Assembly: GCF_021568705.1 (NCBI RefSeq)
Contig: NZ_JAKGTH010000011.1
Location: 1 to 64,000, forward strand
DNA length: 64,000 nt
Source of the DNA: Gillisia lutea
GTDB lineage: Bacteria > Bacteroidota > Bacteroidia > Flavobacteriales > Flavobacteriaceae
Direction: 5' to 3'
This document shows positions 1 through 64,000 of the stretch, one piece after another. The translations under genes were made by a program, and so were the position numbers. The notes beneath the pieces were generated by a model that made no database searches, was not told the DNA's origin, and saw only the letters and a list, made by a program, of their open reading frames with translations. Position 1 is the stretch's first letter, and every line of letters begins with the position of its first letter.

Positions 1-54
1 TTTTTATACATAACTATTTAAAATTATGTAGCCTTTATTCAGGACGAGTCAAAA

Positions 55-194
55 TGCACTACAACGGTCGTGGTTAAGGCAAGTTGCGGGAGTAGGGACG
101 CGTTCTTGTCGGTTTAGTTGTTTGTTTCTTGATGACTAAAATATAACTTTTACATGAAAACCCGTTATTTGCGATTAACCGATGTTGGTGGCAG
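55..194. repeat. Imperfect inverted-repeat element, about 140 bp
   Basis: The two ends form a long, interrupted hairpin. CAAC at 62-65 pairs with GTTG at 184-187, GGTTAA at 72-77 pairs with TTAACC at 175-180, GCAA at 79-82 pairs with TTGC at 169-172, and CGGG at 87-90 pairs with CCCG at 161-164. The interior (91-160) is less structured. The composition is more GC-rich than the flanks. I recall palindromic intergenic repeats of this style in Flavobacteriaceae genomes, but that is memory and not a search. I saw no second copy in this window. The rest of 1-309 shows no gene. Confidence 0.45.
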
Positions 195-309
195 TTTTAG
201 AACTTAATACTTATAAGAATTCATGAATAATTCAATTTATCTATATTTTGTCTATTCATTTTAAGTAATATATTTCATAGATTAAAATGTTTTATTTAAT
301 TCTAATATT

Positions 310-885
310 TTGAGGCCTAATTTTTTTAAAAGTTTTCCTGATAGATTTAAGTTTTATCATATTTTTTTAGCAATCATTATTATGATATTACTTTCATATA
401 TGTATGTCAATTTGATAAGTGAACCAATTTCTCCGGAAATTTTAGAGCAAATCAAAAAGAAAAATAATAGTGATTTTTATCAGATCGAAAAAAATAGGAT
501 GCAAATCTTATTTATGAAAGAGAGGGGATGGAATTTCATTGTACTGGCCTGTTTGGCTTTATCTCTTGGTATTTGGATCACCCTATCAAATCAAGGGAAA
601 AGAAGGATTAATTTTATGGGCTATAAATATCGAATTGAGAAAAGATTTGCCAATTCAGACATGGAAGTTCTTAATTTTCAAAATAGACTTAAGGAGAAAT
701 TTGATTCTTTAACCTCAAATGATCTATTGATAGCCGAGATGCTTTTTGATGGACTGTCTACAAAGGAAATATCTTCTGAATTGAATATTTCTTCCGCTAG
801 TGCCAATACGGCCCGGTACAGATTAAGAAAAAAAATGAAGTTGTCTTCCAAAACAGATTTGATAGAATTTTTACAAAGATTTTAA
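310..885 (+). CDS. Membrane-anchored LuxR-type HTH transcriptional regulator
   Basis: Predicted 191-residue protein. Two hydrophobic segments (about residues 16-36 and 76-94) flank a short charged stretch. The C-terminal 60 residues form a LuxR/GerE-type helix-turn-helix with the usual signature (LTSNDLLIAEMLFDGLSTKE, then EISSELNISSASANTARYRL), which binds DNA. The protein is therefore a small membrane-tethered regulator, a common type in flavobacteria. The start is uncertain. The reading frame opens with TTG at 310; the upstream ATG at 287 is out of frame and hits a stop; the next in-frame ATG is at 382, inside the first membrane segment. It has no phospho-receiver domain. The target and signal are unknown, but the serine hydrolase gene immediately downstream on the same strand is a possible partner. 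Confidence 0.75.
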   Translation: MRPNFFKSFPDRFKFYHIFLAIIIMILLSYMYVNLISEPISPEILEQIKKKNNSDFYQIEKNRMQILFMKERGWNFIVLACLALSLGIWITLSNQGKRRINFMGYKYRIEKRFANSDMEVLNFQNRLKEKFDSLTSNDLLIAEMLFDGLSTKEISSELNISSASANTARYRLRKKMKLSSKTDLIEFLQRF

Positions 886-966
886 ACCTGTCTATTTGAA
901 ATCTATACCCAATTCTTTTAGGATTAAATGTAAAATACCAATTTTGATTTAAATCATTCTTAAACT

Positions 967-2250
967 ATGCGTGTTTACATTTATACGCTGATATATATTC
1001 TAAGCTCTTTAAGTTTATATAGTCAGGATTGGGCAATTACGATGGATTCATTACTAACTACCGTATCAAGAGATAATTTATTTGATGGGCAGGTTTTGAT
1101 AGCTGAAGGAAATAAAATACTATTTTCAAAGGCTTATGGTGATAAAAGTGATGGTACTATTATTCAAAAAGACACTCCTTTAGCTATAACATCGGTGAGT
1201 AAAGCATTTACCGCAGCAGCTATATTAATCTTGGAAGATCGAAAGAAATTAAGTTTAGATGACGAATTAACCAAATACTATCCAGACTTACCTTATAATG
1301 GTGTGACACTTAGAAGTCTTCTAAATATGACTAGTGGGTTGCCGCGATTTCAACCCACGATTGTTAAATATGGTGATACCTCGCAAGTTTATACTACGAA
1401 TAAAACAATAGAATTAATTGCTGAATACAAACCTGAGGGAATAGAACCAGGGACCCAATTCGGTTATAACGGGGACAACTATATTTTATTAGCTGGCATA
1501 GTGGAAAAAGTTTCAGGTGTTTCTTATCCACAGTTTCTTAAGGAAAAAATATTTACACCTTTAGAAATGGACCATAGTTATATATTTCAAAAGGATATAA
1601 CTTCAAAAGATTTACCGGCTTTGGGTGCCGGCTATATTTTTTCTACTGCGGAAGACTTATATAAATTTGATCAAGGTTTATATAGAGATAAATTACTCTC
1701 TCCTGATTTAATAAAAGAATCTTACAAGTATACACGCCTGAAAAATGATAGTTTGAGTAATTATGGTTATGGATGGCGAATCTATGATAACGACTCCATA
1801 AAGGAAGTATATGTAGTAGGAGACGGCACAGATACTAGATCGAGTATTCAAAGATATTTGAATAGTAGAAAAACTTTAATATATATTCATAATAATTCCG
1901 GTTCTAATTGGAAAGGAGTCTATGGAGCAGTTAGAAAGATATGGGAGGGCAAATCTTTTGAAGTTCCTAAAAAACGTACTGTTTACTCTATTGATAAAGA
2001 TTTATACTCTAGGTATATTGGAAAATACCTTTCGAACCAATTTGGATTAATTCACATTACACAGGAGGATGGAAAATTGTACCTCCGTCCAAATCCCATT
2101 CCTGGTAAAGAAGAATTAATCCCTTCTTCAAACACTACCTTTTATTTTTCTGATCAGGCAATGGAATGGGAATTTTTCTTAGATAAAGAGGGAAATGTTT
2201 TGGGATTAGGATTAAATGGAAAACCCGAAACTATGGGTTTAAAACAATAA
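967..2250 (+). CDS. Secreted serine hydrolase, class C beta-lactamase/penicillin-binding fold
   Basis: 427 residues with a signal peptide of about 19 residues ending YSQ. The beta-lactamase-like domain has the SxxK nucleophile motif S76-V-S-K79 (within ITSVSKAFTAAA) and the usual second block at about residue 167, where YNGDNY replaces the common YSN. The LNMTSGLP stretch at 119-126 is also typical of this family. A C-terminal region (about 345-427, beginning YIGKYLSNQFG) resembles the small beta domain often appended to these enzymes. Members are esterases, D-amino acid peptidases or resistance-like proteins; the substrate cannot be read from sequence. Because the YxN position reads YNG, catalytic details may differ from true beta-lactamases. 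It lies 81 bp after the LuxR-type gene, on the same strand. Confidence 0.8.
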   Translation: MRVYIYTLIYILSSLSLYSQDWAITMDSLLTTVSRDNLFDGQVLIAEGNKILFSKAYGDKSDGTIIQKDTPLAITSVSKAFTAAAILILEDRKKLSLDDELTKYYPDLPYNGVTLRSLLNMTSGLPRFQPTIVKYGDTSQVYTTNKTIELIAEYKPEGIEPGTQFGYNGDNYILLAGIVEKVSGVSYPQFLKEKIFTPLEMDHSYIFQKDITSKDLPALGAGYIFSTAEDLYKFDQGLYRDKLLSPDLIKESYKYTRLKNDSLSNYGYGWRIYDNDSIKEVYVVGDGTDTRSSIQRYLNSRKTLIYIHNNSGSNWKGVYGAVRKIWEGKSFEVPKKRTVYSIDKDLYSRYIGKYLSNQFGLIHITQEDGKLYLRPNPIPGKEELIPSSNTTFYFSDQAMEWEFFLDKEGNVLGLGLNGKPETMGLKQ

Positions 2251-2350
2251 TATTATCCGTACCGGGATAAACGCAGTTTAAAGTATCGGAAGTAATTTTA
2301 TAAGATTCAAAAATTTGATGTCTTTATACCAAAGCTAATTTGTCACCTAA

Positions 2351-2387
2351 AAATAAAAAGCCCCGAAATCATTGCCGATTCGGGGCT
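2351..2387 (-). terminator. Rho-independent terminator of the tmRNA gene
   Basis: AGCCCCGAA at 2359-2367 pairs perfectly with TTCGGGGCT at 2379-2387. Read on the minus strand, a T-rich run follows. It sits 7 bp beyond the CCA end of the tmRNA. Confidence 0.8.
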
Positions 2388-2393
2388 ATAGAG

Positions 2394-2791
2394 TGGAGTC
2401 GGAGGGTTTCGAACCCTCGTCCAAACAAGCAATTCAGCTGCTTTCTTCACGTTTAGTTTTCACTTGGTTGTCGATGCAAGACCGGCCGAAAACCACCAAT
2501 CTTACACGTATTCTCAATTAAGTTTCAAAACCGCATCAAGACCCTGCGATTCCTATATTTACTTTATCGATACCTCGGGTGTGAACGCCGTAAATCAAGG
2601 CTTTCACGAGGCATCTCGGCTCCCTACCTTGTAGGGATAAAGATAATCTTACTGTAATTCAGATTATGCAGCCAAGGCGTAGTTATTCTCGCCGTTTAAA
2701 AAAGTGTGAAATATGAGATTAACGAGCTATATCCCAGCGCTCGACGTGCTTACAACCCAATTAGACTCGCTGTCAAATCCAAGTCGACCCC
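2394..2791 (-). ncRNA. ssrA: tmRNA (transfer-messenger RNA, SsrA)
   Basis: 398 nt on the minus strand. The 5' end reads GGGGTCGACTTGGATTTGAC and the 3' end carries the T-arm (GAGGGTTCGAAACCCTC) followed by GACTCCA, so the tRNA-like acceptor stem and encoded CCA are both present. The tag reading frame lies at 2664-2696 and reads (N)GENNYALAA followed by TAA, which matches the C-terminal ALAA proteolysis signal. The RNA rescues ribosomes stalled on broken messages together with SmpB and marks the product for degradation. It is flanked by a strong terminator and preceded by a TATCTTTG promoter box about 118 nt upstream, so the primary transcript probably has a leader that is processed off. Confidence 0.97.
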
Positions 2792-2908
2792 ATAAAATTA
2801 TGAACTTCTGTGCGTTTCCCGCTTAAAAAAGCGGGGCGGGCTATTCGCTGCAATCTTTTTGATCATACTTCACAAAAAGGATTTTCGCTGCTATCCCTAA
2901 CGCGGCTG

Positions 2909-2916
2909 CAAAGATA
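2909..2916 (-). promoter_or_regulatory. Bacteroidota -7 box, probable tmRNA promoter
   Basis: TATCTTTG on the minus strand matches the Bacteroidota TAnnTTTG -7 consensus. It would start transcription near 2902, leaving a leader of about 110 nt before the mature tmRNA. The leader includes a CCCGC/GCGGG hairpin (about 2818-2835). Confidence 0.5.
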
Positions 2917-2975
2917 CTCATTTAAATTTATATCTTTACGATGCTTCATACATTAAACAAAAGCTATACCATTAT

Positions 2976-4187
2976 ATGATAAAATTCGCCTTAATTACAG
3001 AGCGTAAGACTCCACCAGACCGGAGAGTGGTTTTTTCTCCCAAAAAACTTAACCAGATCGTTCAAAAATATCCCGATGTAAGCTTCAAGGTGGAAAGTTC
3101 ACAAATAAGGATATTTACCGATCAGGAATATAGCAATGCGGGTTTTGAAGTTACCAATGATGTTTCAGATTGTGATGTTTTTCTAGGGGTGAAAGAAGTT
3201 CCAATCCCTAATCTTATTCCAAACAAAAAATATTTTTTCTTCTCACATACTATTAAAAAACAACCATATAATCGCGATTTATTGCGTGCGGTTTTAGACA
3301 AGAATATTGAGCTTTACGATCATGAGGTAATTGTAAAGGAAAATGGCGCCAGGCTAATAGGATTTGGCAGGTATGCTGGTTTAGTAGGTGCTTATAATTG
3401 TTTTAGGGCTTTAGGATTAAGAGATGGGCTTTTTGTGTTGCCAAAGGCAGAAAATTTGTCAGATCTCGATGAGCTTTTGGCAGAGTTGGATAAAATTAAA
3501 GTTCCTAATTTAAAGATAGTTCTTACGGGAAGCGGGAAAGTTGCTCATGGTGCAAAAGAAATTTTAGATCATCTACAAGTAAAAGAAGTTGCTGTTCAAG
3601 AATATCTTTCCGAAGAATTTAGCGTGCCTGTATACACGATTATCGATGTCTTGGATTATAACAAAAAAAAGGATGGGGGAGAAGCTAAAAATGAAGATTT
3701 CTATCAACACCCTGAACAGTTTGAGTCAGATTTCATGAAATTCGCAAAGGTCAGCGATGTCTTTATAGCAGGACATTTTTATGGAGATGGAGCTCCAAAA
3801 TTCTTTACTCAGCAACAAGCTGCTGCTTCAGATTTCAAAATAAATTTAGTAGCAGATATTTCATGCGATATCAATGGACCAATAGCCAGTACTATTCGAC
3901 CTTCTACTATCGCAGCGCCAATTTATGGATATAATCCAAAAAATGGGTCAGAAGTAGATTTTAAAGAACCGGGCGCAATTACGGTAATGGCAGTAGATAA
4001 TTTGCCTTGTGAACTGCCTAAAGATGCCAGTGAGGGATTTGGTGAAATGTTCATGGAGCACGTTATTCCTGCATTTTTTAATGGTGACAAGGATGGAGCT
4101 CTGAAACGGGCAAAAATGTCAGAAAATGGCAAGTTGACAGAAAGGTTCAAGTATCTCCAGTCTTATATAGACGGCACCAATCGGTAA
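2976..4187 (+). CDS. Saccharopine dehydrogenase (lysine-forming)/alanine dehydrogenase-like NAD(P) oxidoreductase
   Basis: 403 residues. The N-terminal half matches the AlaDh/PNT N-terminal domain in the version found in LYS1-type saccharopine dehydrogenases. ERKTPPDRRVVFSP opens the protein, LGVKEVP supplies the conserved lysine, and YFFFSHTIKKQ supplies the conserved histidine. The nucleotide-binding half begins at about residue 180 (LKIVLTGSGKVAHGAKE). Known relatives interconvert saccharopine with lysine and 2-oxoglutarate, or oxidise amino acids. Because a diaminopimelate decarboxylase is encoded in this same window, lysine synthesis by the fungal route is unlikely, and a catabolic or still unassigned role is more plausible. 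The gene stands alone, with a perfect bidirectional terminator after it. A TATCTTTA sequence at 2931-2938 may be its promoter box. Confidence 0.75.
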   Translation: MIKFALITERKTPPDRRVVFSPKKLNQIVQKYPDVSFKVESSQIRIFTDQEYSNAGFEVTNDVSDCDVFLGVKEVPIPNLIPNKKYFFFSHTIKKQPYNRDLLRAVLDKNIELYDHEVIVKENGARLIGFGRYAGLVGAYNCFRALGLRDGLFVLPKAENLSDLDELLAELDKIKVPNLKIVLTGSGKVAHGAKEILDHLQVKEVAVQEYLSEEFSVPVYTIIDVLDYNKKKDGGEAKNEDFYQHPEQFESDFMKFAKVSDVFIAGHFYGDGAPKFFTQQQAAASDFKINLVADISCDINGPIASTIRPSTIAAPIYGYNPKNGSEVDFKEPGAITVMAVDNLPCELPKDASEGFGEMFMEHVIPAFFNGDKDGALKRAKMSENGKLTERFKYLQSYIDGTNR

Positions 4188-4200
4188 TAAAGAACATTAA

Positions 4201-4231
4201 AAAAGCTTGCAACTACTAATTGCAAGCTTTT
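4201..4231. terminator. Bidirectional terminator between convergent genes
   Basis: Perfect 12-bp stem AAAAGCTTGCAA / TTGCAAGCTTTT (4201-4212 with 4220-4231) with a 7-nt loop. It serves the dehydrogenase gene to the left and the universal stress protein gene to the right. Confidence 0.85.
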
Positions 4232-4253
4232 CTTAATAATGGTTATATTTTTA

Positions 4254-5111
4254 CTATTTAGTTATCCATAATGGTACCTCAAGATCCTGATTGAAAAGTT
4301 CTTCGGTAACACTACCCACCAGCAGTGAAGAAAAGGTATTTCCACCTTTATCTCCCACCACCATTAGATCTACCTTCGAGTTATTCGCTTTTGTTCTTAA
4401 TTTTTCAGCGACACCGGTATCTCTACCAGGAATAATCTCAAGATCTAATTCTTTTTGTAAATGGAGTTTTTTAACGAACTTATTATAACGTTCTTTTAAG
4501 TGCTTTTCAATTTTAAGATCTAGATTTTCTTTGGGCACATAAGGAGAGAATTGCACCGGGACATTATATACATGCACAGCTTTTGCGTTCGCATTGGTAC
4601 TGTTTTGTAATATTTCAGTAAGCTCAAAGACTTTTTTAGAAGCGTTTGAGAAATCGGCTCCCGCCCAAATATTGGTTATTTCTGGTTTTGCATTTTGTGG
4701 CACCGATAAAATATTGCATTTAAGCATACGCAGCAACTTCCCACTTACGACACCAGTTCCTCCAGCCTTATTCTTATTCCCAATAATGGCTAATTGTATC
4801 TCGTATTTATTAACGATATAATTTATGAGGGATTCTGAGTAAGGATCTTCTGAAATAAGTACTTCCCATTCAGCCGGAGCCTTAAAATTTTGCTCTACTT
4901 TTTCATTCAGTTCATCACCAATTATCTCGTCTAGGTTAAGATCTTTCAATTGCTCTTCAAACAATTCTGAGATCTCATATTTCTTTATATTATGCACGAA
5001 ATAAACCTTTTCCGCTTTCAAACTTTCAGCGATGAAAGAAGCATAGTTTATTAAAGTATCATCAATATCAGATAAGTCGAGGGCAACTAGAATATTTTTA
5101 ATGTTGTACAT
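4254..5111 (-). CDS. Universal stress protein, tandem UspA domains
   Basis: 285 residues with two Usp folds in tandem. The first starts at NILVALDLSDIDDTLINYA and ends near residue 135; the second starts at NIWAGADFSNASKKVFEL. The second domain keeps the ATP-binding signature G-x2-G-x9-G-S (GDKGGNTFSSLLVGS), while the first domain has a less clear version, so only the C-terminal half is likely to bind nucleotide. The gene follows the BCCT transporter by 6 bp and is certainly co-transcribed with it. Usp proteins next to osmolyte carriers are thought to adjust transport or stress survival, which fits this operon, but the exact job is inferred. Confidence 0.9.
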   Translation of the reverse strand: MYNIKNILVALDLSDIDDTLINYASFIAESLKAEKVYFVHNIKKYEISELFEEQLKDLNLDEIIGDELNEKVEQNFKAPAEWEVLISEDPYSESLINYIVNKYEIQLAIIGNKNKAGGTGVVSGKLLRMLKCNILSVPQNAKPEITNIWAGADFSNASKKVFELTEILQNSTNANAKAVHVYNVPVQFSPYVPKENLDLKIEKHLKERYNKFVKKLHLQKELDLEIIPGRDTGVAEKLRTKANNSKVDLMVVGDKGGNTFSSLLVGSVTEELFNQDLEVPLWITK

Positions 5112-5117
5112 AGCAGA

Positions 5118-6743
5118 CTATTTTAAAGTGTTTTGCTGATTTGTATTTCTTTTCTTAACGATGTTGGAAACAATTTCTTCGTAATTTTCCAATTCTTTCT
5201 GGGATTCACGTTTTTGTAATTTTTGATGATCTTCACTTAGACCTTTGTAGAGCGAATAACACATTACTATTAAAATTAAAGCAAAGGGGAGTCCTGTAAC
5301 TATTGAAGCGGTTTGTAAGGCCTGCAAGCCTCCACCCACTAATAATACAGCGGCAACAGTTCCTTCAGCAATAGCCCAAAAAATACGCTGCCCAACCGGA
5401 GCATCAATTTTCCCTCCGGAAGTTAAACTGTCTACCACTAAAGATCCTGAATCAGAAGAAGTTACAAAGAAACCAGCAATTAAAATGATGGCTATAATAT
5501 TTAAAATAAATGCAAAAGGATAATCTTCAAGGAATACGAATAAGGCAGTAGCAACATTGTCGTTTACTGCATTTATGATAGAATCGTCCCCCAGAAGTGC
5601 CATATGTAATGAGGAGCTTCCAAATGCAGAGATCCAAAAGAACGTTACTAATGATGGTACCAAAAGTACTCCCAAAATAAACTCTCTTACAGTACGACCT
5701 TTAGAGATTCGCGCGATAAACATTCCCACGAAAGGAGACCAGGCTATCCACCATCCCCAGTAAAATACCGTCCAGCTATTTTGCCATTTGGTACCAGTGT
5801 AGCTTTCTGTCCAGCTGGCAATATCAAGGAAACTGGAGAAGTAACTCCCCGTATTCTGTACAAAGGATTTGAAAATGAAAATGGTTGGGCCCAGTACTAC
5901 CACTAGTAGTAGGAATAGGACAGCTACTCTCATATTCCATTCGCTTAGAAATTTCACTCCTTTATCTACACCCAGCACAACAGAAACTGTAGCAACTAAG
6001 GTTATCCCTGCAATTAGTAGGATTTGTGTTTGAACGCCACTGTCTATTCCAAATAAATGATCTAAGCCTGCGGCAATTTGCTGTACTCCCATTCCTAATG
6101 AAGTAGCTAATCCAAAAAGCGTAGCCAATACTGCAAAAATATCAATAGCATCACCAATCTTTCCATAAATTTTATCTCCTAAGAACGGATAAAAAACAGA
6201 TCGTATGGTTAATGGTAGTCCGCGTGAATAGGTGAAATATGCCAAGGATAATCCTACCAGCGCATAGACGGCCCAGGCATGGAAACCCCAGTGTAAAAAA
6301 GTGAATTTCATGGCTTCTTTCGCGGCTTCGGCTGTTTGACCTTCAGCCATTGGCGGACTTAAAAAATGGTAGATAGGTTCAGAGATACTCCAGAATAATA
6401 AACCTATTCCCATCCCTGCACTAAATAGCATAGCGAACCAGGAGAGAGTTTTAAATTCCGGTTTGGCAGATTGACCACCAATTTTTAGATTCCCGAACTT
6501 ACTAAGTGCCAGATATACCATAAATATCAAAAAGATATTTACACTCAGCACAAAAAACCATCCAGCCTTATTTGCTACAAAATCCTGAGTTGCGGTAAAA
6601 TATTGTTCTGCTCTGTCTTTAAATAACAGGGTTAAGGTTATTATCAAAATAATGATAATGGATGAAGTGAAGAACACGGGGCCATTTACTTCTAATCCAA
6701 AAATGGATTTTCTTTCATCACTTCTTATAATTTTCTTAGCCAT
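5118..6743 (-). CDS. BCCT-family betaine/carnitine/choline transporter
   Basis: 541 residues, about 12 membrane helices. The BCCT family signatures are intact: MGIGLLFWSISEPIYHF near residue 110, and the tryptophan-rich stretch WTVFYWGWWIAWSPFVGMFI (about 325-345) that lines the substrate site. A charged tail of about 40 residues at the C-terminus is probably the cytoplasmic osmosensing region. Such carriers import glycine betaine or related trimethylammonium solutes, driven by sodium or protons. The porin gene upstream (72 bp) and the Usp gene downstream (6 bp) suggest one uptake operon running from the outer membrane to the cytoplasm. The substrate cannot be chosen from sequence alone. Confidence 0.93.
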   Translation of the reverse strand: MAKKIIRSDERKSIFGLEVNGPVFFTSSIIIILIITLTLLFKDRAEQYFTATQDFVANKAGWFFVLSVNIFLIFMVYLALSKFGNLKIGGQSAKPEFKTLSWFAMLFSAGMGIGLLFWSISEPIYHFLSPPMAEGQTAEAAKEAMKFTFLHWGFHAWAVYALVGLSLAYFTYSRGLPLTIRSVFYPFLGDKIYGKIGDAIDIFAVLATLFGLATSLGMGVQQIAAGLDHLFGIDSGVQTQILLIAGITLVATVSVVLGVDKGVKFLSEWNMRVAVLFLLLVVVLGPTIFIFKSFVQNTGSYFSSFLDIASWTESYTGTKWQNSWTVFYWGWWIAWSPFVGMFIARISKGRTVREFILGVLLVPSLVTFFWISAFGSSSLHMALLGDDSIINAVNDNVATALFVFLEDYPFAFILNIIAIILIAGFFVTSSDSGSLVVDSLTSGGKIDAPVGQRIFWAIAEGTVAAVLLVGGGLQALQTASIVTGLPFALILIVMCYSLYKGLSEDHQKLQKRESQKELENYEEIVSNIVKKRNTNQQNTLK

Positions 6744-6814
6744 AAATTAGATTTTTAAATTGGTGGTGAATTAATTTTTTAGGAATTTAACTTCCTATCT
6801 TATTAGGGGAGTTA

Positions 6815-7966
6815 CTAAAAATAGTAACCAATATTGATATTGAATCTCGCTTCCCATTTAGCATCTGGATTTCCGGTAGAAAAATCGTCTACAAAATTCC
6901 CACCTAACCAAGAGTGATTATAACCGGCGGCATAGTCTATATACGTATAAACATTTCCGGCACTAACAAGAACTCCGGTAACGTTCATGTAGGAATCTTC
7001 AAAGCCTTGGGTTTTCTTTTGCATATAACCAAAGTCGTTATAGATTTGTAAGTTGGATATTGGACCCCATTTTACCGGAACATTTCTGGAAATCGCTAAA
7101 GAATACATATTGAAATCGGCAGCAACCTCATAAGGTGCACCATAGGCAGCCATGGTGACCACATCACGGGATTCTCCTTCGGCATTTGCAGGATCATGAG
7201 AAGCTGTAATAAATTGTGCTTTGGCGTTCCACTTTCCTTGGGTGATCTCATAATGAGCAGCAAGAGCAGAATGATCTCCCAGCTCTTCAGTATCTAAATT
7301 GTATAACTTTCCATATTCAGCAGAAAGGCCGAACCTATGTGCGGCTTCTTTTCCGAATTTATAAATGAATTTTCCATTGAATTGGTTCACCTCTTTATTT
7401 CTTCCGGTAATATCATAAGAATATCTATTGGGAGAAGTTTCGGTGTTGTTTCCAAATTTGAGCTCTTCCGCATTTTTGAAAAAAGCGAATTGATATTCAA
7501 ATTTTTCTCCGGTATGCATGTATTTAACACCCATATCGTGATCATCTTCCATTCCTACATAATAAGTAAGGTTAAAGAACCAGTTATGGGAATTGTATTG
7601 CTGAATTCCGAAGGGAACTTGAGTAAGTCCAATATGAATTTGATCCAGTTCATTGAATTTATAGCCTACCCAACCTTGCTTTAAAAATCCTCCCCCAAAT
7701 CCATCAGAGTATAATCGGTATTCTGCGTTAAGAAATATTCCTTTGTAGGCAGCTTCAGCATTCACTCTAAACATATCGTAACCAAAATCGCCGCCACGCT
7801 TTTTCTGTCCGTCCTTCCAGGAAGATAGATTGTAATTGAACCGTAGCGCGCCTCCCAGTTTTAATTGAGGGGTATCCTGTGCTGCTGCAGGTAATGCAAA
7901 GCATATTGCCAAGAGCAACAAATAAAGTTTTTGTGAAAAAATTAAATGAGTAGTCTTGTCTATCAT
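6815..7966 (-). CDS. Outer-membrane beta-barrel porin of the osmolyte operon
   Basis: 383 residues. A signal peptide (hydrophobic core LYLLLLAICFALPAAA, cleaved after AAAQ) is followed by alternating polar and aromatic beta strands, ending in the C-terminal aromatic residue of outer-membrane barrels (FNINIGYYF). The repeated strands with acidic turns resemble phosphate-selective/OprO-type porins. It is the first gene of the porin-BCCT-Usp set, and the simplest reading is that it admits the solute that the BCCT carrier then imports. That pairing is inferred from context. The start could be a few codons downstream, because the residues before the hydrophobic core are unusually long for a signal peptide. 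Confidence 0.78.
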   Translation of the reverse strand: MIDKTTHLIFSQKLYLLLLAICFALPAAAQDTPQLKLGGALRFNYNLSSWKDGQKKRGGDFGYDMFRVNAEAAYKGIFLNAEYRLYSDGFGGGFLKQGWVGYKFNELDQIHIGLTQVPFGIQQYNSHNWFFNLTYYVGMEDDHDMGVKYMHTGEKFEYQFAFFKNAEELKFGNNTETSPNRYSYDITGRNKEVNQFNGKFIYKFGKEAAHRFGLSAEYGKLYNLDTEELGDHSALAAHYEITQGKWNAKAQFITASHDPANAEGESRDVVTMAAYGAPYEVAADFNMYSLAISRNVPVKWGPISNLQIYNDFGYMQKKTQGFEDSYMNVTGVLVSAGNVYTYIDYAAGYNHSWLGGNFVDDFSTGNPDAKWEARFNINIGYYF

Positions 7967-8146
7967 GTAGGGTGTTTTGAAGTTAGTTGAATTTTTGCGG
8001 ATTGTAAGGGGGAAATCCCAGAACCGGCAATTTATGGCTTCTATAAAGGTTTTTAGGCCTATTTATGAAAGCTATAACATAATTAAGCTCAAAAAGCATA
8101 AGAAATATGAGTGCTCTTTTAAAGGAGAATGACCTTAATAAAACAT

Positions 8147-8173
8147 AAAACCCCTACTTAGAGTAAGGGTTTT
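8147..8173 (-). terminator. Terminator downstream of kdsA
   Basis: AAAACCCCTACT (8147-8158) pairs with AGTAAGGGTTTT (8162-8173) with one mismatch and a 3-nt loop. Read on the minus strand it ends in a T-rich run, 22 bp past the kdsA stop. Confidence 0.75.
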
Positions 8174-8194
8174 TATATGTGAAGATGTGTGTGA

Positions 8195-9013
8195 TTACAG
8201 CGAGTTAACTGTTTTTCTTATTGCCACCAAATTAGATAGTAGTTTTTCTAGATATTGAAGGTCCAGCATATTAGCACCATCGCTTTTTGCATTTGCAGGG
8301 TCGAAATGTGTTTCAATGAAAAGTCCGTCGACATTATTAACAATACCTGCGCGTGCTATTGTCTCGATCATATCTGGTCTTCCGCCGGTTACACCACTAC
8401 TTTGGTTAGGTTGCTGTAAAGAGTGAGTTACATCAAGTACTGTGGTAGCAAACTCGCGCATGGTTGGAATCCCTCTAAAATCGACTATCATATCCTGATA
8501 CCCAAACATGGTACCGCGATCGGTCACCATAACATTGTCGTTTTTACAATCAATTACTTTGGTAACCGCATGTTTCATGCTTTCAGGACTCATAAATTGT
8601 CCTTTTTTCAAATTGACCGTTTTTCCAGTTTCAGCAGCTGCCATTACAAGATCAGTTTGTCTAACAAGGAAAGCAGGTATTTGCAAGATGTCTACATATT
8701 CTGCAGCCATGGCAGCATCGCTTATTTCATGAATGTCTGTAACTGTAGGAATTTGAAAAGTTTCAGAAACCTTTCTCAATATCTTTAAGGCTTTTTCATC
8801 TCCAATTCCGGTAAAGCTGTCAATTCTACTGCGATTGGCTTTTTTGAAAGAACCTTTAAAAACGTAAGGAATTTCCAGTTTGTTGGTAATTTCTACAACT
8901 TTCTCTGCAATTCTTAGAGCCATTTCCTCCCCTTCGATGGCGCATGGCCCGGAAAGAAGAAAGAAATTATTAGAATCAATATGTTTTATTTGAGGAATAT
9001 TATTCAGCTTCAT
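8195..9013 (-). CDS. kdsA: 3-deoxy-8-phosphooctulonate (Kdo-8-phosphate) synthase
   Basis: 272 residues from the chosen start. The enzyme condenses phosphoenolpyruvate with arabinose 5-phosphate to give Kdo-8-phosphate for the lipopolysaccharide core, in the cytoplasm. Family motifs are all visible: LLSGPCAIEGEEMALRIAE near the N-terminus, KGSFKKANRSRIDSFTG, FLVRQTDL, KKGQFMSPESM, DVTHSLQQPN and FIETHFDPANAKSDG at the C-terminal end. The frame is open 11 codons further upstream to an ATG at 9046, but that ATG lies upstream of the TATCTTTG promoter box at 9033-9040, so it would not be transcribed. The ATG at 9013 (MKLNNIPQ) also fits the family length. The gene has its own promoter and terminator and appears monocistronic. 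Confidence 0.96.
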   Translation of the reverse strand: MKLNNIPQIKHIDSNNFFLLSGPCAIEGEEMALRIAEKVVEITNKLEIPYVFKGSFKKANRSRIDSFTGIGDEKALKILRKVSETFQIPTVTDIHEISDAAMAAEYVDILQIPAFLVRQTDLVMAAAETGKTVNLKKGQFMSPESMKHAVTKVIDCKNDNVMVTDRGTMFGYQDMIVDFRGIPTMREFATTVLDVTHSLQQPNQSSGVTGGRPDMIETIARAGIVNNVDGLFIETHFDPANAKSDGANMLDLQYLEKLLSNLVAIRKTVNSL

Positions 9014-9032
9014 AGTTACGAATTTAAGATTG

Positions 9033-9063
9033 CAAAGATAATTCAATTATCTGTGTACAGCAA
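9033..9063 (-). promoter_or_regulatory. kdsA promoter, -7 and -33 boxes
   Basis: Minus-strand TATCTTTG (9033-9040) with TTG (9061-9063) 20 nt upstream, matching the Bacteroidota TAnnTTTG / TTTG arrangement. Transcription would start close to 9026, giving a leader of about 13 nt before the ATG at 9013. Confidence 0.75.
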
Positions 9064-9164
9064 TATAGGCGTTGGGAATTACAAACTACTTCATTTAACA
9101 TTGAGGTGAGCTTTCATGCGGAAAATATTGTAAATTAATAGCTGTAAATCAATTCTTTGGAAAA

Positions 9165-9650
9165 ATGAAAATAGAAGAAATTTTAGTGCCAGAGCTAAAA
9201 CATGAGGCAGCTATTACTCAGAAATTCTTAAAAAGAATTCCTAATGATAAAATGGATTGGCGACCTCACCCTAAATCGATGACCATGGGAGAGTTGGGAA
9301 ATCACTTAGCCGAAATTCCTGGTTGGATAACCGGTACTATGGAAACCGACGAGATGGACATGGAAGGGTATGAACCTACAAGATTTAAATCGGCCACAGA
9401 TCTTGAACAGGCCTTTCAAAAGAATGTAACTGAAGCTACAAAGGCTCTTAATAAACCGGATGAAGATTTTCAGAAAAATTGGAAAATGACTCAAAAAGGG
9501 CAAATTTTGATGGAAATGCCAAAACTCAGTGTGTTACGAACTATGGTGATGAATCAAATTCCGCATCATAGGGCGCAATTAGGAGTGTATTTCAGATTAT
9601 TGGATATCCCCGTACCGGCTAGTTACGGCCCGTCTGCCGATGAAAGTTAA
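9165..9650 (+). CDS. DinB-like four-helix metal-binding protein
   Basis: 161 residues, no signal peptide. The pattern is that of the DinB/YfiT superfamily: helical throughout, with likely metal-binding histidines in ELKHEAAITQKFL, ELGNHLAEIPGW and QIPHHRAQLGVYFRL near the C-terminus. Members bind divalent metal and many are thiol-dependent transferases or have unknown roles; the name refers to DNA-damage induction of the Bacillus founder and does not mean polymerase IV. It is a stand-alone gene divergent from kdsA. The function cannot be narrowed further. Confidence 0.8.
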   Translation: MKIEEILVPELKHEAAITQKFLKRIPNDKMDWRPHPKSMTMGELGNHLAEIPGWITGTMETDEMDMEGYEPTRFKSATDLEQAFQKNVTEATKALNKPDEDFQKNWKMTQKGQILMEMPKLSVLRTMVMNQIPHHRAQLGVYFRLLDIPVPASYGPSADES

Positions 9651-9710
9651 GAGAACATTAAACAAATTTTTATAGATATACTAACATAGTGTATTTCATA
9701 AAATAAAACG

Positions 9711-9718
9711 TACCTTTG
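9711..9718 (+). promoter_or_regulatory. typA promoter -7 box
   Basis: TACCTTTG fits the TAnnTTTG consensus and lies 24 bp before the typA ATG. No clear TTG is present at the expected -33 position. Confidence 0.55.
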
Positions 9719-9742
9719 CAGCCTTAAAAATGAGGCGCTTAT

Positions 9743-11542
9743 ATGACAGCTATTAAAAACATCGCAATTATTGCACACGTTGACCACGGTAAAACTACCT
9801 TGGTTGATAAAATTATGTACCATTGCCAACTTTTTCGTGAGAACGAAAATACGGGTGATCTTATTCTAGATAACAACGATTTAGAAAGAGAAAGAGGTAT
9901 TACAATTACTTCTAAGAATGTTTCTGTAGTTTATAAAGGGACAAAGATCAATATTATTGATACTCCTGGTCACGCCGATTTTGGAGGAGAGGTTGAACGA
10001 GTATTGAACATGGCCGATGGAGTACTACTTTTAGTAGATGCTTTTGAAGGACCAATGCCACAAACGCGTTTTGTACTTCAAAAAGCAATCGATCTTGGAT
10101 TGAAGCCATGTGTGGTTATCAATAAAGTTGATAAAGAAAACTGTACTCCTGATGAAGTTCATGAGAAAGTTTTCGACTTGATGTTTGAATTGGGTGCTGA
10201 AGAGTGGCAACTTGATTTCCCATCTGTTTACGGTTCAGCTAAAAATAACTGGATGAGTGACGATTGGAAAAATCAAACTGAAAATATCGAACCATTACTA
10301 GATATGGTTATCGAACATATTCCATCTCCAAAAATTGAAGAAGGAACTCCGCAAATGCTTATTACTTCTCTTGACTTTTCATCTTTTACAGGACGAATTG
10401 CAATTGGACGTTTACAACGCGGAACATTAAAAGAAGGAATGCAGGTTTCTTTGGTGAAGCGTGATGGAAGCATCAAAAAGACCAAAATTAAAGAATTGCA
10501 CACTTTTGAAGGTTTAGGAAGAAGAAAGATCGAAGAGGTTCAGGCTGGTGATATTTGTGCGATCGTAGGTTTGGAAGGTTTTGAAATTGGTGATACTGTT
10601 GCCGATATAGAAAACCCTGAAGGCTTAAAAACTATTGCTATCGATGAGCCTACTATGAGTATGCTTTTCACTATTAACGATTCTCCTTTCTTTGGTCAAG
10701 ATGGTAAATTTGTTACCTCTAGACACATTAGAGAACGTTTAGCAAAAGAACTTGAAAAGAACTTGGCTCTTAGAGTTGAAGCTACAGATAGTGCTGATAA
10801 ATTCATGGTCTTTGGTCGTGGGGTACTTCACTTATCTGTTCTTATTGAAACGATGAGAAGAGAAGGATATGAAGTTCAAATTGGTCAGCCACAGGTTATC
10901 ATCAAGGAAATTGATGGTGTTAAATGTGAACCGATTGAAGAATTGACTATAGATTTACCGGAAGATGTTTCTGGAAAAGCTGTAGAAATGGTATCTATGA
11001 GAAAAGGGGAAATGGTAAGTATGGAATCTAAAGGAGACCGTATGAACATACAATTTATGATCCCTTCTCGAGGAATTATTGGTTTGCGTAACCAGTTGCT
11101 TACTGCTACTGCAGGTGAGGCGATTATGGCGCACCGTTTTAAAGAATACCAGCCCTTAAAAGGAGGAATTCCTGAGCGTCAAAATGGTTCTTTAGTTTCT
11201 ATGGAAAAAGGAAAAGCTATTCCTTATTCTATCGATAAACTACAGGACAGAGGAAAGTTCTTCGTTGACCCGGGAGAAGATATTTATGAAGGTCAGGTAA
11301 TTGGAGAAAATTCTCGTCAGGATGATATGGCAGTAAACATTACCAAAACTAAAAAATTATCGAACGTACGTTCTTCTGGAGCAGATGATAAAGCGAAGAT
11401 TGTTCCGGCAATAAAATTCTCTTTGGAAGAAGCTTTGGAATACATTCAAAAAGATGAGTATGTTGAGGTTACTCCTGCACATATCCGTTTGCGTAAGATC
11501 TATCTTACCGAAAATGAACGTAAAAGAAATAAGATTGTTTAA
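9743..11542 (+). CDS. typA: Ribosome-associated translational GTPase TypA/BipA
   Basis: 599 residues, the usual length. The GTPase domain has all motifs: [10 protein letters not shown] (G1), ERGITI (G2), DTPGHADF (G3), NKVDK (G4) and GSAKN (G5). EF-G-like domain II, domain III, domain V and the BipA-specific C-terminal domain (from about residue 480, [18 protein letters not shown]) follow in order. TypA acts on the ribosome during large-subunit assembly and stress or cold adaptation. It has its own TACCTTTG promoter box and a strong terminator, so it is probably monocistronic. The codon use is neat and highly expressed in style. Confidence 0.97.
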
Positions 11543-11563
11543 TCTTATTTTTTAAACATATAG

Positions 11564-11592
11564 AAAAGCCCGATCGTTTAGATCGGGCTTTT
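11564..11592. terminator. Terminator between typA and ftsE
   Basis: Perfect 12-bp stem AAAAGCCCGATC / GATCGGGCTTTT with a 5-nt loop. It is followed by T on the plus strand and works for both convergent genes. Confidence 0.88.
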
Positions 11593-11634
11593 TATTTTTA
11601 TAAACTGAAAAGTTTGAAACGTATTGGCGAAAAT

Positions 11635-12318
11635 TTAGATCGATTTTTGTACTACCTCAAATACACGTTCTCCGTCGCACTTCAAGGTTTTGGAAGGATA
11701 CTTTAGTAACAAGGCATAATCGTGTGTAGCCATTAAAATGGTGTTTCCATTTTTACTTATTTCCTGCAGAACTTCCATTACTTCCACAGAGGTTTGAGGG
11801 TCTAAATTTCCTGTAGGTTCATCGGCTAGGATAAGCTCAGGATCATTTAATAATGCTCTTGCTATAGCGATTCGCTGTTGCTCTCCACCGGAGAGTTGAT
11901 AGGGAAATTTAAAACCTTTGGTTTTCATTCCCACCTTGTCTAAAACTTCATCTATCCTTCTTTCAATTGCAGGTTTGTCCTTCCACCCGGTAGCTTTAAG
12001 AACAAATAATAAATTGTCTCTAACATTTCTGTCATTTAGTAATTTAAAATCCTGAAATACCACGCCCAGTTTCCTTCTTAAAAATGGGATATCTTTTTCC
12101 TTTAAAGTTCTAAGATTATAATCAACTATAGTTCCTTCCCCTTCAGTTAAGGGAAGATCCCCATATAGGGTTTTCATAAAACTACTTTTACCGGTTCCTG
12201 TTTTACCAATTAAATAAACAAAATCACCTTTATTTATGGTAAGATCAACTTCTGAAAGAATAAGACTTTCTCTTTGATAGATCGCAGCATTTTTAAGTTC
12301 TAGAACGGGTTGAGACAT
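11635..12318 (-). CDS. ftsE: Cell-division ABC ATPase FtsE
   Basis: 227 residues, the typical FtsE length. Walker A is GKTGTGKSS, the Q-loop region VVFQDFKLL, the signature [15 protein letters not shown], Walker [13 protein letters not shown] and the H-loop ATHD, all intact. The closest general match is FtsE/LolD-type ATPases; FtsE partners FtsX to control peptidoglycan hydrolases at the septum. No ftsX gene is adjacent, but in Bacteroidota the two genes are often apart. LolD-like or another MacB-type exporter ATPase is the main alternative. Confidence 0.85.
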
Positions 12319-12448
12319 AAAATGATATTTCTGATTTTAGAGTATGAAAATAACGGTAAATATACATCTTTCATGTACTGCCCGATTACTTTTTTTCATA
12401 TTAACATAATTATCACAACTTACTTGCGTTATGAAATAAGCGTTTAAT

Positions 12449-12456
12449 TATCTTTG
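12449..12456 (+). promoter_or_regulatory. Promoter -7 box of the TPR-barrel operon
   Basis: TATCTTTG, a perfect TAnnTTTG match, with TTG at 12424-12426 about 22 nt upstream. The possible TTG start at 12458 falls at the expected transcription start, so translation should begin at the ATG at 12482. Confidence 0.65.
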
Positions 12457-12481
12457 ATTGATCAATCTAATAAAAAAATTA

Positions 12482-15400
12482 ATGACACGAAATAAAGCCT
12501 TATTCCTCGTTGCTTTTTTACTTCTTTCTACTTCATTATTTGCCCAGCAAACTGCGGTTTATACTAATGATCTCGTAAAATTCAACCGAGCACTGGAATT
12601 GTATAACAATGGACAGTTCCTTGCAGCCCAAACTATTTTTGATGATGTTAAGGATGAAACCAATGATGAGAAAATAACATCCGACTGTGCGTATTACATT
12701 GCTAATGCGGCGGTAAGACTTGGACAACCCGGAGCAGATCAGCTCATGCAGGATTTTGTGGAACGCTATCCTACCAGTACCAAGCGGAATACTGCCTTTA
12801 TTGATGTAGCCGATTATTACTTTGAAAATGGTAAATATTCATTAGCCAGAAGATGGTATGACAGGGTAGATGAAAAGGGGATGAGTCGCAAAGAAAAGGA
12901 TCGCTACTATTTTAATAATGGGTATGCTTATTTTGCTTCAAAACAGTATGATGATGCTGCCAAATATCTAAACAGAGTAAGAGATTCAAAAGAATACGGG
13001 TCGCAAGCCAAATATTACCTAGGTTATATGGCCTATGAAGGAGATGATTATGAGGAGGCTAATACCTTATTTGAGGAAGTAAAGGAGAATGATAGATATT
13101 CTGAAAATCTATCTTATTTCCAAAGTGATATGAATTTTAAATTAGGGAATTTTCAAAAGGCGATAGACCTGGGCTTAGAACAATTACCAACTGCCGATAG
13201 AAATGAAATTTCTCAATTAAATAAGATTATAGGTGAAAGTTATTTCAACCTTGGGCAGTATGAGAAAGCTATTCCTTATTTAAAGGAATATAAAGGACTG
13301 CGTGGAAAATGGACGAATACCGATTATTATCAGTTAGGATATGCTTATTTCAAACAGGGAGATAATGAAAGTGCTATAGCAGAATTCAACAAGATTATAG
13401 ATGGTAATAACGCCATTGCTCAAAATGCATACTATCATCTTGCACAAGCTTATTTAAACTTAGATCAGAAACAACAAGCTTTAAATGCTTTTAAGAATGC
13501 AAGTGAAATGAATTTTGACGCTAAAATTCAGGAAGATGCATTTTTAAATTATGCAAAACTAGGTTATCAAATAGGGAATAGCTATTCCAGTCCTTCAAAG
13601 GTGTTAATAGAGTATTTGGAAAAATACCCTAACTCACCGGTGAAATCGGAGATGGAAAGCCTTCTTATCGATTCTTATATTACTTCTAAGAATTATGAAG
13701 AGGCCATGAACTTATTAGAGAACAATAGAAATTTCAGCGATAAGGTGGCTTATCAAAAAGTGGCTTATCTGTATGGATTAGAATTATATAATAGAGGAGA
13801 TTATAGAAATGCATCGGTGAATTTCGATAAATCCTTAACCGAACGAAGAGATGCGGTTATTACTGCAAAAGCAACTTTCTGGAAAGCAGAAAGCGATTTC
13901 AATCTTAACAGAATGAACGAAGCTTTGGTTGGTTATAAAGAATTTGCCGGAATGAGTGGGGCACAGGGGACTCCTGAAATGGAAAACCTGGATTATAATA
14001 TTGCCTATTCTTATTTCAAACAAAAGGAATACAACAGAGCGATCGATTATTTCAATCGTTATGCGAAGAATTCGGCTAAAGATAAAGCCAGAAGAAATGA
14101 TGCTTATACCAGGTTAGGAGATACTTATTTTGTGACCAGTAAATATTGGCCGGCTATGGATGCCTATAATGCGGCTATAGATATGAATATTGGAAATCAG
14201 GATTATGCTGCTTATCAAAAAGCTATAAGCTATGGTTTTGTAAATAGAAACGACAGTAAGATCGAAGACCTTAGTAGCTTCATGAATAAATATCCAAGGT
14301 CTTCTTACAGGGATGATGCTCTTTATGAGTTAGGAAATACCTACGTTGCGATGGAAAACACGCAAAAGGGTATAGAAACTTATAACCGATTGATTAGAGA
14401 TGTTCCCGGTAGTGCATTTGTACCCCAGGCAATGTTAAAACAGGGTCTTATCTATTATAATAGTGATCAATCAAACAAAGCCCTGGAACGTTTTAAAAAG
14501 GTAGTTTCCGATTATCCTAATACTCCAGAATCTATGCAGGCGGTAAGTACGGCAAGACTTATTTATATTGATCTTGGAAGAACCGATGAATATGCAGCCT
14601 GGGTGAAGAATGTAGATTTTGTAGAAGTTACAGATGCCGATCTTGATAATACCACTTTTGAAGCAGCAGAAAAACAATACCTGAACAACAATACCAGCGC
14701 TGCCAAAACCGGATTTGAAAAGTATTTACAAAGCTTTCCAAATGGTTTGAATTCACTTAAGAGTAACTTCTATTTAGCACAGCTGTACTTTAGAGATGAT
14801 CAAAAAGATAAGTCGGTACCTCATTATAAATTTGTGATCGCCAAACCAAGAGGTGAATTCTCTGAACAAGCTTTGGCTAGATTATCTCAAATTTACTTAG
14901 AAAAGAGGAATTATAAAGATGCTTTACCACTATTGAAACGATTGGAAAATGAAGCCGATTTTGCTCAAAATACCATCTACGCACAATCTAACCTCATGAA
15001 GTCTTATTATGAACTAAAAGATTTTAATATGGCGGTTTCATATGCAGAAAAAGTATTGGCAACACCAAGTATTGAAAATAATGTGAAGAGTGATGCGCAG
15101 GTGATTATTGCCCGTGCTGCTTTTGAAACAGGAAATGAGAGCAGAGCGAAAACAGCATATGCAGAAGTTTTGAAAATAGCTACCGGAGAGTTGGCAGCAG
15201 AAGCACTTTACTATGATGCTTACTTCAAAAATAAGGCTGGGAATTTTAAGGCATCGAACGAATCTGTTCAAAAACTAGCTAAAGATTATTCAGGATACAA
15301 ATTATACGGAGCTAAAGGTTTAGTGATCATGGCTAAGAATTTCTATGCCTTAAAGGATGCTTACCAGGCTACTTATATTCTGGACAATGTTATAAAGAAC

Positions 15401-15499
15401 TTTAAGGAATATCCGGAAGTGGTAAAGGAAGCACAGGCAGAACTTAGCAAAATAAAAGCTATGGAAGCAAAGACGAACGCTTCTGTTGAAACCAACTAA
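12482..15499 (+). CDS. Large periplasmic TPR-repeat protein
   Basis: 1005 residues from the ATG at 12482. A signal peptide (MTRNKALFLVAFLLLSTSLF, then AQQ) is followed by tetratricopeptide-type helical repeats over almost the whole length, for example NNGYAYFASKQYDDAAKYL, GESYFNLGQYEKAIPYLKEY, QLGYAYFKQGDNESAIAEF, NIAYSYFKQKEYNRAIDYF and YELGNTYVAMENTQKGIETY. The blocks resemble YbgF/BamD-like arrays used for envelope assembly. There is no catalytic domain. It is followed by a beta-barrel gene after 33 bp, and the two are almost surely co-transcribed. The role is probably as a scaffold or adaptor for an outer-membrane complex, but no specific function can be read. Confidence 0.85.
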   Translation: MTRNKALFLVAFLLLSTSLFAQQTAVYTNDLVKFNRALELYNNGQFLAAQTIFDDVKDETNDEKITSDCAYYIANAAVRLGQPGADQLMQDFVERYPTSTKRNTAFIDVADYYFENGKYSLARRWYDRVDEKGMSRKEKDRYYFNNGYAYFASKQYDDAAKYLNRVRDSKEYGSQAKYYLGYMAYEGDDYEEANTLFEEVKENDRYSENLSYFQSDMNFKLGNFQKAIDLGLEQLPTADRNEISQLNKIIGESYFNLGQYEKAIPYLKEYKGLRGKWTNTDYYQLGYAYFKQGDNESAIAEFNKIIDGNNAIAQNAYYHLAQAYLNLDQKQQALNAFKNASEMNFDAKIQEDAFLNYAKLGYQIGNSYSSPSKVLIEYLEKYPNSPVKSEMESLLIDSYITSKNYEEAMNLLENNRNFSDKVAYQKVAYLYGLELYNRGDYRNASVNFDKSLTERRDAVITAKATFWKAESDFNLNRMNEALVGYKEFAGMSGAQGTPEMENLDYNIAYSYFKQKEYNRAIDYFNRYAKNSAKDKARRNDAYTRLGDTYFVTSKYWPAMDAYNAAIDMNIGNQDYAAYQKAISYGFVNRNDSKIEDLSSFMNKYPRSSYRDDALYELGNTYVAMENTQKGIETYNRLIRDVPGSAFVPQAMLKQGLIYYNSDQSNKALERFKKVVSDYPNTPESMQAVSTARLIYIDLGRTDEYAAWVKNVDFVEVTDADLDNTTFEAAEKQYLNNNTSAAKTGFEKYLQSFPNGLNSLKSNFYLAQLYFRDDQKDKSVPHYKFVIAKPRGEFSEQALARLSQIYLEKRNYKDALPLLKRLENEADFAQNTIYAQSNLMKSYYELKDFNMAVSYAEKVLATPSIENNVKSDAQVIIARAAFETGNESRAKTAYAEVLKIATGELAAEALYYDAYFKNKAGNFKASNESVQKLAKDYSGYKLYGAKGLVIMAKNFYALKDAYQATYILDNVIKNFKEYPEVVKEAQAELSKIKAMEAKTNASVETN

Positions 15500-15532
15500 T
15501 AATCAATCAATATAACTTTTAAGAAATTCTAT

Positions 15533-17260
15533 ATGCAAATTCTTTCAATAAAAAGAAACCTGTTTTTACTATCATTTCTTTGTGGCGGATTTCTCTTTGC
15601 TCAAGATAAACCTCTGGGAGGAGAAACCGTTATCGTGGTAAAACCATACACTCCATCGGTGAATGATGCATTCAAGATCAAGGAAACTCCTGTGGTCACA
15701 GATTCTATAAGCTTAGAGAAAAAACCTGTGAAATACAGTATTTTTTCAGTACCTGTAGCTTCTACATTTACTCCTTCAAAAGGTCAGGCTACCAAGGTAG
15801 AAAGAGCTAAAAGAGTTAAATTGTTTAATAACTACGCCACCTTAGGCTTTGGGAATTATTCAAATATCCTGGCAGAATTCTATAGCAATTTAGAGGTAAA
15901 CAGAAGTGATAATTTTGGAGTGTTCCTTACTCATAATTCTTCTCAGGGAGGGATAGATGGAGTAGAATTAGCCGATAAGTTCTATAATACCGCACTAAAT
16001 TTAAATTATAACTCTCGTAATAGGAACAGTTCATGGACCACAGAGCTTGGGTTACAACATCAATTATTTAACTGGTACGGTCTTCCGGAAAATTCAATAT
16101 TTACGCGTCCGGATATTGCCGATATCGATCCGCAACAAAATTATTATTCAGCGATCGTGGGTGGAGAAATAGAGTTATATGATTCTTTCTTCGATAAAGC
16201 TTCTGCTCATTACCGCTATTTTGGAGATTCTTATAAGTCTTCAGAAAATAACTTTACGGCAGATGCCGAATTTGAGGTGAACATTGCAGATGAACTAATT
16301 ACTACCAAGCTTAGTGCAGATGTATTAAATGGTAAATTCGACAGGGGGTATCAAACTCCGGAAGAGTTGAAATATTCTCAAATGAATTTCGCTCTTACTC
16401 CAAGTCTGTTAATCTTAAGAGACGACCTCACCGTAAATTTAGGAGCCTCGTTCGTGTATGGTCTGGACACCGAAAACAGCGACAGTAATTTTTATATCTA
16501 TCCTCAAGTTACAGCGAGCTATCGCGTGGCGGGCGATTATTTTATTGCTTATGCCGGTTTAGAGGGTGGTTTAAATCAGAACACTTATTATAAGTTAGCA
16601 CAGCAAAACCCATACGTTTCGCCTACCCTTACTATTACTCCAACCGATAAGCAGTATGACGCCTCATTAGGAGCTAAAGGAAAATTGTCTAATAGCATTT
16701 CTTATAACCTGAAAGGGAGCTATGTAGCAGAAACAAATAGATCTTTATTCGTTAATAATTTAGAAGAGCCTGCAAATACGGAAGATTACACTTATGGAAA
16801 TTCTTTTGACGTAGTCTATGATGATTTAAAAACGCTTTCCTTCTTTGGAGAAATTAATGTAGATGTGAATAGAGATTTCAAATTAGGGATGAATGCCACT
16901 TACTTCAGTTATTCTTCAGACTTCCAGCCGGAAGCATGGAATCTACCCGATTTTAAAGCATCTGTATTGGCCGATTATCAGATTACCGATAAATGGTTTG
17001 CCGGAGCTAATTTATTCTTTACAGGAGAGCGTAAGGACAGAAAGAGATTCATGAATCCTGCTGATGGTACCGAGATAAGAACTATAACTTTAGATGGTTA
17101 TGCCGATCTTAATGCAAACGTGGGTTACCGCTTTAATGAGCAGCTTTCCATTTTTGTAAAAGGAAATAATTTGATAGGAGACAATTACCAACGTTGGTCA
17201 GATTATCCTGTACAGGGACTTCAGGTTATGGCAGGTGCCACCTATAAATTTGATTGGTAA
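15533..17260 (+). CDS. TonB-receptor-like outer-membrane beta-barrel, no plug domain
   Basis: 575 residues. A signal peptide (LFLLSFLCGGFLFAQ) precedes a 60-residue proline-rich segment (GGETVIVVKPYTPSVNDAFK) and then a beta-barrel-like region with the alternating aromatic pattern of TonB-dependent receptors, ending in the C-terminal aromatic VMAGATYKFDW. It lacks the plug domain and the usual length of a receptor (about 700 or more), so it is a shortened barrel relative. Its partner is the TPR protein just upstream. A role as the membrane half of a two-protein envelope machine is an inference. A strong terminator follows. Confidence 0.75.
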   Translation: MQILSIKRNLFLLSFLCGGFLFAQDKPLGGETVIVVKPYTPSVNDAFKIKETPVVTDSISLEKKPVKYSIFSVPVASTFTPSKGQATKVERAKRVKLFNNYATLGFGNYSNILAEFYSNLEVNRSDNFGVFLTHNSSQGGIDGVELADKFYNTALNLNYNSRNRNSSWTTELGLQHQLFNWYGLPENSIFTRPDIADIDPQQNYYSAIVGGEIELYDSFFDKASAHYRYFGDSYKSSENNFTADAEFEVNIADELITTKLSADVLNGKFDRGYQTPEELKYSQMNFALTPSLLILRDDLTVNLGASFVYGLDTENSDSNFYIYPQVTASYRVAGDYFIAYAGLEGGLNQNTYYKLAQQNPYVSPTLTITPTDKQYDASLGAKGKLSNSISYNLKGSYVAETNRSLFVNNLEEPANTEDYTYGNSFDVVYDDLKTLSFFGEINVDVNRDFKLGMNATYFSYSSDFQPEAWNLPDFKASVLADYQITDKWFAGANLFFTGERKDRKRFMNPADGTEIRTITLDGYADLNANVGYRFNEQLSIFVKGNNLIGDNYQRWSDYPVQGLQVMAGATYKFDW

Positions 17261-17278
17261 TTTTAGAAATACCCATAA

Positions 17279-17314
17279 TTAAAAAAGCAGCCCTTATCAA
17301 GGCTGCTTTTTTAA
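17279..17314. terminator. Bidirectional terminator after the TPR-barrel operon
   Basis: Perfect 14-bp stem TTAAAAAAGCAGCC (17279-17292) / GGCTGCTTTTTTAA (17301-17314) with an 8-nt loop, between convergent genes. Confidence 0.88.
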
Positions 17315-17326
17315 TTTAATAGTTGA

Positions 17327-17869
17327 CTATTGCTTCTCTAAAACCTCTTTAAGGTTATTTAAACCGGTTTGCAAATCATTTCCTATTACCTCTTCCATAT
17401 CCATCGTTAAGATGAGCAGGTTCATTGGATAATTCATATGTCCGTTAAAACCCCATTTTATATTGGTTGAGTTCTCATCGATACTGGTAGTAGTCATATA
17501 TGCAGGTGATGTAGCCTTAAAGGGTTCAAAAAAACGCAACTCAAAATCTATTCGGTCTCCTTCAGTTATTTTTTTAATTTCCTGTTCTCCAACTCCCACT
17601 TCCTTATTCTCACTTTCCCATTTCGCTACAAATCCCTCGGTGCCATCTACACCCGTATAGTTTTTTTTGGTGCTTGGATCCATCTGGGCCCACTTGCTAT
17701 AGTTGTCCTGATTCTTTAAATATTTCACATAATCAAAAACCTCCTGTTTCGGTTTATTAATCACAATTTCCCTTTCTACAGCATAATCTTTATTTACAAA
17801 TAGTGCTACAATTAAAGGAACGGCTATTAGAACAACGGCTACAATTAGAATATTCTTTAAAATTTTCAT
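17327..17869 (-). CDS. Membrane-anchored SRPBCC (START-like) protein
   Basis: 180 residues. One N-terminal membrane helix (ILIVAVVLIAVPLIVALF) is followed by a single SRPBCC lipid-binding-type domain, beginning EREIVINKPKQEVFDYVKYL and ending VIGNDLQTGLNNLKEVLEK. The domain makes a hydrophobic pocket; flavobacteria carry many copies, mostly uncharacterised. The next genes upstream on the same strand are a DUF1801 and an AHSA1-type protein, 96 bp away, so co-transcription is possible. No ligand can be named. Confidence 0.8.
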   Translation of the reverse strand: MKILKNILIVAVVLIAVPLIVALFVNKDYAVEREIVINKPKQEVFDYVKYLKNQDNYSKWAQMDPSTKKNYTGVDGTEGFVAKWESENKEVGVGEQEIKKITEGDRIDFELRFFEPFKATSPAYMTTTSIDENSTNIKWGFNGHMNYPMNLLILTMDMEEVIGNDLQTGLNNLKEVLEKQ

Positions 17870-17965
17870 CTCAAGTTAGGTTTAAGGGTTTAACACTAAT
17901 TTAAGAAATTATAGATTACCAAGTATATAGGTAAATATCCGTAATTTGGTTTAAGTTAAATGGCT

Positions 17966-18421
17966 TCAGCGTTTTATAGTAGCTTCATAATTTTCAATCC
18001 ACTGTGGCATACTTATTTTCCTTACTAATGCGCCTATCAACTTGTAGGGAATAGCATCCAGGTTTTTAAATCTTATACAACTCTTTCCCATATCGAGTTT
18101 TCTTGAAGAATATTTTGGATATTGTTCTACAAACCAGTTATAGAGTGCTGGATCGTTATAAATACCGAAATGATAAAGTGCGATAAAATTCTTTTGAGAA
18201 GCTATATTTATAAAGGGGAGTGGTAGTTTTGAATTGCAATGATATCCTGGGGAATAAGCAGTATGGGGAACCACATACCCGATCATACCGTAACTTATAG
18301 TTTCTTCAAAACCAACAGGAAGGTTTTCCAGAATAATCTGTCTTAACTTTGTAATTGCTAGCTTACGATCTTCCGGTAATTGTGCTATATATTCTTCGGG
18401 GGTATTCGCTTCTATCTTCAT
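17966..18421 (-). CDS. DUF1801 (YdhG-like) protein
   Basis: 151 residues, soluble. The pattern matches the DUF1801 family: EEYIAQLPEDRKLAITKLRQ at the N-terminus, FEETISYGMIGYVVP, NFIALYHFGIY and DMGKSCIRFKNLDAIPYKLI. The fold is like the frataxin/YdhG group, and relatives have been tied to iron or stress responses, but no biochemical role is proven for this type. It starts 3 bp after the end of the preceding AHSA1-type gene, so the two form a pair. Confidence 0.8.
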   Translation of the reverse strand: MKIEANTPEEYIAQLPEDRKLAITKLRQIILENLPVGFEETISYGMIGYVVPHTAYSPGYHCNSKLPLPFINIASQKNFIALYHFGIYNDPALYNWFVEQYPKYSSRKLDMGKSCIRFKNLDAIPYKLIGALVRKISMPQWIENYEATIKR

Positions 18422-18424
18422 TAT

Positions 18425-18871
18425 TCAGCTTATTTCTGAAGGATATTTACCTGACCTTAAATTTATACCGGTGTATAAAAATGCCTTTAAAGAGCAAATA
18501 AAGTCTGTCCAACCCTGAGTTTGTTGCAAAGCTTTTTTAACATCACTTTCTATAAGACTGAAAGGAGATTCGGTAATAGTTATTTGGGTAAGCTGTTCCT
18601 CTTTCTTATCTATTGAAATTTGGACACTGCTTCGTTTCCCACTTGCTTCCCATTCAAAAGAAATGTGTTTGTCTTTTATAACCTCTAATACATCAACATC
18701 TAAAGAGACACAATAATCTTTGAACTCCCAGTGAAGTTTTGCATTAGGTATAATAGGGCCACTGGTATTAGAAACAAAATAACGTATTATTTTCTCGGGA
18801 TTAACAATGGCATCAAATACCTCCTCTGGTGAGCTGGCAATTTGATTAGAAACTTTTACATTTATTTCCAT
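18425..18871 (-). CDS. AHSA1/SRPBCC domain protein
   Basis: 148 residues, a single activator-of-Hsp90 (AHSA1)-type SRPBCC domain: VSNQIASSPEEVFDAIVNPE at the start, IRYFVSNTSGPI, ISFEWEASGKRSSVQISI, and QTQGWTDFICSLKAFL at the end. This group binds small hydrophobic ligands and has been linked to toxin or stress responses. It lies 3 bp upstream of the DUF1801 gene, a common neighbourhood for such proteins. A TATCTTTA box precedes the ATG by about 10 bp. The function is otherwise unknown. Confidence 0.82.
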   Translation of the reverse strand: MEINVKVSNQIASSPEEVFDAIVNPEKIIRYFVSNTSGPIIPNAKLHWEFKDYCVSLDVDVLEVIKDKHISFEWEASGKRSSVQISIDKKEEQLTQITITESPFSLIESDVKKALQQTQGWTDFICSLKAFLYTGINLRSGKYPSEIS

Positions 18872-18919
18872 CTTATAAAGATAGAAAATTATGAATTTCT
18901 ATTAGATCTTCTCTTTCAT

Positions 18920-20236
18920 TTAATCTAAAATGAATTTAAATCCTCCTGCTATCATATTTGCCTTTAACCCAGTGTTTCTTTTATACTGATGAAATTTTAG
19001 ATCGATGCTTTTTAGCCCGAAATTCCAAATATGGAATTTGGTAAAAATATCGGTATAACTCACTCCAAAACCATACTGATTAGCGTTGAACTTAGAAAGG
19101 TCATAATCGGAAGTGTAATATTCTTCCGTGGAAAGATGCTCCTCATAGGGCGCAAAATAATCGGCTGCTGTTTGAGTATAATACCTATAAGAGGGATATA
19201 ATGTGAATTTATCGGTGATCTTAATAGGTAGTTCTATACTGGCAGTATGCGATTTTATACCCCAATCATCATTGTAATATCTGTAATAGGTTCTAACAAC
19301 GAAAATTTCATTGATAAAGTAATTCAACCTACTACCAAGAGCAACTTTAAATCGAGTTTCTGGAAGCTGTTCAATAGCATCGGCCAATTGAAAGTTTTCA
19401 ATAAAAGAATCTTCTACATCTTTAAAATACACTCTTTGGAAAGGGGTGGATAATAAGCCTTCCTGCTGAACAACATCTAATGCTAAAGAAGCTTGGAGAT
19501 TCTTGGATAGAATTTGAGAGAAACCTAGTCCTACCGAATATGAATTCCTGGTTTTACTTTCAAATTCCTGAAAAATTGGGTCATAATTGGTATCCCCTGT
19601 AATATCGTTGAATAAACTATTGCTCAAGCCATTTCCATTTTTACCGAAAGGTCTCAGTTCATATGGGTAGATCGTTTTCCAGGTATCCAGATATACGTTC
19701 GCATTAATGCTTAGTTCGGTATTTTTCTCATTAAATAATCTGGTATAACTTCCACCCAAACCGATAGAGAAATAATCAAACTCTGACGATAAAGAGGCTT
19801 TAGCCGACCAAATTTTATTCCTGTCATCTGAGCTATGACTATAGGATGCATTCATATTCGCCCAAAGGTCGCTGCTAGATGCACCGGAAGATGCTACAAA
19901 AGGATCTGCAGGTTTGCCCCCATCAAATGGATTTACATTGCTTGATGATGCCGACGTGTATGCAGATACTCCCGCGTCAATACTCAATACGTCATCGGCA
20001 TTCAATGGTATTGACACCACAAAAGTAGGAGTGAAGTCGGTTAATTCTTCCGTACCAATTCCTCCACTTACCGCGGCATTATCTCCATCCTGCGAATAAT
20101 AGCTCGTTAGAAAATCGACTTCTGTACTTTCCAGCACCCGTTTCTTATATATAAGTGTGGAATCTTGATCGGCCTCTTGTGCAGGTGAAATTACTGTTGC
20201 AAACAATAATCCTGTGATTATAAATATTTTTCTCAT
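18920..20236 (-). CDS. DUF3570 outer-membrane beta-barrel protein
   Basis: 438 residues. The signal peptide (FIITGLLFATVISPAQ) is followed by a region starting KKRVLESTEVDFLTSYYSQDG and then about 16 likely beta strands; the C-terminus ends in GGFKFILD. I recognise it as DUF3570, a predicted outer-membrane barrel of unknown role. It is the last gene of a four-gene set with the thioredoxin-like, ApbE and DUF4266 genes, and the gap to DUF4266 is only 9 bp. An SSGAS stretch (residues 116-120) is loosely like a flavinylation acceptor but lacks the Asp that precedes it in NqrC/RnfG sites. Function open. Confidence 0.85.
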   Translation of the reverse strand: MRKIFIITGLLFATVISPAQEADQDSTLIYKKRVLESTEVDFLTSYYSQDGDNAAVSGGIGTEELTDFTPTFVVSIPLNADDVLSIDAGVSAYTSASSSNVNPFDGGKPADPFVASSGASSSDLWANMNASYSHSSDDRNKIWSAKASLSSEFDYFSIGLGGSYTRLFNEKNTELSINANVYLDTWKTIYPYELRPFGKNGNGLSNSLFNDITGDTNYDPIFQEFESKTRNSYSVGLGFSQILSKNLQASLALDVVQQEGLLSTPFQRVYFKDVEDSFIENFQLADAIEQLPETRFKVALGSRLNYFINEIFVVRTYYRYYNDDWGIKSHTASIELPIKITDKFTLYPSYRYYTQTAADYFAPYEEHLSTEEYYTSDYDLSKFNANQYGFGVSYTDIFTKFHIWNFGLKSIDLKFHQYKRNTGLKANMIAGGFKFILD

Positions 20237-20245
20237 CTTAACTTT

Positions 20246-20458
20246 TTAATTACACCCACAGCCACCGCCGGTCTTTCCTCCATTAGCTCCCGATGCTGCC
20301 TCACGATAAGCCTGGAAATTGGTCTCAAATCTGTCCACTTTCTTCGAGGCCAACTCCATATCCGGGTCACTCAAATTAACTTTTTCGTATTCTTTAACTG
20401 CTACACAGGAATGCAGCGCAACCATCACGAAACCTCCTAATAATATTTTCTTGATCAT
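20246..20458 (-). CDS. DUF4266 mini-lipoprotein with C-terminal GGGCGCN
   Basis: 70 residues. A short leader with a probable lipobox (ALHSC18) would anchor the mature protein, which is only about 52 residues long. The body has EKVNLSDPDMELASKKVDRF and the C-terminus ends REAASGANGGKTGGGCGCN. This combination, in particular the Gly-rich tail with a CGC pair, is what I know as DUF4266. The two cysteines could bind metal or form a redox pair, which would suit the thioredoxin-like partner. The start codon overlaps the ApbE stop (ATGA), so translation of the two is coupled. Function not known. Confidence 0.82.
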   Translation of the reverse strand: MIKKILLGGFVMVALHSCVAVKEYEKVNLSDPDMELASKKVDRFETNFQAYREAASGANGGKTGGGCGCN

Positions 20459-21438
20459 TGAGTATCAATTTTTATGTTTTGAGAAGTATGGATATCACCT
20501 TTCTCATCGATAATAATACATTCTACTTTGGGAAGTTGATTAATTCTGTTTAAGCCTACCTCTATTCCCATCACAAAAACAGAAGTTGCCAGTGCATCGG
20601 CTAATTCTGCCTTTGGAGCAAATACAGTCACACTAATAATTCCCGTTGCGGGATATCCCGTTTTAGGATTAATGATATGGGCATATCTTTTCCCGTTGAA
20701 ATTAACATACTTCTCGTAATCGCCAGAGGTAACTACGGCAGCTTCATTCAAAGGCAATAATGCAAAAGCTTTGTCTTTATTGAAAGGGTTGGTAAGAGCA
20801 ACTTTCCAATCGGAGCCATCCGGTTGTTTTCCCCAGGTGTTCATATCGCCAGAAGCATTAATTATACCTGCAGCCACATTATTCTCTATTAAAAGTTGTT
20901 TTGCCTTATCGGCTGCGTATCCTTTTCCTATTGCCCCAAAACCGATCTTCATACCCGGTAATTTTAAATAGACACTATGGTTATTATTATCTAAAATAAT
21001 GTTCTGATAGCCCACTTTATCAACCGATCGGGAAATCTCGCTAGGTGAAGGCATTTCAGTCATACTACCATCAAACTTCCAGATCTTATCCATAGAGGCA
21101 TAACTAATATCAAAGGCACCATCGGTGAGTTTTGCAATTCCCATTGCGCACTGTATCAATTCAAATAATTCCTTATCTACCTTTACCGCTTTAATGCCCG
21201 CATTTCTATTAATTTCTGAAGTTTGTGAGTTGGAATCCCATGAGGAGATGAGCTTTTCGATTCTTGTAATCTCAGCTATTGCCAAATCGATATCTTTTTC
21301 AGCCTGAAGAGTATCATCAGCAACCACAGTAATATCAAAACGGCTACCCATTAACTTAATAGTGCGCTTATGAATCTCTTGAGAAAAGATTTGTCCCGAG
21401 AGGAATATAAGGAAGAAAGAAATTAAAAATCTTTTCAA
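20455..21438 (-). CDS. apbE: FAD:protein FMN transferase (ApbE)
   Basis: 327 residues with a signal peptide (FLISFFLIFLSGQIFS), so it acts outside the cytoplasm. ApbE attaches FMN covalently through a phosphoester bond to a Thr or Ser of target proteins, using FAD. Motifs are intact: MGSRFDITV, DGAFDISYAS, GFGAIGKGYAADKAKQLL (FAD binding), INASGDMNTWG, VTSGDYEKYV, HIINPKTGYP and the metal-binding end ELADALATSVFVMG. The target normally has a D-x-x-SGAT-type site, but no protein in the operon shows a convincing one. The gene is 3 bp from the thioredoxin-like gene and overlaps the DUF4266 gene. Confidence 0.93.
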   Translation of the reverse strand: MKRFLISFFLIFLSGQIFSQEIHKRTIKLMGSRFDITVVADDTLQAEKDIDLAIAEITRIEKLISSWDSNSQTSEINRNAGIKAVKVDKELFELIQCAMGIAKLTDGAFDISYASMDKIWKFDGSMTEMPSPSEISRSVDKVGYQNIILDNNNHSVYLKLPGMKIGFGAIGKGYAADKAKQLLIENNVAAGIINASGDMNTWGKQPDGSDWKVALTNPFNKDKAFALLPLNEAAVVTSGDYEKYVNFNGKRYAHIINPKTGYPATGIISVTVFAPKAELADALATSVFVMGIEVGLNRINQLPKVECIIIDEKGDIHTSQNIKIDTQ

Positions 21439-21441
21439 AAT

Positions 21442-21882
21442 TTAGCCTTTAAGAGCATTAAGATGTTTTATATATTCTTCCGGAGTCATTTTTTTATAAC
21501 CTGTTTTACCAAGAACTTTTCCCGATTTATCTAATATAACCACGAATGGAAAATAACCTTGTTTATTATATATTTCAGCTAACTTATTATTCTTCGCCTG
21601 CTGTTCGGGGTCTAATGCATTTTTTTGTCTTCTGGGAAAATCAGCTTTTAAAAGTACATAATGCTCGTTAGCATAAGTTTTAAAAGTTTTACTACTCCAT
21701 ATTTCATGATCTAATTTAATGCATGGGGCGCACCAGTCAGACCCTTGGAAGACTAAAATGATATCTCTATTTTCCTGAGCTGCAATTTTTTTTGCCTGCT
21801 CAAGGTCGGTTTCCCATTCTTGAGCGTTTACCAGAAATACAGAGAACAAAAGGCAGATATTAAGCAAAAAAATCTTTTTCAT
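21442..21882 (-). CDS. Periplasmic thioredoxin-like protein with CAPC motif
   Basis: 146 residues. Signal peptide KKIFLLNICLLFSVFLVNA, then a thioredoxin fold of the Thioredoxin_7/DUF255-like kind: ILVFQGSDWCAPCIKLDHEI gives the CxxC (Cys-Ala-Pro-Cys), followed by the cis-Pro region GYFPFVVILDKSGKV. It probably reduces or reshuffles disulfides, or supplies electrons, in the periplasm. It is the first gene of the cassette, and so is transcribed from the region with the 16-bp palindrome. The likely client is the DUF4266 cysteine pair, but that is an inference. Confidence 0.87.
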   Translation of the reverse strand: MKKIFLLNICLLFSVFLVNAQEWETDLEQAKKIAAQENRDIILVFQGSDWCAPCIKLDHEIWSSKTFKTYANEHYVLLKADFPRRQKNALDPEQQAKNNKLAEIYNKQGYFPFVVILDKSGKVLGKTGYKKMTPEEYIKHLNALKG

Positions 21883-22033
21883 AATTATTTCATATAATAT
21901 TTTAAACGCTCTTTCGTGGTATAAGTTATGTTGAAAAGAGGTTTATTTTGAACAAACCGTAATACAGGATTAAATATAAGTTGACTCATTTTGGATATCA
22001 TGAAACCCTTGTTAAAAAAACATCAAATTAGTA

Positions 22034-22068
22034 ATATCTAATTATTTGAAAATCAAATAATTAGATAT
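22034..22068. promoter_or_regulatory. Perfect 16-bp inverted repeat in the divergent control region
   Basis: ATATCTAATTATTTGA (22034-22049) and its exact reverse complement (22053-22068) are separated by 3 nt. It lies between the thioredoxin-ApbE-DUF4266-DUF3570 operon and the divergent lipoprotein gene, so it may be an operator for one or both. A second, shorter palindrome (GGGGAAATTCCCC, 22076-22088) follows immediately. Confidence 0.55.
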
Positions 22069-22111
22069 GATTTAGGGGGAAATTCCCCGTAATTAAGCAC
22101 ATGAGTATTCG

Positions 22112-22119
22112 TAAATTTG
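22112..22119 (+). promoter_or_regulatory. Probable promoter -7 box of the lipoprotein gene
   Basis: TAAATTTG fits TAnnTTTG, 28 bp before the ATG at 22147. No clear -33 box was seen. Confidence 0.4.
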
Positions 22120-22146
22120 TAGTATTAATAACTTCTAATATATAAT

Positions 22147-22668
22147 ATGATGAAAAGGTTTAAAGAAACATTTTTGTATTCATTATTATTTATAGGAATA
22201 GCCTTTATGGGCTGTAGTACTAATGATGATGGAAGTGGTAGCTATGCAGGTGAAGAATTTCTGACAGCTAAAGTTGACGGCGCTAATTTTGATGCAAATC
22301 AAATGGAGGGAAACATTAAGGCCAGTAAATTTACCAATAGTGATGGTACTATTAGTTTAAAGGTAGAATGTACAAATAATACCAATAAGGCTATAGAGCT
22401 TATAATTGCTAACTACACGGGCGTGAAAACCTACTTAGTGGGGGCAGATCTTTGGAAAATGAGTTCTATACATTATATGGATCTTGAATCTGGTAGAGAT
22501 TGGGGTACAGATTTTACCGAATTTCTAAACCAAAGCTATAATACACTTGAAATTATAAGTGATGATGGCAATGTAATTCAAGGTAATTTTATATTTAAAG
22601 GTTATAATCTCGAAGATAAAAGTATTAAAACCGTTACAGAAGGAAAATTTAAGGTCTATCTTCAATAG
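22147..22668 (+). CDS. Small lipoprotein of unknown function
   Basis: 173 residues (or 172 from the second ATG). The leader has a lipobox near residue 22 (AFMGC followed by STNDDGSG), so it is a lipoprotein; the DDGSGS after the Cys resembles export signals to the surface in Bacteroidota. The rest is beta-rich (EEFLTAKVDGANFDANQMEG, LIIANYTGVKTYLVG) and resembles small DUF6252-type lipoproteins, a tentative match. It sits alone with a terminator after it. No role can be given. Confidence 0.7.
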   Translation: MMKRFKETFLYSLLFIGIAFMGCSTNDDGSGSYAGEEFLTAKVDGANFDANQMEGNIKASKFTNSDGTISLKVECTNNTNKAIELIIANYTGVKTYLVGADLWKMSSIHYMDLESGRDWGTDFTEFLNQSYNTLEIISDDGNVIQGNFIFKGYNLEDKSIKTVTEGKFKVYLQ

Positions 22669-22678
22669 TATGCACAAA

Positions 22679-22702
22679 AAATCCCGGATTGCTCCAGGAT
22701 TT
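22679..22702. terminator. Terminator between convergent genes
   Basis: AAATCC-c-GGA (22679-22688) pairs with TCC-a-GGATTT (22693-22702), one mismatch, 4-nt loop, between the lipoprotein gene and the next minus-strand gene. Confidence 0.6.
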
Positions 22703-22722
22703 AATATCAATTAATTAGCTGA

Positions 22723-23484
22723 CTAATTTCCAGCTTTTACTTCTCCACTAAGACCACTAAGATCCGGTCTAAAAATCCATAATTCCGATTGTTGTCCTTG
22801 GGATACTTCCCCCCATTCTTTTAAGAAGCTCTCAAAACTTCCAGCACCGTGAACTTCATTATATTTTTCAGGAAATTTTCCATCCTCACCCATCCATGCA
22901 GATTTTTCGAAAAAGGAAACATAGGCGAGATCTCTTCCATCTTTGGTACTAGGTAGAATATTGGTGTACATACCATAAGTTTCCTCCGGGAATTTTTCAA
23001 CCATAACCTTTTTAATTTTCTCCATCATCTTCATTACTTTTTCCTTTTGAAACCTTTTAATATCATACATGTCTACCAATAAGTTTTTGATGGTAAAACC
23101 CTGGGAGAAGTTAGAGAGACCACTTTCAAATTTCCAGTAGGTTTGGTCCGATTCCGGAAGTATATATGGTAGTACGTTCATGTTCCAATCGGCATCATGC
23201 CCATTTTCTGCGGCAGGTCTGGAATCAAATGCACTCCACGTTAGAGGTCCCATGACCCAAATATATTTCCCCACGTTTGGTCCGTTGGATATCCAATAAA
23301 CTCTTGCTCCGTATGGACCTGATGCATGAAATTTTTTATTGTGTGCAGCAATTCCAGATTCAAATTGCTGGATCTTGGCAGGTGCTGCTGTTAGCATGGC
23401 ATTTTCCAATACACCATACTCTTGGTTTTCTTGAGATATTACTAATAAAGGTACGAGTAACATCCAGTAAAATAAGGATTTCAT
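22723..23484 (-). CDS. Exported protein of unknown function
   Basis: 253 residues. Signal peptide MKSLFYWMLLVPLLVIS followed by QENQEYGVLENAMLTAAP. The mature part shows repeated short aromatic-rich stretches (GPYGARVYWISNGPNVGKYIWV, WKFESGLSNFSQGF, YVSFFEKSAWMGEDGKF) and a lysine-rich amphipathic helix (about residues 145-165). It has the length and feel of a tandem antibiotic-biosynthesis-monooxygenase-like alpha+beta protein, but I do not recognise a family with confidence. No neighbour hints at a role. Confidence 0.6.
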   Translation of the reverse strand: MKSLFYWMLLVPLLVISQENQEYGVLENAMLTAAPAKIQQFESGIAAHNKKFHASGPYGARVYWISNGPNVGKYIWVMGPLTWSAFDSRPAAENGHDADWNMNVLPYILPESDQTYWKFESGLSNFSQGFTIKNLLVDMYDIKRFQKEKVMKMMEKIKKVMVEKFPEETYGMYTNILPSTKDGRDLAYVSFFEKSAWMGEDGKFPEKYNEVHGAGSFESFLKEWGEVSQGQQSELWIFRPDLSGLSGEVKAGN

Positions 23485-23655
23485 AAATTATATATTTAAA
23501 TGGTTATTATTCAATTTAAATAATCTATAAATTCCGGGGAAAGAACTACAAAATTACAACAGGGGAGAAATGTCTTTTAAATAAGGAGGAAGTTTTATTA
23601 TAAAAGATTAGAATTAAATATACTACTATTTTTTTAAATAGCTCATTATTAAACA

Positions 23656-23684
23656 AATATGGGACTTTATTAAAGCCCCATATT
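23656..23684 (-). terminator. Probable terminator after the SDR gene
   Basis: AATATGGG (23656-23663) pairs with CCCATATT (23677-23684), with an inner CTTT/AAAG pair. The T-run is weak. Confidence 0.5.
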
Positions 23685-23714
23685 GAAATTATATTGGTGG
23701 AAAACATTAGACGC

Positions 23715-24446
23715 TTACGATTTACCGGTAGGTTTTATAAGTATTTCATTTACATTCACCTCATTTGGTTGCTCAACCGCATATAGTACTGCATTAGCAA
23801 TATGCTTAGCTTCCAATTTTGGCTCGTCACCCCCGTAATCTTTATCTTCTAAGAGTTCTTCGTCTGTTATATCTTCCCGTAGATCGGTATCTACCGTTCC
23901 TGGTTCTATTGCTGTAACCCGTATATTGAATTCAGGAGAAAGCTCCATACGCATAGCCTGGGAAAGTGCAATGACTGCCGCTTTTGATGCGCCGTAGACA
24001 GCACCACCTTCAAACAATTCTTTTCCATCTACCGATGCAATATTTATTATATGCCCTTCTTTTTGAGCTTTCATAGCTGGAAGAACTTCATATATACACC
24101 TTAAACAACCTTTCACATTAACCTCAATGGTTTGAAGCCATTCATCAAGATGTCTATTTTTTAAATAACTAAGAGGCATTACTCCGGCCGAATTAACCAG
24201 AATATCAATTCTTCCCATTTTATCAAGAATTTCTTCAAATGCTTTATTAACGCTGGCAGTTTGGCTAACATCCATTTTAACAACCAAGGTTTTGGTGTCT
24301 ATCTCTTTCGCAAGTTCTTCAAGTTTATCGGTGCTTCGGCTTGCAAGGGCCACATTACAACCCTCAGAGGCAAGTTGTTTTGCAATTGCTTTCCCAATTC
24401 CGCTACTTGCTCCGGTTACCACAGCAACTTTATTTTTTAATTTCAT
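23715..24446 (-). CDS. Short-chain dehydrogenase/reductase (SDR)
   Basis: 243 residues from the chosen ATG (MKLKNKVAVVTG); the frame is open for 10 more codons of lysine-rich sequence that does not fit the family. Motifs are typical: TGASSGIGKAIA (dinucleotide binding, NADP-leaning), NSAGV, active-site NIASVDG serine and YGASKAAV (Tyr-x3-Lys). The pattern is classical SDR of the clavulanate-dehydrogenase-like/YdfG group that reduces 3-hydroxy acids or small aldehydes. The gene stands alone between unrelated genes; the substrate is unknown. Confidence 0.9.
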   Translation of the reverse strand: MKLKNKVAVVTGASSGIGKAIAKQLASEGCNVALASRSTDKLEELAKEIDTKTLVVKMDVSQTASVNKAFEEILDKMGRIDILVNSAGVMPLSYLKNRHLDEWLQTIEVNVKGCLRCIYEVLPAMKAQKEGHIINIASVDGKELFEGGAVYGASKAAVIALSQAMRMELSPEFNIRVTAIEPGTVDTDLREDITDEELLEDKDYGGDEPKLEAKHIANAVLYAVEQPNEVNVNEILIKPTGKS

Positions 24447-24580
24447 CTTTTTCTTTTTTGGATTAAATTTTAGCAAGCTCTAAAAAATGAAAAAATAAAG
24501 GTTAAAGAAAATTTTTAGGGTTAATTGTATCTTATAGTTTTATTAATGAAATTATAAACAACCTATTGATATTTATAGTA

Positions 24581-24973
24581 TTACTCTTCCATAAGTACTT
24601 TTTTAAGTCGTTCTATAGTAATGGGTTTCACAATATAGTTGTTCACCCTGTCGTACGTTTTAGCACGAATAACATCGGCTGGATCTATGGAAGAACTAAC
24701 AATGTAAATTGTGATTTCTGTATCGCAAGGAATTTGTATAAACTCATCTAGAAACTGCCAGCCATCCATTATGGGCATATTAAGATCTAATAATATAATA
24801 TCGGGTAGTTGTTCTTTTGCAGTAATCACCGCCTTCAAATTATTTAAAGCATCTTCGCCATTATGAAAAACCATAAAACTGTTACAGAAATCTGACAGTT
24901 GCATGATTTTCTTGGCGCTAAACACAAAAATTGGATCATCATCGATGATACAAGCGACATCAATTTTTTTCAT
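24581..24973 (-). CDS. Receiver-only response regulator
   Basis: 130 residues, one CheY-like REC domain and no output domain. Acidic cluster D11-D12-D13, phosphoacceptor D63 (LLDLNMPIMDGW), Ser/Thr switch in VSSS and the lysine in IVKPIT are all in place. The start overlaps the end of the large PAS histidine kinase by 14 bp, so the pair is translated together and this is its probable phosphoacceptor. With no DNA-binding part it should act by protein contact, or pass the phosphate on. Confidence 0.92.
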   Translation of the reverse strand: MKKIDVACIIDDDPIFVFSAKKIMQLSDFCNSFMVFHNGEDALNNLKAVITAKEQLPDIILLDLNMPIMDGWQFLDEFIQIPCDTEITIYIVSSSIDPADVIRAKTYDRVNNYIVKPITIERLKKVLMEE

Positions 24974-27900
24974 AATTCATATTTATTTTAAAGGTTGTTC
25001 CTTTATTTACAGTACTTTCAACTTCAATTTTTCCACCTATAGCTTCAATTTGATTTTTGGTGATAAACAAGCCCACACCACGGGCATCTTTATTTAAATG
25101 GAATGTTTTGTACATTCCAAATAATTTGGTTCCATATTTTTTTAGATCTATACCCAACCCATTATCTTCTACCTTTAGAAGGATATTCTGATCATTTACT
25201 TCTGAAGAGAATTTTATGAAGCTTTTTCTTTCAGGAGACCTGTATTTAATACCATTGGTTAGTAAATTTAGTATGATGCTGTCTATATAAGCGTGAAGCC
25301 CTTCAATATTAATTTTAGGATCTACAGAATTCTGGATATTTACATTTGCATCTTCAGCTAAGGCAGAAACGTTTTTAATGGCCTTATCGATGGCATCTTT
25401 TAAATTGAGATAGACCATATTTTCTTTAAGCGAAGAGTTCATTAAAACCACTTCATTAAGGTGTGCTATTGTTTCTTTAAGGTTTGTAGAAGCAGTACCA
25501 AGCAATTTTATCATTTCATTTTCAGCAGCCTCAGGATTCTCCCTTTTATATAGATCTAACAGCATCGCAAAGTTTCCGGAATGTGATCGTAGATTATGAG
25601 ATACTATGTGTGCAAAATTCTTTAAGCGTAGATTTTGATCTTTTGTAACCTCTAAAAGCGACTTAATTTCATTCTCAGCTTTTTTGATTTCTGAAATTTC
25701 AGCTGCTACTCCCAAATAGCCTATTATTTCGTTGTTATCTTTAATGGAAGTTATGGTTAACTGAACCGGGAAATGTGTATCGTCTTTTTTTACATAGGTC
25801 CATTCTCGGGTATCATACGTTCCATTGTTAGGAAGAGCCGTAAACACACTAAAACCTCTAATATTTTTACCTAAAAGATCGGAGAGATCTTTACTTCTTT
25901 GGGTTATTTCACTTTTTAAATGTATGCTTTCCATGGTTTTATGAGAGATCATCTCCTCTCGAGAATAGCCCAATAGATTTTCAGCACCTTTATTAAATGT
26001 AGTAATTAGACCGGAAGCATTAGTTCCAATAATACTTACATATGCACTTGCATCCAGCAGACCTTCAAGTTTCGCCAGGGTTTCCCGTAATTTTTCCTCG
26101 GTTGCTTTTCTTTTTGTAATATCATGCATGGCCACTACAGCACCAAACAGCTCTCCTTCTTCCCCAATTAATTTAGATCCATTTACCGTTACAGTACGTG
26201 GAATTCCTTTTTCAGGGATTATTACCAATTCTTCATTTTTAACCGATCCGGTCTGTAGTGCTTTTATTAAAGGAATTTCTTCCTCACTAAGAGGAGTAAC
26301 TCCGTCGGGTTTGAAAAGTCCATAATATTGAGATAAATTAGAAGATGGAATAGATTGAACAGGTAAGCCATGCCAGTCTCGGGTAGCATTGTTAAATAAG
26401 GTCAAATTTCCATTTTTATCGCAAGACACTATTCCAACATCAATGCTGTCTAGAATTGTCTCTAATAAGGTTTGCCTTTCTTGATTTAATTTTTCAATAT
26501 TTTTTCTTTCTGTTATATCATTTTCAATAGCAATATATTTATAAACTTCTCCCACTTTATTGAACACCGGAGTTATATTTAAATGAAGCCATATAATACT
26601 GCCGTCCTTTTTATAATTTAGAATTTCCTGGCTAACATGTAGCTTATCATTTAAAGCTTTTCTAATGCATTCAACGTGTTTAGGATTAGTATCTTTTCCC
26701 TGAAGTATTTCTCCCGGTTTTTTATTTAACATGTCATCCAGATTATAACCGGTACTTCTGGTAAAACTCTCGTTTACCCAGGTGGTGTAACCCGCTGCAT
26801 TTGTAATTATTACGGCATTATTAGTTTTACTGGCAACAAGAGATAGTTTTTCAATTTCTAAAGAAGTGGTTTTTCGTTCATCAATGTCCTGAAAAAGTCC
26901 ATATAGTCTAACACAGCTTCCATTTTCAAATTCGCTTATCCCTATTGCTCTAACCCATTTTAGATGACCTTTAAAAGTGAATATCTGTAATTCTACATCG
27001 TAATTTATGCCCTTTTCAATAGCCTCGTCAATTACATGTAAAATAGTGTCCCTGTGCTCACCTTCTGGATAAAAATTTAATGCTTGCGCCATTTCAGGAG
27101 AATAATTTGGGGGTACCTCATGTATTTGTTTTGTAACCTTACTCCATTCAACTATATTCTGAACTAAATCTACTTCCCAGGTTCCAATAACAGCGGCTTC
27201 ATTACTTCTCTCTAAAAGGTCTTTGTATTTTGTAAGTAATATTTCATGTTCTTTACGTTTAGTGATTTCTAAGTGGGATCCCGTCATCCATCTTGGCTCC
27301 CCGTCTTTAGTCCAGTTTACAATTTTTCCTTTATCAGCTATCCAAACCCATTTTCCGGATTTATGTTTCATTCGTAGCTCACATTCATAAAATGGTATCT
27401 TACCATTAAGATGATCCCGAACGAGCTGTTTTGATTTTATAAGATCATCGGGATGTAAGAATTTATCCCGAGTGTTTATAGTGGTAGGTTCCAATTCTTC
27501 CAGAGTATAGCCAATAATTTCTGCCCATCTTCTATTAATAATAGTTTCTCCTGTTTGTATATTCCATTCCCATGTTCCTAAGTTGGTTCCCTCTATAATG
27601 TGTTTGAAACGTACAGTTTCCCTTTGTAGATTTATTTCTGAGATTTTTAAGTTAGATATATCAGTATGCGCTCCAAGCATTCTAATTGGCTTTCCTTCAT
27701 GGTTGCGAATAGCCATCCCCCGACACTGGATCCAGACTGTATCTCCTGATTTATGTTTGTATCTAACGGTTTGATTATATGGTATTGATGGATTCTCACA
27801 ATGAGCCTTAACCTGGGTCACCGCTGCTTCCAAATCATCTTTATTGATAATGTTTTGCCATGAAGCAGTTTTATGTGGCATATCATTGGGGTCATAGCCT

Positions 27901-28052
27901 AATGTGATCCAGAATTTAGGATTCATCCATTCATTTTCCGGATTTTCCAGATCCCAAAACCACATTCCATCTAAAGCAGAATCTTGAATGAAATCAAAAA
28001 TTGATTCATCTTCTTTAATTAGTTCATAAAGCTCTTTTCTAAGGTAATTCAT
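24960..28052 (-). CDS. Soluble multi-PAS sensor histidine kinase
   Basis: 1030 residues, no membrane helix. Six PAS domains in a row are visible (starting near residues 18, 150, 290, 410, 530 and 670), several with the PAC-type ending such as MLGAHTDISNLK and GSHLEITKRK. The kinase part at the end has the H-box around H819 (FAHIVSHNLRSHSGNF), the N-box (SIILNLLTNGIKYRS), the G1 box VEDNGLGID and G2 GVGLFITKNQI. It senses cytoplasmic signals such as redox, light or small molecules; which cannot be told. Partner is the receiver protein that overlaps its 3' end. Confidence 0.92.
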   Translation of the reverse strand: MNYLRKELYELIKEDESIFDFIQDSALDGMWFWDLENPENEWMNPKFWITLGYDPNDMPHKTASWQNIINKDDLEAAVTQVKAHCENPSIPYNQTVRYKHKSGDTVWIQCRGMAIRNHEGKPIRMLGAHTDISNLKISEINLQRETVRFKHIIEGTNLGTWEWNIQTGETIINRRWAEIIGYTLEELEPTTINTRDKFLHPDDLIKSKQLVRDHLNGKIPFYECELRMKHKSGKWVWIADKGKIVNWTKDGEPRWMTGSHLEITKRKEHEILLTKYKDLLERSNEAAVIGTWEVDLVQNIVEWSKVTKQIHEVPPNYSPEMAQALNFYPEGEHRDTILHVIDEAIEKGINYDVELQIFTFKGHLKWVRAIGISEFENGSCVRLYGLFQDIDERKTTSLEIEKLSLVASKTNNAVIITNAAGYTTWVNESFTRSTGYNLDDMLNKKPGEILQGKDTNPKHVECIRKALNDKLHVSQEILNYKKDGSIIWLHLNITPVFNKVGEVYKYIAIENDITERKNIEKLNQERQTLLETILDSIDVGIVSCDKNGNLTLFNNATRDWHGLPVQSIPSSNLSQYYGLFKPDGVTPLSEEEIPLIKALQTGSVKNEELVIIPEKGIPRTVTVNGSKLIGEEGELFGAVVAMHDITKRKATEEKLRETLAKLEGLLDASAYVSIIGTNASGLITTFNKGAENLLGYSREEMISHKTMESIHLKSEITQRSKDLSDLLGKNIRGFSVFTALPNNGTYDTREWTYVKKDDTHFPVQLTITSIKDNNEIIGYLGVAAEISEIKKAENEIKSLLEVTKDQNLRLKNFAHIVSHNLRSHSGNFAMLLDLYKRENPEAAENEMIKLLGTASTNLKETIAHLNEVVLMNSSLKENMVYLNLKDAIDKAIKNVSALAEDANVNIQNSVDPKINIEGLHAYIDSIILNLLTNGIKYRSPERKSFIKFSSEVNDQNILLKVEDNGLGIDLKKYGTKLFGMYKTFHLNKDARGVGLFITKNQIEAIGGKIEVESTVNKGTTFKINMNYEKN

Positions 28053-28316
28053 TATAGGTAACGGTAAATATATCTTAATTAAGATTTTACAAAGTAGGGG
28101 ATTATTCTAAAAATGTAGGTTTGTTATAAAAATAGGAATTAATTTCTAGTATTGTTAACAATCTTTTTAATTCTTACGATTAATATAAACAATTACAATT
28201 AATTTTAGATATAGAGTGAGTATAATTTTTGAAGATGGGTTGATGAAAGCAGTGTATTAGGATGTGAAAGAAGTAATTACTACCTGCTTTTTTTAAAAGA
28301 ATAGTTATATAAAAAA

Positions 28317-28416
28317 TTATAGAATCGCCCACCTTAAGCTTTGCCAGATTAGAGCTTCCCCTATTTCTCCAATGCATAATAGGCAGTTGTCCAAGCTAAG
28401 GTGAGCGATTTTATAA
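28317..28416. repeat. Large hairpin element in a 565-bp gene-free region
   Basis: The ends pair over almost 27 positions: TTATA (28317-28321) with TATAA (28412-28416), a G-T wobble, AATCGC (28323-28328) with GCGATT (28405-28410), one mismatch, CACCTTA (28330-28336) with TAAGGTG (28397-28403), and GCTT (28338-28341) with AAGC (28393-28396), plus TGCC/GGCA inside. It is in the gap 28053-28617 between two divergent signalling operons and could be a structured RNA, a small mobile element (MITE-like) or a protein-binding site. The remainder of that gap shows no gene. Confidence 0.55.
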
Positions 28417-28617
28417 ACCAATTAGCAGTTTTAATATTAAACGTTAAACTGATTTATGCCTCTAAGTAATGTCTTTAAACTGTTATTATAAAGTAGTTTG
28501 TGGTGAGTGATAGCTAAAATTGTCCGTGCTACTTCTTTTATTACCCGAATGAGCATTGCATAGAATAATTGTATATTTAAGACCCTCCATTTTTAAGCTT
28601 AAACTAATACTTGTAAA

Positions 28618-30576
28618 ATGAGGGTGCCTGCTTTGAAAATTTGTTTCCTAACAACTTTTATGATGCTAATTGGCAATGTGATAATTGCTCAAATTATATC
28701 TCATAAACAAAATCCTTTCTACAACAAAGTATTTGTAACAACCGATAATTTCGACTCCTCGTATTTAGATATTTTGGAAACGAATCTCAACAATGCTCCT
28801 GCCGATACTACCCGTTTTTCTATGCTAAACGATCTAGCTTATTACTGGCATACCCGAAATCTTAATAAGGCAATGACTTTTACCAATCTCGGCTTGCAGC
28901 AAACAGCCACTCAGAAAGATGAATTATGGAACGGTAGGTTTAAAATTACGCAAGGAGCTATTTTGCTAAGAATGGAAAAGTTAGATTCGGCGCTTCTTGT
29001 ACTTACTCAGGCGCGTCCCTTAGTTCATAAGGAGGATATTCCTTTTCTTAATACGCAAATAGGTTATGTCTTCGAACGAAAAGGAGATCTATCGAAAGCT
29101 GCAGATTATGCTCTTAAATCCCTTGATTTAGGTGAAGAACTTGATGATAAGAAAGCAATTGCGTTGGCTTATAGCGACCTGAGTAACATTTTTTGGAAAC
29201 AATCGAAATTTGATGAAGGTTTACAATACGGACTCAAATCGGTTAAGATCTTCGAAGAAAGAGGGATTCAGGATCTGGATTACGATTTTACACTATATGT
29301 GGTAGGCAATAATTACCTGGCCCTAGGGAATACCAGAAATGCATTAAAATTTTACAACAATGCTATTAGAATAGGAGAACGCTACGGTTTCTATAATAAT
29401 TTGAGTGATGTATATATTTCCCTGGCCGAATTGTACACTTACTTAAATGATTTTGATAAAGCTTCATTTGCGGGAATGCAGGCGGTTAAATATGCCCGGT
29501 TCCTGGATAACAATTTCATGTTGATGCGATCATGGCTTGCCATTGGGAAACTTCAGTTTCTGGAAGGAAAATATTTGCAGGCCATCGAGAATTTAACTAA
29601 AAGCATTGTGATTGCTACTGCTGATTTTGGTGATGAATATTATTTAAGTCAGGCTTATGAATATCTGGCGAAAGCACACGCCGAAATGGAAAATTATGAA
29701 AAAGCTTATATCGCTTACCTTGAATATGACAAACTGGTAAAAATGATATTTACAGCAGAAGCCGATGAGAGAATTGCACTTCTACAAACAGAATTTGATG
29801 TTGCGCAGAAAGAGAATACCATTCAACTACAGCAAGATCTACTTAAAAAGCAACAAATTCGGCAAGTCCTCATCAGTATTATCTCCGGCTTGCTTTTGTT
29901 CATCTTATTGGGGTTATACAAGATCACACGCGATAATAGAAAGAAGAATAAACTACTTCAACGTCAAAATCAAGAAAAAGAGTTTTTATTGAAAGAGATT
30001 CATCATCGTGTAAAAAATAATCTGGAAATAGTTTCCAGTTTACTTGCGCTGCAATCTTCACAAATTTCCGACCCCAATGTTGTAGATGTAATGAAAGAGA
30101 GTCAGCACAGAGTACAAAGTATGAGCATGATTCATAAGAAATTATATAAAGGAAAAAATCTTGCAGCTATTGAAATGAAAGATTACTTCATGAATTTGGG
30201 CAATTATATTCTACATTCTTTCGGCCTGGAAAACCGAGTAAATGTGAATTATGATATGAGTGTTTTAGAACTTGATGTAGAAAAGGCACTTCCAATCGGG
30301 TTAATTGTAAATGAGCTTTTAACCAATTCCCTTAAATATGCATTTCCTGAAAACCGAGAGGGTTCAATAATCATCAGTTTAAAGGAATATAAATCCAGAC
30401 TTCAACTACTTGTTAGCGACAATGGAGTAGGGAGTGAAAATATAAATCGAAAGAAAACGGGATTTGGAACACAGTTAATCGATTTGCTTACCAAGCAGTT
30501 GGATGGTAGAATGACGAAGAACATGACTTCTGGAACAACGCTTTATTTTGAATTTTTGTTACATAAAACAACATGA
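28618..30576 (+). CDS. TPR-containing sensor histidine kinase (HisKA_2 type)
   Basis: 652 residues. A signal-anchor-like N-terminus leads into TPR-like helical repeats over about residues 60-370 (for example AYSDLSNIFWKQSKFDEG, ISLAELYTYLNDFDKASF). A short coiled coil is followed by a membrane segment (LISIISGLLLFILLGLY, near 420) and then the kinase: LKEIHHRVKNNLEIVSSLLA with phosphoacceptor H463, NELLTNSLKYAFP and the ATPase end DNGVGSENINRKKTGFGTQL. The sensor part is thus periplasmic TPR repeats. The partner is the LytTR regulator that begins 2 bp after its stop. Confidence 0.92.
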   Translation: MRVPALKICFLTTFMMLIGNVIIAQIISHKQNPFYNKVFVTTDNFDSSYLDILETNLNNAPADTTRFSMLNDLAYYWHTRNLNKAMTFTNLGLQQTATQKDELWNGRFKITQGAILLRMEKLDSALLVLTQARPLVHKEDIPFLNTQIGYVFERKGDLSKAADYALKSLDLGEELDDKKAIALAYSDLSNIFWKQSKFDEGLQYGLKSVKIFEERGIQDLDYDFTLYVVGNNYLALGNTRNALKFYNNAIRIGERYGFYNNLSDVYISLAELYTYLNDFDKASFAGMQAVKYARFLDNNFMLMRSWLAIGKLQFLEGKYLQAIENLTKSIVIATADFGDEYYLSQAYEYLAKAHAEMENYEKAYIAYLEYDKLVKMIFTAEADERIALLQTEFDVAQKENTIQLQQDLLKKQQIRQVLISIISGLLLFILLGLYKITRDNRKKNKLLQRQNQEKEFLLKEIHHRVKNNLEIVSSLLALQSSQISDPNVVDVMKESQHRVQSMSMIHKKLYKGKNLAAIEMKDYFMNLGNYILHSFGLENRVNVNYDMSVLELDVEKALPIGLIVNELLTNSLKYAFPENREGSIIISLKEYKSRLQLLVSDNGVGSENINRKKTGFGTQLIDLLTKQLDGRMTKNMTSGTTLYFEFLLHKTT

Positions 30577-30577
30577 T

Positions 30578-31312
30578 ATGACCGATAAAACCAAAATATT
30601 GATTGTTGAAGATGATATGATTATTGCAGCTAATATTTCTTTACAACTTACCAATTTAGGGTATGAGATTACCGGAATTGTATGCAGGGGGGAAGATGCC
30701 ATTTTACACGTACAGGAGAATAAACCTGATATTTTGCTATTGGATATTCATTTAAAAGGGAAATTAGATGGTATTGAAACGGCAAAGTTGATCCAGTCCA
30801 AAAATGAGCTTTCCCTTATCTATCTTACTGCCAACAGTGATGACGCAACATTTTCTATTGCACGCGAAACGCATCCTATGGCATTTATATCCAAACCTCT
30901 CAATTTGTTAGAGCTTAAACGGGCTATTGAACTTGTTGAAGCCCAAGTGAGGAAGCATAAACAGGAAAAAGAGCATAGGGATCCTGAGATTGAATTTATG
31001 GATGACAGGATTTTTGTACGGCAAAATGGAAAAAGGATAAAACTTCTTCTAAAATTTATTCTCTATATCGAGGCTGAAAGAAATTATTGCAATGTGGTAA
31101 CAGAAGAAAAGAGTTATTTGCTAAGTAGTACTTTAAAGTCTATATCAGAACAATTACCTACGTCTTTATTTATTAGAGTGCATAGATCGTATGTAATCAA
31201 TATCTCCCGGTTGGATGTCGTGGCAGAAAGTCATATAGAGATCAAGAGGAAAGTTATTCCGGTTAGTAAGACTTATAGGGAGGTTTTATTAAAACGAATA
31301 AAGACTATTTAA
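30578..31312 (+). CDS. LytTR-family response regulator
   Basis: 244 residues from the ATG at 30578; an earlier in-frame ATG at 30548 lies inside the kinase gene and gives an atypical leader. REC domain with phosphoacceptor D56 (ILLLDIHLKGKLDG) and IVEDDM at the start; the C-terminal LytTR DNA-binding domain includes YIEAERNYCNVV and SLFIRVHRSYVINISRLD. LytTR regulators bind direct repeats upstream of their targets. Forms a two-gene signalling unit with the TPR kinase. Confidence 0.94.
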   Translation: MTDKTKILIVEDDMIIAANISLQLTNLGYEITGIVCRGEDAILHVQENKPDILLLDIHLKGKLDGIETAKLIQSKNELSLIYLTANSDDATFSIARETHPMAFISKPLNLLELKRAIELVEAQVRKHKQEKEHRDPEIEFMDDRIFVRQNGKRIKLLLKFILYIEAERNYCNVVTEEKSYLLSSTLKSISEQLPTSLFIRVHRSYVINISRLDVVAESHIEIKRKVIPVSKTYREVLLKRIKTI

Positions 31313-31319
31313 ACCACTA

Positions 31320-31862
31320 TTAGTGCTCAGGATTTAGAATGGCATATTCATAATTGTCGCTCCAGCCACATTTTAAAGGCAGTGCTTTTTTTCTTCTTCC
31401 TTCCCTGTGCATTCCAACTCGTTCCATAATTTTTAGCGAACCTATATTTTGAACTGCACAACCCGCTTCAATACGGTGAAGCTTTAAAATTTTAAAGCCA
31501 AAATCGACTAAGGCCTTTACAGCCTCTGTTCCATAGCCGTTATTCCAGTAAGATGGATGGAGTTTAAACCAAAGCTCGGCAGCATTATATTTCTCACTAC
31601 CAAGATTTATTGCCACCATTCCAATAAATTGTTTATTGCTTTTTAATTCAACAGCAAAGGTGAACCTTTTAATAGGAGTGTTATCCAGGTCTGCAAGATG
31701 GTCTTGAAGTATAGATCGGGTTTCTTCAATATTTTTTGGTATTCCCAAGGTGTTAAACTCATCTACCTCGGGTCTTGAAAGCAGTGTATGCACACTCTCC
31801 AGATCAGAAAGTGCAACTAATCTTAATTCTAACCGAGAAGTATTTAGATTAGTTGCTACCAC
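31320..31862 (-). CDS. GNAT N-acetyltransferase, RimJ/RimL type
   Basis: 180 residues with the GNAT fold: RLELRLVALSDLESVHTLLS at the start, FIGMVAINLG, the acetyl-CoA loop region HPSYWNNGYGTEAVKALVDF, and the RimL-type end HRIEAGCAVQNIGSLKIMER followed by VGMHREG. It acetylates an amino group (protein N-terminus or small molecule), with no way to tell the target. It converges on the LytTR gene with a 7-bp gap. Confidence 0.9.
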   Translation of the reverse strand: MVATNLNTSRLELRLVALSDLESVHTLLSRPEVDEFNTLGIPKNIEETRSILQDHLADLDNTPIKRFTFAVELKSNKQFIGMVAINLGSEKYNAAELWFKLHPSYWNNGYGTEAVKALVDFGFKILKLHRIEAGCAVQNIGSLKIMERVGMHREGRRKKALPLKCGWSDNYEYAILNPEH

Positions 31863-31896
31863 CTTTTCTGTTTCAAATTCAAAAATATAGAGTTAA

Positions 31897-33141
31897 CTAG
31901 CTTTTAGAGACACTTACTTTTTTCTTGTCATTAACATCTAAACTTACATCAACTTGATTTCTAAGAAGATCTTCAAAAACTTCCCTTTTTCTAATTAAAT
32001 GAGCTTCCCCTTTATAAAATAATACTTCAGCTGGTCTATATCTTGAATTGTAATTGCTCGCCATTGTAAAGCAATACGCACCTGCATTGCTAAAGCTTAG
32101 CAAATCTCCTTCACTAATTTCTGAGATACGCTTGTTACTGGCAAAAGTGTCGGTCTCACAAATATAACCCACCACCGAGTAGAAACGGATTTTACCGCCT
32201 GGATTGGAAATATTTCTAATACTGTGATTTGCACCATACAGCATTGGTCTTATAAGGTGATTGAAACCGGTGTCAATTCCTGCAAATACAGTAGAGGTAG
32301 TTTGTTTTATCACATTTACTTTTGCTACAAACTGGCCGGCTTCACTAACCAAGAATTTTCCAGGCTCAAAAGCAAGTGTCAATTCCTTTCCATATTCCTC
32401 GCAGAATTCGTGGAATCTTAAAGTCAGTTTTTCGCCCAATTCTTCAATATTGGTTTCAATGTCTCCTTCTTTATATGGAACTTTAAAACCACTACCAAAA
32501 TCAAGAAATTCAAGATCCTTAAATTGTTTAGCGGTGTTAAATAATATTTCTGATGCATATAAGAAGACCTCTATGTCTAGAATATCGCTTCCTGTGTGCA
32601 TATGGATTCCATTAATATTCATTCCTGTATTTTCTACTATGCGGAGTAAATGCGGAATTTGATGAATAGAAATTCCAAATTTGGAATCTATATGTCCTAC
32701 TGAAATATTGGTGTTTCCACCAGCCATCACGTGAGGGTTAATTCTTATACAAACCGGAACTTTTGGATGTCGTGTTCCAAATTGCTCGAGGATAGAGAGG
32801 TTATCAATATTTATTTGTGCACCTAGCTGTGCAACTTCTTCTATTTCTTCCAGAGAAACTCCATTTGGAGTATAGATAATTTGTGACGGTTCAAAACCCG
32901 CTTTTAGCCCAAGCTTTACCTCCTGAATGGAAACAGTATCCAGTCCGGCACCTAAGCTTTTCATCAGTTTTAAAATAGAGATATTTGAAAGTGCTTTGGC
33001 TGCATAATTAACTTTTAGTTGTTTTATTCCGGAAAACGCATTGGTTAATCGTTTGTACTGTCCAATGATTTTTTCAGCATCATATACATATACAGGGCTT
33101 CCAAATTCTTTAGCTATTTTAATTAGGTCTTGATCATTCAT
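31897..33141 (-). CDS. lysA: Diaminopimelate decarboxylase
   Basis: 414 residues, fold type III PLP enzyme; converts meso-diaminopimelate to L-lysine, the last step of lysine synthesis. Lys49 in KVNYAAKALSN holds PLP; the other signature parts are HMHTGSDILDIEVF, FLDFGSGFKVPY, AFEPGKFLVSEAGQF, ICETDTFASNKRI and SNAGAYCFTMASNYNSRYRP. The gene is alone; a TATTTTTG -7 box stands about 20 bp before the ATG. Confidence 0.95.
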   Translation of the reverse strand: MNDQDLIKIAKEFGSPVYVYDAEKIIGQYKRLTNAFSGIKQLKVNYAAKALSNISILKLMKSLGAGLDTVSIQEVKLGLKAGFEPSQIIYTPNGVSLEEIEEVAQLGAQINIDNLSILEQFGTRHPKVPVCIRINPHVMAGGNTNISVGHIDSKFGISIHQIPHLLRIVENTGMNINGIHMHTGSDILDIEVFLYASEILFNTAKQFKDLEFLDFGSGFKVPYKEGDIETNIEELGEKLTLRFHEFCEEYGKELTLAFEPGKFLVSEAGQFVAKVNVIKQTTSTVFAGIDTGFNHLIRPMLYGANHSIRNISNPGGKIRFYSVVGYICETDTFASNKRISEISEGDLLSFSNAGAYCFTMASNYNSRYRPAEVLFYKGEAHLIRKREVFEDLLRNQVDVSLDVNDKKKVSVSKS

Positions 33142-33161
33142 TCTTTGATGATTTTAAAATG

Positions 33162-33169
33162 CAAAAATA
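33162..33169 (-). promoter_or_regulatory. lysA promoter -7 box
   Basis: Minus-strand TATTTTTG, matching TAnnTTTG, 21-28 bp before the lysA start codon. The sequence around it is AT-rich, so a chance match is possible. Confidence 0.45.
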
Positions 33170-33271
33170 ATTGAGATTTTTAATTAGTTACAAGTAATAT
33201 AAAAATATAACACATTAGTGGAATGTGTTATATGTTCATAAAAAGTTAGGAAGATAGAAAATTAACCTGAA

Positions 33272-34444
33272 TTACGCTTCGGCTGTCACCGTTTCATTTT
33301 GTCTTTTTCGAATGATGATAACCGCGAGGGCTATAAACACACCACATCCGGCCATAGCTGCTCCTACTAAAGTAGCAGAAGTAAATCCAAACCCCATGGC
33401 TATTGGTAATCCTGCTAAATATGCTCCAGAGGCATTTCCCATATTAAATGCACTTTGATTAAGAGAAGAGCCTAACATTTCCGAGCCTTTTGATGAATTA
33501 ATTACCGCCATTTGTATTGGTGTGGCAATGCAAAAGGCTACCATTCCAATTAAAAATGTCATTATTAGAATAAATACCGGGTCGGTGGCTAAATAGGTAT
33601 TTACAACTAGAAGGGTAACCATGGTAAGCAACGTTATTATAACCGCAGAGATAGGTGGAAACAGCTCGGCTAATTTTGCGCCTAACAGGTTTCCTATAAC
33701 CATGCCCACTCCCGCAATTATCATAGCATAACTTACTACACTTTCAGGATGTCCTGCTACGTTGGTTATTAGCGGAGCAATATAACTATACCATGCAAAG
33801 AACCCGCCTGTTCCTATAGTTGTAAGTAGGATGACCATCCATAGTTCCAGCTTTTTTAATACCTTAAAATCTTTTCTAAGTCCTTCAGGTGATGATTTAT
33901 CCAGTTGCGGCATCCAAAATTTGATACTCAGCATTGCCAAGATTCCAATAATTCCTACCATAAGAAAGGATACTTTCCAGCTATAGGTATGTCCTAAGTA
34001 AGTTCCAAGTGGCACCCCCAGTACATTTGCCAATGTTAAACCGGTAAACATAGTGGCAATGGCTTTTGCAGCTTTTCCCGGTTTTGCGAGTTTCCCGGCT
34101 ACTACAGCTCCAATCCCAAAGAAAGCTCCGTGAGGAAGACCAGAGAGAAACCGGTATGCCAGCAAAGTTTCATAACTATTAGCAAAGGCAGAGAGTGTAT
34201 TGAAAAAAGTAAACCACAGCATTAACAACAGGAGGACTTTATGGGCAGGCCATTTCCCTCCAATCCCTGTAAGTAGGGGGGCACCCACAACAACACCCAG
34301 GGCGTAGGCCGAGATAAAATGTCCCGCCTTCGGAATACTAATATTTAAGGCTTCAGCAACATCAGGTAAAATTCCCATGATCACAAATTCTGTCATCCCT
34401 ATACCAAATCCGCCTATAGCCAGTGCAATTAATGCTTTATTCAT
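33272..34444 (-). CDS. MFS transporter, DHA1/AraJ-like
   Basis: 390 residues, 12 membrane helices, from the ATG at 34444 (MNKALIALAIGGFGIGMTEF). A TACTTTTG -7 box (34463-34470) overlaps the possible earlier TTG start, which rules that start out. MFS signatures include the GMTEFVIMGILP opening and HGAFFGIGAVVAGKLAKPGK. The subgroup (AraJ, YdhP, PbuE) exports sugars, nucleosides or drugs. The gene is alone, and the substrate is not apparent. Confidence 0.9.
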   Translation of the reverse strand: MNKALIALAIGGFGIGMTEFVIMGILPDVAEALNISIPKAGHFISAYALGVVVGAPLLTGIGGKWPAHKVLLLLMLWFTFFNTLSAFANSYETLLAYRFLSGLPHGAFFGIGAVVAGKLAKPGKAAKAIATMFTGLTLANVLGVPLGTYLGHTYSWKVSFLMVGIIGILAMLSIKFWMPQLDKSSPEGLRKDFKVLKKLELWMVILLTTIGTGGFFAWYSYIAPLITNVAGHPESVVSYAMIIAGVGMVIGNLLGAKLAELFPPISAVIITLLTMVTLLVVNTYLATDPVFILIMTFLIGMVAFCIATPIQMAVINSSKGSEMLGSSLNQSAFNMGNASGAYLAGLPIAMGFGFTSATLVGAAMAGCGVFIALAVIIIRKRQNETVTAEA

Positions 34445-34462
34445 TTCGAAAAAATTAAGGGG

Positions 34463-34470
34463 CAAAAGTA
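34463..34470 (-). promoter_or_regulatory. MFS gene promoter -7 box
   Basis: Minus-strand TACTTTTG fits the TAnnTTTG consensus, 19-26 bp upstream of the ATG at 34444. Confidence 0.55.
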
Positions 34471-34607
34471 AAGGAGAATTCTCGTTTTAAAGGTGAAAAT
34501 TAGGTTAAAACCACTATTTCGTTTTAGTGTTGTAAGGCCTGAAAAGCAATGAGAAAAAGGCTTTATTTGCAGCGATTACGTCTTCTGAAGTTATTCCCCA
34601 AAAAAGA

Positions 34608-34639
34608 TTGGTACAATACTATTACATTTGCTACTTTTG
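34608..34639 (+). promoter_or_regulatory. sucC promoter, -33 and -7 boxes
   Basis: TTG at 34608-34610 and TACTTTTG at 34632-34639 are 21 nt apart, as expected for Bacteroidota promoters. An overlapping candidate TACATTTG lies at 34623-34630. Confidence 0.6.
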
Positions 34640-34671
34640 TCAACCGTAATTAATACTGAAGAAAAGCAGAT

Positions 34672-35862
34672 ATGAACATACACGAGTATCAAGGAAAAGA
34701 AATTTTGAACAGCTTTGGCGTGCGCATTCAGCGTGGTATTGTTGCTCATAATGCAAAAGAAGCAGTAGATGCTGCCAAAGAACTTACCGAGCAAACAGGA
34801 ACCGGCTGGCACGTAATAAAGGCCCAAGTTCATGCTGGTGGCCGTGGAAAAGGTGGGGGAGTGAAGCTTGCCAAGAACCTTAAAGAAGTTGAAGAAATTG
34901 CAGGACAAATTATTGGGATGAACCTGGTAACTCCGCAAACTTCTGCTGAAGGAAAAAAAGTTCACCAAGTATTAGTTGCTGAAGATGTTTACTATCCTGG
35001 AGATAGCGAGCCGGAAGAATATTATATGTCTGTTCTTTTAAATAGAGCAACAGGGCGTAATATGGTAATGTATTCTACCGAAGGTGGTATGGATATAGAA
35101 ACTGTAGCTGAAAATACTCCACACTTAATCTTTACTGAAGAAATTGATCCTGCTGTTGGTATTATGCCATTCCAAGCAAGAAGAATTGCTTTCAACCTTG
35201 GTTTGAGTGGAGCAGCTTTTAAAGAGATGACTAAATTTGTAATAGCTCTTTACACAGCTTACGAAAAGTCTGACTCTTCTTTATTTGAGATCAACCCTGT
35301 TTTAAAAACAAGTGATGATAAAATATTAGCGGTAGATGCAAAAGTATCTTTAGATGATAATGGATTATACCGCCATAAGGATTATGCAGAAATGCGTGAT
35401 ATTCGTGAGGAAAATCCTGTTGAAGTAGAAGCTAAAAAAGTGGGACTTAACTACGTAGATCTTGACGGTAACGTTGGATGTATGGTTAATGGTGCGGGTC
35501 TTGCTATGGCAACTATGGATCTTATTAAACAAGCAGGTGGAGAACCAGCTAACTTCTTGGATGTTGGTGGTACTGCAGATGCTAAAAGAGTAGAAGAAGC
35601 TTTCCGTTTGATCTTGAAAGATGAGAATGTAAAAGCTATCCTTATCAACATCTTTGGAGGTATAGTACGTTGTGACCGTGTGGCACAAGGGGTTGTAGAT
35701 GCTTACAAGAATATGGGTAATATCAATGTGCCAATTATTGTACGTTTACAAGGTACCAATGCAGATATTGCAAAAGAATTAATAGATAACAGTGGGTTGG
35801 ATGTACAGAGTGCTGTAGAATTTCAGGAAGCTGCAGATAAAGTTCAGGCAGTACTTGCTTAA
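34672..35862 (+). CDS. sucC: Succinyl-CoA synthetase (ADP-forming) beta subunit
   Basis: 396 residues, full length. MNIHEYQGKEIL opens the ATP-grasp domain; KAQVHAGGRGKGGGVKLAK, FEINPVLK and DVGGTADAKRVEEAFR follow, and the C-terminal ligase part has ILINIFGGIVRCDRVAQGVV. Together with SucD it makes ATP from succinyl-CoA in the TCA cycle. sucD is not adjacent here, a common situation in Bacteroidota. It has its own promoter and terminator. Confidence 0.96.
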   Translation: MNIHEYQGKEILNSFGVRIQRGIVAHNAKEAVDAAKELTEQTGTGWHVIKAQVHAGGRGKGGGVKLAKNLKEVEEIAGQIIGMNLVTPQTSAEGKKVHQVLVAEDVYYPGDSEPEEYYMSVLLNRATGRNMVMYSTEGGMDIETVAENTPHLIFTEEIDPAVGIMPFQARRIAFNLGLSGAAFKEMTKFVIALYTAYEKSDSSLFEINPVLKTSDDKILAVDAKVSLDDNGLYRHKDYAEMRDIREENPVEVEAKKVGLNYVDLDGNVGCMVNGAGLAMATMDLIKQAGGEPANFLDVGGTADAKRVEEAFRLILKDENVKAILINIFGGIVRCDRVAQGVVDAYKNMGNINVPIIVRLQGTNADIAKELIDNSGLDVQSAVEFQEAADKVQAVLA

Positions 35863-35880
35863 GCTTTTGATCTTATATAT

Positions 35881-35911
35881 AAAAAATCCCGGGTATTGCC
35901 CGGGATTTTTT
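35881..35911. terminator. Terminator after sucC
   Basis: Perfect 13-bp stem AAAAAATCCCGGG / CCCGGGATTTTTT with a 5-nt loop. Confidence 0.9.
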
Positions 35912-35982
35912 GTTTTATATAATTTATAACTGGGTAGCTTTTTTAGAAAGAATTGATCTTACTATTTTTCTTTGTGAAAATG

Positions 35983-36243
35983 TTATTCTTTTGAAGAAGT
36001 ATCCTTCTTTTCTTTCTTAGGCATGGGGCCACGCATGTGTATAACCAGACCGTTTAAAAAATTCCGAAGAAACTGATCTCCACATTCTACATATTTAGGA
36101 TGGTCTTCATTTCTGAAGATTGCTCCCAATTCGCTTCTTGTTACTTTAAAATCTACTAATGCGCAGATGTTTACAATTTCGTCATCACGCAATTTAAGCG
36201 CAACTCGTAATTTTTTGAAAATGTCGTTGTTTGTTAATGCCAT
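35983..36243 (-). CDS. DUF1456 (YehS-like) protein, single repeat
   Basis: 86 residues, cytoplasmic. The segment NNDIFKKLRVALKLRDDEIV, then FKVTRSELGAIFRNEDHPKY and DQFLRNFLNGLVIHMRG, is one DUF1456 unit. The E. coli homologue has two such repeats, about 150 residues; here only one is present, followed by a short lysine-rich tail. The function of the family is unknown. It is alone between two terminators. Confidence 0.85.
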   Translation of the reverse strand: MALTNNDIFKKLRVALKLRDDEIVNICALVDFKVTRSELGAIFRNEDHPKYVECGDQFLRNFLNGLVIHMRGPMPKKEKKDTSSKE

Positions 36244-36296
36244 AGCTGCAAAAATAGGGATTAATTCACTTTAGCTAAAATATTCTTTGTGGAAAT

Positions 36297-36327
36297 AAAA
36301 AAGCCCGCTCATCGAGCAGGCTTTTTT
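36297..36327. terminator. Terminator after the amtB operon
   Basis: AAAAAAGCC-c-GCTC (36297-36310) pairs with GAGC-a-GGCTTTTTT (36314-36327), one mismatch, 3-nt loop. Read on the minus strand it ends the ammonium operon, 18 bp past its stop. Confidence 0.82.
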
Positions 36328-36344
36328 CAGATACTTATTAATAA

Positions 36345-37583
36345 TTAATGCTCGTTAGATCTAAAATCTGGATAAGCATCCATTCCGTGTTCATGGCGGT
36401 CTAATCCTTCTAATTCCTCTATTTCAGAAACTCTTAGCCCTGCAGTAGATTTGATGATTATAAGGATGATAAATGCAGTTATCACGCAAAATGCTCCAAC
36501 AATTCCAACACCTGCCAATTGAATAAAGAATTGGTCTAAGCCTGCCATAGTTCCAAATATTCCAACGGCAAGTGTACCCCAAATTCCGCAAATTAAGTGT
36601 ACAGCAACGGCACCTACAGGATCATCTAATTTTAATTTATCGATTAGAGCAACTCCAAGAACAATAATAGCACCGGCTATTAAGCCAATAATTACGGCTT
36701 CGTTAGGCGACATTAAATCGGCACCGGCTGTAATACCTACTAATCCTCCTAAAATTCCATTCAAGAACATGGTAAGATCATAATTTTTATACATCAAGGT
36801 AGAAACTAAAAACGCTGCAATTCCACCGGCTGCAGCCGCCAAAGAGGTTGTTACTAATACTAAAGAGGTAATGGCAGGGTCGGCAGAGAGCACAGAGCCT
36901 CCATTAAACCCAAACCATCCTAACCATAATATTAAAACTCCTGCTGCTGCAAATGGAATATTGTGTCCTGGGATGGGTTGAGGTTTATTGAATTCATTAA
37001 ATTTTCCAATACGTGGCCCTAATAGAAAGACTGCTACCAACGCGGCCCAACCGCCCACAGAGTGTACCAAGGTAGATCCGGCAAAGTCATAGAACCCCAT
37101 AGAGTCAAGAAATCCACCACCCCATTTCCATGAACCTACTATTGGGTAGATAAGCCCTACATAAATAACAACAAAAATCATAAAGCCTCCAATCTTGATA
37201 CGCTCGGCAACAGCTCCAGAGACAATGGTGGCTGCAGTAGCAGCAAACATTCCCTGGAAAAGGAAATCTGTCCACCAGGTATAACCTCCGCTGGCATATT
37301 CGGGTAGCATTCCATTTTCGGGAGCTGCTATACCAAAACCGGCAAATTTTAAGATTCCTGCAGATCCTTCTTCAAATCCCGGATACATCAAATTGAAACC
37401 TCCTATATAATACATAAGTAAACCGGCACAAATGATAAATAGATTTTTGAAAAGTATGTTTATAGTGTTCTTTTGTCTAGTAAGTCCAATTTCCAGAAAT
37501 GAAAATCCGAGGTGCATAAAAAATACCAGCCCCGTACATATCATCATCCATACATTGTTTGCTGTAAATAATCCTGAGTCCAT
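36345..37583 (-). CDS. amtB: Ammonium transporter AmtB
   Basis: 412 residues, 11 membrane helices. The twin histidines of the conduction pore are in DFAGSTLVHSVGGWAAL and AVAVHLICGIWGTLAVG; the Amt signature is FGIAAPENGM to TDFLFQGMFAATAATIVSG. The transporter moves ammonium and is blocked by unmodified PII. It lies 25 bp after the PII gene and 380 bp from the porin, all one operon. Confidence 0.95.
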   Translation of the reverse strand: MDSGLFTANNVWMMICTGLVFFMHLGFSFLEIGLTRQKNTINILFKNLFIICAGLLMYYIGGFNLMYPGFEEGSAGILKFAGFGIAAPENGMLPEYASGGYTWWTDFLFQGMFAATAATIVSGAVAERIKIGGFMIFVVIYVGLIYPIVGSWKWGGGFLDSMGFYDFAGSTLVHSVGGWAALVAVFLLGPRIGKFNEFNKPQPIPGHNIPFAAAGVLILWLGWFGFNGGSVLSADPAITSLVLVTTSLAAAAGGIAAFLVSTLMYKNYDLTMFLNGILGGLVGITAGADLMSPNEAVIIGLIAGAIIVLGVALIDKLKLDDPVGAVAVHLICGIWGTLAVGIFGTMAGLDQFFIQLAGVGIVGAFCVITAFIILIIIKSTAGLRVSEIEELEGLDRHEHGMDAYPDFRSNEH

Positions 37584-37608
37584 ATAATTAATATTTTTTC
37601 TTTAGTAA

Positions 37609-37947
37609 TTAGTTTAGAGTTTCTTTTCCTTTCGCACCGGTACGAATTCTATAAGCTTCCACGATATCGGAAACGAATATTTTTCCGTCACCAACTTCTC
37701 CAGTGCGTCCTGCCGAAAGAATAGCATCAATAGTAGCCTGTTCAAACGAATCATCCACAACTATCGATAAGTACCTGCGTTGAATATCACTCGTACTATA
37801 AGACACTCCCCGGTAGACACTTCCTTGTTTCTCATTTCCTAAACCGGTAACATCCCAATAGGAGAAGAAGTTGATACCTTTTTGATGCAAAGCTTTTTTA
37901 ACTGCAGAAAACTTAGACTTTCTGATGATAGCTTCTATTTTTTTCAT
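37609..37947 (-). CDS. PII nitrogen-regulatory protein (GlnB/GlnK type)
   Basis: 112 residues, full PII length. MKKIEAIIRKSKFSAVKKAL at the start; the T-loop GLGNEKQGSVYRGVSYSTSD has the conserved Tyr in RGVSY that is uridylylated in many bacteria; the C-terminal part has DAILSAGRTGEVGDGKIFVS (B-loop, ATP binding). As amtB is immediately downstream, it should be a GlnK-type gate of AmtB, sensing 2-oxoglutarate and ATP/ADP. The T-loop is slightly unusual in sequence. Confidence 0.94.
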   Translation of the reverse strand: MKKIEAIIRKSKFSAVKKALHQKGINFFSYWDVTGLGNEKQGSVYRGVSYSTSDIQRRYLSIVVDDSFEQATIDAILSAGRTGEVGDGKIFVSDIVEAYRIRTGAKGKETLN

Positions 37948-37963
37948 GATTTATATGTTTAGA

Positions 37964-39109
37964 TTAAAATTTATACACTGCTGCAAGAAGAAGAGACGCT
38001 AGACTTTCTTGAGTTCCATCTATGTCTGTATTTGTGAATATATCCTGATCGGCTGAATCCAGGCGAACCTCCGGGATAAGCATAAGGTCACCTAAGACAA
38101 TATTTCCTGAAAGCGTAACGGCAAAAACGCCGGCATCGCCATCACTATCATAAACACCTAAAGCTCCAGCACCGCCGTTAAATTCTTTGAAATATTCAGC
38201 TCTGGTTCCTAGCGCAAAGGTTTCACTTAAGCTATACTGTAGATATACCGCTGCTCCGTAAAATCCATAATCGTCTCCATCAACATCTTGTATACCGGTA
38301 TCTGTAAAGGTTTCGCCTGTAGAGGTGGTGTTGTAAGTAGTGTTGAAGCCTAAATAAAATTCATCTGACACATCTAGACCTGCGGTAAGATCTACCTGAA
38401 ATGTAGAACCTGCAGAAACATCTCCACCGTTATTACCTTTTCCGTCAAGTTTTCCGTCTTGATCTCCATAAAGAAAATTTAAATACGCACTTCCCGCATC
38501 TTTAGCATATCCAAGCTGCGCTCCAAGTGTATAAGTGCCTGCAGGGTTGAATTCGGTATAATCTGTAGGATTCATAACTGCTACCATGGCACTAAACTCA
38601 TTACTTAAAGCAAAATCTGCTTTTATCCCCGTATGAGAAAATGGCCCATAAGAGAACATATAGGAAGTGGAATAATTAAAGTTAGCTGTGGGTGATATCA
38701 CCTCATACCCCAAATATGTGTTCCAGTTACCTAGGCTTAATGTTACTTTATCACTTACATTCCAGTATACATAAAGCTGATTTATAATATTGGAACTCCC
38801 TATAGAATTAAAAACCGCATCTTCCCCTCGAGGACCATATGCCAGATCTACAACTGCTCCTACCTTCCCTGTTTCATAACTCATAATAACATTGGCCATG
38901 CCAAGCGCAAAGCCGGGGTGGTTAGCAAAAGATGTTGCGGGAGCCGGTGCATCTATATCATCATAATTTCTATTGAAGGAATTTAAATTGAAACGCGCAT
39001 AGACATCTGCTGAACCAGATATGTTGAATTTTTTTGTCGGAGCATCTTCTTCTTGTGCATAAGAATTGAGTGCAAAAAGTAAAACGAAGGGTAGATAGAT
39101 TTTTTTCAT
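37964..39109 (-). CDS. Outer-membrane beta-barrel porin (OmpL-like, bbp2 type) of the ammonium operon
   Basis: 381 residues. Signal peptide KKIYLPFVLLFALNSYAQ, followed by SGSADVYARFNLNSFN, then alternating beta strands; the C-terminus ends LLLAAVYKF. It matches the OmpL-like beta-barrel porin-2 family. It is the first gene in the porin-PII-AmtB operon. A porin co-regulated with the ammonium transporter is reasonable, since it would let ammonium or other small nitrogen compounds through the outer membrane, but this is inferred only from position. Confidence 0.82.
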   Translation of the reverse strand: MKKIYLPFVLLFALNSYAQEEDAPTKKFNISGSADVYARFNLNSFNRNYDDIDAPAPATSFANHPGFALGMANVIMSYETGKVGAVVDLAYGPRGEDAVFNSIGSSNIINQLYVYWNVSDKVTLSLGNWNTYLGYEVISPTANFNYSTSYMFSYGPFSHTGIKADFALSNEFSAMVAVMNPTDYTEFNPAGTYTLGAQLGYAKDAGSAYLNFLYGDQDGKLDGKGNNGGDVSAGSTFQVDLTAGLDVSDEFYLGFNTTYNTTSTGETFTDTGIQDVDGDDYGFYGAAVYLQYSLSETFALGTRAEYFKEFNGGAGALGVYDSDGDAGVFAVTLSGNIVLGDLMLIPEVRLDSADQDIFTNTDIDGTQESLASLLLAAVYKF

Positions 39110-39155
39110 ATTGATATACAGATAATTAGTTGAGTACTAATCTATGTATATTTTG

Positions 39156-39236
39156 AACACCCCTATTAAAAAATAGGGGGTATTGATAAATATTTATACA
39201 TTTAATAATTAATACCCCCTAAATTTTAGGGGTGTT
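39156..39236. promoter_or_regulatory. Nested inverted repeats with four TAGGGG half-sites
   Basis: Between the ammonium operon and gltB (gap 39110-39577). CCCCTATT/AATAGGGG forms one hairpin (39160-39179), CCCCTAAA/TTTAGGGG a second (39216-39232). The outer arms AACACCCCTA/TAGGGGTGTT (39156-39165 with 39227-39236) and inner arms GGGGGTATT/AATACCCCC (39176-39184 with 39211-39219) also match each other. So a motif like TAGGGG(G/T)-TT occurs four times as two inverted pairs. It looks like a nitrogen-related operator. A smaller dyad, ATCCGT/ACGGAT (39290-39314), lies on the gltB side. No gene was seen in the rest of the gap. Confidence 0.6.
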
Positions 39237-39577
39237 AATTTTTTGTTATAAAAAAAAGCTTGAAATTATTGTTTTAATGATAAAATTTGATCCGTTTTTG
39301 TGAAAATGACGGATAAAACGCCTTCAAAAATTGTCAAAAACGTCAGATTCTGATTTTTAATCTTTTGAACAGGAGTAGAAAAAGTTAATTATTTAGAAAA
39401 ACTGACTAAAAACTTGTTGCTAATTTGGTAAAAAAGGAGCTTATTATTGTGAATTTAATATCTTAAAATCTATTTTTTGAGAAATTATTAAATGTAAAAA
39501 ACAATTTATTGAATATTATGCAATTGATTTTTTATTATATAGATTTAGGAATATTAAGTCGAAAAAATTGACGTGCC

Positions 39578-42500
39578 ATGAAGGAAAAACAAGGATTATA
39601 TTCACCCGAATTTGAACATGAAAATTGCGGTGCAGGGTTTATTTGTAGTCTAAAAGGAAAGAAGTCTAATGACATTATACATAAGGCTCTTGAAATATTA
39701 CAAAAATTAGAACATAGGGGTGCGGTAAGTAGTGATGGAAAGACCGGCGATGGTGCCGGTATATTAATAGATATTCCGCATGATTTTTTTGTGGAGAACT
39801 GTGACTTTGATCTTCCTGCGGAAAGAGAGTATGCAATGGGAAATGTTTTTCTTCCCAGAAAGGAGAATCAACGAGAGTATTGTAAGGCGATCTTTGAGCA
39901 ACAAATCAGAGAAAAAGGCTTGAAAGTATTAGGATGGCGCAAGGTCCCAGTAGACGCTAGCCACCTTGGAGCTATAGCCGCAGATGTAGAGCCTGTAATT
40001 GAACAGATTTTTATTGGGAAACCGGAGGAAGGTTTAGAAGAGCGGCTGTTCCAAATTAAATTATATACTGCTAGAAAAATTACCGAACATACTATTCTTA
40101 AATCTAAATTATCTGAGCGCGTATTTTTCTATCTTCCCAGCTTGTCTACTAAAACCTTAATATTTAAAGGACTTCTAATGCCTGAGGATATTAAATTCTA
40201 CTATAGAGATCTTTTAGACCCGAAAGTTGTTACACGTTTGGCACTGGTACATCAGCGGTTTTCAACTAATACATTTCCTACTTGGGATCTGGCGCAGCCT
40301 TTTCGTTATATGTGTCATAATGGTGAGATAAATACCTTAAGAGGGAATATCGCCAGAATGCGCAGTAGAGAAGAATTGCTGAAAAGCGAACTTTTTGATA
40401 ACGATCTAATAGAGTTATTTCCAATTATATTAAGCGGAAAATCAGATTCTGCTTCTATGGATATGGTAGTAGAACTCTTATTAATGTCGGGCAGATCTTT
40501 GCCGGAAATAATGATGATGCTAGTGCCTGAGGCATGGGAGAAGCATCAGGAAATGAGTGAGGCTAAAAAAGCGTTTTATGAATTCAACAGCTGTATCATG
40601 GAGCCTTGGGACGGTCCGGCATCGGTACCTTTCACTGATGGAGATTATATAGGCGCTGTATTGGATAGAAATGGTCTTCGGCCTTCACGATATTCAGTTA
40701 CTAAAGATGATTACGTGATCATGTCTTCAGAAACTGGGGTGTTAGATCTAAAACCAGAGAATATTGCATTTCACGGGAGGTTACAGCCCGGAAGAATGTT
40801 TCTGGTAGATATGAATGAAGGTAGAATAATTAATGATGAAGAGATTAAAGAAAGAATAGCTACTCGTAAACCCTATGAGAAATGGCTGGATCAAAATAGA
40901 GTTCATCTAAGGGATATTCCGTATAGAAATGAACCTTTAGAAGTAGATCTAACACCAATAGAGTACCGTAAAAATGCTTTTGGATATACTCAGGAGGATG
41001 TAAATACCATTATCCTTCCCATGGCTGGTAGTGCTAAAGAACCTATTGGCTCGATGGGGACAGATACTCCGCTCGCAGTGCTTTCTGAAAGACCACAACT
41101 TATATATAATTACTTCAAACAATTATTTGCGCAGGTTACCAATCCGCCACTAGATGGTATTCGGGAGGAGCTTATTACAGATCTAAGTTTAACTTTAGGA
41201 GGAGATACCAATTTAATGGAGATTACTCCAGATTTTTGTAAGAAGATTAGAATTCAGAATCCGGTGATTTCAAAAGAAGATCTGGACAAGATTAAGAATT
41301 TTGACCATCCCGATTTTAAATCTACCAGCATTCCTATTTTATACAAAATAGATCAAGGACTAAATGGAATGGAAGCAGCCTTGGAAGAGATGTTGAAAAC
41401 GGCAGCCAAGGTTATAGAGCAGGGTAAGACGATACTTATTTTATCAGATAGAGGTGTAGATGAAACTATGGCGCCAATTCCCGCATTATTAGCTTGTTCG
41501 TATTTAAATAGTGGCTTATTCAAACTAGGGAAACGTTCTAAAATGAGCTTTATAATAGAATCTGCCGAACCTCGGGAAGTGCATCATTTCGCCCTCTTGT
41601 TTGGGTATGGAGCAAGTGCTATCAATCCTTATATGGTGAATGAGATCATTAAAGAACAAATAGACGAAGGGAATTTAAATGGTGTAGATTTTAAGGAAGC
41701 AGTTGGAAATTATAATAAAGCTGTTGGAAAAGGGGTAGTAAAAGTAATGAATAAAATAGGGATATCTACTCTCAACTCCTATCGCGGATCTCAGTTATTT
41801 GAAGCCTTAGGACTCAATTCTCAACTTATAAATAAATATTTCCCGAGTACTCCCAGCAGAATTGAGGGAATTGGCCTTTATGAAGTTGAAAAGGAAGTTG
41901 CAAAAAGACATAAGCGGACATTTAAAACCAAGCATATTCCTGGTGATCTGGATATGGAAATTGGGGGAGAGTACCGATGGAGGCGTAACGGTGAAAAGCA
42001 TATGTTTAACCCTTTAACCATTGCTAAGCTTCAGGAATCGGTTAGAACTAATAACCCGGCTACTTATAAGGAATATGCTGCCTTAGTGAATGAGCAATCC
42101 AAACAATTAATGACCATTCGTGGTTTATTTGAATTCTCAAATTACGATCCAATTCCTTTAGATGAAGTGGAACCCTGGACAGAAATTGTAAAGCGTTTTA
42201 AAACTGGAGCAATGTCCTATGGTTCTATTAGCAAGGAAGCACATGAGAATTTGGCGATTGCCATGAACCGGATTGGAGGAAAAAGCAATAGTGGAGAAGG
42301 AGGTGAAGACGCTGATAGATTTTATAAAAATGCCAATGGCGATTGGCGAAATAGTGCCATAAAGCAAGTGGCTTCAGGTCGTTTTGGAGTAACGAGTAAC
42401 TATCTTACCAATGCTTCAGAGATCCAAATAAAAATGGCGCAAGGTGCTAAGCCCGGAGAAGGAGGACATTTACCCGGGCCAAAAGTAAATAAGCAAATTG

Positions 42501-44086
42501 CTAAGACGAGAAACAGCACCCCGTATGTTGGACTTATTTCTCCACCCCCGCATCACGACATTTATTCTATAGAAGATTTAGCTCAGTTGATATACGATCT
42601 TAAATCGGCCAACCGACAGGCTCTAATTAACGTGAAACTTGTTTCTGAAGTTGGAGTAGGAACTATTGCTGCGGGAGTGGCAAAAGCCAAGGCAGATGTC
42701 ATTCTTATTTCTGGTTATGATGGCGGGACGGGAGCATCACCTCTTACTTCGCTTCGTCATGCTGGTTTACCTTGGGAATTGGGAATTGCCGAAGCTCAGC
42801 AAACGTTGGTGCTTAACGATCTTAGAAGCAGGATAAAATTGGAATGTGACGGGCAGTTGAAAACCGGTCGGGATGTTGCGGTTGCCTGTCTTCTTGGTGC
42901 AGAAGAGTTCGGATTTGCAACAGCGCCATTGGTGGCCTCAGGTTGCGTAATGATGAGAGTTTGCCATTTAAATACCTGCCCGGTTGGAATAGCAACTCAA
43001 AATCCGGAGCTACGGCAAAAGTTTGAAGGAAAACCCGAGCATGTGGTAAATTACATGTATTTCATTGCAGAAGAGCTGCGTGAGATCATGGCGCAGTTAG
43101 GATTTAGAACGGTAGATGAAATGGTAGGACAGGTTCATAAATTAGACAGACAAAAAGCTATTGAGCATTTTAAAGCTGCCGGCGTAGATCTTAGTCCAAT
43201 CCTTCATAAAATTAAGGTTCCTAAAAATGTTTCGGTATATAATACCGGAGGACAGGATCATCATTTAGAGCGATCAATAGATTTTGAAATTATAGAATTG
43301 GCCCATCCAGCTTTATTCAGAAAGGAAAAAACTGTACTGGATCTTGAAATCCATAATACCGATAGAGCGGTAGGAGCTATTTTAAGTAATGAAATTTCTA
43401 AGATATACGGGGAGCAAGGCTTGCCAGATAATACTTTGAAGATCAATTTTAAGGGATCGGCAGGTCAAAGTTTTGGAGCTTTTGCTACTAAAGGACTCAG
43501 TTTAAAAATTGATGGAAATGCAAATGATTATGTAGGAAAAGGTTTATCCGGGGCCCGACTTATTGTAAAGATTCCCGAGGAATCTACTCTAAAAGCAGAA
43601 GACAATATCATTATTGGAAACGTTGCTTTATATGGAGCTGTTAGTGGAGAAGCTTATTTCAATGGTGTTGCAGGGGAACGTTTTTGTGTAAGAAATAGTG
43701 GTGCTCTGGCCGTAGCCGAAGGTATTGGAGACCATGGATGTGAATACATGACAGGAGGAGTAGCAGTAATTTTAGGAGAGACAGGTAGAAATTTTGGGGC
43801 AGGAATGAGTGGAGGTTTGGCATTTGTTTTTGATGAGAAGAATTCATTCAAAAAGAATTGTCTTGCTAAAGATCTCAACCTTGAAGAAGTAAAGGAGGAG
43901 GAAGATAAGTTACTTCTTAAAAAGTTGATTACCAATCATTATAATTACACACAGAGTAGATTAGCTCAAAGGATCTTGGAAAACTGGGAGCAATGTTTAC
44001 CAAACTTTATAAAGGTCCTACCAGAAGAGTATAGACTGGCATTGATAAGGTTAGAAGAAGAAAAATTAATCGATTTAACGGAATAG
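39578..44086 (+). CDS. gltB: Glutamate synthase (NADPH) large subunit
   Basis: 1502 residues, full length. The N-terminal amidotransferase has its nucleophile at Cys17 (HENCGAGF), after removal of a 16-residue propeptide. FMN and central domains follow; the 3Fe-4S cluster cysteines are in [15 protein letters not shown] (C-x5-C-x4-C), and the C-terminal beta-helix domain is present ([17 protein letters not shown]). It makes two glutamates from glutamine and 2-oxoglutarate. gltD starts 6 bp later. It lies divergent from the ammonium operon, so both are probably controlled from the same intergenic region. Confidence 0.97.
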
Positions 44087-44091
44087 AGAAA

Positions 44092-45558
44092 ATGGGAAAG
44101 CCAACCGGATTTTTAGAATATGAAAGAAAGGTAGAAGCCTATGCTCCTGTCCAGGAGCGATTGAAAGAATATAAGGAATTCACCATTCCACTTGAAGAAA
44201 AAGAAATAAAGGATCAGGGCGCACGCTGTATGGACTGCGGAGTTCCGTTTTGCCATAGTGGATGCCCCTTAGGGAATTTGATACCAGATTTTAACGATGC
44301 TGTTTACAAAGGTAAGTGGGAGAGAGCTGCTAAAATATTGCATAGCACTAACAATTTTCCTGAGTTTACGGGTAGATTGTGCCCAGCTCCTTGCGAAGAA
44401 GCCTGTGTGTTGAATATTAATGAAGACCCCGTAACTATAGAGAATATTGAAAAGAATATTGCAGAGCAGGCTTTTTTAAATGGGTGGGTACAAGCACAAC
44501 TTCCGGAGAGCCGCACAGGTAAAAAAGTGGCAGTAATAGGATCGGGCCCTGCGGGTCTTGCCGCAGCACAACAACTTAATCGAGCAGGGCATTTTGTTAC
44601 CGTATATGAAAGAGATGAAAAGGTAGGAGGGCTGCTAAGATATGGTATTCCCGATTTTAAGATGGAAAAATCGGTAATTGATAGGCGTCTAGAAGTATTG
44701 GAAGAAGAAGGTATAAAATTTGTTACCGGCGCCCATGTAGGTGAAAATATATCTGTAGAAGAAATAAAGGCGGATCATGATGCAATAATGTTATGTGGCG
44801 GAGCAACCGTAAGCCGAACATTACCCATTAAAGGCGCGCATTTAAAGGGAGTGCATCAGGCGATGGATTTTTTACCTCAAAACAATAGGAGAGTGGATAA
44901 TTTACCATTTTCGGGAAAAGAAATTTCAGCAAAAAACAAGAACGTAATTGTAATTGGGGGAGGGGATACCGGGAGTGATTGTATAGGAACTTCCTTTAGG
45001 CAGGGAGCGCTTAGCGTTACTAATTTTGAAATAATGGGTAAAGCAACTCTGGACCGACCCCAAAATCAGCCATGGCCGTATTGGCCAATGAGGCTTCGTA
45101 CTACTTCTTCACATAAAGAGGGAGCAGAAAGGCATTGGAGTATTTCTACAAAAGAGTTTTTGGGAGATGAAGATGGTAATTTAGTAGGTTTAATTACAAC
45201 TCAGGTGGAATGGACACATAAATTAGGCGAGCGCCCTCAGTTATCGGAAGTGCCCGGAACCGAGAAAAGATGGGATTGCGATATGGCTTTACTGGCATTA
45301 GGGTTTACGGGAAGTGAAACCAGTTTGCCCGAGCAACTAGGTTTAGAAATTGATGCGAGAACTAATATAAAAGCTTCAATAGAAAATTATATGAGCAATG
45401 TTCCCGGAATCTTTGTGGCAGGTGATATGAGAAGAGGTCAATCCCTAATAGTCTGGGCAATTTCTGAAGGAAGACAAGCTGCTCACTATGTAGATAAATA
45501 CCTAATGGGAGTTTCCAACTTGCCGCTTAAAGGCGAAGGTGATCTTCCAAGAGTATAG
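44092..45558 (+). CDS. gltD: Glutamate synthase small subunit
   Basis: 488 residues. The N-terminal cysteine region CMDCGVPFCHSGCPLGN and LCPAPCEEACVL carries two 4Fe-4S clusters; VIGSGPAGLAAAQQLNRAG binds FAD and IGGGDTGSDCIGTSFRQGA binds NADPH. It passes electrons from NADPH to GltB. The position 5 bp after gltB and the terminator behind it show a two-gene operon. Confidence 0.97.
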   Translation: MGKPTGFLEYERKVEAYAPVQERLKEYKEFTIPLEEKEIKDQGARCMDCGVPFCHSGCPLGNLIPDFNDAVYKGKWERAAKILHSTNNFPEFTGRLCPAPCEEACVLNINEDPVTIENIEKNIAEQAFLNGWVQAQLPESRTGKKVAVIGSGPAGLAAAQQLNRAGHFVTVYERDEKVGGLLRYGIPDFKMEKSVIDRRLEVLEEEGIKFVTGAHVGENISVEEIKADHDAIMLCGGATVSRTLPIKGAHLKGVHQAMDFLPQNNRRVDNLPFSGKEISAKNKNVIVIGGGDTGSDCIGTSFRQGALSVTNFEIMGKATLDRPQNQPWPYWPMRLRTTSSHKEGAERHWSISTKEFLGDEDGNLVGLITTQVEWTHKLGERPQLSEVPGTEKRWDCDMALLALGFTGSETSLPEQLGLEIDARTNIKASIENYMSNVPGIFVAGDMRRGQSLIVWAISEGRQAAHYVDKYLMGVSNLPLKGEGDLPRV

Positions 45559-45586
45559 TTTTGTGAATTTTTAATTTTGGTTAAAC

Positions 45587-45621
45587 AAAAGTCCGGAACG
45601 ATTAGTATCTCCCGGACTTTT
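45587..45621 (+). terminator. Terminator after gltBD
   Basis: AAAAGTCCGG (45587-45596) pairs with CCGGACTTTT (45612-45621), a perfect 10-bp stem, with T following. Confidence 0.82.
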
Positions 45622-45768
45622 TATTTGTTTTATGTTAATTACGAGAATAGCAACTTTTTTATAATTCTCCATTTGTGCATTTTAATTTTTAATTTTCTTA
45701 AAAATCCTTTTCTTTGAAAACATCAAAAGGGAATTCATACTGAAATTTCCATTATTCAATAATTTATT

Positions 45769-46755
45769 ATGAATTCCGAGAACTTAGAAGTTTATTTTTT
45801 AACTAACTCCAACGGCACCCGATTGGGAATCCTAAATTTTGGAGCCAGTATCTTCAGCTTATTTATGAAAGATAAAAATGGAGATGAGGTAAATGTGATT
45901 GTTGGCCCAAAGGATAAAAACGAATATATATCAAAAGCCTATACCGATGAAAATAAATGTTTTGGAGCTTCCATAGGGAGATATGCCGGGAGAATATCGG
46001 AAGGTAAGTTCTTTCTTGATGGTAACTTGTACAAGCTTTATGAAAAAGATGGAGTTCATTTACATGGAGGGTTTAGAGGAATTCATCATAAAATATGGAA
46101 AGTAGAATCTATAGATTTGGGTAAAAATCCATCGATAGTGTTGAGTTGTGTTTCCGAAGATGGAGAAGAAGGATATCCGGGTAATTTAACAATACAGGTA
46201 ACATACACACTTACCGAGGAAAATGAGGTTGTTATTCAATATGAAGCGGAAACGGACAAGCGCACTCCGGTAAATCTTACGAATCACGCTTATTATAATT
46301 TAAATGGAAAAGGAAGCGTTAGCAATCATGATCTTTTCATTGCATCTGAAGCAATTCTGGAAGTAGATGAAAAACTACGACCAACGGGAAAATTTCAATT
46401 ACTAAAAGAAGATGAAAAAGATTTTTCTGCAGTAAAAAAAATCAATTCAATTTTGCTGGATGATACTTTTATCTTTAAAACGGGGGTAAAGGACGAAGTG
46501 GTACGCTTATATTCTACTGAAACAGGAATTGAGCTAAAAATCTTTACCAATCAAGCGGCTGCAGTAGTGTTTGTACCGCCTCATTTATCTCAAGCTTGGG
46601 AATATCAAACCGAAATAGGAGATAGTTTTCCTTCATTATGTGTTGAAACTCAAAATTTTCCTGATGCTCCTAATCATGATAATTTTCCAAATTCAATACT
46701 GGCACCCAATGAGAGGTATAGAAATAAAAGCATTTTTCAATTTAACCTACGTTGA
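45769..46755 (+). CDS. galM: Aldose 1-epimerase (galactose mutarotase)
   Basis: 328 residues, cytoplasmic. Converts beta- to alpha-galactose or -glucose. Conserved parts: GASIGRYAGRISEGKF, LHGGFRGIHHKIW (catalytic His), PVNLTNHAYYNLNGKG (second His) and VETQNFPDAPNHDNFPNS (Glu). It starts the plus-strand galactose group; the symporter follows after 78 bp. Together with GalK and GalT it completes entry of galactose into the Leloir route (galE not seen here). Confidence 0.93.
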   Translation: MNSENLEVYFLTNSNGTRLGILNFGASIFSLFMKDKNGDEVNVIVGPKDKNEYISKAYTDENKCFGASIGRYAGRISEGKFFLDGNLYKLYEKDGVHLHGGFRGIHHKIWKVESIDLGKNPSIVLSCVSEDGEEGYPGNLTIQVTYTLTEENEVVIQYEAETDKRTPVNLTNHAYYNLNGKGSVSNHDLFIASEAILEVDEKLRPTGKFQLLKEDEKDFSAVKKINSILLDDTFIFKTGVKDEVVRLYSTETGIELKIFTNQAAAVVFVPPHLSQAWEYQTEIGDSFPSLCVETQNFPDAPNHDNFPNSILAPNERYRNKSIFQFNLR

Positions 46756-46767
46756 AAAAAATTATAA

Positions 46768-46789
46768 ATGTAAAAGCTACGCTTATATT
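46768..46789 (+). promoter_or_regulatory. Candidate sugar-regulon operator, symporter promoter
   Basis: ATGTAAAAGCTACGCTTATA begins a motif shared with the galK/regulator gap (51703-51721) and the GH53 promoter (52571-52593). All three keep TGTAA and TACG 4-5 nt further on, with an AT-rich tail. It lies 44 bp before the symporter ATG. Confidence 0.5.
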
Positions 46790-46832
46790 AGATAAAATTC
46801 TATATTTAACGCAAAATTAGTAATAGCATTTT

Positions 46833-48419
46833 ATGATTGGTATTTTATCATTTGTTGGGTTTACTGCTTTAGTAGCAATTATTTCATATTTAGCAACGCG
46901 TAAAACCGATGAAACCACCAGCGATGGGTATTTTTTAGGGGGCAGAAGCCTTACTGCAGGAGTAATTGCAGGATCAATACTTCTCACTAATCTTTCTACT
47001 GAACAAATTGTAGGTTTAAATGGGCAGGCTTTTACTGAAGGGATTTTGGTAATGGCATGGGAGACTCTGGCAGCTATTGCTATTGTTATTACTGCACTCT
47101 TCTTATTACCCCGATACTTAAAAGGAGGGCTTACTACCGTACCACAATTTTTAGAACGACGATTCGATAAAACTACCAAGACCATTGTATCTGCTTTATT
47201 CCTATCGGGATATATGGTCATTCTGCTGCCAATTGTATTGTATTCGGGAGGTTTGGCATTAAGTACAATGTTCGATATTCCTAATCTATTAGGAATTGGT
47301 GATACTGAGGCATTATGGTTATGTATTTGGGCCATAGGAATAATAGGCTCTATTTATGCGATATTTGGAGGTTTAAAAGCCGTTGCAGTTTCTGATACCA
47401 TTAATGCTATAGGTTTGTTGGTTGGTGGACTTTTTATACCTGTATTCGGACTAATGGCTATTGGCGATGGTGGGATCTTAAACGGACTCGAAACTCTAGT
47501 TGCTTCACACCCAGAAAAATTCAATTCCTTAGGTGGTCCTAGCGCTTCGGTTCCATTTACTACTATTTTTACCGGAATGATGCTGGTAAATCTCTTTTAC
47601 TGGGGTACCAATCAAGCTATCATTCAACGTGCGTTGGGTGCTAAAAATTTAAAAGAAGGGCAAAAAGGTTTAATGCTGGCTGCTTTTATAAAGATTTTAG
47701 GACCAATAATAGTGGTGCTTCCCGGAGTAATTGCTTTTCATATGTTTCAGGGACAATTAGATAATCCAGATCAGGCATATCCAACTTTAGTAAATGCTGT
47801 CTTACCTAAACCTTTAGTAGGTTTCTTCGCAGCAGTTTTATTTGGTGCTATTCTTAGTTCTTTCAACAGTGCTTTAAATAGCTCTGTAACTTTATTCGGT
47901 ATAGATATTTACAAACAGTATTTCAATAAAGATGCTTCTGAAGCTACCGTAGTAAAGTATGGAAAACGCTTTGGTGTACTATTAGCTGTACTTTCTATGT
48001 TTATTGCGCCATTTATTGCTAACGCGCCTCATGGTCTTTTCGGATATTTACAAGAAGTTAATGGATGCTACAGTATTCCAATTCTAACCATTGTAGTGAT
48101 GGGGTATCTTAATAAGCGTATTCCAGCCTTAGGAGCTAAAGTTGCAATTTTTAGTGGGGTAGGTTTGTATATCTTCTATTTATTACTGAAATATTTTGTG
48201 GTTGGACCAGAATCGCTTCCTCATTTCCTTCATGTAATGGCAATTATCTTTGTGCTAAATGTTGGAATAATGATGGCTATTGGAAAATGGAAACCAAGAC
48301 CTGAATTCTATATTCAGAACTATACAAAACAAGTTGATATTACTTCTTGGAAATATGCCAAACCTGTGGGAGTTGGAATATGTTTATTGGTGGTAGCTAT
48401 TTATATTTACTTCGCGTAA
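46833..48419 (+). CDS. Sodium:sugar symporter, SSS (SGLT) family
   Basis: 528 residues, about 14 membrane helices. The SSS signatures are intact: DGYFLGGRSLTAGVIAGSIL near residue 35, GLKAVAVSDTINAIGLLVGG and the Na-site region SSFNSALNSSVTLFGIDIYK. Family members use Na+ to import galactose, glucose or similar sugars; in flavobacteria they often sit in polysaccharide loci. Given the gal genes around it, galactose is the best guess. Its last 13 bp overlap the end of the convergent LacI-type gene. Confidence 0.92.
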   Translation: MIGILSFVGFTALVAIISYLATRKTDETTSDGYFLGGRSLTAGVIAGSILLTNLSTEQIVGLNGQAFTEGILVMAWETLAAIAIVITALFLLPRYLKGGLTTVPQFLERRFDKTTKTIVSALFLSGYMVILLPIVLYSGGLALSTMFDIPNLLGIGDTEALWLCIWAIGIIGSIYAIFGGLKAVAVSDTINAIGLLVGGLFIPVFGLMAIGDGGILNGLETLVASHPEKFNSLGGPSASVPFTTIFTGMMLVNLFYWGTNQAIIQRALGAKNLKEGQKGLMLAAFIKILGPIIVVLPGVIAFHMFQGQLDNPDQAYPTLVNAVLPKPLVGFFAAVLFGAILSSFNSALNSSVTLFGIDIYKQYFNKDASEATVVKYGKRFGVLLAVLSMFIAPFIANAPHGLFGYLQEVNGCYSIPILTIVVMGYLNKRIPALGAKVAIFSGVGLYIFYLLLKYFVVGPESLPHFLHVMAIIFVLNVGIMMAIGKWKPRPEFYIQNYTKQVDITSWKYAKPVGVGICLLVVAIYIYFA

Positions 48420-49429
48420 AATAAAGGAAGGGTAGATTCTCGTTCTATAATTGAAGTTTTCAAGACTTTGTGTACGGGTTCAACGGGAATCTTCTTTTCT
48501 AGTCTTTTAATTAATGTTTCTGCAGCCAAAGAACCTTGCATAGTAGCATGCTGGTCTACCACTGTTAAAGATGGTACAAAATTCTCTCCCAGAACACCAT
48601 TGGTAAAACCAATTACAGAAATGTCTTCAGGGATCTTGTACGAATGTTTAATCGAATATTTAATTGTAGAAATAGCTGAAAGTTCGTCTGCAGCAACTAT
48701 CCCATCTATTTTTCCCTGTTTCAATGCCTCAATTAGAATGCATTCAAATTGAGCATAGTCTTTAATATTGATAATCGTATCTTCAACTCCGGTATTTTCT
48801 ATGGCTTGCAAGTAGCCGAGTCTTCTTTTTTCACCTACACTGGTTCCGTAGATAGTGGTTAGAAAAATTATATTTCTACAGCCTATTTTTAATAAATGTT
48901 CGGTTGCTTCTTTTGCAGCAAGAGTGTCATCTATTTTTATTTTATCGCAAATAAGTAAATCGGAAGTTCTGTCGAATAAAACGATAGGAGTGTTATACCT
49001 AATTGCTTCTTCAAAATGAGCATAATCATTAGTGCTCTGAGTTTCCTTCGATAAGGACATAATTAGCCCATCTACACTGCCATTTACCAAAGTGTTGATG
49101 CTCTCTGCTTCTTTCTCTAATGATTCATTCGATAAACAGATGATGACCTTATAACCATAGGAATTTGCAGTTTGCTCTATCCCGTGAATAGCCATGGCAA
49201 AAAAAGTCATGAGCACATCTGGAATGATAACTCCTATGGTTTTAGTTCTCTGCGACTTTAAGCTTTGCGCTAACTTGTTGGGAGAGTAATTATTTAAAAG
49301 GGCAATACTGCGTACCTTATCTTTGGTAACATCGCTAATCTCCGGACTATTATTTATAGCCTTTGAAACGGTTGAAACCGAAAGGTTAAGGATCTTGGCG
49401 AGATCTTTTAATGTGCTTTTGCCCCCCAT
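48407..49429 (-). CDS. LacI-family transcriptional regulator
   Basis: 340 residues. N-terminal HTH (TLKDLAKILNLSVSTVSKAI, then NNSPEISDVTKDKV) and a hinge helix (YSPNKLAQSLKSQRTKTIGV), then a periplasmic-binding-protein-like sugar domain. It is the third gene of galK-galT-lacI, spaced 2 bp after galT, and so is probably an autoregulated repressor or activator of galactose genes. The central CG in the shared promoter motif would suit a LacI operator, but the NrtR-type protein is an alternative binder. Confidence 0.92.
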   Translation of the reverse strand: MGGKSTLKDLAKILNLSVSTVSKAINNSPEISDVTKDKVRSIALLNNYSPNKLAQSLKSQRTKTIGVIIPDVLMTFFAMAIHGIEQTANSYGYKVIICLSNESLEKEAESINTLVNGSVDGLIMSLSKETQSTNDYAHFEEAIRYNTPIVLFDRTSDLLICDKIKIDDTLAAKEATEHLLKIGCRNIIFLTTIYGTSVGEKRRLGYLQAIENTGVEDTIINIKDYAQFECILIEALKQGKIDGIVAADELSAISTIKYSIKHSYKIPEDISVIGFTNGVLGENFVPSLTVVDQHATMQGSLAAETLIKRLEKKIPVEPVHKVLKTSIIERESTLPLFYAK

Positions 49430-49431
49430 TG

Positions 49432-50472
49432 TTATTGTTTAGTATAATGAACTTCTGAAAGACTCTTCAAGGTATCTGCTGCTTGCTCGGCAGTGATATC
49501 TCGTTGCGGACTCGCAAATAACTCGTACCCCACCATAAATTTCTTTATGTTCTTCGATCTTAGCAAAGGTGGATAAAAAGACATATGAAAATGCCATTCC
49601 GGGTACTCCTTGCCATCTGTTGGTTGTTGATGAATTCCAGAGGAATAGGGGAAGGAGGTCTCAAAAAGATTATCGTAGGTAATGCATAACTTCTTTATGA
49701 TTTCGGCAAAAGCTTTCTCTTCGTCTTGGTTTAATTGCCCAATGTGCTGATAATTTTTTCGTGGAATGATCATCGCTTCGTAAGGCCATACCGCCCAATA
49801 GGGGATTAGCGCTACAAAATGCTCATTCTTATGGAGGATTCGCTCATCTAATTCTAGTTCCTGTTCTAAATAGGCTTGCAATAAACTTTTTTTGTTAGCT
49901 TCCCAGTATTCTTTTAAATGCTGTGATTTTTTAAGTATCTCGGTAGGAATAGATCTTTGTGACCAAATTTGGCCATGAGGATGAGGGTTACTACATCCCA
50001 TCATCGAGCCTTTATTTTCGAATATCTGTACGTAATTTATATCTTGTTTGGCTCCTAATTCCAAATATTCCGATTTCCAGGCCTGTACTACTTCAACTAT
50101 ATTTTCAATTTCCATTAAAGGTAAGGTGAGCGAATGGTCTGGTGAGAAGCAAACTACTTTACATATCCCCGATTCCGATTCAGCTCTTAGTAAATTATCA
50201 TTTACCTGGGCATGAGGTCCATCGGGCAGTAAGGCTGGGAAATCATTTTCAAAAATGAAAGGTTTCTTATATTCGGGATTTACCGCACCTCCGGTTCTTG
50301 TATTCCCCGGGCACAAATAGCAATCCTCCATATAAGAAGGTTTCTTTTCTTCAATGGTTTTTTCGGTCTTTCCTTGCCAGGGGCGTTTAGTGCGTTGTGG
50401 TGATACTAACACCCATTCTCCGGTCAAAATGTTATATCTTCTATGTGGATTGGAATAGATTTCCTTATTCAT
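49432..50472 (-). CDS. galT: Galactose-1-phosphate uridylyltransferase
   Basis: 346 residues, HIT superfamily. The catalytic SNPHPHGQIWSQ motif (H-x-H-x-Q) is intact; RRYNILTGEWVLVSPQRTKR at the start and IHQQPTDGKEYPEWHFHM near the end are typical. It exchanges UMP between UDP-glucose and galactose 1-phosphate. It lies 31 bp after galK. Confidence 0.95.
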   Translation of the reverse strand: MNKEIYSNPHRRYNILTGEWVLVSPQRTKRPWQGKTEKTIEEKKPSYMEDCYLCPGNTRTGGAVNPEYKKPFIFENDFPALLPDGPHAQVNDNLLRAESESGICKVVCFSPDHSLTLPLMEIENIVEVVQAWKSEYLELGAKQDINYVQIFENKGSMMGCSNPHPHGQIWSQRSIPTEILKKSQHLKEYWEANKKSLLQAYLEQELELDERILHKNEHFVALIPYWAVWPYEAMIIPRKNYQHIGQLNQDEEKAFAEIIKKLCITYDNLFETSFPYSSGIHQQPTDGKEYPEWHFHMSFYPPLLRSKNIKKFMVGYELFASPQRDITAEQAADTLKSLSEVHYTKQ

Positions 50473-50503
50473 TTCTTTAATTTTAAAGTACGATTATTTT
50501 TAT

Positions 50504-51661
50504 TTAACTCACTACAGTGCCTTCACTTGGCACTACCGTAATGGTTTCCGGGGTAATATTGTATTCTTTCTCATATGCATTGGTAACTTCTTCAATAAAA
50601 CCTTCAATAGCAGCTTCTTCAATTAGGTTGATGGTACAACCTCCAAATCCGCCGCCCATCATCCTGGAACCATAGATGTAGTCTTTTTCCTCGGTGAATT
50701 TTACTAGAAAATCCAATTCATTACAACTTACCTCGTAGAGGTCTTTTAAGCCATAATGAGACTGATACATTAAGGCTCCAAAATTTTGCAGTTCTCCACT
50801 TTTAATAAGCTGGGATGCATTAAGTACACGATTGTTCTCTTCCAGCACATAGCGTACTCTATTGTATTCTGTTTTGGTTAAAGCAGATTTACAATCTTGA
50901 AGTAAATCTATGGTAACATCGCGCAGGGTCTTAACTTCCGTATACCTCGATTGAATTATTGATAGCGCATGTTCACATTCTTTCCGACGGTTATTATATT
51001 CACCTTCAGCTAGATTATGTGAAACTTTAGTATTGACAAGTAATATTTTGCAGGTCTTAAAGTCTGCAGGAATAAATTCGGCATCAAGGCTTAAACAGTC
51101 TAAAAGAATGAGATGATCTTTCTTGCTCATTACCGAGGCGTATTGATCCATGATACCACATTGCGAGCCTACAAAATTATTTTCAGCAGCCTGACATAAT
51201 TCAGCAATTTCTTGTTTCGATAAATCGAGATTGAAAAGTTCATTCAGCCCCGCGGCTAGTCCACATTCTAATGCTGCTGAAGAGCTAATTCCAGCTCCAA
51301 TAGGTAGTTCGCTTCTAATTTTACAATCAAAGCCATCCAGTTCTTTACCGCTTTTTAACAGTTCATTTACTACTCCCAAAATATAATTCTCCCAACTTTC
51401 ATTGCTTTTGCTGAAGTCGTTTAAATCAAATTGAACCCAGGAATTGTAGGTTTCACTAAAAATATTGCATTGACTCACACAACTATTCTTACTAAGTTCA
51501 AAGTAAATCTTCTTATCTATAGCGGTTGGCATTACAAACCCATTATTATAATCGGTATGTTCACCAATAAGATTTATTCTTCCCGGGGACGCAACTTTTA
51601 TAATATGCTTTTGTTTTTCTGGAGTTGTTTCCTTGTTGGTATTTGATTTAGATGTGCTCAA
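50504..51661 (-). CDS. galK: Galactokinase
   Basis: 385 residues, GHMP kinase. SPGRINLIGEHTDYNNGFVM is the sugar-binding start, LPIGAGISSSAALECGLAAG the ATP loop and GSRMMGGGFGGCTINLIEE the third motif. Phosphorylates alpha-galactose at C1. First gene of galK-galT-lacI, divergent from the NrtR-type regulator; the motif at 51703-51721 is in front. Confidence 0.96.
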   Translation of the reverse strand: MSTSKSNTNKETTPEKQKHIIKVASPGRINLIGEHTDYNNGFVMPTAIDKKIYFELSKNSCVSQCNIFSETYNSWVQFDLNDFSKSNESWENYILGVVNELLKSGKELDGFDCKIRSELPIGAGISSSAALECGLAAGLNELFNLDLSKQEIAELCQAAENNFVGSQCGIMDQYASVMSKKDHLILLDCLSLDAEFIPADFKTCKILLVNTKVSHNLAEGEYNNRRKECEHALSIIQSRYTEVKTLRDVTIDLLQDCKSALTKTEYNRVRYVLEENNRVLNASQLIKSGELQNFGALMYQSHYGLKDLYEVSCNELDFLVKFTEEKDYIYGSRMMGGGFGGCTINLIEEAAIEGFIEEVTNAYEKEYNITPETITVVPSEGTVVS

Positions 51662-51702
51662 TGGAATCAGATTTTGGAATTAAATGTCTTCAAAGATAAT
51701 AA

Positions 51703-51721
51703 ATGTAATTTATACGTTAAT
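51703..51721. promoter_or_regulatory. Candidate operator between galK and the NrtR-type gene
   Basis: ATGTAATTTATACGTTAAT, related to the motifs at 46768 and 52571 (shared TGTAA and TACG). It lies 42 bp from the galK ATG and 55 bp from the regulator ATG, so it can serve both directions. Confidence 0.5.
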
Positions 51722-51775
51722 TTTATTATACCGAAAAAAGTAGTTTTTTTGTAGAACAAATCAGTATCCCGAAAA

Positions 51776-52480
51776 ATGAAAGCCGAAACTAAAGATTTTT
51801 ATATAGAGCAAGATAAGATGTATGTTGCTACAGATTGTATCATCTTTGGTTTTGATGCAGGTAAGCTTAAACTTCTCATTTTTAAAAGGAGGGTCGAACC
51901 GCAAAAAGGAGCATGGTCTCTAATTGGTAGTTTTGTAAAACTGGAGGAAAATGTAAGTGAGGCCGCACAACGAGTACTTACAGAGATAACCGGTCTTAAA
52001 AATGTCTTTATGGAAGAGCTCAAATCCTATGGAGTGGCAGATAGGGATCCCGGGTACCGCTGTATTTCAATCGCCCAATATGCGTTAATTAGAGTAGAAG
52101 ATTACGATAGGGAGCTGGTAGAAAAACATGGGGCTCACTGGTACGATATGAAAGAAGTCCCAAACCTAGTTTTGGATCACAATCAAATGGTAGCTGATGC
52201 TTTAGAACGCTTAAAGCGAAAAGCCAGATATCAACCAATAGGTTTTGAGTTGTTACCTGAAAAGTTTACAATTCCACAGTTACAGCAACTTTATGAGGCT
52301 ATCTATCAAAAGGAATTGGATGCTCGTAACTTCAGGAAGAAAGTGCTTTCACATAATGTACTCATCAAATTAGAGGAGAAGGATAAAAGTAGTTCGAGAA
52401 GAGGTGCTTTTCTTTATAAATTTGATCATGATACCTATCAGCAATTGCTGCAATCTGGATATAACTTCGAAATATCTTAA
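51776..52480 (+). CDS. NrtR-type transcriptional regulator with degenerate Nudix domain
   Basis: 234 residues. Residues 15-150 are a Nudix fold (YVATDCIIFGFDAGKLKLLI, RVEPQKGAWSLIGSFV). The Nudix box GSFVKLEENVSEAAQRVLTE departs from G-x5-E-x7-R-E-x2-E-E: RE is QR and EE is TE, so hydrolase activity is unlikely. The C-terminal part (from PIGFELLPEKFTIPQLQQLY) is the winged-helix DNA-binding domain of the NrtR family. In Bacteroidetes, proteins of this kind (for example AraR) sense sugars and control utilisation genes. Position next to galK and the galactanase genes suggests it controls this locus; the ligand is a guess. Confidence 0.88.
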   Translation: MKAETKDFYIEQDKMYVATDCIIFGFDAGKLKLLIFKRRVEPQKGAWSLIGSFVKLEENVSEAAQRVLTEITGLKNVFMEELKSYGVADRDPGYRCISIAQYALIRVEDYDRELVEKHGAHWYDMKEVPNLVLDHNQMVADALERLKRKARYQPIGFELLPEKFTIPQLQQLYEAIYQKELDARNFRKKVLSHNVLIKLEEKDKSSSRRGAFLYKFDHDTYQQLLQSGYNFEIS

Positions 52481-52570
52481 AGTTAATTATCTCATAACCA
52501 GTTATTTTTATAATCTTAAATTAATAATTTGTCAAAATTATTAGGAAAAAAGTTTGTTCTTAAAAAAATA

Positions 52571-52593
52571 ATTGTAAAATTTACGCTTATAAT
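52571..52593 (+). promoter_or_regulatory. Candidate operator, GH53 promoter
   Basis: ATTGTAAAATTTACGCTTAT starts the third copy of the shared motif, which contains the small palindrome GTAAA-A-TTTAC. It ends 10 bp before the GH53 ATG. Confidence 0.5.
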
Positions 52594-52602
52594 ATTTTTG
52601 TT

Positions 52603-53784
52603 ATGAAAAGAACTTGTGCCTTTTTATTTTCCAGCTTTCTAATAGTGGCAATAGGATGCTCTTCCAGTGATCCTGAAAATGAACCTGTACCACCCAATCC
52701 TGATCCTGAAAGTCCGAATAATCCGGAACCTGAACCTGAACCCGCTGCAACTTTATATTTAGGAGCCGATCTTTCTTATGTGAACGAAATGCAGGACTGC
52801 GGTGGAGTGTATAAAAATGAAAATGACCAAGAGGTAGATCCTTATGAGTTTTTTACCGATAAAGGGGCTAACTTAGTAAGAATTCGACTCTGGCACAGCC
52901 CTGAGTGGACCAATTATTCAAACTTTCAAGATGTTAGCAAATCTATAGCACGAGCCAAGAATGAAGGTTTAAAAGTGCTTTTAGACTTTCATTATTCCGA
53001 TACCTGGGCAGATCCCAGTCATCAAACCATTCCAAAAGCATGGAAGGACATTACAGATATTGAGATTTTAAAGGATTCTTTATACAATTATACTTACTCA
53101 ACATTAAAAAAACTTTCTGATGCAAGTCTCCTACCGGAGATAGTACAAATTGGAAATGAGATCAATAGAGAGATCTTACAACCTGCTGAAAATCCTTCAG
53201 ATAACATAAACTGGGATAGAAATATCAAATTGCTGAATACGGGGATCAAGGCGGTAAAAGATTTTTCTACTGCTGAAAATAAAGAAGTGGGAATTATGCT
53301 GCATATCGCACAACCGGAGCATGCGCTATGGTGGTTCAACGAAGCAAATGACAGAGGAATTTCCGACTTTGATTGGATAGGACTTTCTTATTATCCAAAA
53401 TATTCTACTTATGGCTTAAACCGAATTCCGGAAGCAATTCAAAAGTTAAAAACCGATTTTGGAAAGCGCGTGATGATCGTTGAAACCGCTTATCCTCATA
53501 CTTTAGAGAATGCAGATGCTGCCAATAATAACTTGGGAGAAGCTGCTTTGATTAATGGATATGCTGCAACTCCTGAAGGGCAGAAAAATTATATGGTAGA
53601 TCTTGTTAAGAAAACCATCGCCGGTGGCGGAGAAGGCGTTGTTTACTGGGAGCCAGCCTGGATATCTACCAACTGTTCTACCCCGTGGGGGCAGGGTTCG
53701 CACTGGGATAATGCTACTTTCTTTGATGCTAATACTGATAAGGCACTACCAGCTTTCGATTTTTATGATACAAGTAATTACTAA
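52603..53784 (+). CDS. Endo-beta-1,4-galactanase, GH53 lipoprotein
   Basis: 393 residues. Lipoprotein signal (lipobox AIGC19) followed by a proline/glutamate linker (residues 25-48) that spaces it from the membrane, so it should be on the cell surface. The GH53 TIM barrel starts YLGADLSYVNEMQDCGGVYK; LVRIRLWHSPEW, LLDFHYSDTWADPSHQ, the acid/base Glu186 (VQIGNEINREIL) and the nucleophile Glu294 (MIVETAYPHT) follow. It cleaves beta-1,4-galactan such as pectic side chains. First gene of a three-gene set with GH2 and the clan-A glycosidase (10-bp and 9-bp gaps). Confidence 0.95.
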   Translation: MKRTCAFLFSSFLIVAIGCSSSDPENEPVPPNPDPESPNNPEPEPEPAATLYLGADLSYVNEMQDCGGVYKNENDQEVDPYEFFTDKGANLVRIRLWHSPEWTNYSNFQDVSKSIARAKNEGLKVLLDFHYSDTWADPSHQTIPKAWKDITDIEILKDSLYNYTYSTLKKLSDASLLPEIVQIGNEINREILQPAENPSDNINWDRNIKLLNTGIKAVKDFSTAENKEVGIMLHIAQPEHALWWFNEANDRGISDFDWIGLSYYPKYSTYGLNRIPEAIQKLKTDFGKRVMIVETAYPHTLENADAANNNLGEAALINGYAATPEGQKNYMVDLVKKTIAGGGEGVVYWEPAWISTNCSTPWGQGSHWDNATFFDANTDKALPAFDFYDTSNY

Positions 53785-53794
53785 AATATAAAGA

Positions 53795-56125
53795 ATGCTA
53801 AATCTTAGAATTTTTGGGATAGTTATTACAATGCTCACTTTAGTGCTATCCTGTGGCAAATCTCCTAAAACATTAAGGGAGGTAAGCTCCTTTGGTGATA
53901 ACTGGCAATTTAAATTGGATAATGCGCCTAATTCCCCGTGGGATACGGTTAGTTTACCCCACACCGCCAAAATTGAGCCTCTTGTAGTAAACGATCAATG
54001 GCAGGGTACCGCTACTTATAAAAAGGATTATGAGGTTAAGTCTTTGAAAGGGAAGAAGCGTTTCTTCTATTTTGAGGGGGTGATGCAAGAAGCTAAAGTC
54101 TATATTAATGATTCTTTAGTGGCAGATCATAAAGGGGGATATCTGCCTTTTACAGTAGATGCAACTAACTATTTAATGCAGAATGCTAAGAATACTATTA
54201 CTGTGAAGGTTATTAACGTAGATGATGCTACAATTCCGCCCGGAAAGGCACTTTCTGTTTTAGATTTTAACCTTTTTGGCGGGATATACAGAAATGTGTA
54301 TAGTATTGAAACCAATGAAATCTATATTACTGATGCAGTTGCGGCTAATAAAGTGAATGGAGGCGGATTGCTGGTAAAATTTGATACTATTAATAAGGAA
54401 CTCGCTTCAGGCTTTGTGAAAACGCATCTTAGAAATGATTCTGATAAAGAGCGTGCTATTAAACTTCAAGTATCCTTAAAGGATGCTGAAAAGAATGAAG
54501 TTCACACCTCTATTACCGATCTTAAAATAGCTGCAAACTCCGATATCTCGCATGTAGAAGAAATACAGGTTGCTAATCCAAAATTATGGTCGCCAAATGC
54601 ACCTAATTTGTATAAAGTTGAAGTCAGTATTCTAGAAGGGGAAACTCCTATAGATTTTAAAATAGAGAGCATAGGTATCAGAAATATAAAACTGACTGAT
54701 ACCGCATTCTACTTAAATGGGGAAAAGTTGTTTTTGAACGGCACCAACCGTCATCAGGAATATCCTTATGTTGGATATGCGCTTTCTGATGAAGCTCAAT
54801 ATCGAGACGCCTATAAAATTAAGGAAGCCGGATTCAATTTTGTAAGACTTTCCCATTATCCCCATGCGGAAGCTTTTATGAAAGCCTGTGATGAATTAGG
54901 TTTGTTGGTTATGAATTGTATTCCGGGATGGCAGTTTATTGGGGGAGAAGAATTTGTAAAGAATTCTGTTCAAGATGTAAAAGATCTGGCGAGAAGAGAT
55001 AGAAACCATCCATCGGTAATATTTTGGGAAAATTCTTTGAATGAATCGGGAATGACCAACGAATATATGCAGTTGGTAAATGAAGTTTTGGAAGCCGAAC
55101 TACCTTATGAAGACACCTATAGCGCGGGTTGGATAAACGATAGTTCTTACGATTTGTTCATTCCTGCCAGGCAACATGCCAAGCCACCATTCTACTGGAA
55201 TAATTTTGAAGAGAAAGGGAGACCAATTGTGATTGCAGAATATGGCGACTGGGAATATTATGCGCAAAATGCCGGTTTTAATCAAAAGGAGTTCAGTGAT
55301 CTTAAAGAATCTGAGCGCAGTAGTCGGCAGGCTAGAAACTCAGGTGAAAAAGGATTGTTACAACAGGCTTTAAATTATCAGGAAGCCTTCAATTCAAACT
55401 TAAAAGGTGCACAGAGTATTGGTCACGCTAATTGGTTGATGTTCGATTATAATAGAGGTTATAGCGACGATCTGGAAACTTCGGGAATTTCCGATATCTT
55501 CAGAATCCCAAAATTCAGTTATTACTTTTATAAGAGCCAGAAGGATATTGGGATGAAAGAGTTCGGTGAGCCCATGGTATTTATAGCAAGTTATTGGACA
55601 GAAGAATCAACTCCTAAAATAAAGGTGTTCAGCAATGCGGAAGAAGTAGCCCTTTACCTGAATGATAGTTTAATCGCCCGAAAGAAACCAACGATTAATA
55701 GCATTTCTGAAAAATTACCACATCCACCTTTCGAATTTGATCTTTCTGAATTTAAGTCAGGTCAGTTAAAAGCAATTGGATATGTAGGCGGAAAAGAGGT
55801 TACAACACATAAAATTATTACTCCAGAAGAAGCCGTGAAGTTGGAACTAAGCGCAGATGTTAAAAATATCGCGATTTCAGAAAATCATCCAGATGTTGTT
55901 TTTGTGTATGCAAAAATAACAGACAAGAATGGAACATTGGTGCCGGGTGCAACAAACCGGGTGTTGTTCAAAGTAAAAGGAAATTCAGCTGAACTTATAG
56001 GAGAGAATCCTGTAAAAGCAGAGGCGGGGATTGCCACGATCTTGCTTAGAACAACCTCAAAAACAGGAAGCATCGAAATAAATGCTGAAAGTGAAAATTT
56101 AGAATCGACACATTTAAAAATATAA
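53795..56125 (+). CDS. GH2 beta-galactosidase lipoprotein
   Basis: 776 residues, lipobox near Cys20 (LVLSC). The GH2 sugar-binding, Ig-like and TIM-barrel domains are in order; acid/base Glu417 in the NE of WENSLNESGM and nucleophile Glu482 (VIAEYGDW) are present. NGTNRHQEYPYVGYALSDE and FVRLSHYPHAEAFMKACDE are typical GH2. The C-terminal 220 residues look like the DUF4982/Glyco_hydro2_C5 modules. It is shorter than LacZ and probably takes galactose off galacto-oligosaccharides at the surface or in the periplasm. Co-transcribed with GH53. Confidence 0.92.
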   Translation: MLNLRIFGIVITMLTLVLSCGKSPKTLREVSSFGDNWQFKLDNAPNSPWDTVSLPHTAKIEPLVVNDQWQGTATYKKDYEVKSLKGKKRFFYFEGVMQEAKVYINDSLVADHKGGYLPFTVDATNYLMQNAKNTITVKVINVDDATIPPGKALSVLDFNLFGGIYRNVYSIETNEIYITDAVAANKVNGGGLLVKFDTINKELASGFVKTHLRNDSDKERAIKLQVSLKDAEKNEVHTSITDLKIAANSDISHVEEIQVANPKLWSPNAPNLYKVEVSILEGETPIDFKIESIGIRNIKLTDTAFYLNGEKLFLNGTNRHQEYPYVGYALSDEAQYRDAYKIKEAGFNFVRLSHYPHAEAFMKACDELGLLVMNCIPGWQFIGGEEFVKNSVQDVKDLARRDRNHPSVIFWENSLNESGMTNEYMQLVNEVLEAELPYEDTYSAGWINDSSYDLFIPARQHAKPPFYWNNFEEKGRPIVIAEYGDWEYYAQNAGFNQKEFSDLKESERSSRQARNSGEKGLLQQALNYQEAFNSNLKGAQSIGHANWLMFDYNRGYSDDLETSGISDIFRIPKFSYYFYKSQKDIGMKEFGEPMVFIASYWTEESTPKIKVFSNAEEVALYLNDSLIARKKPTINSISEKLPHPPFEFDLSEFKSGQLKAIGYVGGKEVTTHKIITPEEAVKLELSADVKNIAISENHPDVVFVYAKITDKNGTLVPGATNRVLFKVKGNSAELIGENPVKAEAGIATILLRTTSKTGSIEINAESENLESTHLKI

Positions 56126-56134
56126 ATCCAGTAT

Positions 56135-58738
56135 ATGAGATACGCGAATAAAAACACCTTAATTAATACCTGTATTATAGCATCATTTCTATTATTGCAG
56201 ACATTCACTGCCAGTGCTCAAAAAAATAAGCATACAGGGGATGTATTTGTAGATAATCAAGGCATAATGCGTTGGGGAGATACTAAGGAAGAGGTACAGG
56301 GGTTTGGAGTGAATTATACAGCTCCTTTTGCTCATGCTTATAGAAATGCAGGTAAACTGGGAATAGACCTGAAAGAAGCTATTGATAACGACGTGTATCA
56401 CTTCTCCAGATTAGGTTTCGACCTTTATAGAATTCATGTTTGGGATACCGAAATTAGTGATGCCGAAGGAAATTTATTGGAAAATGAACATTTAGAAATG
56501 TTCGATTATTTATTGATGAAGTTGAAAGAAAGAGGGATTAATTATGTGATCACTCCTATTGCATTTTGGGGAAATGGATGGCCTGAACCAGACGAAGAAA
56601 CACCGGGATTTTCGCATAAATATGGAAAAGATGCCAGCTTGACCAATACTGAAGCTATTAAAGCTCAGCAAAATTACTTGAAACAATTCTTGAATCATGT
56701 AAATCCGTTAACAGGAGTGGCATATAAAAATGATCCTAGCCTAATTGCTTTTGAAGTGAGTAATGAGCCACATCATAGAGGAACACCTAAGGAGGTGACT
56801 TCATTTATAAAAAAAATGGTGAAGGCCATGAGAAGTACGGGTACTAAAAAGCCTATTTTTTATAATATTAGTCATAGCGTACAACTGGCTGATGCTTATT
56901 TTGATGCAGGAATACAGGGAGGGACTTTTCAGTGGTATCCAACCGGCTTAGGATTTAGAAAGGAACTCGCGGGTAATTTACTTCCTAATGTGAATGATTA
57001 TAACATCCCTTTTGATGATAAGATCAAAAAAGCAAAAGGAGCAAAACTCGTATACGAATTTGATGCAGCCGATGTGAATAAGTCGTATATGTATCCTGCA
57101 ATGGCAAGAAGTTTTAGAGAAGCTGGAATTCAAATAGCCACCCATTTTGCGTACGATCCTACATTTTTAGCAGCCCATAATACCGAATATAATACCCATT
57201 ATATGAATTTGTCCTATACTCCGCAAAAAGCCATAGCACTAATGATTAGCGGAAAGGTGTTTCATGAATTACCAATGAATAAAGATTACGGTACCTATCC
57301 TGAAAATTTAAAATTCGAAGATTTCACTATAGATTACACCAAGGATCTGGCAATTTATAATACCGAGAATTCTTTTTTCTATACCAACTCGAATAATATT
57401 GTTCCAAAGGAGTTAGAAAAGCTAACACAGATTGCAGGTTTCGGAAATTCAGAGCTGGTAACATATCAAGGAAAAGGAGCATATTTTCTTGATAAAATAG
57501 AAAATGGGGTTTGGAGACTGGAAGTAATGCCTGATGTTATTTTAGTGGATAACCCTTTTGGAACCAATAGCTTAAAAAAGATTATTAGTGTTATAAATTA
57601 TAAGGAATGGAATATGAAACTTTCATTACCCGATCTTGCACAAGAATTTACCGTTGAAGCAATTAATGAAGGTAATTCTTATTCTATAACTGCTAAAAAT
57701 AAAGGCTTTTCTATCACGCCCGGGACATATCTTTTGAAAAATGCAGAAATTACAAAAGCTTTTTCAGGGAAGGAAACTTTGGGAAATATAAAACTAGCAG
57801 AGTTTACTGCGCCACCATCAAATTTAGATAAGACCTATTTGGTACACACACCTTCCACTCAAATTACACAAGGTAATAAATATGAGGTGATGGCGACAGT
57901 TGTTTCCCCTGCAACTATTGAAAGCGTGATGCTATACGCCAATATTAACGGTAAATATAAGGCCTTGGAAATGGCAAAAGGTGAGGGGTATAACTATAGT
58001 TCGACAGCGTTAGATTCTATCATTACACCGGGATATTTAAATTATAGGGTAGTGGTTAAAACTTCTGAAGGATCAATCGCCTATCCGGGAGCGGTGAGCG
58101 GAGATCCTTTCGCGTGGGATAATTTTAATAGAGAAGAATATACTGTTCCAGTTTTTGCAAAGGATAGTGCATTAGAGATTTTTAATGCTTCTCAGGATTC
58201 AGAAGACATGGTCGCAGTATGGAAACCAGGAAATAAGCTAGTTCCATTAAGTAATGGGGAAGTGGCTTATCAGGTTAATATTGAAAATCTATTTGAAGAG
58301 GATGTTGAAAATAAAGGTGCTGCTCCTATATATGATTATTCATTTAGATATAATTTTTCTGAGAAAATTAAAAATGCAAGGGAAAAGCTTTCGGAAGTTT
58401 CTGTACTTGTACTGAAGGCAGGTAGCACCTCAGAAAAGAATGAAAAATTACAGGTAGCATTTGTAGATAGAAATGGAGCGTCCTTTGGAAAGATTATAGT
58501 GCTTAAGCCTGGTGTTCAGGAATATCAAATTAACTTTAATGAGCTACAACCGGTAAGAACGGTAACTTTACCAAGACCGTATCCATCTTTTCTTCCTTAT
58601 TATTTTCAACATGATAATAAGGGCGATTTTAATTTACAGAATGTTGAGAGTATTCAATTTTCCATAGGACCTGGATTAAATGAAAACGAACAGAAGGAGA
58701 GCCATCACTTACAGATAATAAGTTTAAGCTTGCAGTAG
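56135..58738 (+). CDS. Clan GH-A glycoside hydrolase, probable beta-galactosidase
   Basis: 867 residues with a signal peptide cleaved after TASAQ. A TIM barrel (about residues 50-390) is visible with acid/base Glu211 in AFEVSNEPHH and nucleophile Glu308 in LVYEFDAAD, the GH-A arrangement. FGVNYTAPFAHAYRNAGKLG at the start and FDLYRIHVWDTE are not standard GH5. The C-terminal 450 residues are beta-rich accessory domains. I cannot assign the family: GH147, known from galactan loci, is a candidate, and GH5-like is another. The locus suggests galactan oligosaccharides as substrate. Confidence 0.78.
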   Translation: MRYANKNTLINTCIIASFLLLQTFTASAQKNKHTGDVFVDNQGIMRWGDTKEEVQGFGVNYTAPFAHAYRNAGKLGIDLKEAIDNDVYHFSRLGFDLYRIHVWDTEISDAEGNLLENEHLEMFDYLLMKLKERGINYVITPIAFWGNGWPEPDEETPGFSHKYGKDASLTNTEAIKAQQNYLKQFLNHVNPLTGVAYKNDPSLIAFEVSNEPHHRGTPKEVTSFIKKMVKAMRSTGTKKPIFYNISHSVQLADAYFDAGIQGGTFQWYPTGLGFRKELAGNLLPNVNDYNIPFDDKIKKAKGAKLVYEFDAADVNKSYMYPAMARSFREAGIQIATHFAYDPTFLAAHNTEYNTHYMNLSYTPQKAIALMISGKVFHELPMNKDYGTYPENLKFEDFTIDYTKDLAIYNTENSFFYTNSNNIVPKELEKLTQIAGFGNSELVTYQGKGAYFLDKIENGVWRLEVMPDVILVDNPFGTNSLKKIISVINYKEWNMKLSLPDLAQEFTVEAINEGNSYSITAKNKGFSITPGTYLLKNAEITKAFSGKETLGNIKLAEFTAPPSNLDKTYLVHTPSTQITQGNKYEVMATVVSPATIESVMLYANINGKYKALEMAKGEGYNYSSTALDSIITPGYLNYRVVVKTSEGSIAYPGAVSGDPFAWDNFNREEYTVPVFAKDSALEIFNASQDSEDMVAVWKPGNKLVPLSNGEVAYQVNIENLFEEDVENKGAAPIYDYSFRYNFSEKIKNAREKLSEVSVLVLKAGSTSEKNEKLQVAFVDRNGASFGKIIVLKPGVQEYQINFNELQPVRTVTLPRPYPSFLPYYFQHDNKGDFNLQNVESIQFSIGPGLNENEQKESHHLQIISLSLQ

Positions 58739-58755
58739 TTTATTTATTTGAGATG

Positions 58756-58786
58756 AAAAAAGCCACCTATTGTAGGTGGCTTTTTT
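58756..58786. terminator. Bidirectional terminator between convergent genes
   Basis: Perfect 14-bp stem AAAAAAGCCACCTA / TAGGTGGCTTTTTT with a 3-nt loop, between the clan-A glycosidase and the TonB receptor. Confidence 0.92.
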
Positions 58787-58807
58787 TATTTTAATTAATT
58801 ACAGATA

Positions 58808-61429
58808 TTAGAATTGATAGTTAAATCCAACGCTGAAATTAGTTCCTAACTGTCCCAGTTGTTGTACTTCTGAAGAATAAAGGAATCTTCCTCCAGCTCC
58901 CGCTGTGTTGGTAGAAGCCTTTGTAACATCAGGATATACATCAAAAAGATTATTTACGTTCACATTTAAAGAAAGCTTATCGGTGAACTTATAATTAGCA
59001 ACAATGTCTGTAGCTATTTTGGCTGCAAGATCCTGATCTTCACCACCAGATTCTGGAGCTGTTACCGTCACTTTCCCAAACATTGTATTATTCAGGGCAA
59101 AATACCACTTATCTAATTCTTGAGATAATCCAAGAATTAATTTTGATTTAGGTCTGGAATTAGTGATCAAACCTTTCTCTTCACGAGCAAAAATATTATA
59201 ACCGTTTTGAGCTAACGCAGCTGGTGTGGTAATAGCATCAATTGTAGTTTTATTGAAGTTGGCTGCAAAACTGGCTCCAAAACCTCCATAGCTCTTATAA
59301 TTTAAAACGATATCGGCTCCTTGTGTTTTGGTGTCACCGGCATTTATAAAGAACTGTACAGCAACCACATTATTATCTTCTAAGATCTGCTCTACCGGAT
59401 TCATGGAAGAATCATCATCATCTGCTCCAATTTGAGAAGAAAACAATACCCTGTCATCTACGTTAATTTGATAGAAATCTACCGATCCATAGAAATTTGG
59501 AGTAAACTGGTAAGTTATACCGGCAGAGATATTTTTGGAGGTTTCAGCAAATAAAGTTGGTACGCCCAATGCCTGTACAGCTGGATTGTCATTTGCTAAA
59601 GTACCTTGCAATAATGGTTCGCTAGACCCTGAAACAATAATGTATTGGCTGTTGGTTAAATGCCTTTGGTGTAGGGTAGGAGCTCTAAATCCAGTTGAGT
59701 ACGATCCACGAATTGCACCTTTTACACCTAATTTATAGCGACCATTTACTTTCCAGGAGAAGTTATCTCCAAAATCGGAGAAATCTTCATATCTCCCTGC
59801 AACTCCTAATAACAAAGCATCTGTAATATCATAATCCAGTTGGGCATAAGCAGCAAAGTTATTTCTGGTCCATTCTCCGGCCTCAGCTGGTTTGATTCCT
59901 GCAAAAGAATCAGATCCTCCTTTGTAATAAGATAATGGATCTCCTTCATATGCATTGAAATATTCCTTTTTAACCTCTAAGCCGGTCGCTAAGCTAAGTT
60001 GATCTGTTAGTCGACCACTGACATCAAGATTCCCAATTAAGTTCTGTAAACGGTATCCTCCTGGGTGAAATGTTCTTGGCGACGTGTTATTATCGGCCAA
60101 GTAATCTCTGTTCACTGAATTATTTACTGTGTAATCTACAGAGTTCGCTCCGTAAGTAGCACTAAGATCTGCTCTCCAGTTTTCACCTAAATCATATTTG
60201 AGTCCGATGGCATTAATATGATCGTCGATCTGTGTTTCAAAAGTAGGTTGATACCCTAAGAAATCTTCCGGTCTGGTTAAAAATCCTGAATCGGCAACTC
60301 CTCTTCTCCAGTAAGGAGCACGGTAGTACGCATAACTTTTACCGGTTCGAGTAGTAAAACCATGAAAGGTGTAAAATTCGCCATTTTCACCTACGGGATG
60401 AGCCATATTCACAAAAAGATCTGTTTTTTCCATTTCTGGTTGACCTACATGCATACCTAAAGTAGGGTTGTCTTTTTGCCATTGTATTTCATTGGGTCGT
60501 TCTGCTCCTGGATCGTTCACACCTGGAGATCCGGGTCTATTTGTTTCATTTTGTTTATAGTAGCCTAATGTGATGTTTGCATACCCCTCATCACCAATGG
60601 TGAAAGCAGTATTAAAATCAGACGAAAAGTTAAAGCCGTCTCCTTCTGATGTAATTCCGGTTTTAGCCGAGAACGTTGAGAATTCTACATTTTTCTTTAA
60701 CACCATATTGATAACCCCTGCAATAGCATCAGACCCATATTGAGCTGAAGCACCGTCTCTAAGCACTTCTACTCGTTCTATGGCTGCAGTAGGAATACTT
60801 TTTAGGTCTACTCCAACCTCTCCTTTTCCGGGAGTACGGTTTAGATAGACCTGTGCGCTTTGGTTTTTACGTTTTCCATTTACCAGGACTAGAGTTCTGC
60901 TAGGGCCTAATCCACGCAGATCTGCCGGATCGTAATGCGCCGTTGCATCTGAAATTGCTTGGTTTTGAGAATTGAACGATGGAACCTTGAAAGTAAGCAT
61001 TCTATCTATTGTAGGTTGCCCGCTATTAGCCAATTCTTTTACTCCAAAATTATCAATTGGGACAGGAGAATCTAAAATTGTTCTAGGCTTGGTTCTGTTA
61101 CCGGTAACAACGATCTCGGCAAGACCAAAACTATCTTCTACTAACATAATCATTATGTTCGCTGCTGAAGTGATCTCCTGAGATTTAGTTTTAAAACCAA
61201 TGTAGGAAACGACAATGGTGGTAGGAAGTTTTGATACATTGAATTCAAAATTTCCGTCTTCATCGGTAGTAGAGCCGTTGGAAGTACCTTGTTCAAAAAT
61301 TGTAGCAAAAGGAATTCCTTCTCCGCTTTCGTCCAAAACTCTACCTGTAATTGGGGTCTGTGCCCACCCTATCAAGGGAAAAACCATTAATAGGCTTAAA
61401 ATTTTAAGGTGTTTAAAAGTTGTTTTCAT
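58808..61429 (-). CDS. TonB-dependent outer-membrane receptor
   Basis: 873 residues. Signal peptide ending GWAQ, then a CarboxypepD-regulatory-like domain (PITGRVLDESGEGIPFATIF), the plug (LRGLGPSRTLVLVNGKRKNQ, then IERVEVLRDGASAQYGSDAI) and the barrel, ending FSVGFNYQF. The order is typical of Bacteroidota receptors, but the length is below that of SusC and no SusD is beside it. It probably imports galacto-oligosaccharides made by the neighbouring GH53; an iron or vitamin complex is an alternative. Monocistronic, with 336 bp of mostly AT-rich, featureless sequence upstream (61430-61706 shows nothing but a possible promoter). Confidence 0.88.
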   Translation of the reverse strand: MKTTFKHLKILSLLMVFPLIGWAQTPITGRVLDESGEGIPFATIFEQGTSNGSTTDEDGNFEFNVSKLPTTIVVSYIGFKTKSQEITSAANIMIMLVEDSFGLAEIVVTGNRTKPRTILDSPVPIDNFGVKELANSGQPTIDRMLTFKVPSFNSQNQAISDATAHYDPADLRGLGPSRTLVLVNGKRKNQSAQVYLNRTPGKGEVGVDLKSIPTAAIERVEVLRDGASAQYGSDAIAGVINMVLKKNVEFSTFSAKTGITSEGDGFNFSSDFNTAFTIGDEGYANITLGYYKQNETNRPGSPGVNDPGAERPNEIQWQKDNPTLGMHVGQPEMEKTDLFVNMAHPVGENGEFYTFHGFTTRTGKSYAYYRAPYWRRGVADSGFLTRPEDFLGYQPTFETQIDDHINAIGLKYDLGENWRADLSATYGANSVDYTVNNSVNRDYLADNNTSPRTFHPGGYRLQNLIGNLDVSGRLTDQLSLATGLEVKKEYFNAYEGDPLSYYKGGSDSFAGIKPAEAGEWTRNNFAAYAQLDYDITDALLLGVAGRYEDFSDFGDNFSWKVNGRYKLGVKGAIRGSYSTGFRAPTLHQRHLTNSQYIIVSGSSEPLLQGTLANDNPAVQALGVPTLFAETSKNISAGITYQFTPNFYGSVDFYQINVDDRVLFSSQIGADDDDSSMNPVEQILEDNNVVAVQFFINAGDTKTQGADIVLNYKSYGGFGASFAANFNKTTIDAITTPAALAQNGYNIFAREEKGLITNSRPKSKLILGLSQELDKWYFALNNTMFGKVTVTAPESGGEDQDLAAKIATDIVANYKFTDKLSLNVNVNNLFDVYPDVTKASTNTAGAGGRFLYSSEVQQLGQLGTNFSVGFNYQF

Positions 61430-61706
61430 AAGTGTTTTATTTTCTGGTTATCTCAAATATTAAAAAAATGTTAATTATATGCAATAAAAATATTAAGACA
61501 TGTAATTATAAATTAATTGAAATCATAATAAAATGGGGGTTATTTTGTATTTATTGTAGTTTTTGATATGTATTGATGGTGTTTATAATAGAGTTATCTC
61601 CAATATAATGGGTTGTTTGTTGTTTTAGTCAAACTGAGTTTTGTATATTTTTTTTACTTTATTTTTAAATTATCCGTGAAATTTTGCTCTGACTCTTATA
61701 GAATCA

Positions 61707-61742
61707 AAAATGGCTGTCAAAATTAATTCTGACAGCCATTTT
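61707..61742 (-). terminator. Terminator after the alpha-amylase gene
   Basis: Perfect 13-bp stem AAAATGGCTGTCA (61707-61719) / TGACAGCCATTTT (61730-61742) with a 10-nt loop. It ends the minus-strand starch operon, 24 bp past the stop. Confidence 0.85.
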
Positions 61743-61765
61743 AAAAAAAAAGGTAAACTTAAATG

Positions 61766-63211
61766 CTATTTCATGATAGTCCAGATGCTGTAGGAATTAG
61801 CCGGAGCTTCAATACTCACACTGCCGTCGGTTGCTACTGTTGGAGAGTAGGAAGACTGATTACTGTAATCTTTTATCTTTTTACTTGCCCAATTACTAAC
61901 CACTTCTCGGCGTTTATTATTACCACTTGTATTGATGTATAGTATCAAGCCCGGATTGGTTCCCTCGCCAGAACGCTTCATGATATATTCATCATTATCG
62001 TTATAAAGCACTTCCACACTTCCACTAGCAATACTATTATGAATTAAGATCAAGTTTTTGATCTCTTCCTGAAAATTTTCGTTTTCATAATCGGAATAGA
62101 AGATAGTTGGATAACCATCATGCGTTAAAATATATGCATACGCCTTCATTTTATTTTCAGAAGAAATATTATTATCCTCATTGCTATCCTTTTCAGTATC
62201 GTGATTAGCTACAAATGTTACGGCTTTATCGGGATAGGTTTTTCGTAGCATGTCTTTTGATAGATAGTTAAGATCGTTATGGCGGTCGAATGCTTCTTCC
62301 ATTTTATAGAAACATGCAAAATCGAAAGCTGCCGATCCCGATTCTTCTACCCATTTTTTCAGAACATCTCCATTTCCATCATAGTTTTCACCTACAGAAA
62401 AACCGCCTACTTCATCTAACCAGGCCTTCACAACCCACGGCTCGAATCCTTTAACGTAGTCGAATCTCCAGCCATCAAATCCCATTACATTTTTGTAATA
62501 CTTAGCTACAGAATTCTCATCCTTCCATAGCCACTTTTGCACACGCTCTTGATCATGACAAACGTCTTGCTCATCATAGAATAAGTTCCCTGAATCACTC
62601 TCGTGGATATCGTTGGGGTGATAATCTTTGTAGCTCCTGTTAAACATTCCGGATGCATTTCCATGAGTTTCATCAAAGAGTGTATAAGTTTGTTTATCTC
62701 TATATGGGTTGTATTCACTACCTCCACCTGAATTATGATTTAACACGATATCAGCTATCACTTCCAAATCTTTAGCATGTGCCGAAGCGATTAATGTTTC
62801 TAGTTGTTCTCGGGTACCAAATCGGGTAGGGAGTGTTCCCTGTTGGAAATATTCTCCAAAGTCGAAATAATCAGAAGGATCATATCCCATTGAATATCCA
62901 CCGGACTGTCCTTTGGTAGCTACTGGAAGCCATAAACGGTCTATACCCGCTTCTGCCCATCCATCTACTTTAGTATTTAGAATGTTCCACCATTCTCCTC
63001 GGGGCTCTACATCCCAGTAAAAAGTTTGCATCATAACTCCAGATCCATTTTTGTAGTCTGAAAGGTTTATTGCAATCGGCTCAGCTGGCGTAGGAGTCTC
63101 CCCGCTAGGAGTATCATCGGTTGTATCTACCGCAGGGTCGCTATCACTAGAACACGAATTGAGGCTGAACACAGCTAAGAATGCAGCACATAAGATTATA
63201 TTTTTTTTCAT
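61766..63211 (-). CDS. GH13 alpha-amylase lipoprotein
   Basis: 481 residues from the ATG at 63211; a start 8 codons earlier is open but does not fit a lipoprotein leader. Lipobox LNSC20 followed by acidic SSDSDPA, typical for surface export. GH13 motifs: VIADIVLNHN, GWRFDYVKGF with nucleophile Asp251, SVGENYDG with acid/base Glu275 and FVANHDTEKD with Asp338. It cuts alpha-1,4 bonds of starch or glycogen. It is downstream of the SusE/SusF-like gene with a strong hairpin in between. Confidence 0.93.
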   Translation of the reverse strand: MKKNIILCAAFLAVFSLNSCSSDSDPAVDTTDDTPSGETPTPAEPIAINLSDYKNGSGVMMQTFYWDVEPRGEWWNILNTKVDGWAEAGIDRLWLPVATKGQSGGYSMGYDPSDYFDFGEYFQQGTLPTRFGTREQLETLIASAHAKDLEVIADIVLNHNSGGGSEYNPYRDKQTYTLFDETHGNASGMFNRSYKDYHPNDIHESDSGNLFYDEQDVCHDQERVQKWLWKDENSVAKYYKNVMGFDGWRFDYVKGFEPWVVKAWLDEVGGFSVGENYDGNGDVLKKWVEESGSAAFDFACFYKMEEAFDRHNDLNYLSKDMLRKTYPDKAVTFVANHDTEKDSNEDNNISSENKMKAYAYILTHDGYPTIFYSDYENENFQEEIKNLILIHNSIASGSVEVLYNDNDEYIMKRSGEGTNPGLILYINTSGNNKRREVVSNWASKKIKDYSNQSSYSPTVATDGSVSIEAPANSYSIWTIMK

Positions 63212-63234
63212 AATTGTTGAGGTTTTAAAAATCA

Positions 63235-63304
63235 AAAAGCTGTCTAATTTGGAACAATGACAACCAGTGATTACCGTTATCTCTGAACCTATTAGACAGC
63301 TTTT
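63235..63304 (-). terminator. Hairpin between the SusE/F-like and amylase genes
   Basis: AAAAGCTGTCTAAT (63235-63248) pairs perfectly over 14 bp with ATTAGACAGCTTTT (63291-63304), leaving a 42-nt loop. Read on the minus strand a T-run follows, so it could end or reduce transcription into the amylase gene or protect the upstream message. Confidence 0.6.
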
Positions 63305-63322
63305 GAAAGGTTTAGGTTTTGA

Positions 63323-64000
63323 TTACTCTGTTACCGGTACAGGGATAAAAATATATCTACCAGTTATATCATTAAACCATACGTTGTAAACTCCTTCTTC
63401 GGTTACAATATCTCCACCAGAAACTCCTTGACCGCTAGGGAAAGGACCTGCCCATCCCATATCCCATGCAAGGTTGGCTCTAAATTTAGCATTAGCTCCA
63501 TTTAGCTCCACGTTTTGTGCATTCCAGATATGAGCATCTATAGAAGATGGAGTCATTTGAATATCCGGAGTAGGATTGTCATCTCCAGGCCATCCTACAG
63601 TTGTTCCGTCCCCAACTATACCAATCACATCATAAGTAGCTGCTCCACTGGCATCATAAGGTTCGAAAGTATAAGTTAATTCGTCAATATTTACAGTTAA
63701 ACTGTAGTAACCTGCAGTTGCTACATCAAAATTAGCTGGATCAGGGTCATCTTCAGTTTCTCTGTATTGTAAAGAGTTACCATCTTTACCATAGCTTGGT
63801 GCCCATGCTTGTCCAGCAACTAATTTGAATGAACCTACCTTGAATTTACCTGTGAAATAGTACACATTAGGATCTTCAGAATCTCTGAACATAGGTGTGT
63901 TATTATTATTCGGGTTCCATCCAGCTGCAGTAGCATCTCCAACAAGGTATAATTGTTTTGGAGCTGCTTCAACTTCTCCTTCAGGTAAAACTAAAGTAAG
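63323..64000 (-). CDS. SusE/SusF-like outer-membrane starch-binding protein (partial)
   Basis: The frame stays open to the window edge, so the N-terminus lies outside; at least 225 codons are visible. The repeat motif LYLVGDATAAGWNPNN occurs near the edge and IGIVGDGTTVGWPGDD about 100 residues later, each starting a SusE/SusF carbohydrate-binding module. FTGKFKVGSFKLVAGQAWAP and VWFNDITGRYIFIPV are also typical. It binds starch at the cell surface as part of a Sus complex, whose susC and susD would be expected beyond 64000. Confidence 0.9.
   Translation of the reverse strand, partial: LTLVLPEGEVEAAPKQLYLVGDATAAGWNPNNNNTPMFRDSEDPNVYYFTGKFKVGSFKLVAGQAWAPSYGKDGNSLQYRETEDDPDPANFDVATAGYYSLTVNIDELTYTFEPYDASGAATYDVIGIVGDGTTVGWPGDDNPTPDIQMTPSSIDAHIWNAQNVELNGANAKFRANLAWDMGWAGPFPSGQGVSGGDIVTEEGVYNVWFNDITGRYIFIPVPVTE

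Follow-up and report, generated by a model that had tools for sequence, protein, structure and literature searches.

The closest described relatives of the gene set considered here were reported by Meheust et al. (2021; PMC8238504), in whose survey of flavinylation the same set was placed among the 'DsbD systems'. Clusters that encode DUF3570 together with DsbD numbered 227, four-gene clusters without DsbD numbered 316, and VIT1 was present in 25 clusters. For Chlorobium luteolum, the authors showed that the organism's ApbE flavinylates the DUF3570 protein at two motifs; the physiological function of the gene set was called uncertain. Neither 'barrel' nor 'lipoprotein' appears in the main text of that paper, which alone in the literature searched names DUF4266, DUF3570 or PF12094. 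No DUF3570 structure was found in that search, which did not extend to supplements, figures and most subscription journals. A second study, in the part of its text available (PMC11334425), models other substrates and includes the outer membrane among localisations, with DUF3570 unnamed there.

Gene set and conserved neighbourhood

The window (the whole stretch of 64,000 nucleotides of Gillisia lutea DNA that was analysed) carries the same four families as the published clusters, PF13899, PF02424, PF14086 and PF12094 (E-values 1.2e-15, 1.2e-85, 3.7e-20 and 7.3e-44 respectively). As in those clusters, apbE and DUF3570 occur together, with a PF13899 thioredoxin and a DUF4266 protein that has a C-terminal CXC. 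Having no DsbD, the window set belongs with the published four-gene clusters that lack it. The genes lie on the minus strand in the order thioredoxin, apbE, DUF4266 lipoprotein gene and DUF3570 gene, with 3 bp between the first two, a 4-bp overlap of the second and third, and 9 bp ahead of the last; the first-pass annotation had given the four reading frames, their order and their spacing exactly to the base.

21442..21882, minus strand: thioredoxin-like gene (PF13899; DsbH-like; Pfam and NCBIfam), exported, first gene, 146 aa
21721..21732, minus strand: CAPC redox motif of the thioredoxin, residues 51-54 (from sequence)
20455..21438, minus strand: apbE, exported FAD:protein FMN transferase, 327 aa, TTG start (PF02424)
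20246..20458, minus strand: DUF4266 small lipoprotein gene, 70 aa (PF14086)
20252..20260, minus strand: C-terminal Cys-Gly-Cys of DUF4266 (from sequence)
18920..20236, minus strand: DUF3570, modelled 16-strand outer-membrane barrel and predicted flavin acceptor, 438 aa (PF12094, model)
19946..19957, minus strand: predicted flavin site 1, DUF3570 residues 94-97 TSAS (Ser97; alignment)
19877..19888, minus strand: predicted flavin site 2, DUF3570 residues 117-120 SGAS (Ser120; canonical [S/T]GA[S/T])

The four genes encode a modelled outer-membrane barrel that probably bears covalent flavins, together with the enzyme for their attachment and two thiol proteins. Export signals were assessed by eye and not with a predictor. 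The neighbours are of unrelated kinds, with AHSA1 and DUF1801 downstream and, upstream, a divergent gene for a small protein with a weak DUF6252 match that falls under the cut-off. The set had been put forward as a candidate uncharacterised system, a description overtaken by Meheust et al. (2021; PMC8238504), where both the gene set and the flavinylation of DUF3570 are already found. What is added here is the 16-strand barrel model and, resting on it, the predicted outward position of the flavin motifs and the conservation of the outer lumen.

DUF3570 was found in 71 of 247 sampled genomes of the phylum (20 of 122 genera) and DUF4266 in 69, all of which have both. The sample is uneven since a single family, f17, holds 41 of the 71 DUF3570 genomes. 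A DUF3570 match lies within 1 kb of 81 of the 84 DUF4266 matches, the other three being on contigs without DUF3570, and this linkage is far beyond chance. ApbE is present in 74 and the thioredoxin in 74 of 80 named DUF3570 loci. The neighbourhood is conserved across genomes; its absence would, by the first annotation, have refuted the reading.

The thioredoxin has as its nearest solved chain 2ju5 (E 7.5e-18), which we take to be Chlamydia DsbH. WCxxC is present in all 75 of its relatives (E < 1e-25), and its score against the NCBIfam DsbH equivalog NF043050 is 89.4 bits, under the curated cut-off of 190 bits. ApbE matches solved FMN transferases such as 7esa (E 1e-46), and no lipobox cysteine was seen in it. 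In DUF4266, Cys18 lies within LHSC and the protein ends in GGGCGCN. Cys18 is invariant in the 15 copies (of 37, family f17 rows excluded) that entered the query alignment, and the terminal CGC is found in all 37 copies recovered with the profile, which had no sequence relative among solved structures up to E 1. The thioredoxin and DUF4266 are the thiol proteins that likely pass electrons to the barrel.

Barrel model and flavin sites

The model of DUF3570 (pLDDT 84.4, pTM 0.81) is a closed barrel of, by our count, 16 strands with both ends on one side. Residues ~32-438 match the folds of a BamA model (Z 21.4), 4y25 (20.8), PelB (20.6), CymA (18.6) and OmpG (17.6). The best Foldseek matches, including FadL, OccK and AlgE, reach TM-scores of only ~0.34-0.44 by query length, and the barrel matches therefore show a general fold and not a family; such searches may also miss families, so absence from their lists carries no weight. 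The DUF3570 profile had no sequence relative among solved structures up to E 1, and no DUF3570 relative was confirmed on viral contigs. On the model, DUF3570 is an outer-membrane beta-barrel of 16 strands, and the label of barrel given to it in the first-pass annotation holds good. Its loops are long on the side of the flavin motifs (2 to 42 residues, mean 18) and short on the opposite side (4 to 10, mean 5.6).

The flavin sites were examined in an alignment of 80 sequences, comprising the window protein and 79 of 83 candidates (all but L109, L129, L134 and L154; candidates were plus-strand copies of at least 370 aa), and in a divergent set of 29 of the 40 copies found. When the window protein is set against the two published [S/T]GA[S/T] sites, SGAS at 117-120 fits, whereas in TSAS at 94-97 the Gly is replaced. 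The same holds for its relatives, in which site 1 reads [T/S][S/A]AS in 80 of 80 sequences, with Ser or Ala in place of the Gly throughout and Ala96-Ser97 invariant; SGAS stands at site 1 in three family f17 copies of the divergent set. According to a review, replacement of Gly by Ala in another protein cut flavinylation to about half. In 68 of the 80 sequences a further motif, [S/T][G/S]A[S/T], stands after site 1, a count that includes motifs shifted in the alignment (57 by column), and 12 have no site 2 motif.

By strand parity in the model both motifs flank an outward loop, 96-119, where confidence in the model is low (below 50 at residues 97-109 and 114-119). Among inward-facing residues, conservation is 0.848 in the outer half of the barrel against 0.666 in the inner half (0.740 against 0.521 in the divergent set), a difference matched by none of 20,000 shuffles in either set, and lipid-facing residues are no more conserved in the outer half. 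Invariant residues fall on the outer lumen or outer loops in 28 of 32 cases, and in 12 of 12 in the divergent set, against a background of 201/400. This pattern was established on DUF3570 alone among barrel families, and together with the modelled position of the motifs it suggests that the end of the barrel facing the cell surface is where the flavins lie.

Structure prediction of a DUF4266-DUF3570 complex, proposed with the first annotation, was run as a read-through model. The barrel is retained (mean pLDDT 74.6 against 84.4 for the barrel alone), and no interface between the two proteins is supported because the Cys-Gly-Cys tail comes out disordered (values below 50 across residues 53-78, with block means of 39, 27 and 37); the input alignment comprised 49 of 56 unfused DUF3570 rows and none of the 55 single DUF4266 rows.

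Electron supply and alternative explanations

No DsbD is encoded in the cluster at this locus, and the single DsbD_TM match of the Gillisia lutea genome is on another contig. As DsbD_TM is present in 246 of 247 genomes, its presence is uninformative and only linkage informs. Among the matches listed, at least 34 of the 41 family f17 cassette genomes have DsbD no more than 10 kb from DUF3570. DsbD was found in only 4 of 117 cassette loci, all of family f17, when two DsbD queries and matches of at least 250 residues were used within the length of each locus, some of them short. The membrane electron partner of the cassette is probably DsbD. The earlier remark that the set holds no such partner was correct as to the set itself, the probable partner being encoded elsewhere in the genome.

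On balance we favour a pathway that carries electrons from thiols to flavins and has its end point in the outer membrane. FMN would be attached to DUF3570 by ApbE in the periplasm, most likely ahead of insertion of the barrel. DsbD in the inner membrane, unlinked here, would reduce the DsbH-like thioredoxin, which would in turn reduce the Cys-Gly-Cys tail of the DUF4266 lipoprotein, and from DUF4266 electrons would reach flavins borne by the strand 3-4 loop, where the barrel opens at the cell surface, above its highly conserved polar lumen. The acceptor that these flavins would then reduce may be external or bound to the barrel, metal ions being one possibility. The order and direction of electron transfer, the role of DUF4266, the acceptor and the flavinylation of the window DUF3570 are what we infer. 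A redox package at the outer membrane, based on both thiols and covalently attached flavin, had been anticipated, rightly, and in C. luteolum DUF3570 is itself the acceptor of the flavin (PMC8238504). A more specific proposal, which we offer tentatively, is that DUF3570 serves as an outer-membrane outlet for electrons that does without haem, supplied from DsbD through the thioredoxin and the lipoprotein Cys-Gly-Cys to at least two covalent flavins at the surface side of the lumen. In 11 of 117 loci the cassette has Haem_bd, a haem-binding family, nearby, so haem is possible in some of them.

It is also conceivable, if doubtful, that the cassette serves metal handling, with surface flavins altering the redox state of iron or copper beside transporters such as VIT1 and Cus-type efflux systems, for detoxification or assimilation, and with Cys-Gly-Cys binding metal instead of relaying electrons. 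VIT1, CusB-like and CusA-like families recur within seven genes of the cassette (21, 23 and 18 of 117 loci), which may be read alongside the 25 published clusters with VIT1 (PMC8238504). Outside family f17, 10 of 30 cassette genomes, from four genera, have VIT1 at most ~10.5 kb from the cassette, where ~0.15 would be expected, an expectation that rests on an assumed copy number and genome size and covers VIT1 and not the Cus genes. However, each of these families is missing from most of the 117 loci, which include non-independent loci of related species and three duplicate pairs; of the ten VIT1 matches near the cassette, one is interrupted by a stop, and in the window no such gene stands beside the cassette, the VIT1 of this genome being on another contig.

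Less likely is that, in some lineages, a Rieske protein or b-type cytochrome takes the place of DsbD and supplies electrons from quinol, with the thioredoxin only keeping DUF4266 folded or reduced. Cytochrome b561 is found in 12 of 117 loci, its representative also matching DUF4405 just under the cut-off, and DUF4405-like cytochromes are tied to flavinylation in the available part of PMC11334425. A Rieske protein is found in 8 loci; in 7 its gene lies upstream and shares the strand of the cassette. Both are nevertheless missing from most loci and from the window, and these counts carry no genome-wide expectation.

An ordinary porin operon, with a flavin whose role is structural or incidental, is improbable: the fold is indeed that of many outer-membrane channels, but the frequency of ApbE and thioredoxin at these loci, the published flavinylation and the conservation of the lumen at its outer mouth all speak against it. 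That the cassette ApbE works chiefly for Nqr or for some other FMN_bind protein is more improbable still. FMN_bind is matched twice in the genome, by NqrC and by a protein encoded outside the nqr operon, but a complete nqrA-F followed by its own apbE is on another contig, the cassette ApbE is not beside Nqr or Rnf genes, and ApbE accompanies DUF3570 at most loci. Service to an unrelated Nqr/Rnf protein was an outcome that the first annotation had named as refuting its reading.

Comparison with known systems

Chlamydia-type DsbH is termed a reducing oxidoreductase in the available part of PMC5193440. While Chlamydia DsbH is the nearest solved relative of the cassette thioredoxin, the latter differs in that its gene adjoins a flavin system and in scoring below the DsbH cut-off. 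With Nqr and Rnf the cassette shares ApbE-dependent covalent FMN, but its acceptor is predicted to be an outer-membrane barrel and the genome has a separate apbE.

The gene set is common in the phylum and its function was called uncertain in 2021 (PMC8238504). If the flavins do lie at the outer mouth, the destination of the electrons can be tested for on the cell surface, and reduction outside the cell, driven by thiols and independent of haem, can be framed as a concrete hypothesis. In MtrABC-type conduits, as described in the part of PMC9556394 available, a barrel serves electron transfer across the outer membrane, as is proposed here. In the cassette flavins would replace the c-type cytochromes on both sides, none of which is in the set, and if the proposed pathway is correct DUF3570 would represent a flavin counterpart of the porin-cytochrome conduits in Bacteroidota.

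Barrel model and predicted flavin sites

The four-gene packing described in the first-pass annotation was borne out exactly, with spacings of 3, -4 and 9 bp:

18920-21882, minus strand: thioredoxin-like protein (Thioredoxin_7), ApbE, DUF4266 lipoprotein and DUF3570 barrel

The flanking genes (AHSA1 and DUF1801 downstream, a divergent gene upstream) are unrelated in kind, and the operon therefore appears to consist of these four genes only.

An AlphaFold2 model of the DUF3570 protein, built from 80 aligned sequences (the window copy and 79 relatives), is a beta-barrel with a mean pLDDT of 84.4 and a pTM of 0.81. Sixteen strands were counted, with 344-355 taken as one strand and 277-284 as a loop. 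Outer-membrane barrels, solved or modelled, match it over residues ~32-438; because the Foldseek TM-scores are modest, what the model has in common with them is a general fold.

Structural matches to the DUF3570 model (Z-score)
BamA model, 21.4
4y25, 20.8
PelB, 20.6
CymA, 18.6
OmpG, 17.6

With the N-terminus placed in the periplasm the loops after odd strands point outwards; these measure 9, 24, 2, 42, 33, 4, 27 and 4 residues, and the opposite turns 4, 5, 4, 4, 4, 8 and 10. Of the two predicted flavin-site motifs, site 1 (TSAS, 94-97) has its first two residues at the end of strand 3, and site 2 (SGAS, 117-120) reaches strand 4 with its last residue; in the model both thus border outward loop 96-119, a loop of low model confidence. 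The flavin is borne by the final residue of the motif (review, PMC12052999), and Ser97 and Ser120, each last in its motif, would be the predicted carriers. Ala96-Ser97 is invariant in all 80 sequences, preceded by Ser in 72, Ala in eight and Gly in none. In a divergent set (n=29) site 1 reads TSAS in 15, SSAS in eight, SGAS in three, ASAS in two and TVPA in one. After site 1, 68/80 sequences carry a [S/T][G/S]A[S/T] motif and 12 do not (L173, L185, L149, L113, L125, the second copy of L111, L112, L114, L118, L124, L131 and L137), the first three of which have TAAS at site 1. Eight of the 80 (L136, L135, L168, L178, L128, L183, L108 and L110) have at least two motifs after site 1, which suggests that these copies may bear more than two flavins; seven carry long Asp-rich inserts in the same strand 3-4 loop, and L110 has three motifs without an Asp-rich run.

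Strand residues were sorted as inward or lipid-facing by hydrophobicity, and also by height; the inward/outward contrast is weak in strands 8, 1, 14 and 15, where single-residue assignments are uncertain. Inward conservation in the cell-surface versus the periplasmic half was 0.848 versus 0.666 (80 sequences) and 0.740 versus 0.521 (29 sequences, distant ones included), differences equalled by none of 20,000 shuffles in either set, the shuffles ignoring sequence relatedness. Lipid-facing residues showed no comparable slope (0.557 versus 0.588 and 0.465 versus 0.486 respectively). In the divergent set conservation was higher in the outward loops than in the periplasmic turns (p 0.0006); in the 80-sequence set this difference was not clear (p 0.14). 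Invariant residues lie on the outer lumen or outer loops in 28 of 32 cases (80 sequences) and 12 of 12 (29 sequences), against a background of 201 of 400 positions; many of them are polar or charged, including Glu152, Asp184, Arg230, Arg295, Lys297, Arg319, Asp323, Arg351 and Gln355. In ordinary porins the surface side is usually the most variable. Because conservation and these residues gather at the outer lumen and loops, we read the modelled surface mouth as a functional chamber beside the flavins.

The gene set across genomes

A neighbourhood conserved across genomes, proposed in the first-pass annotation as a check, was found: DUF4266 lies within 1 kb of DUF3570 in 81 of 84 matches, the remaining three DUF4266 matches being on contigs without any DUF3570 match. 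DUF3570 occurs in 71 of 247 genomes of the phylum, 69 of them with DUF4266; none of the 247 has DUF4266 without DUF3570. In the best 80 of 553 confirmed named loci, retrieved by DUF4266 patterns and thereby selected for DUF4266 and GGGCGC, DUF3570 was present in 80, ApbE in 74, the thioredoxin in 74 and all four in 68, with the exact order thioredoxin-ApbE-DUF4266-DUF3570, and no further members of these families, in 57. A second set, sharing three loci with the first, was picked by DUF3570 (37 loci: the window and 36 from the genome sample, five of these from family f17, which we take to be Prevotella-like); ApbE was present in 35, the thioredoxin in 33, DUF4266 in 36 and all four in 32. The order in the five f17 loci is thioredoxin, DUF4266, DUF3570, then ApbE, followed by DsbD in four.

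Genomes of f17 often have several DUF3570 genes; one stretch (L104, G201:C45) has four, and an open frame in it runs to 832 codons. A contig assigned by binning to candidate division KSB1 (L123) holds a cassette whose DUF4266 is 70% identical to that of the window, perhaps through binning error or transfer.

Proposed electron donor, path and acceptor

Profile matches in the Gillisia lutea genome number two for ApbE, two for FMN_bind and one for DsbD_TM. That ApbE might serve Nqr was not borne out for the cassette: the second ApbE follows a complete nqrA-F, whose NqrC is one of the two FMN_bind proteins, so the cassette enzyme need not serve Nqr. The other FMN_bind protein (G000:C10:291309-291512; L099:9031-9561), near an IMP dehydrogenase gene, is a possible further flavinylation substrate.

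Among the matches listed, 34 of 41 f17 cassette genomes have DsbD at most 10 kb from DUF3570. Of the 117 fetched cassette loci, 4 contain DsbD, all f17; the sole DsbD of the Gillisia lutea genome is on contig C7, apart from the cassette. The thioredoxin has 2ju5 (Chlamydia DsbH) as its nearest solved chain and matches the DsbH model with a score under that model's cut-off. Chlamydia-type DsbH is described as a reducing oxidoreductase (PMC5193440), and electron flow from DsbD to the cassette thioredoxin is plausible.

As ApbE is reported to require only a seven-residue motif (review, PMC12052999), it could attach FMN to unfolded DUF3570 in the periplasm, ahead of barrel insertion. DUF4266 has a lipobox-type Cys, and its Cys-Gly-Cys tail, present in 37/37 copies found by profile, would be suitably positioned to relay electrons from the thioredoxin on to the barrel; redox cycling of CXC was likewise proposed in 2021 (PMC8238504). 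A read-through model showed no DUF4266-DUF3570 contact.

Outside f17, VIT1 recurs near the cassette in 10 of 30 cassette genomes, belonging to four genera (~0.15 expected, with copy number and genome size assumed), which points to metals as the acceptor side, a link already suggested in 2021 (PMC8238504). One such match (G021:C26:277751-278020) has an internal stop codon, and that genome and L169 (Flavobacterium limi) share an identical DUF3570. Cytochrome b561 (12), Rieske (8) and Haem_bd (11) neighbours among the 117 loci may be alternative donors or partners. Within seven genes of the cassette, the Haem_bd family occurs in 11/117 loci and an E1-E2 ATPase family in 13/117 (L144, L145, L150, L163 and others for the two). 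Another recurring neighbour, in 18/117 loci, is a small protein that looks exported and has no Pfam match (family of L151:1365-1745); in 15 of the 18 it is on the same strand and upstream of the DUF pair by ~1.4 to 1.6 kb, near the thioredoxin gene start.

Relation to described flavinylation systems

The package was initially taken as uncharacterised, a description that does not hold, as the gene set was described by Meheust et al. (2021; PMC8238504). Their "DsbD systems" comprise 285 clusters with DsbD, usually accompanied by ApbE, DUF3570 (227), thioredoxin-like proteins (183) and DUF4266 (221); the function of these systems was termed uncertain. C. luteolum DUF3570 was flavinylated on co-expression, and loss required changing both sites (PMC8238504). 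What is new here is the surface-side placing of the flavin-site motifs in the model and the conservation gathered there, by which the redox package becomes a testable hypothesis, that of a haem-free outer-membrane outlet. The locus itself is a further member of an already described type, and resembles the additional 316 four-gene clusters without DsbD of the same study (PMC8238504).
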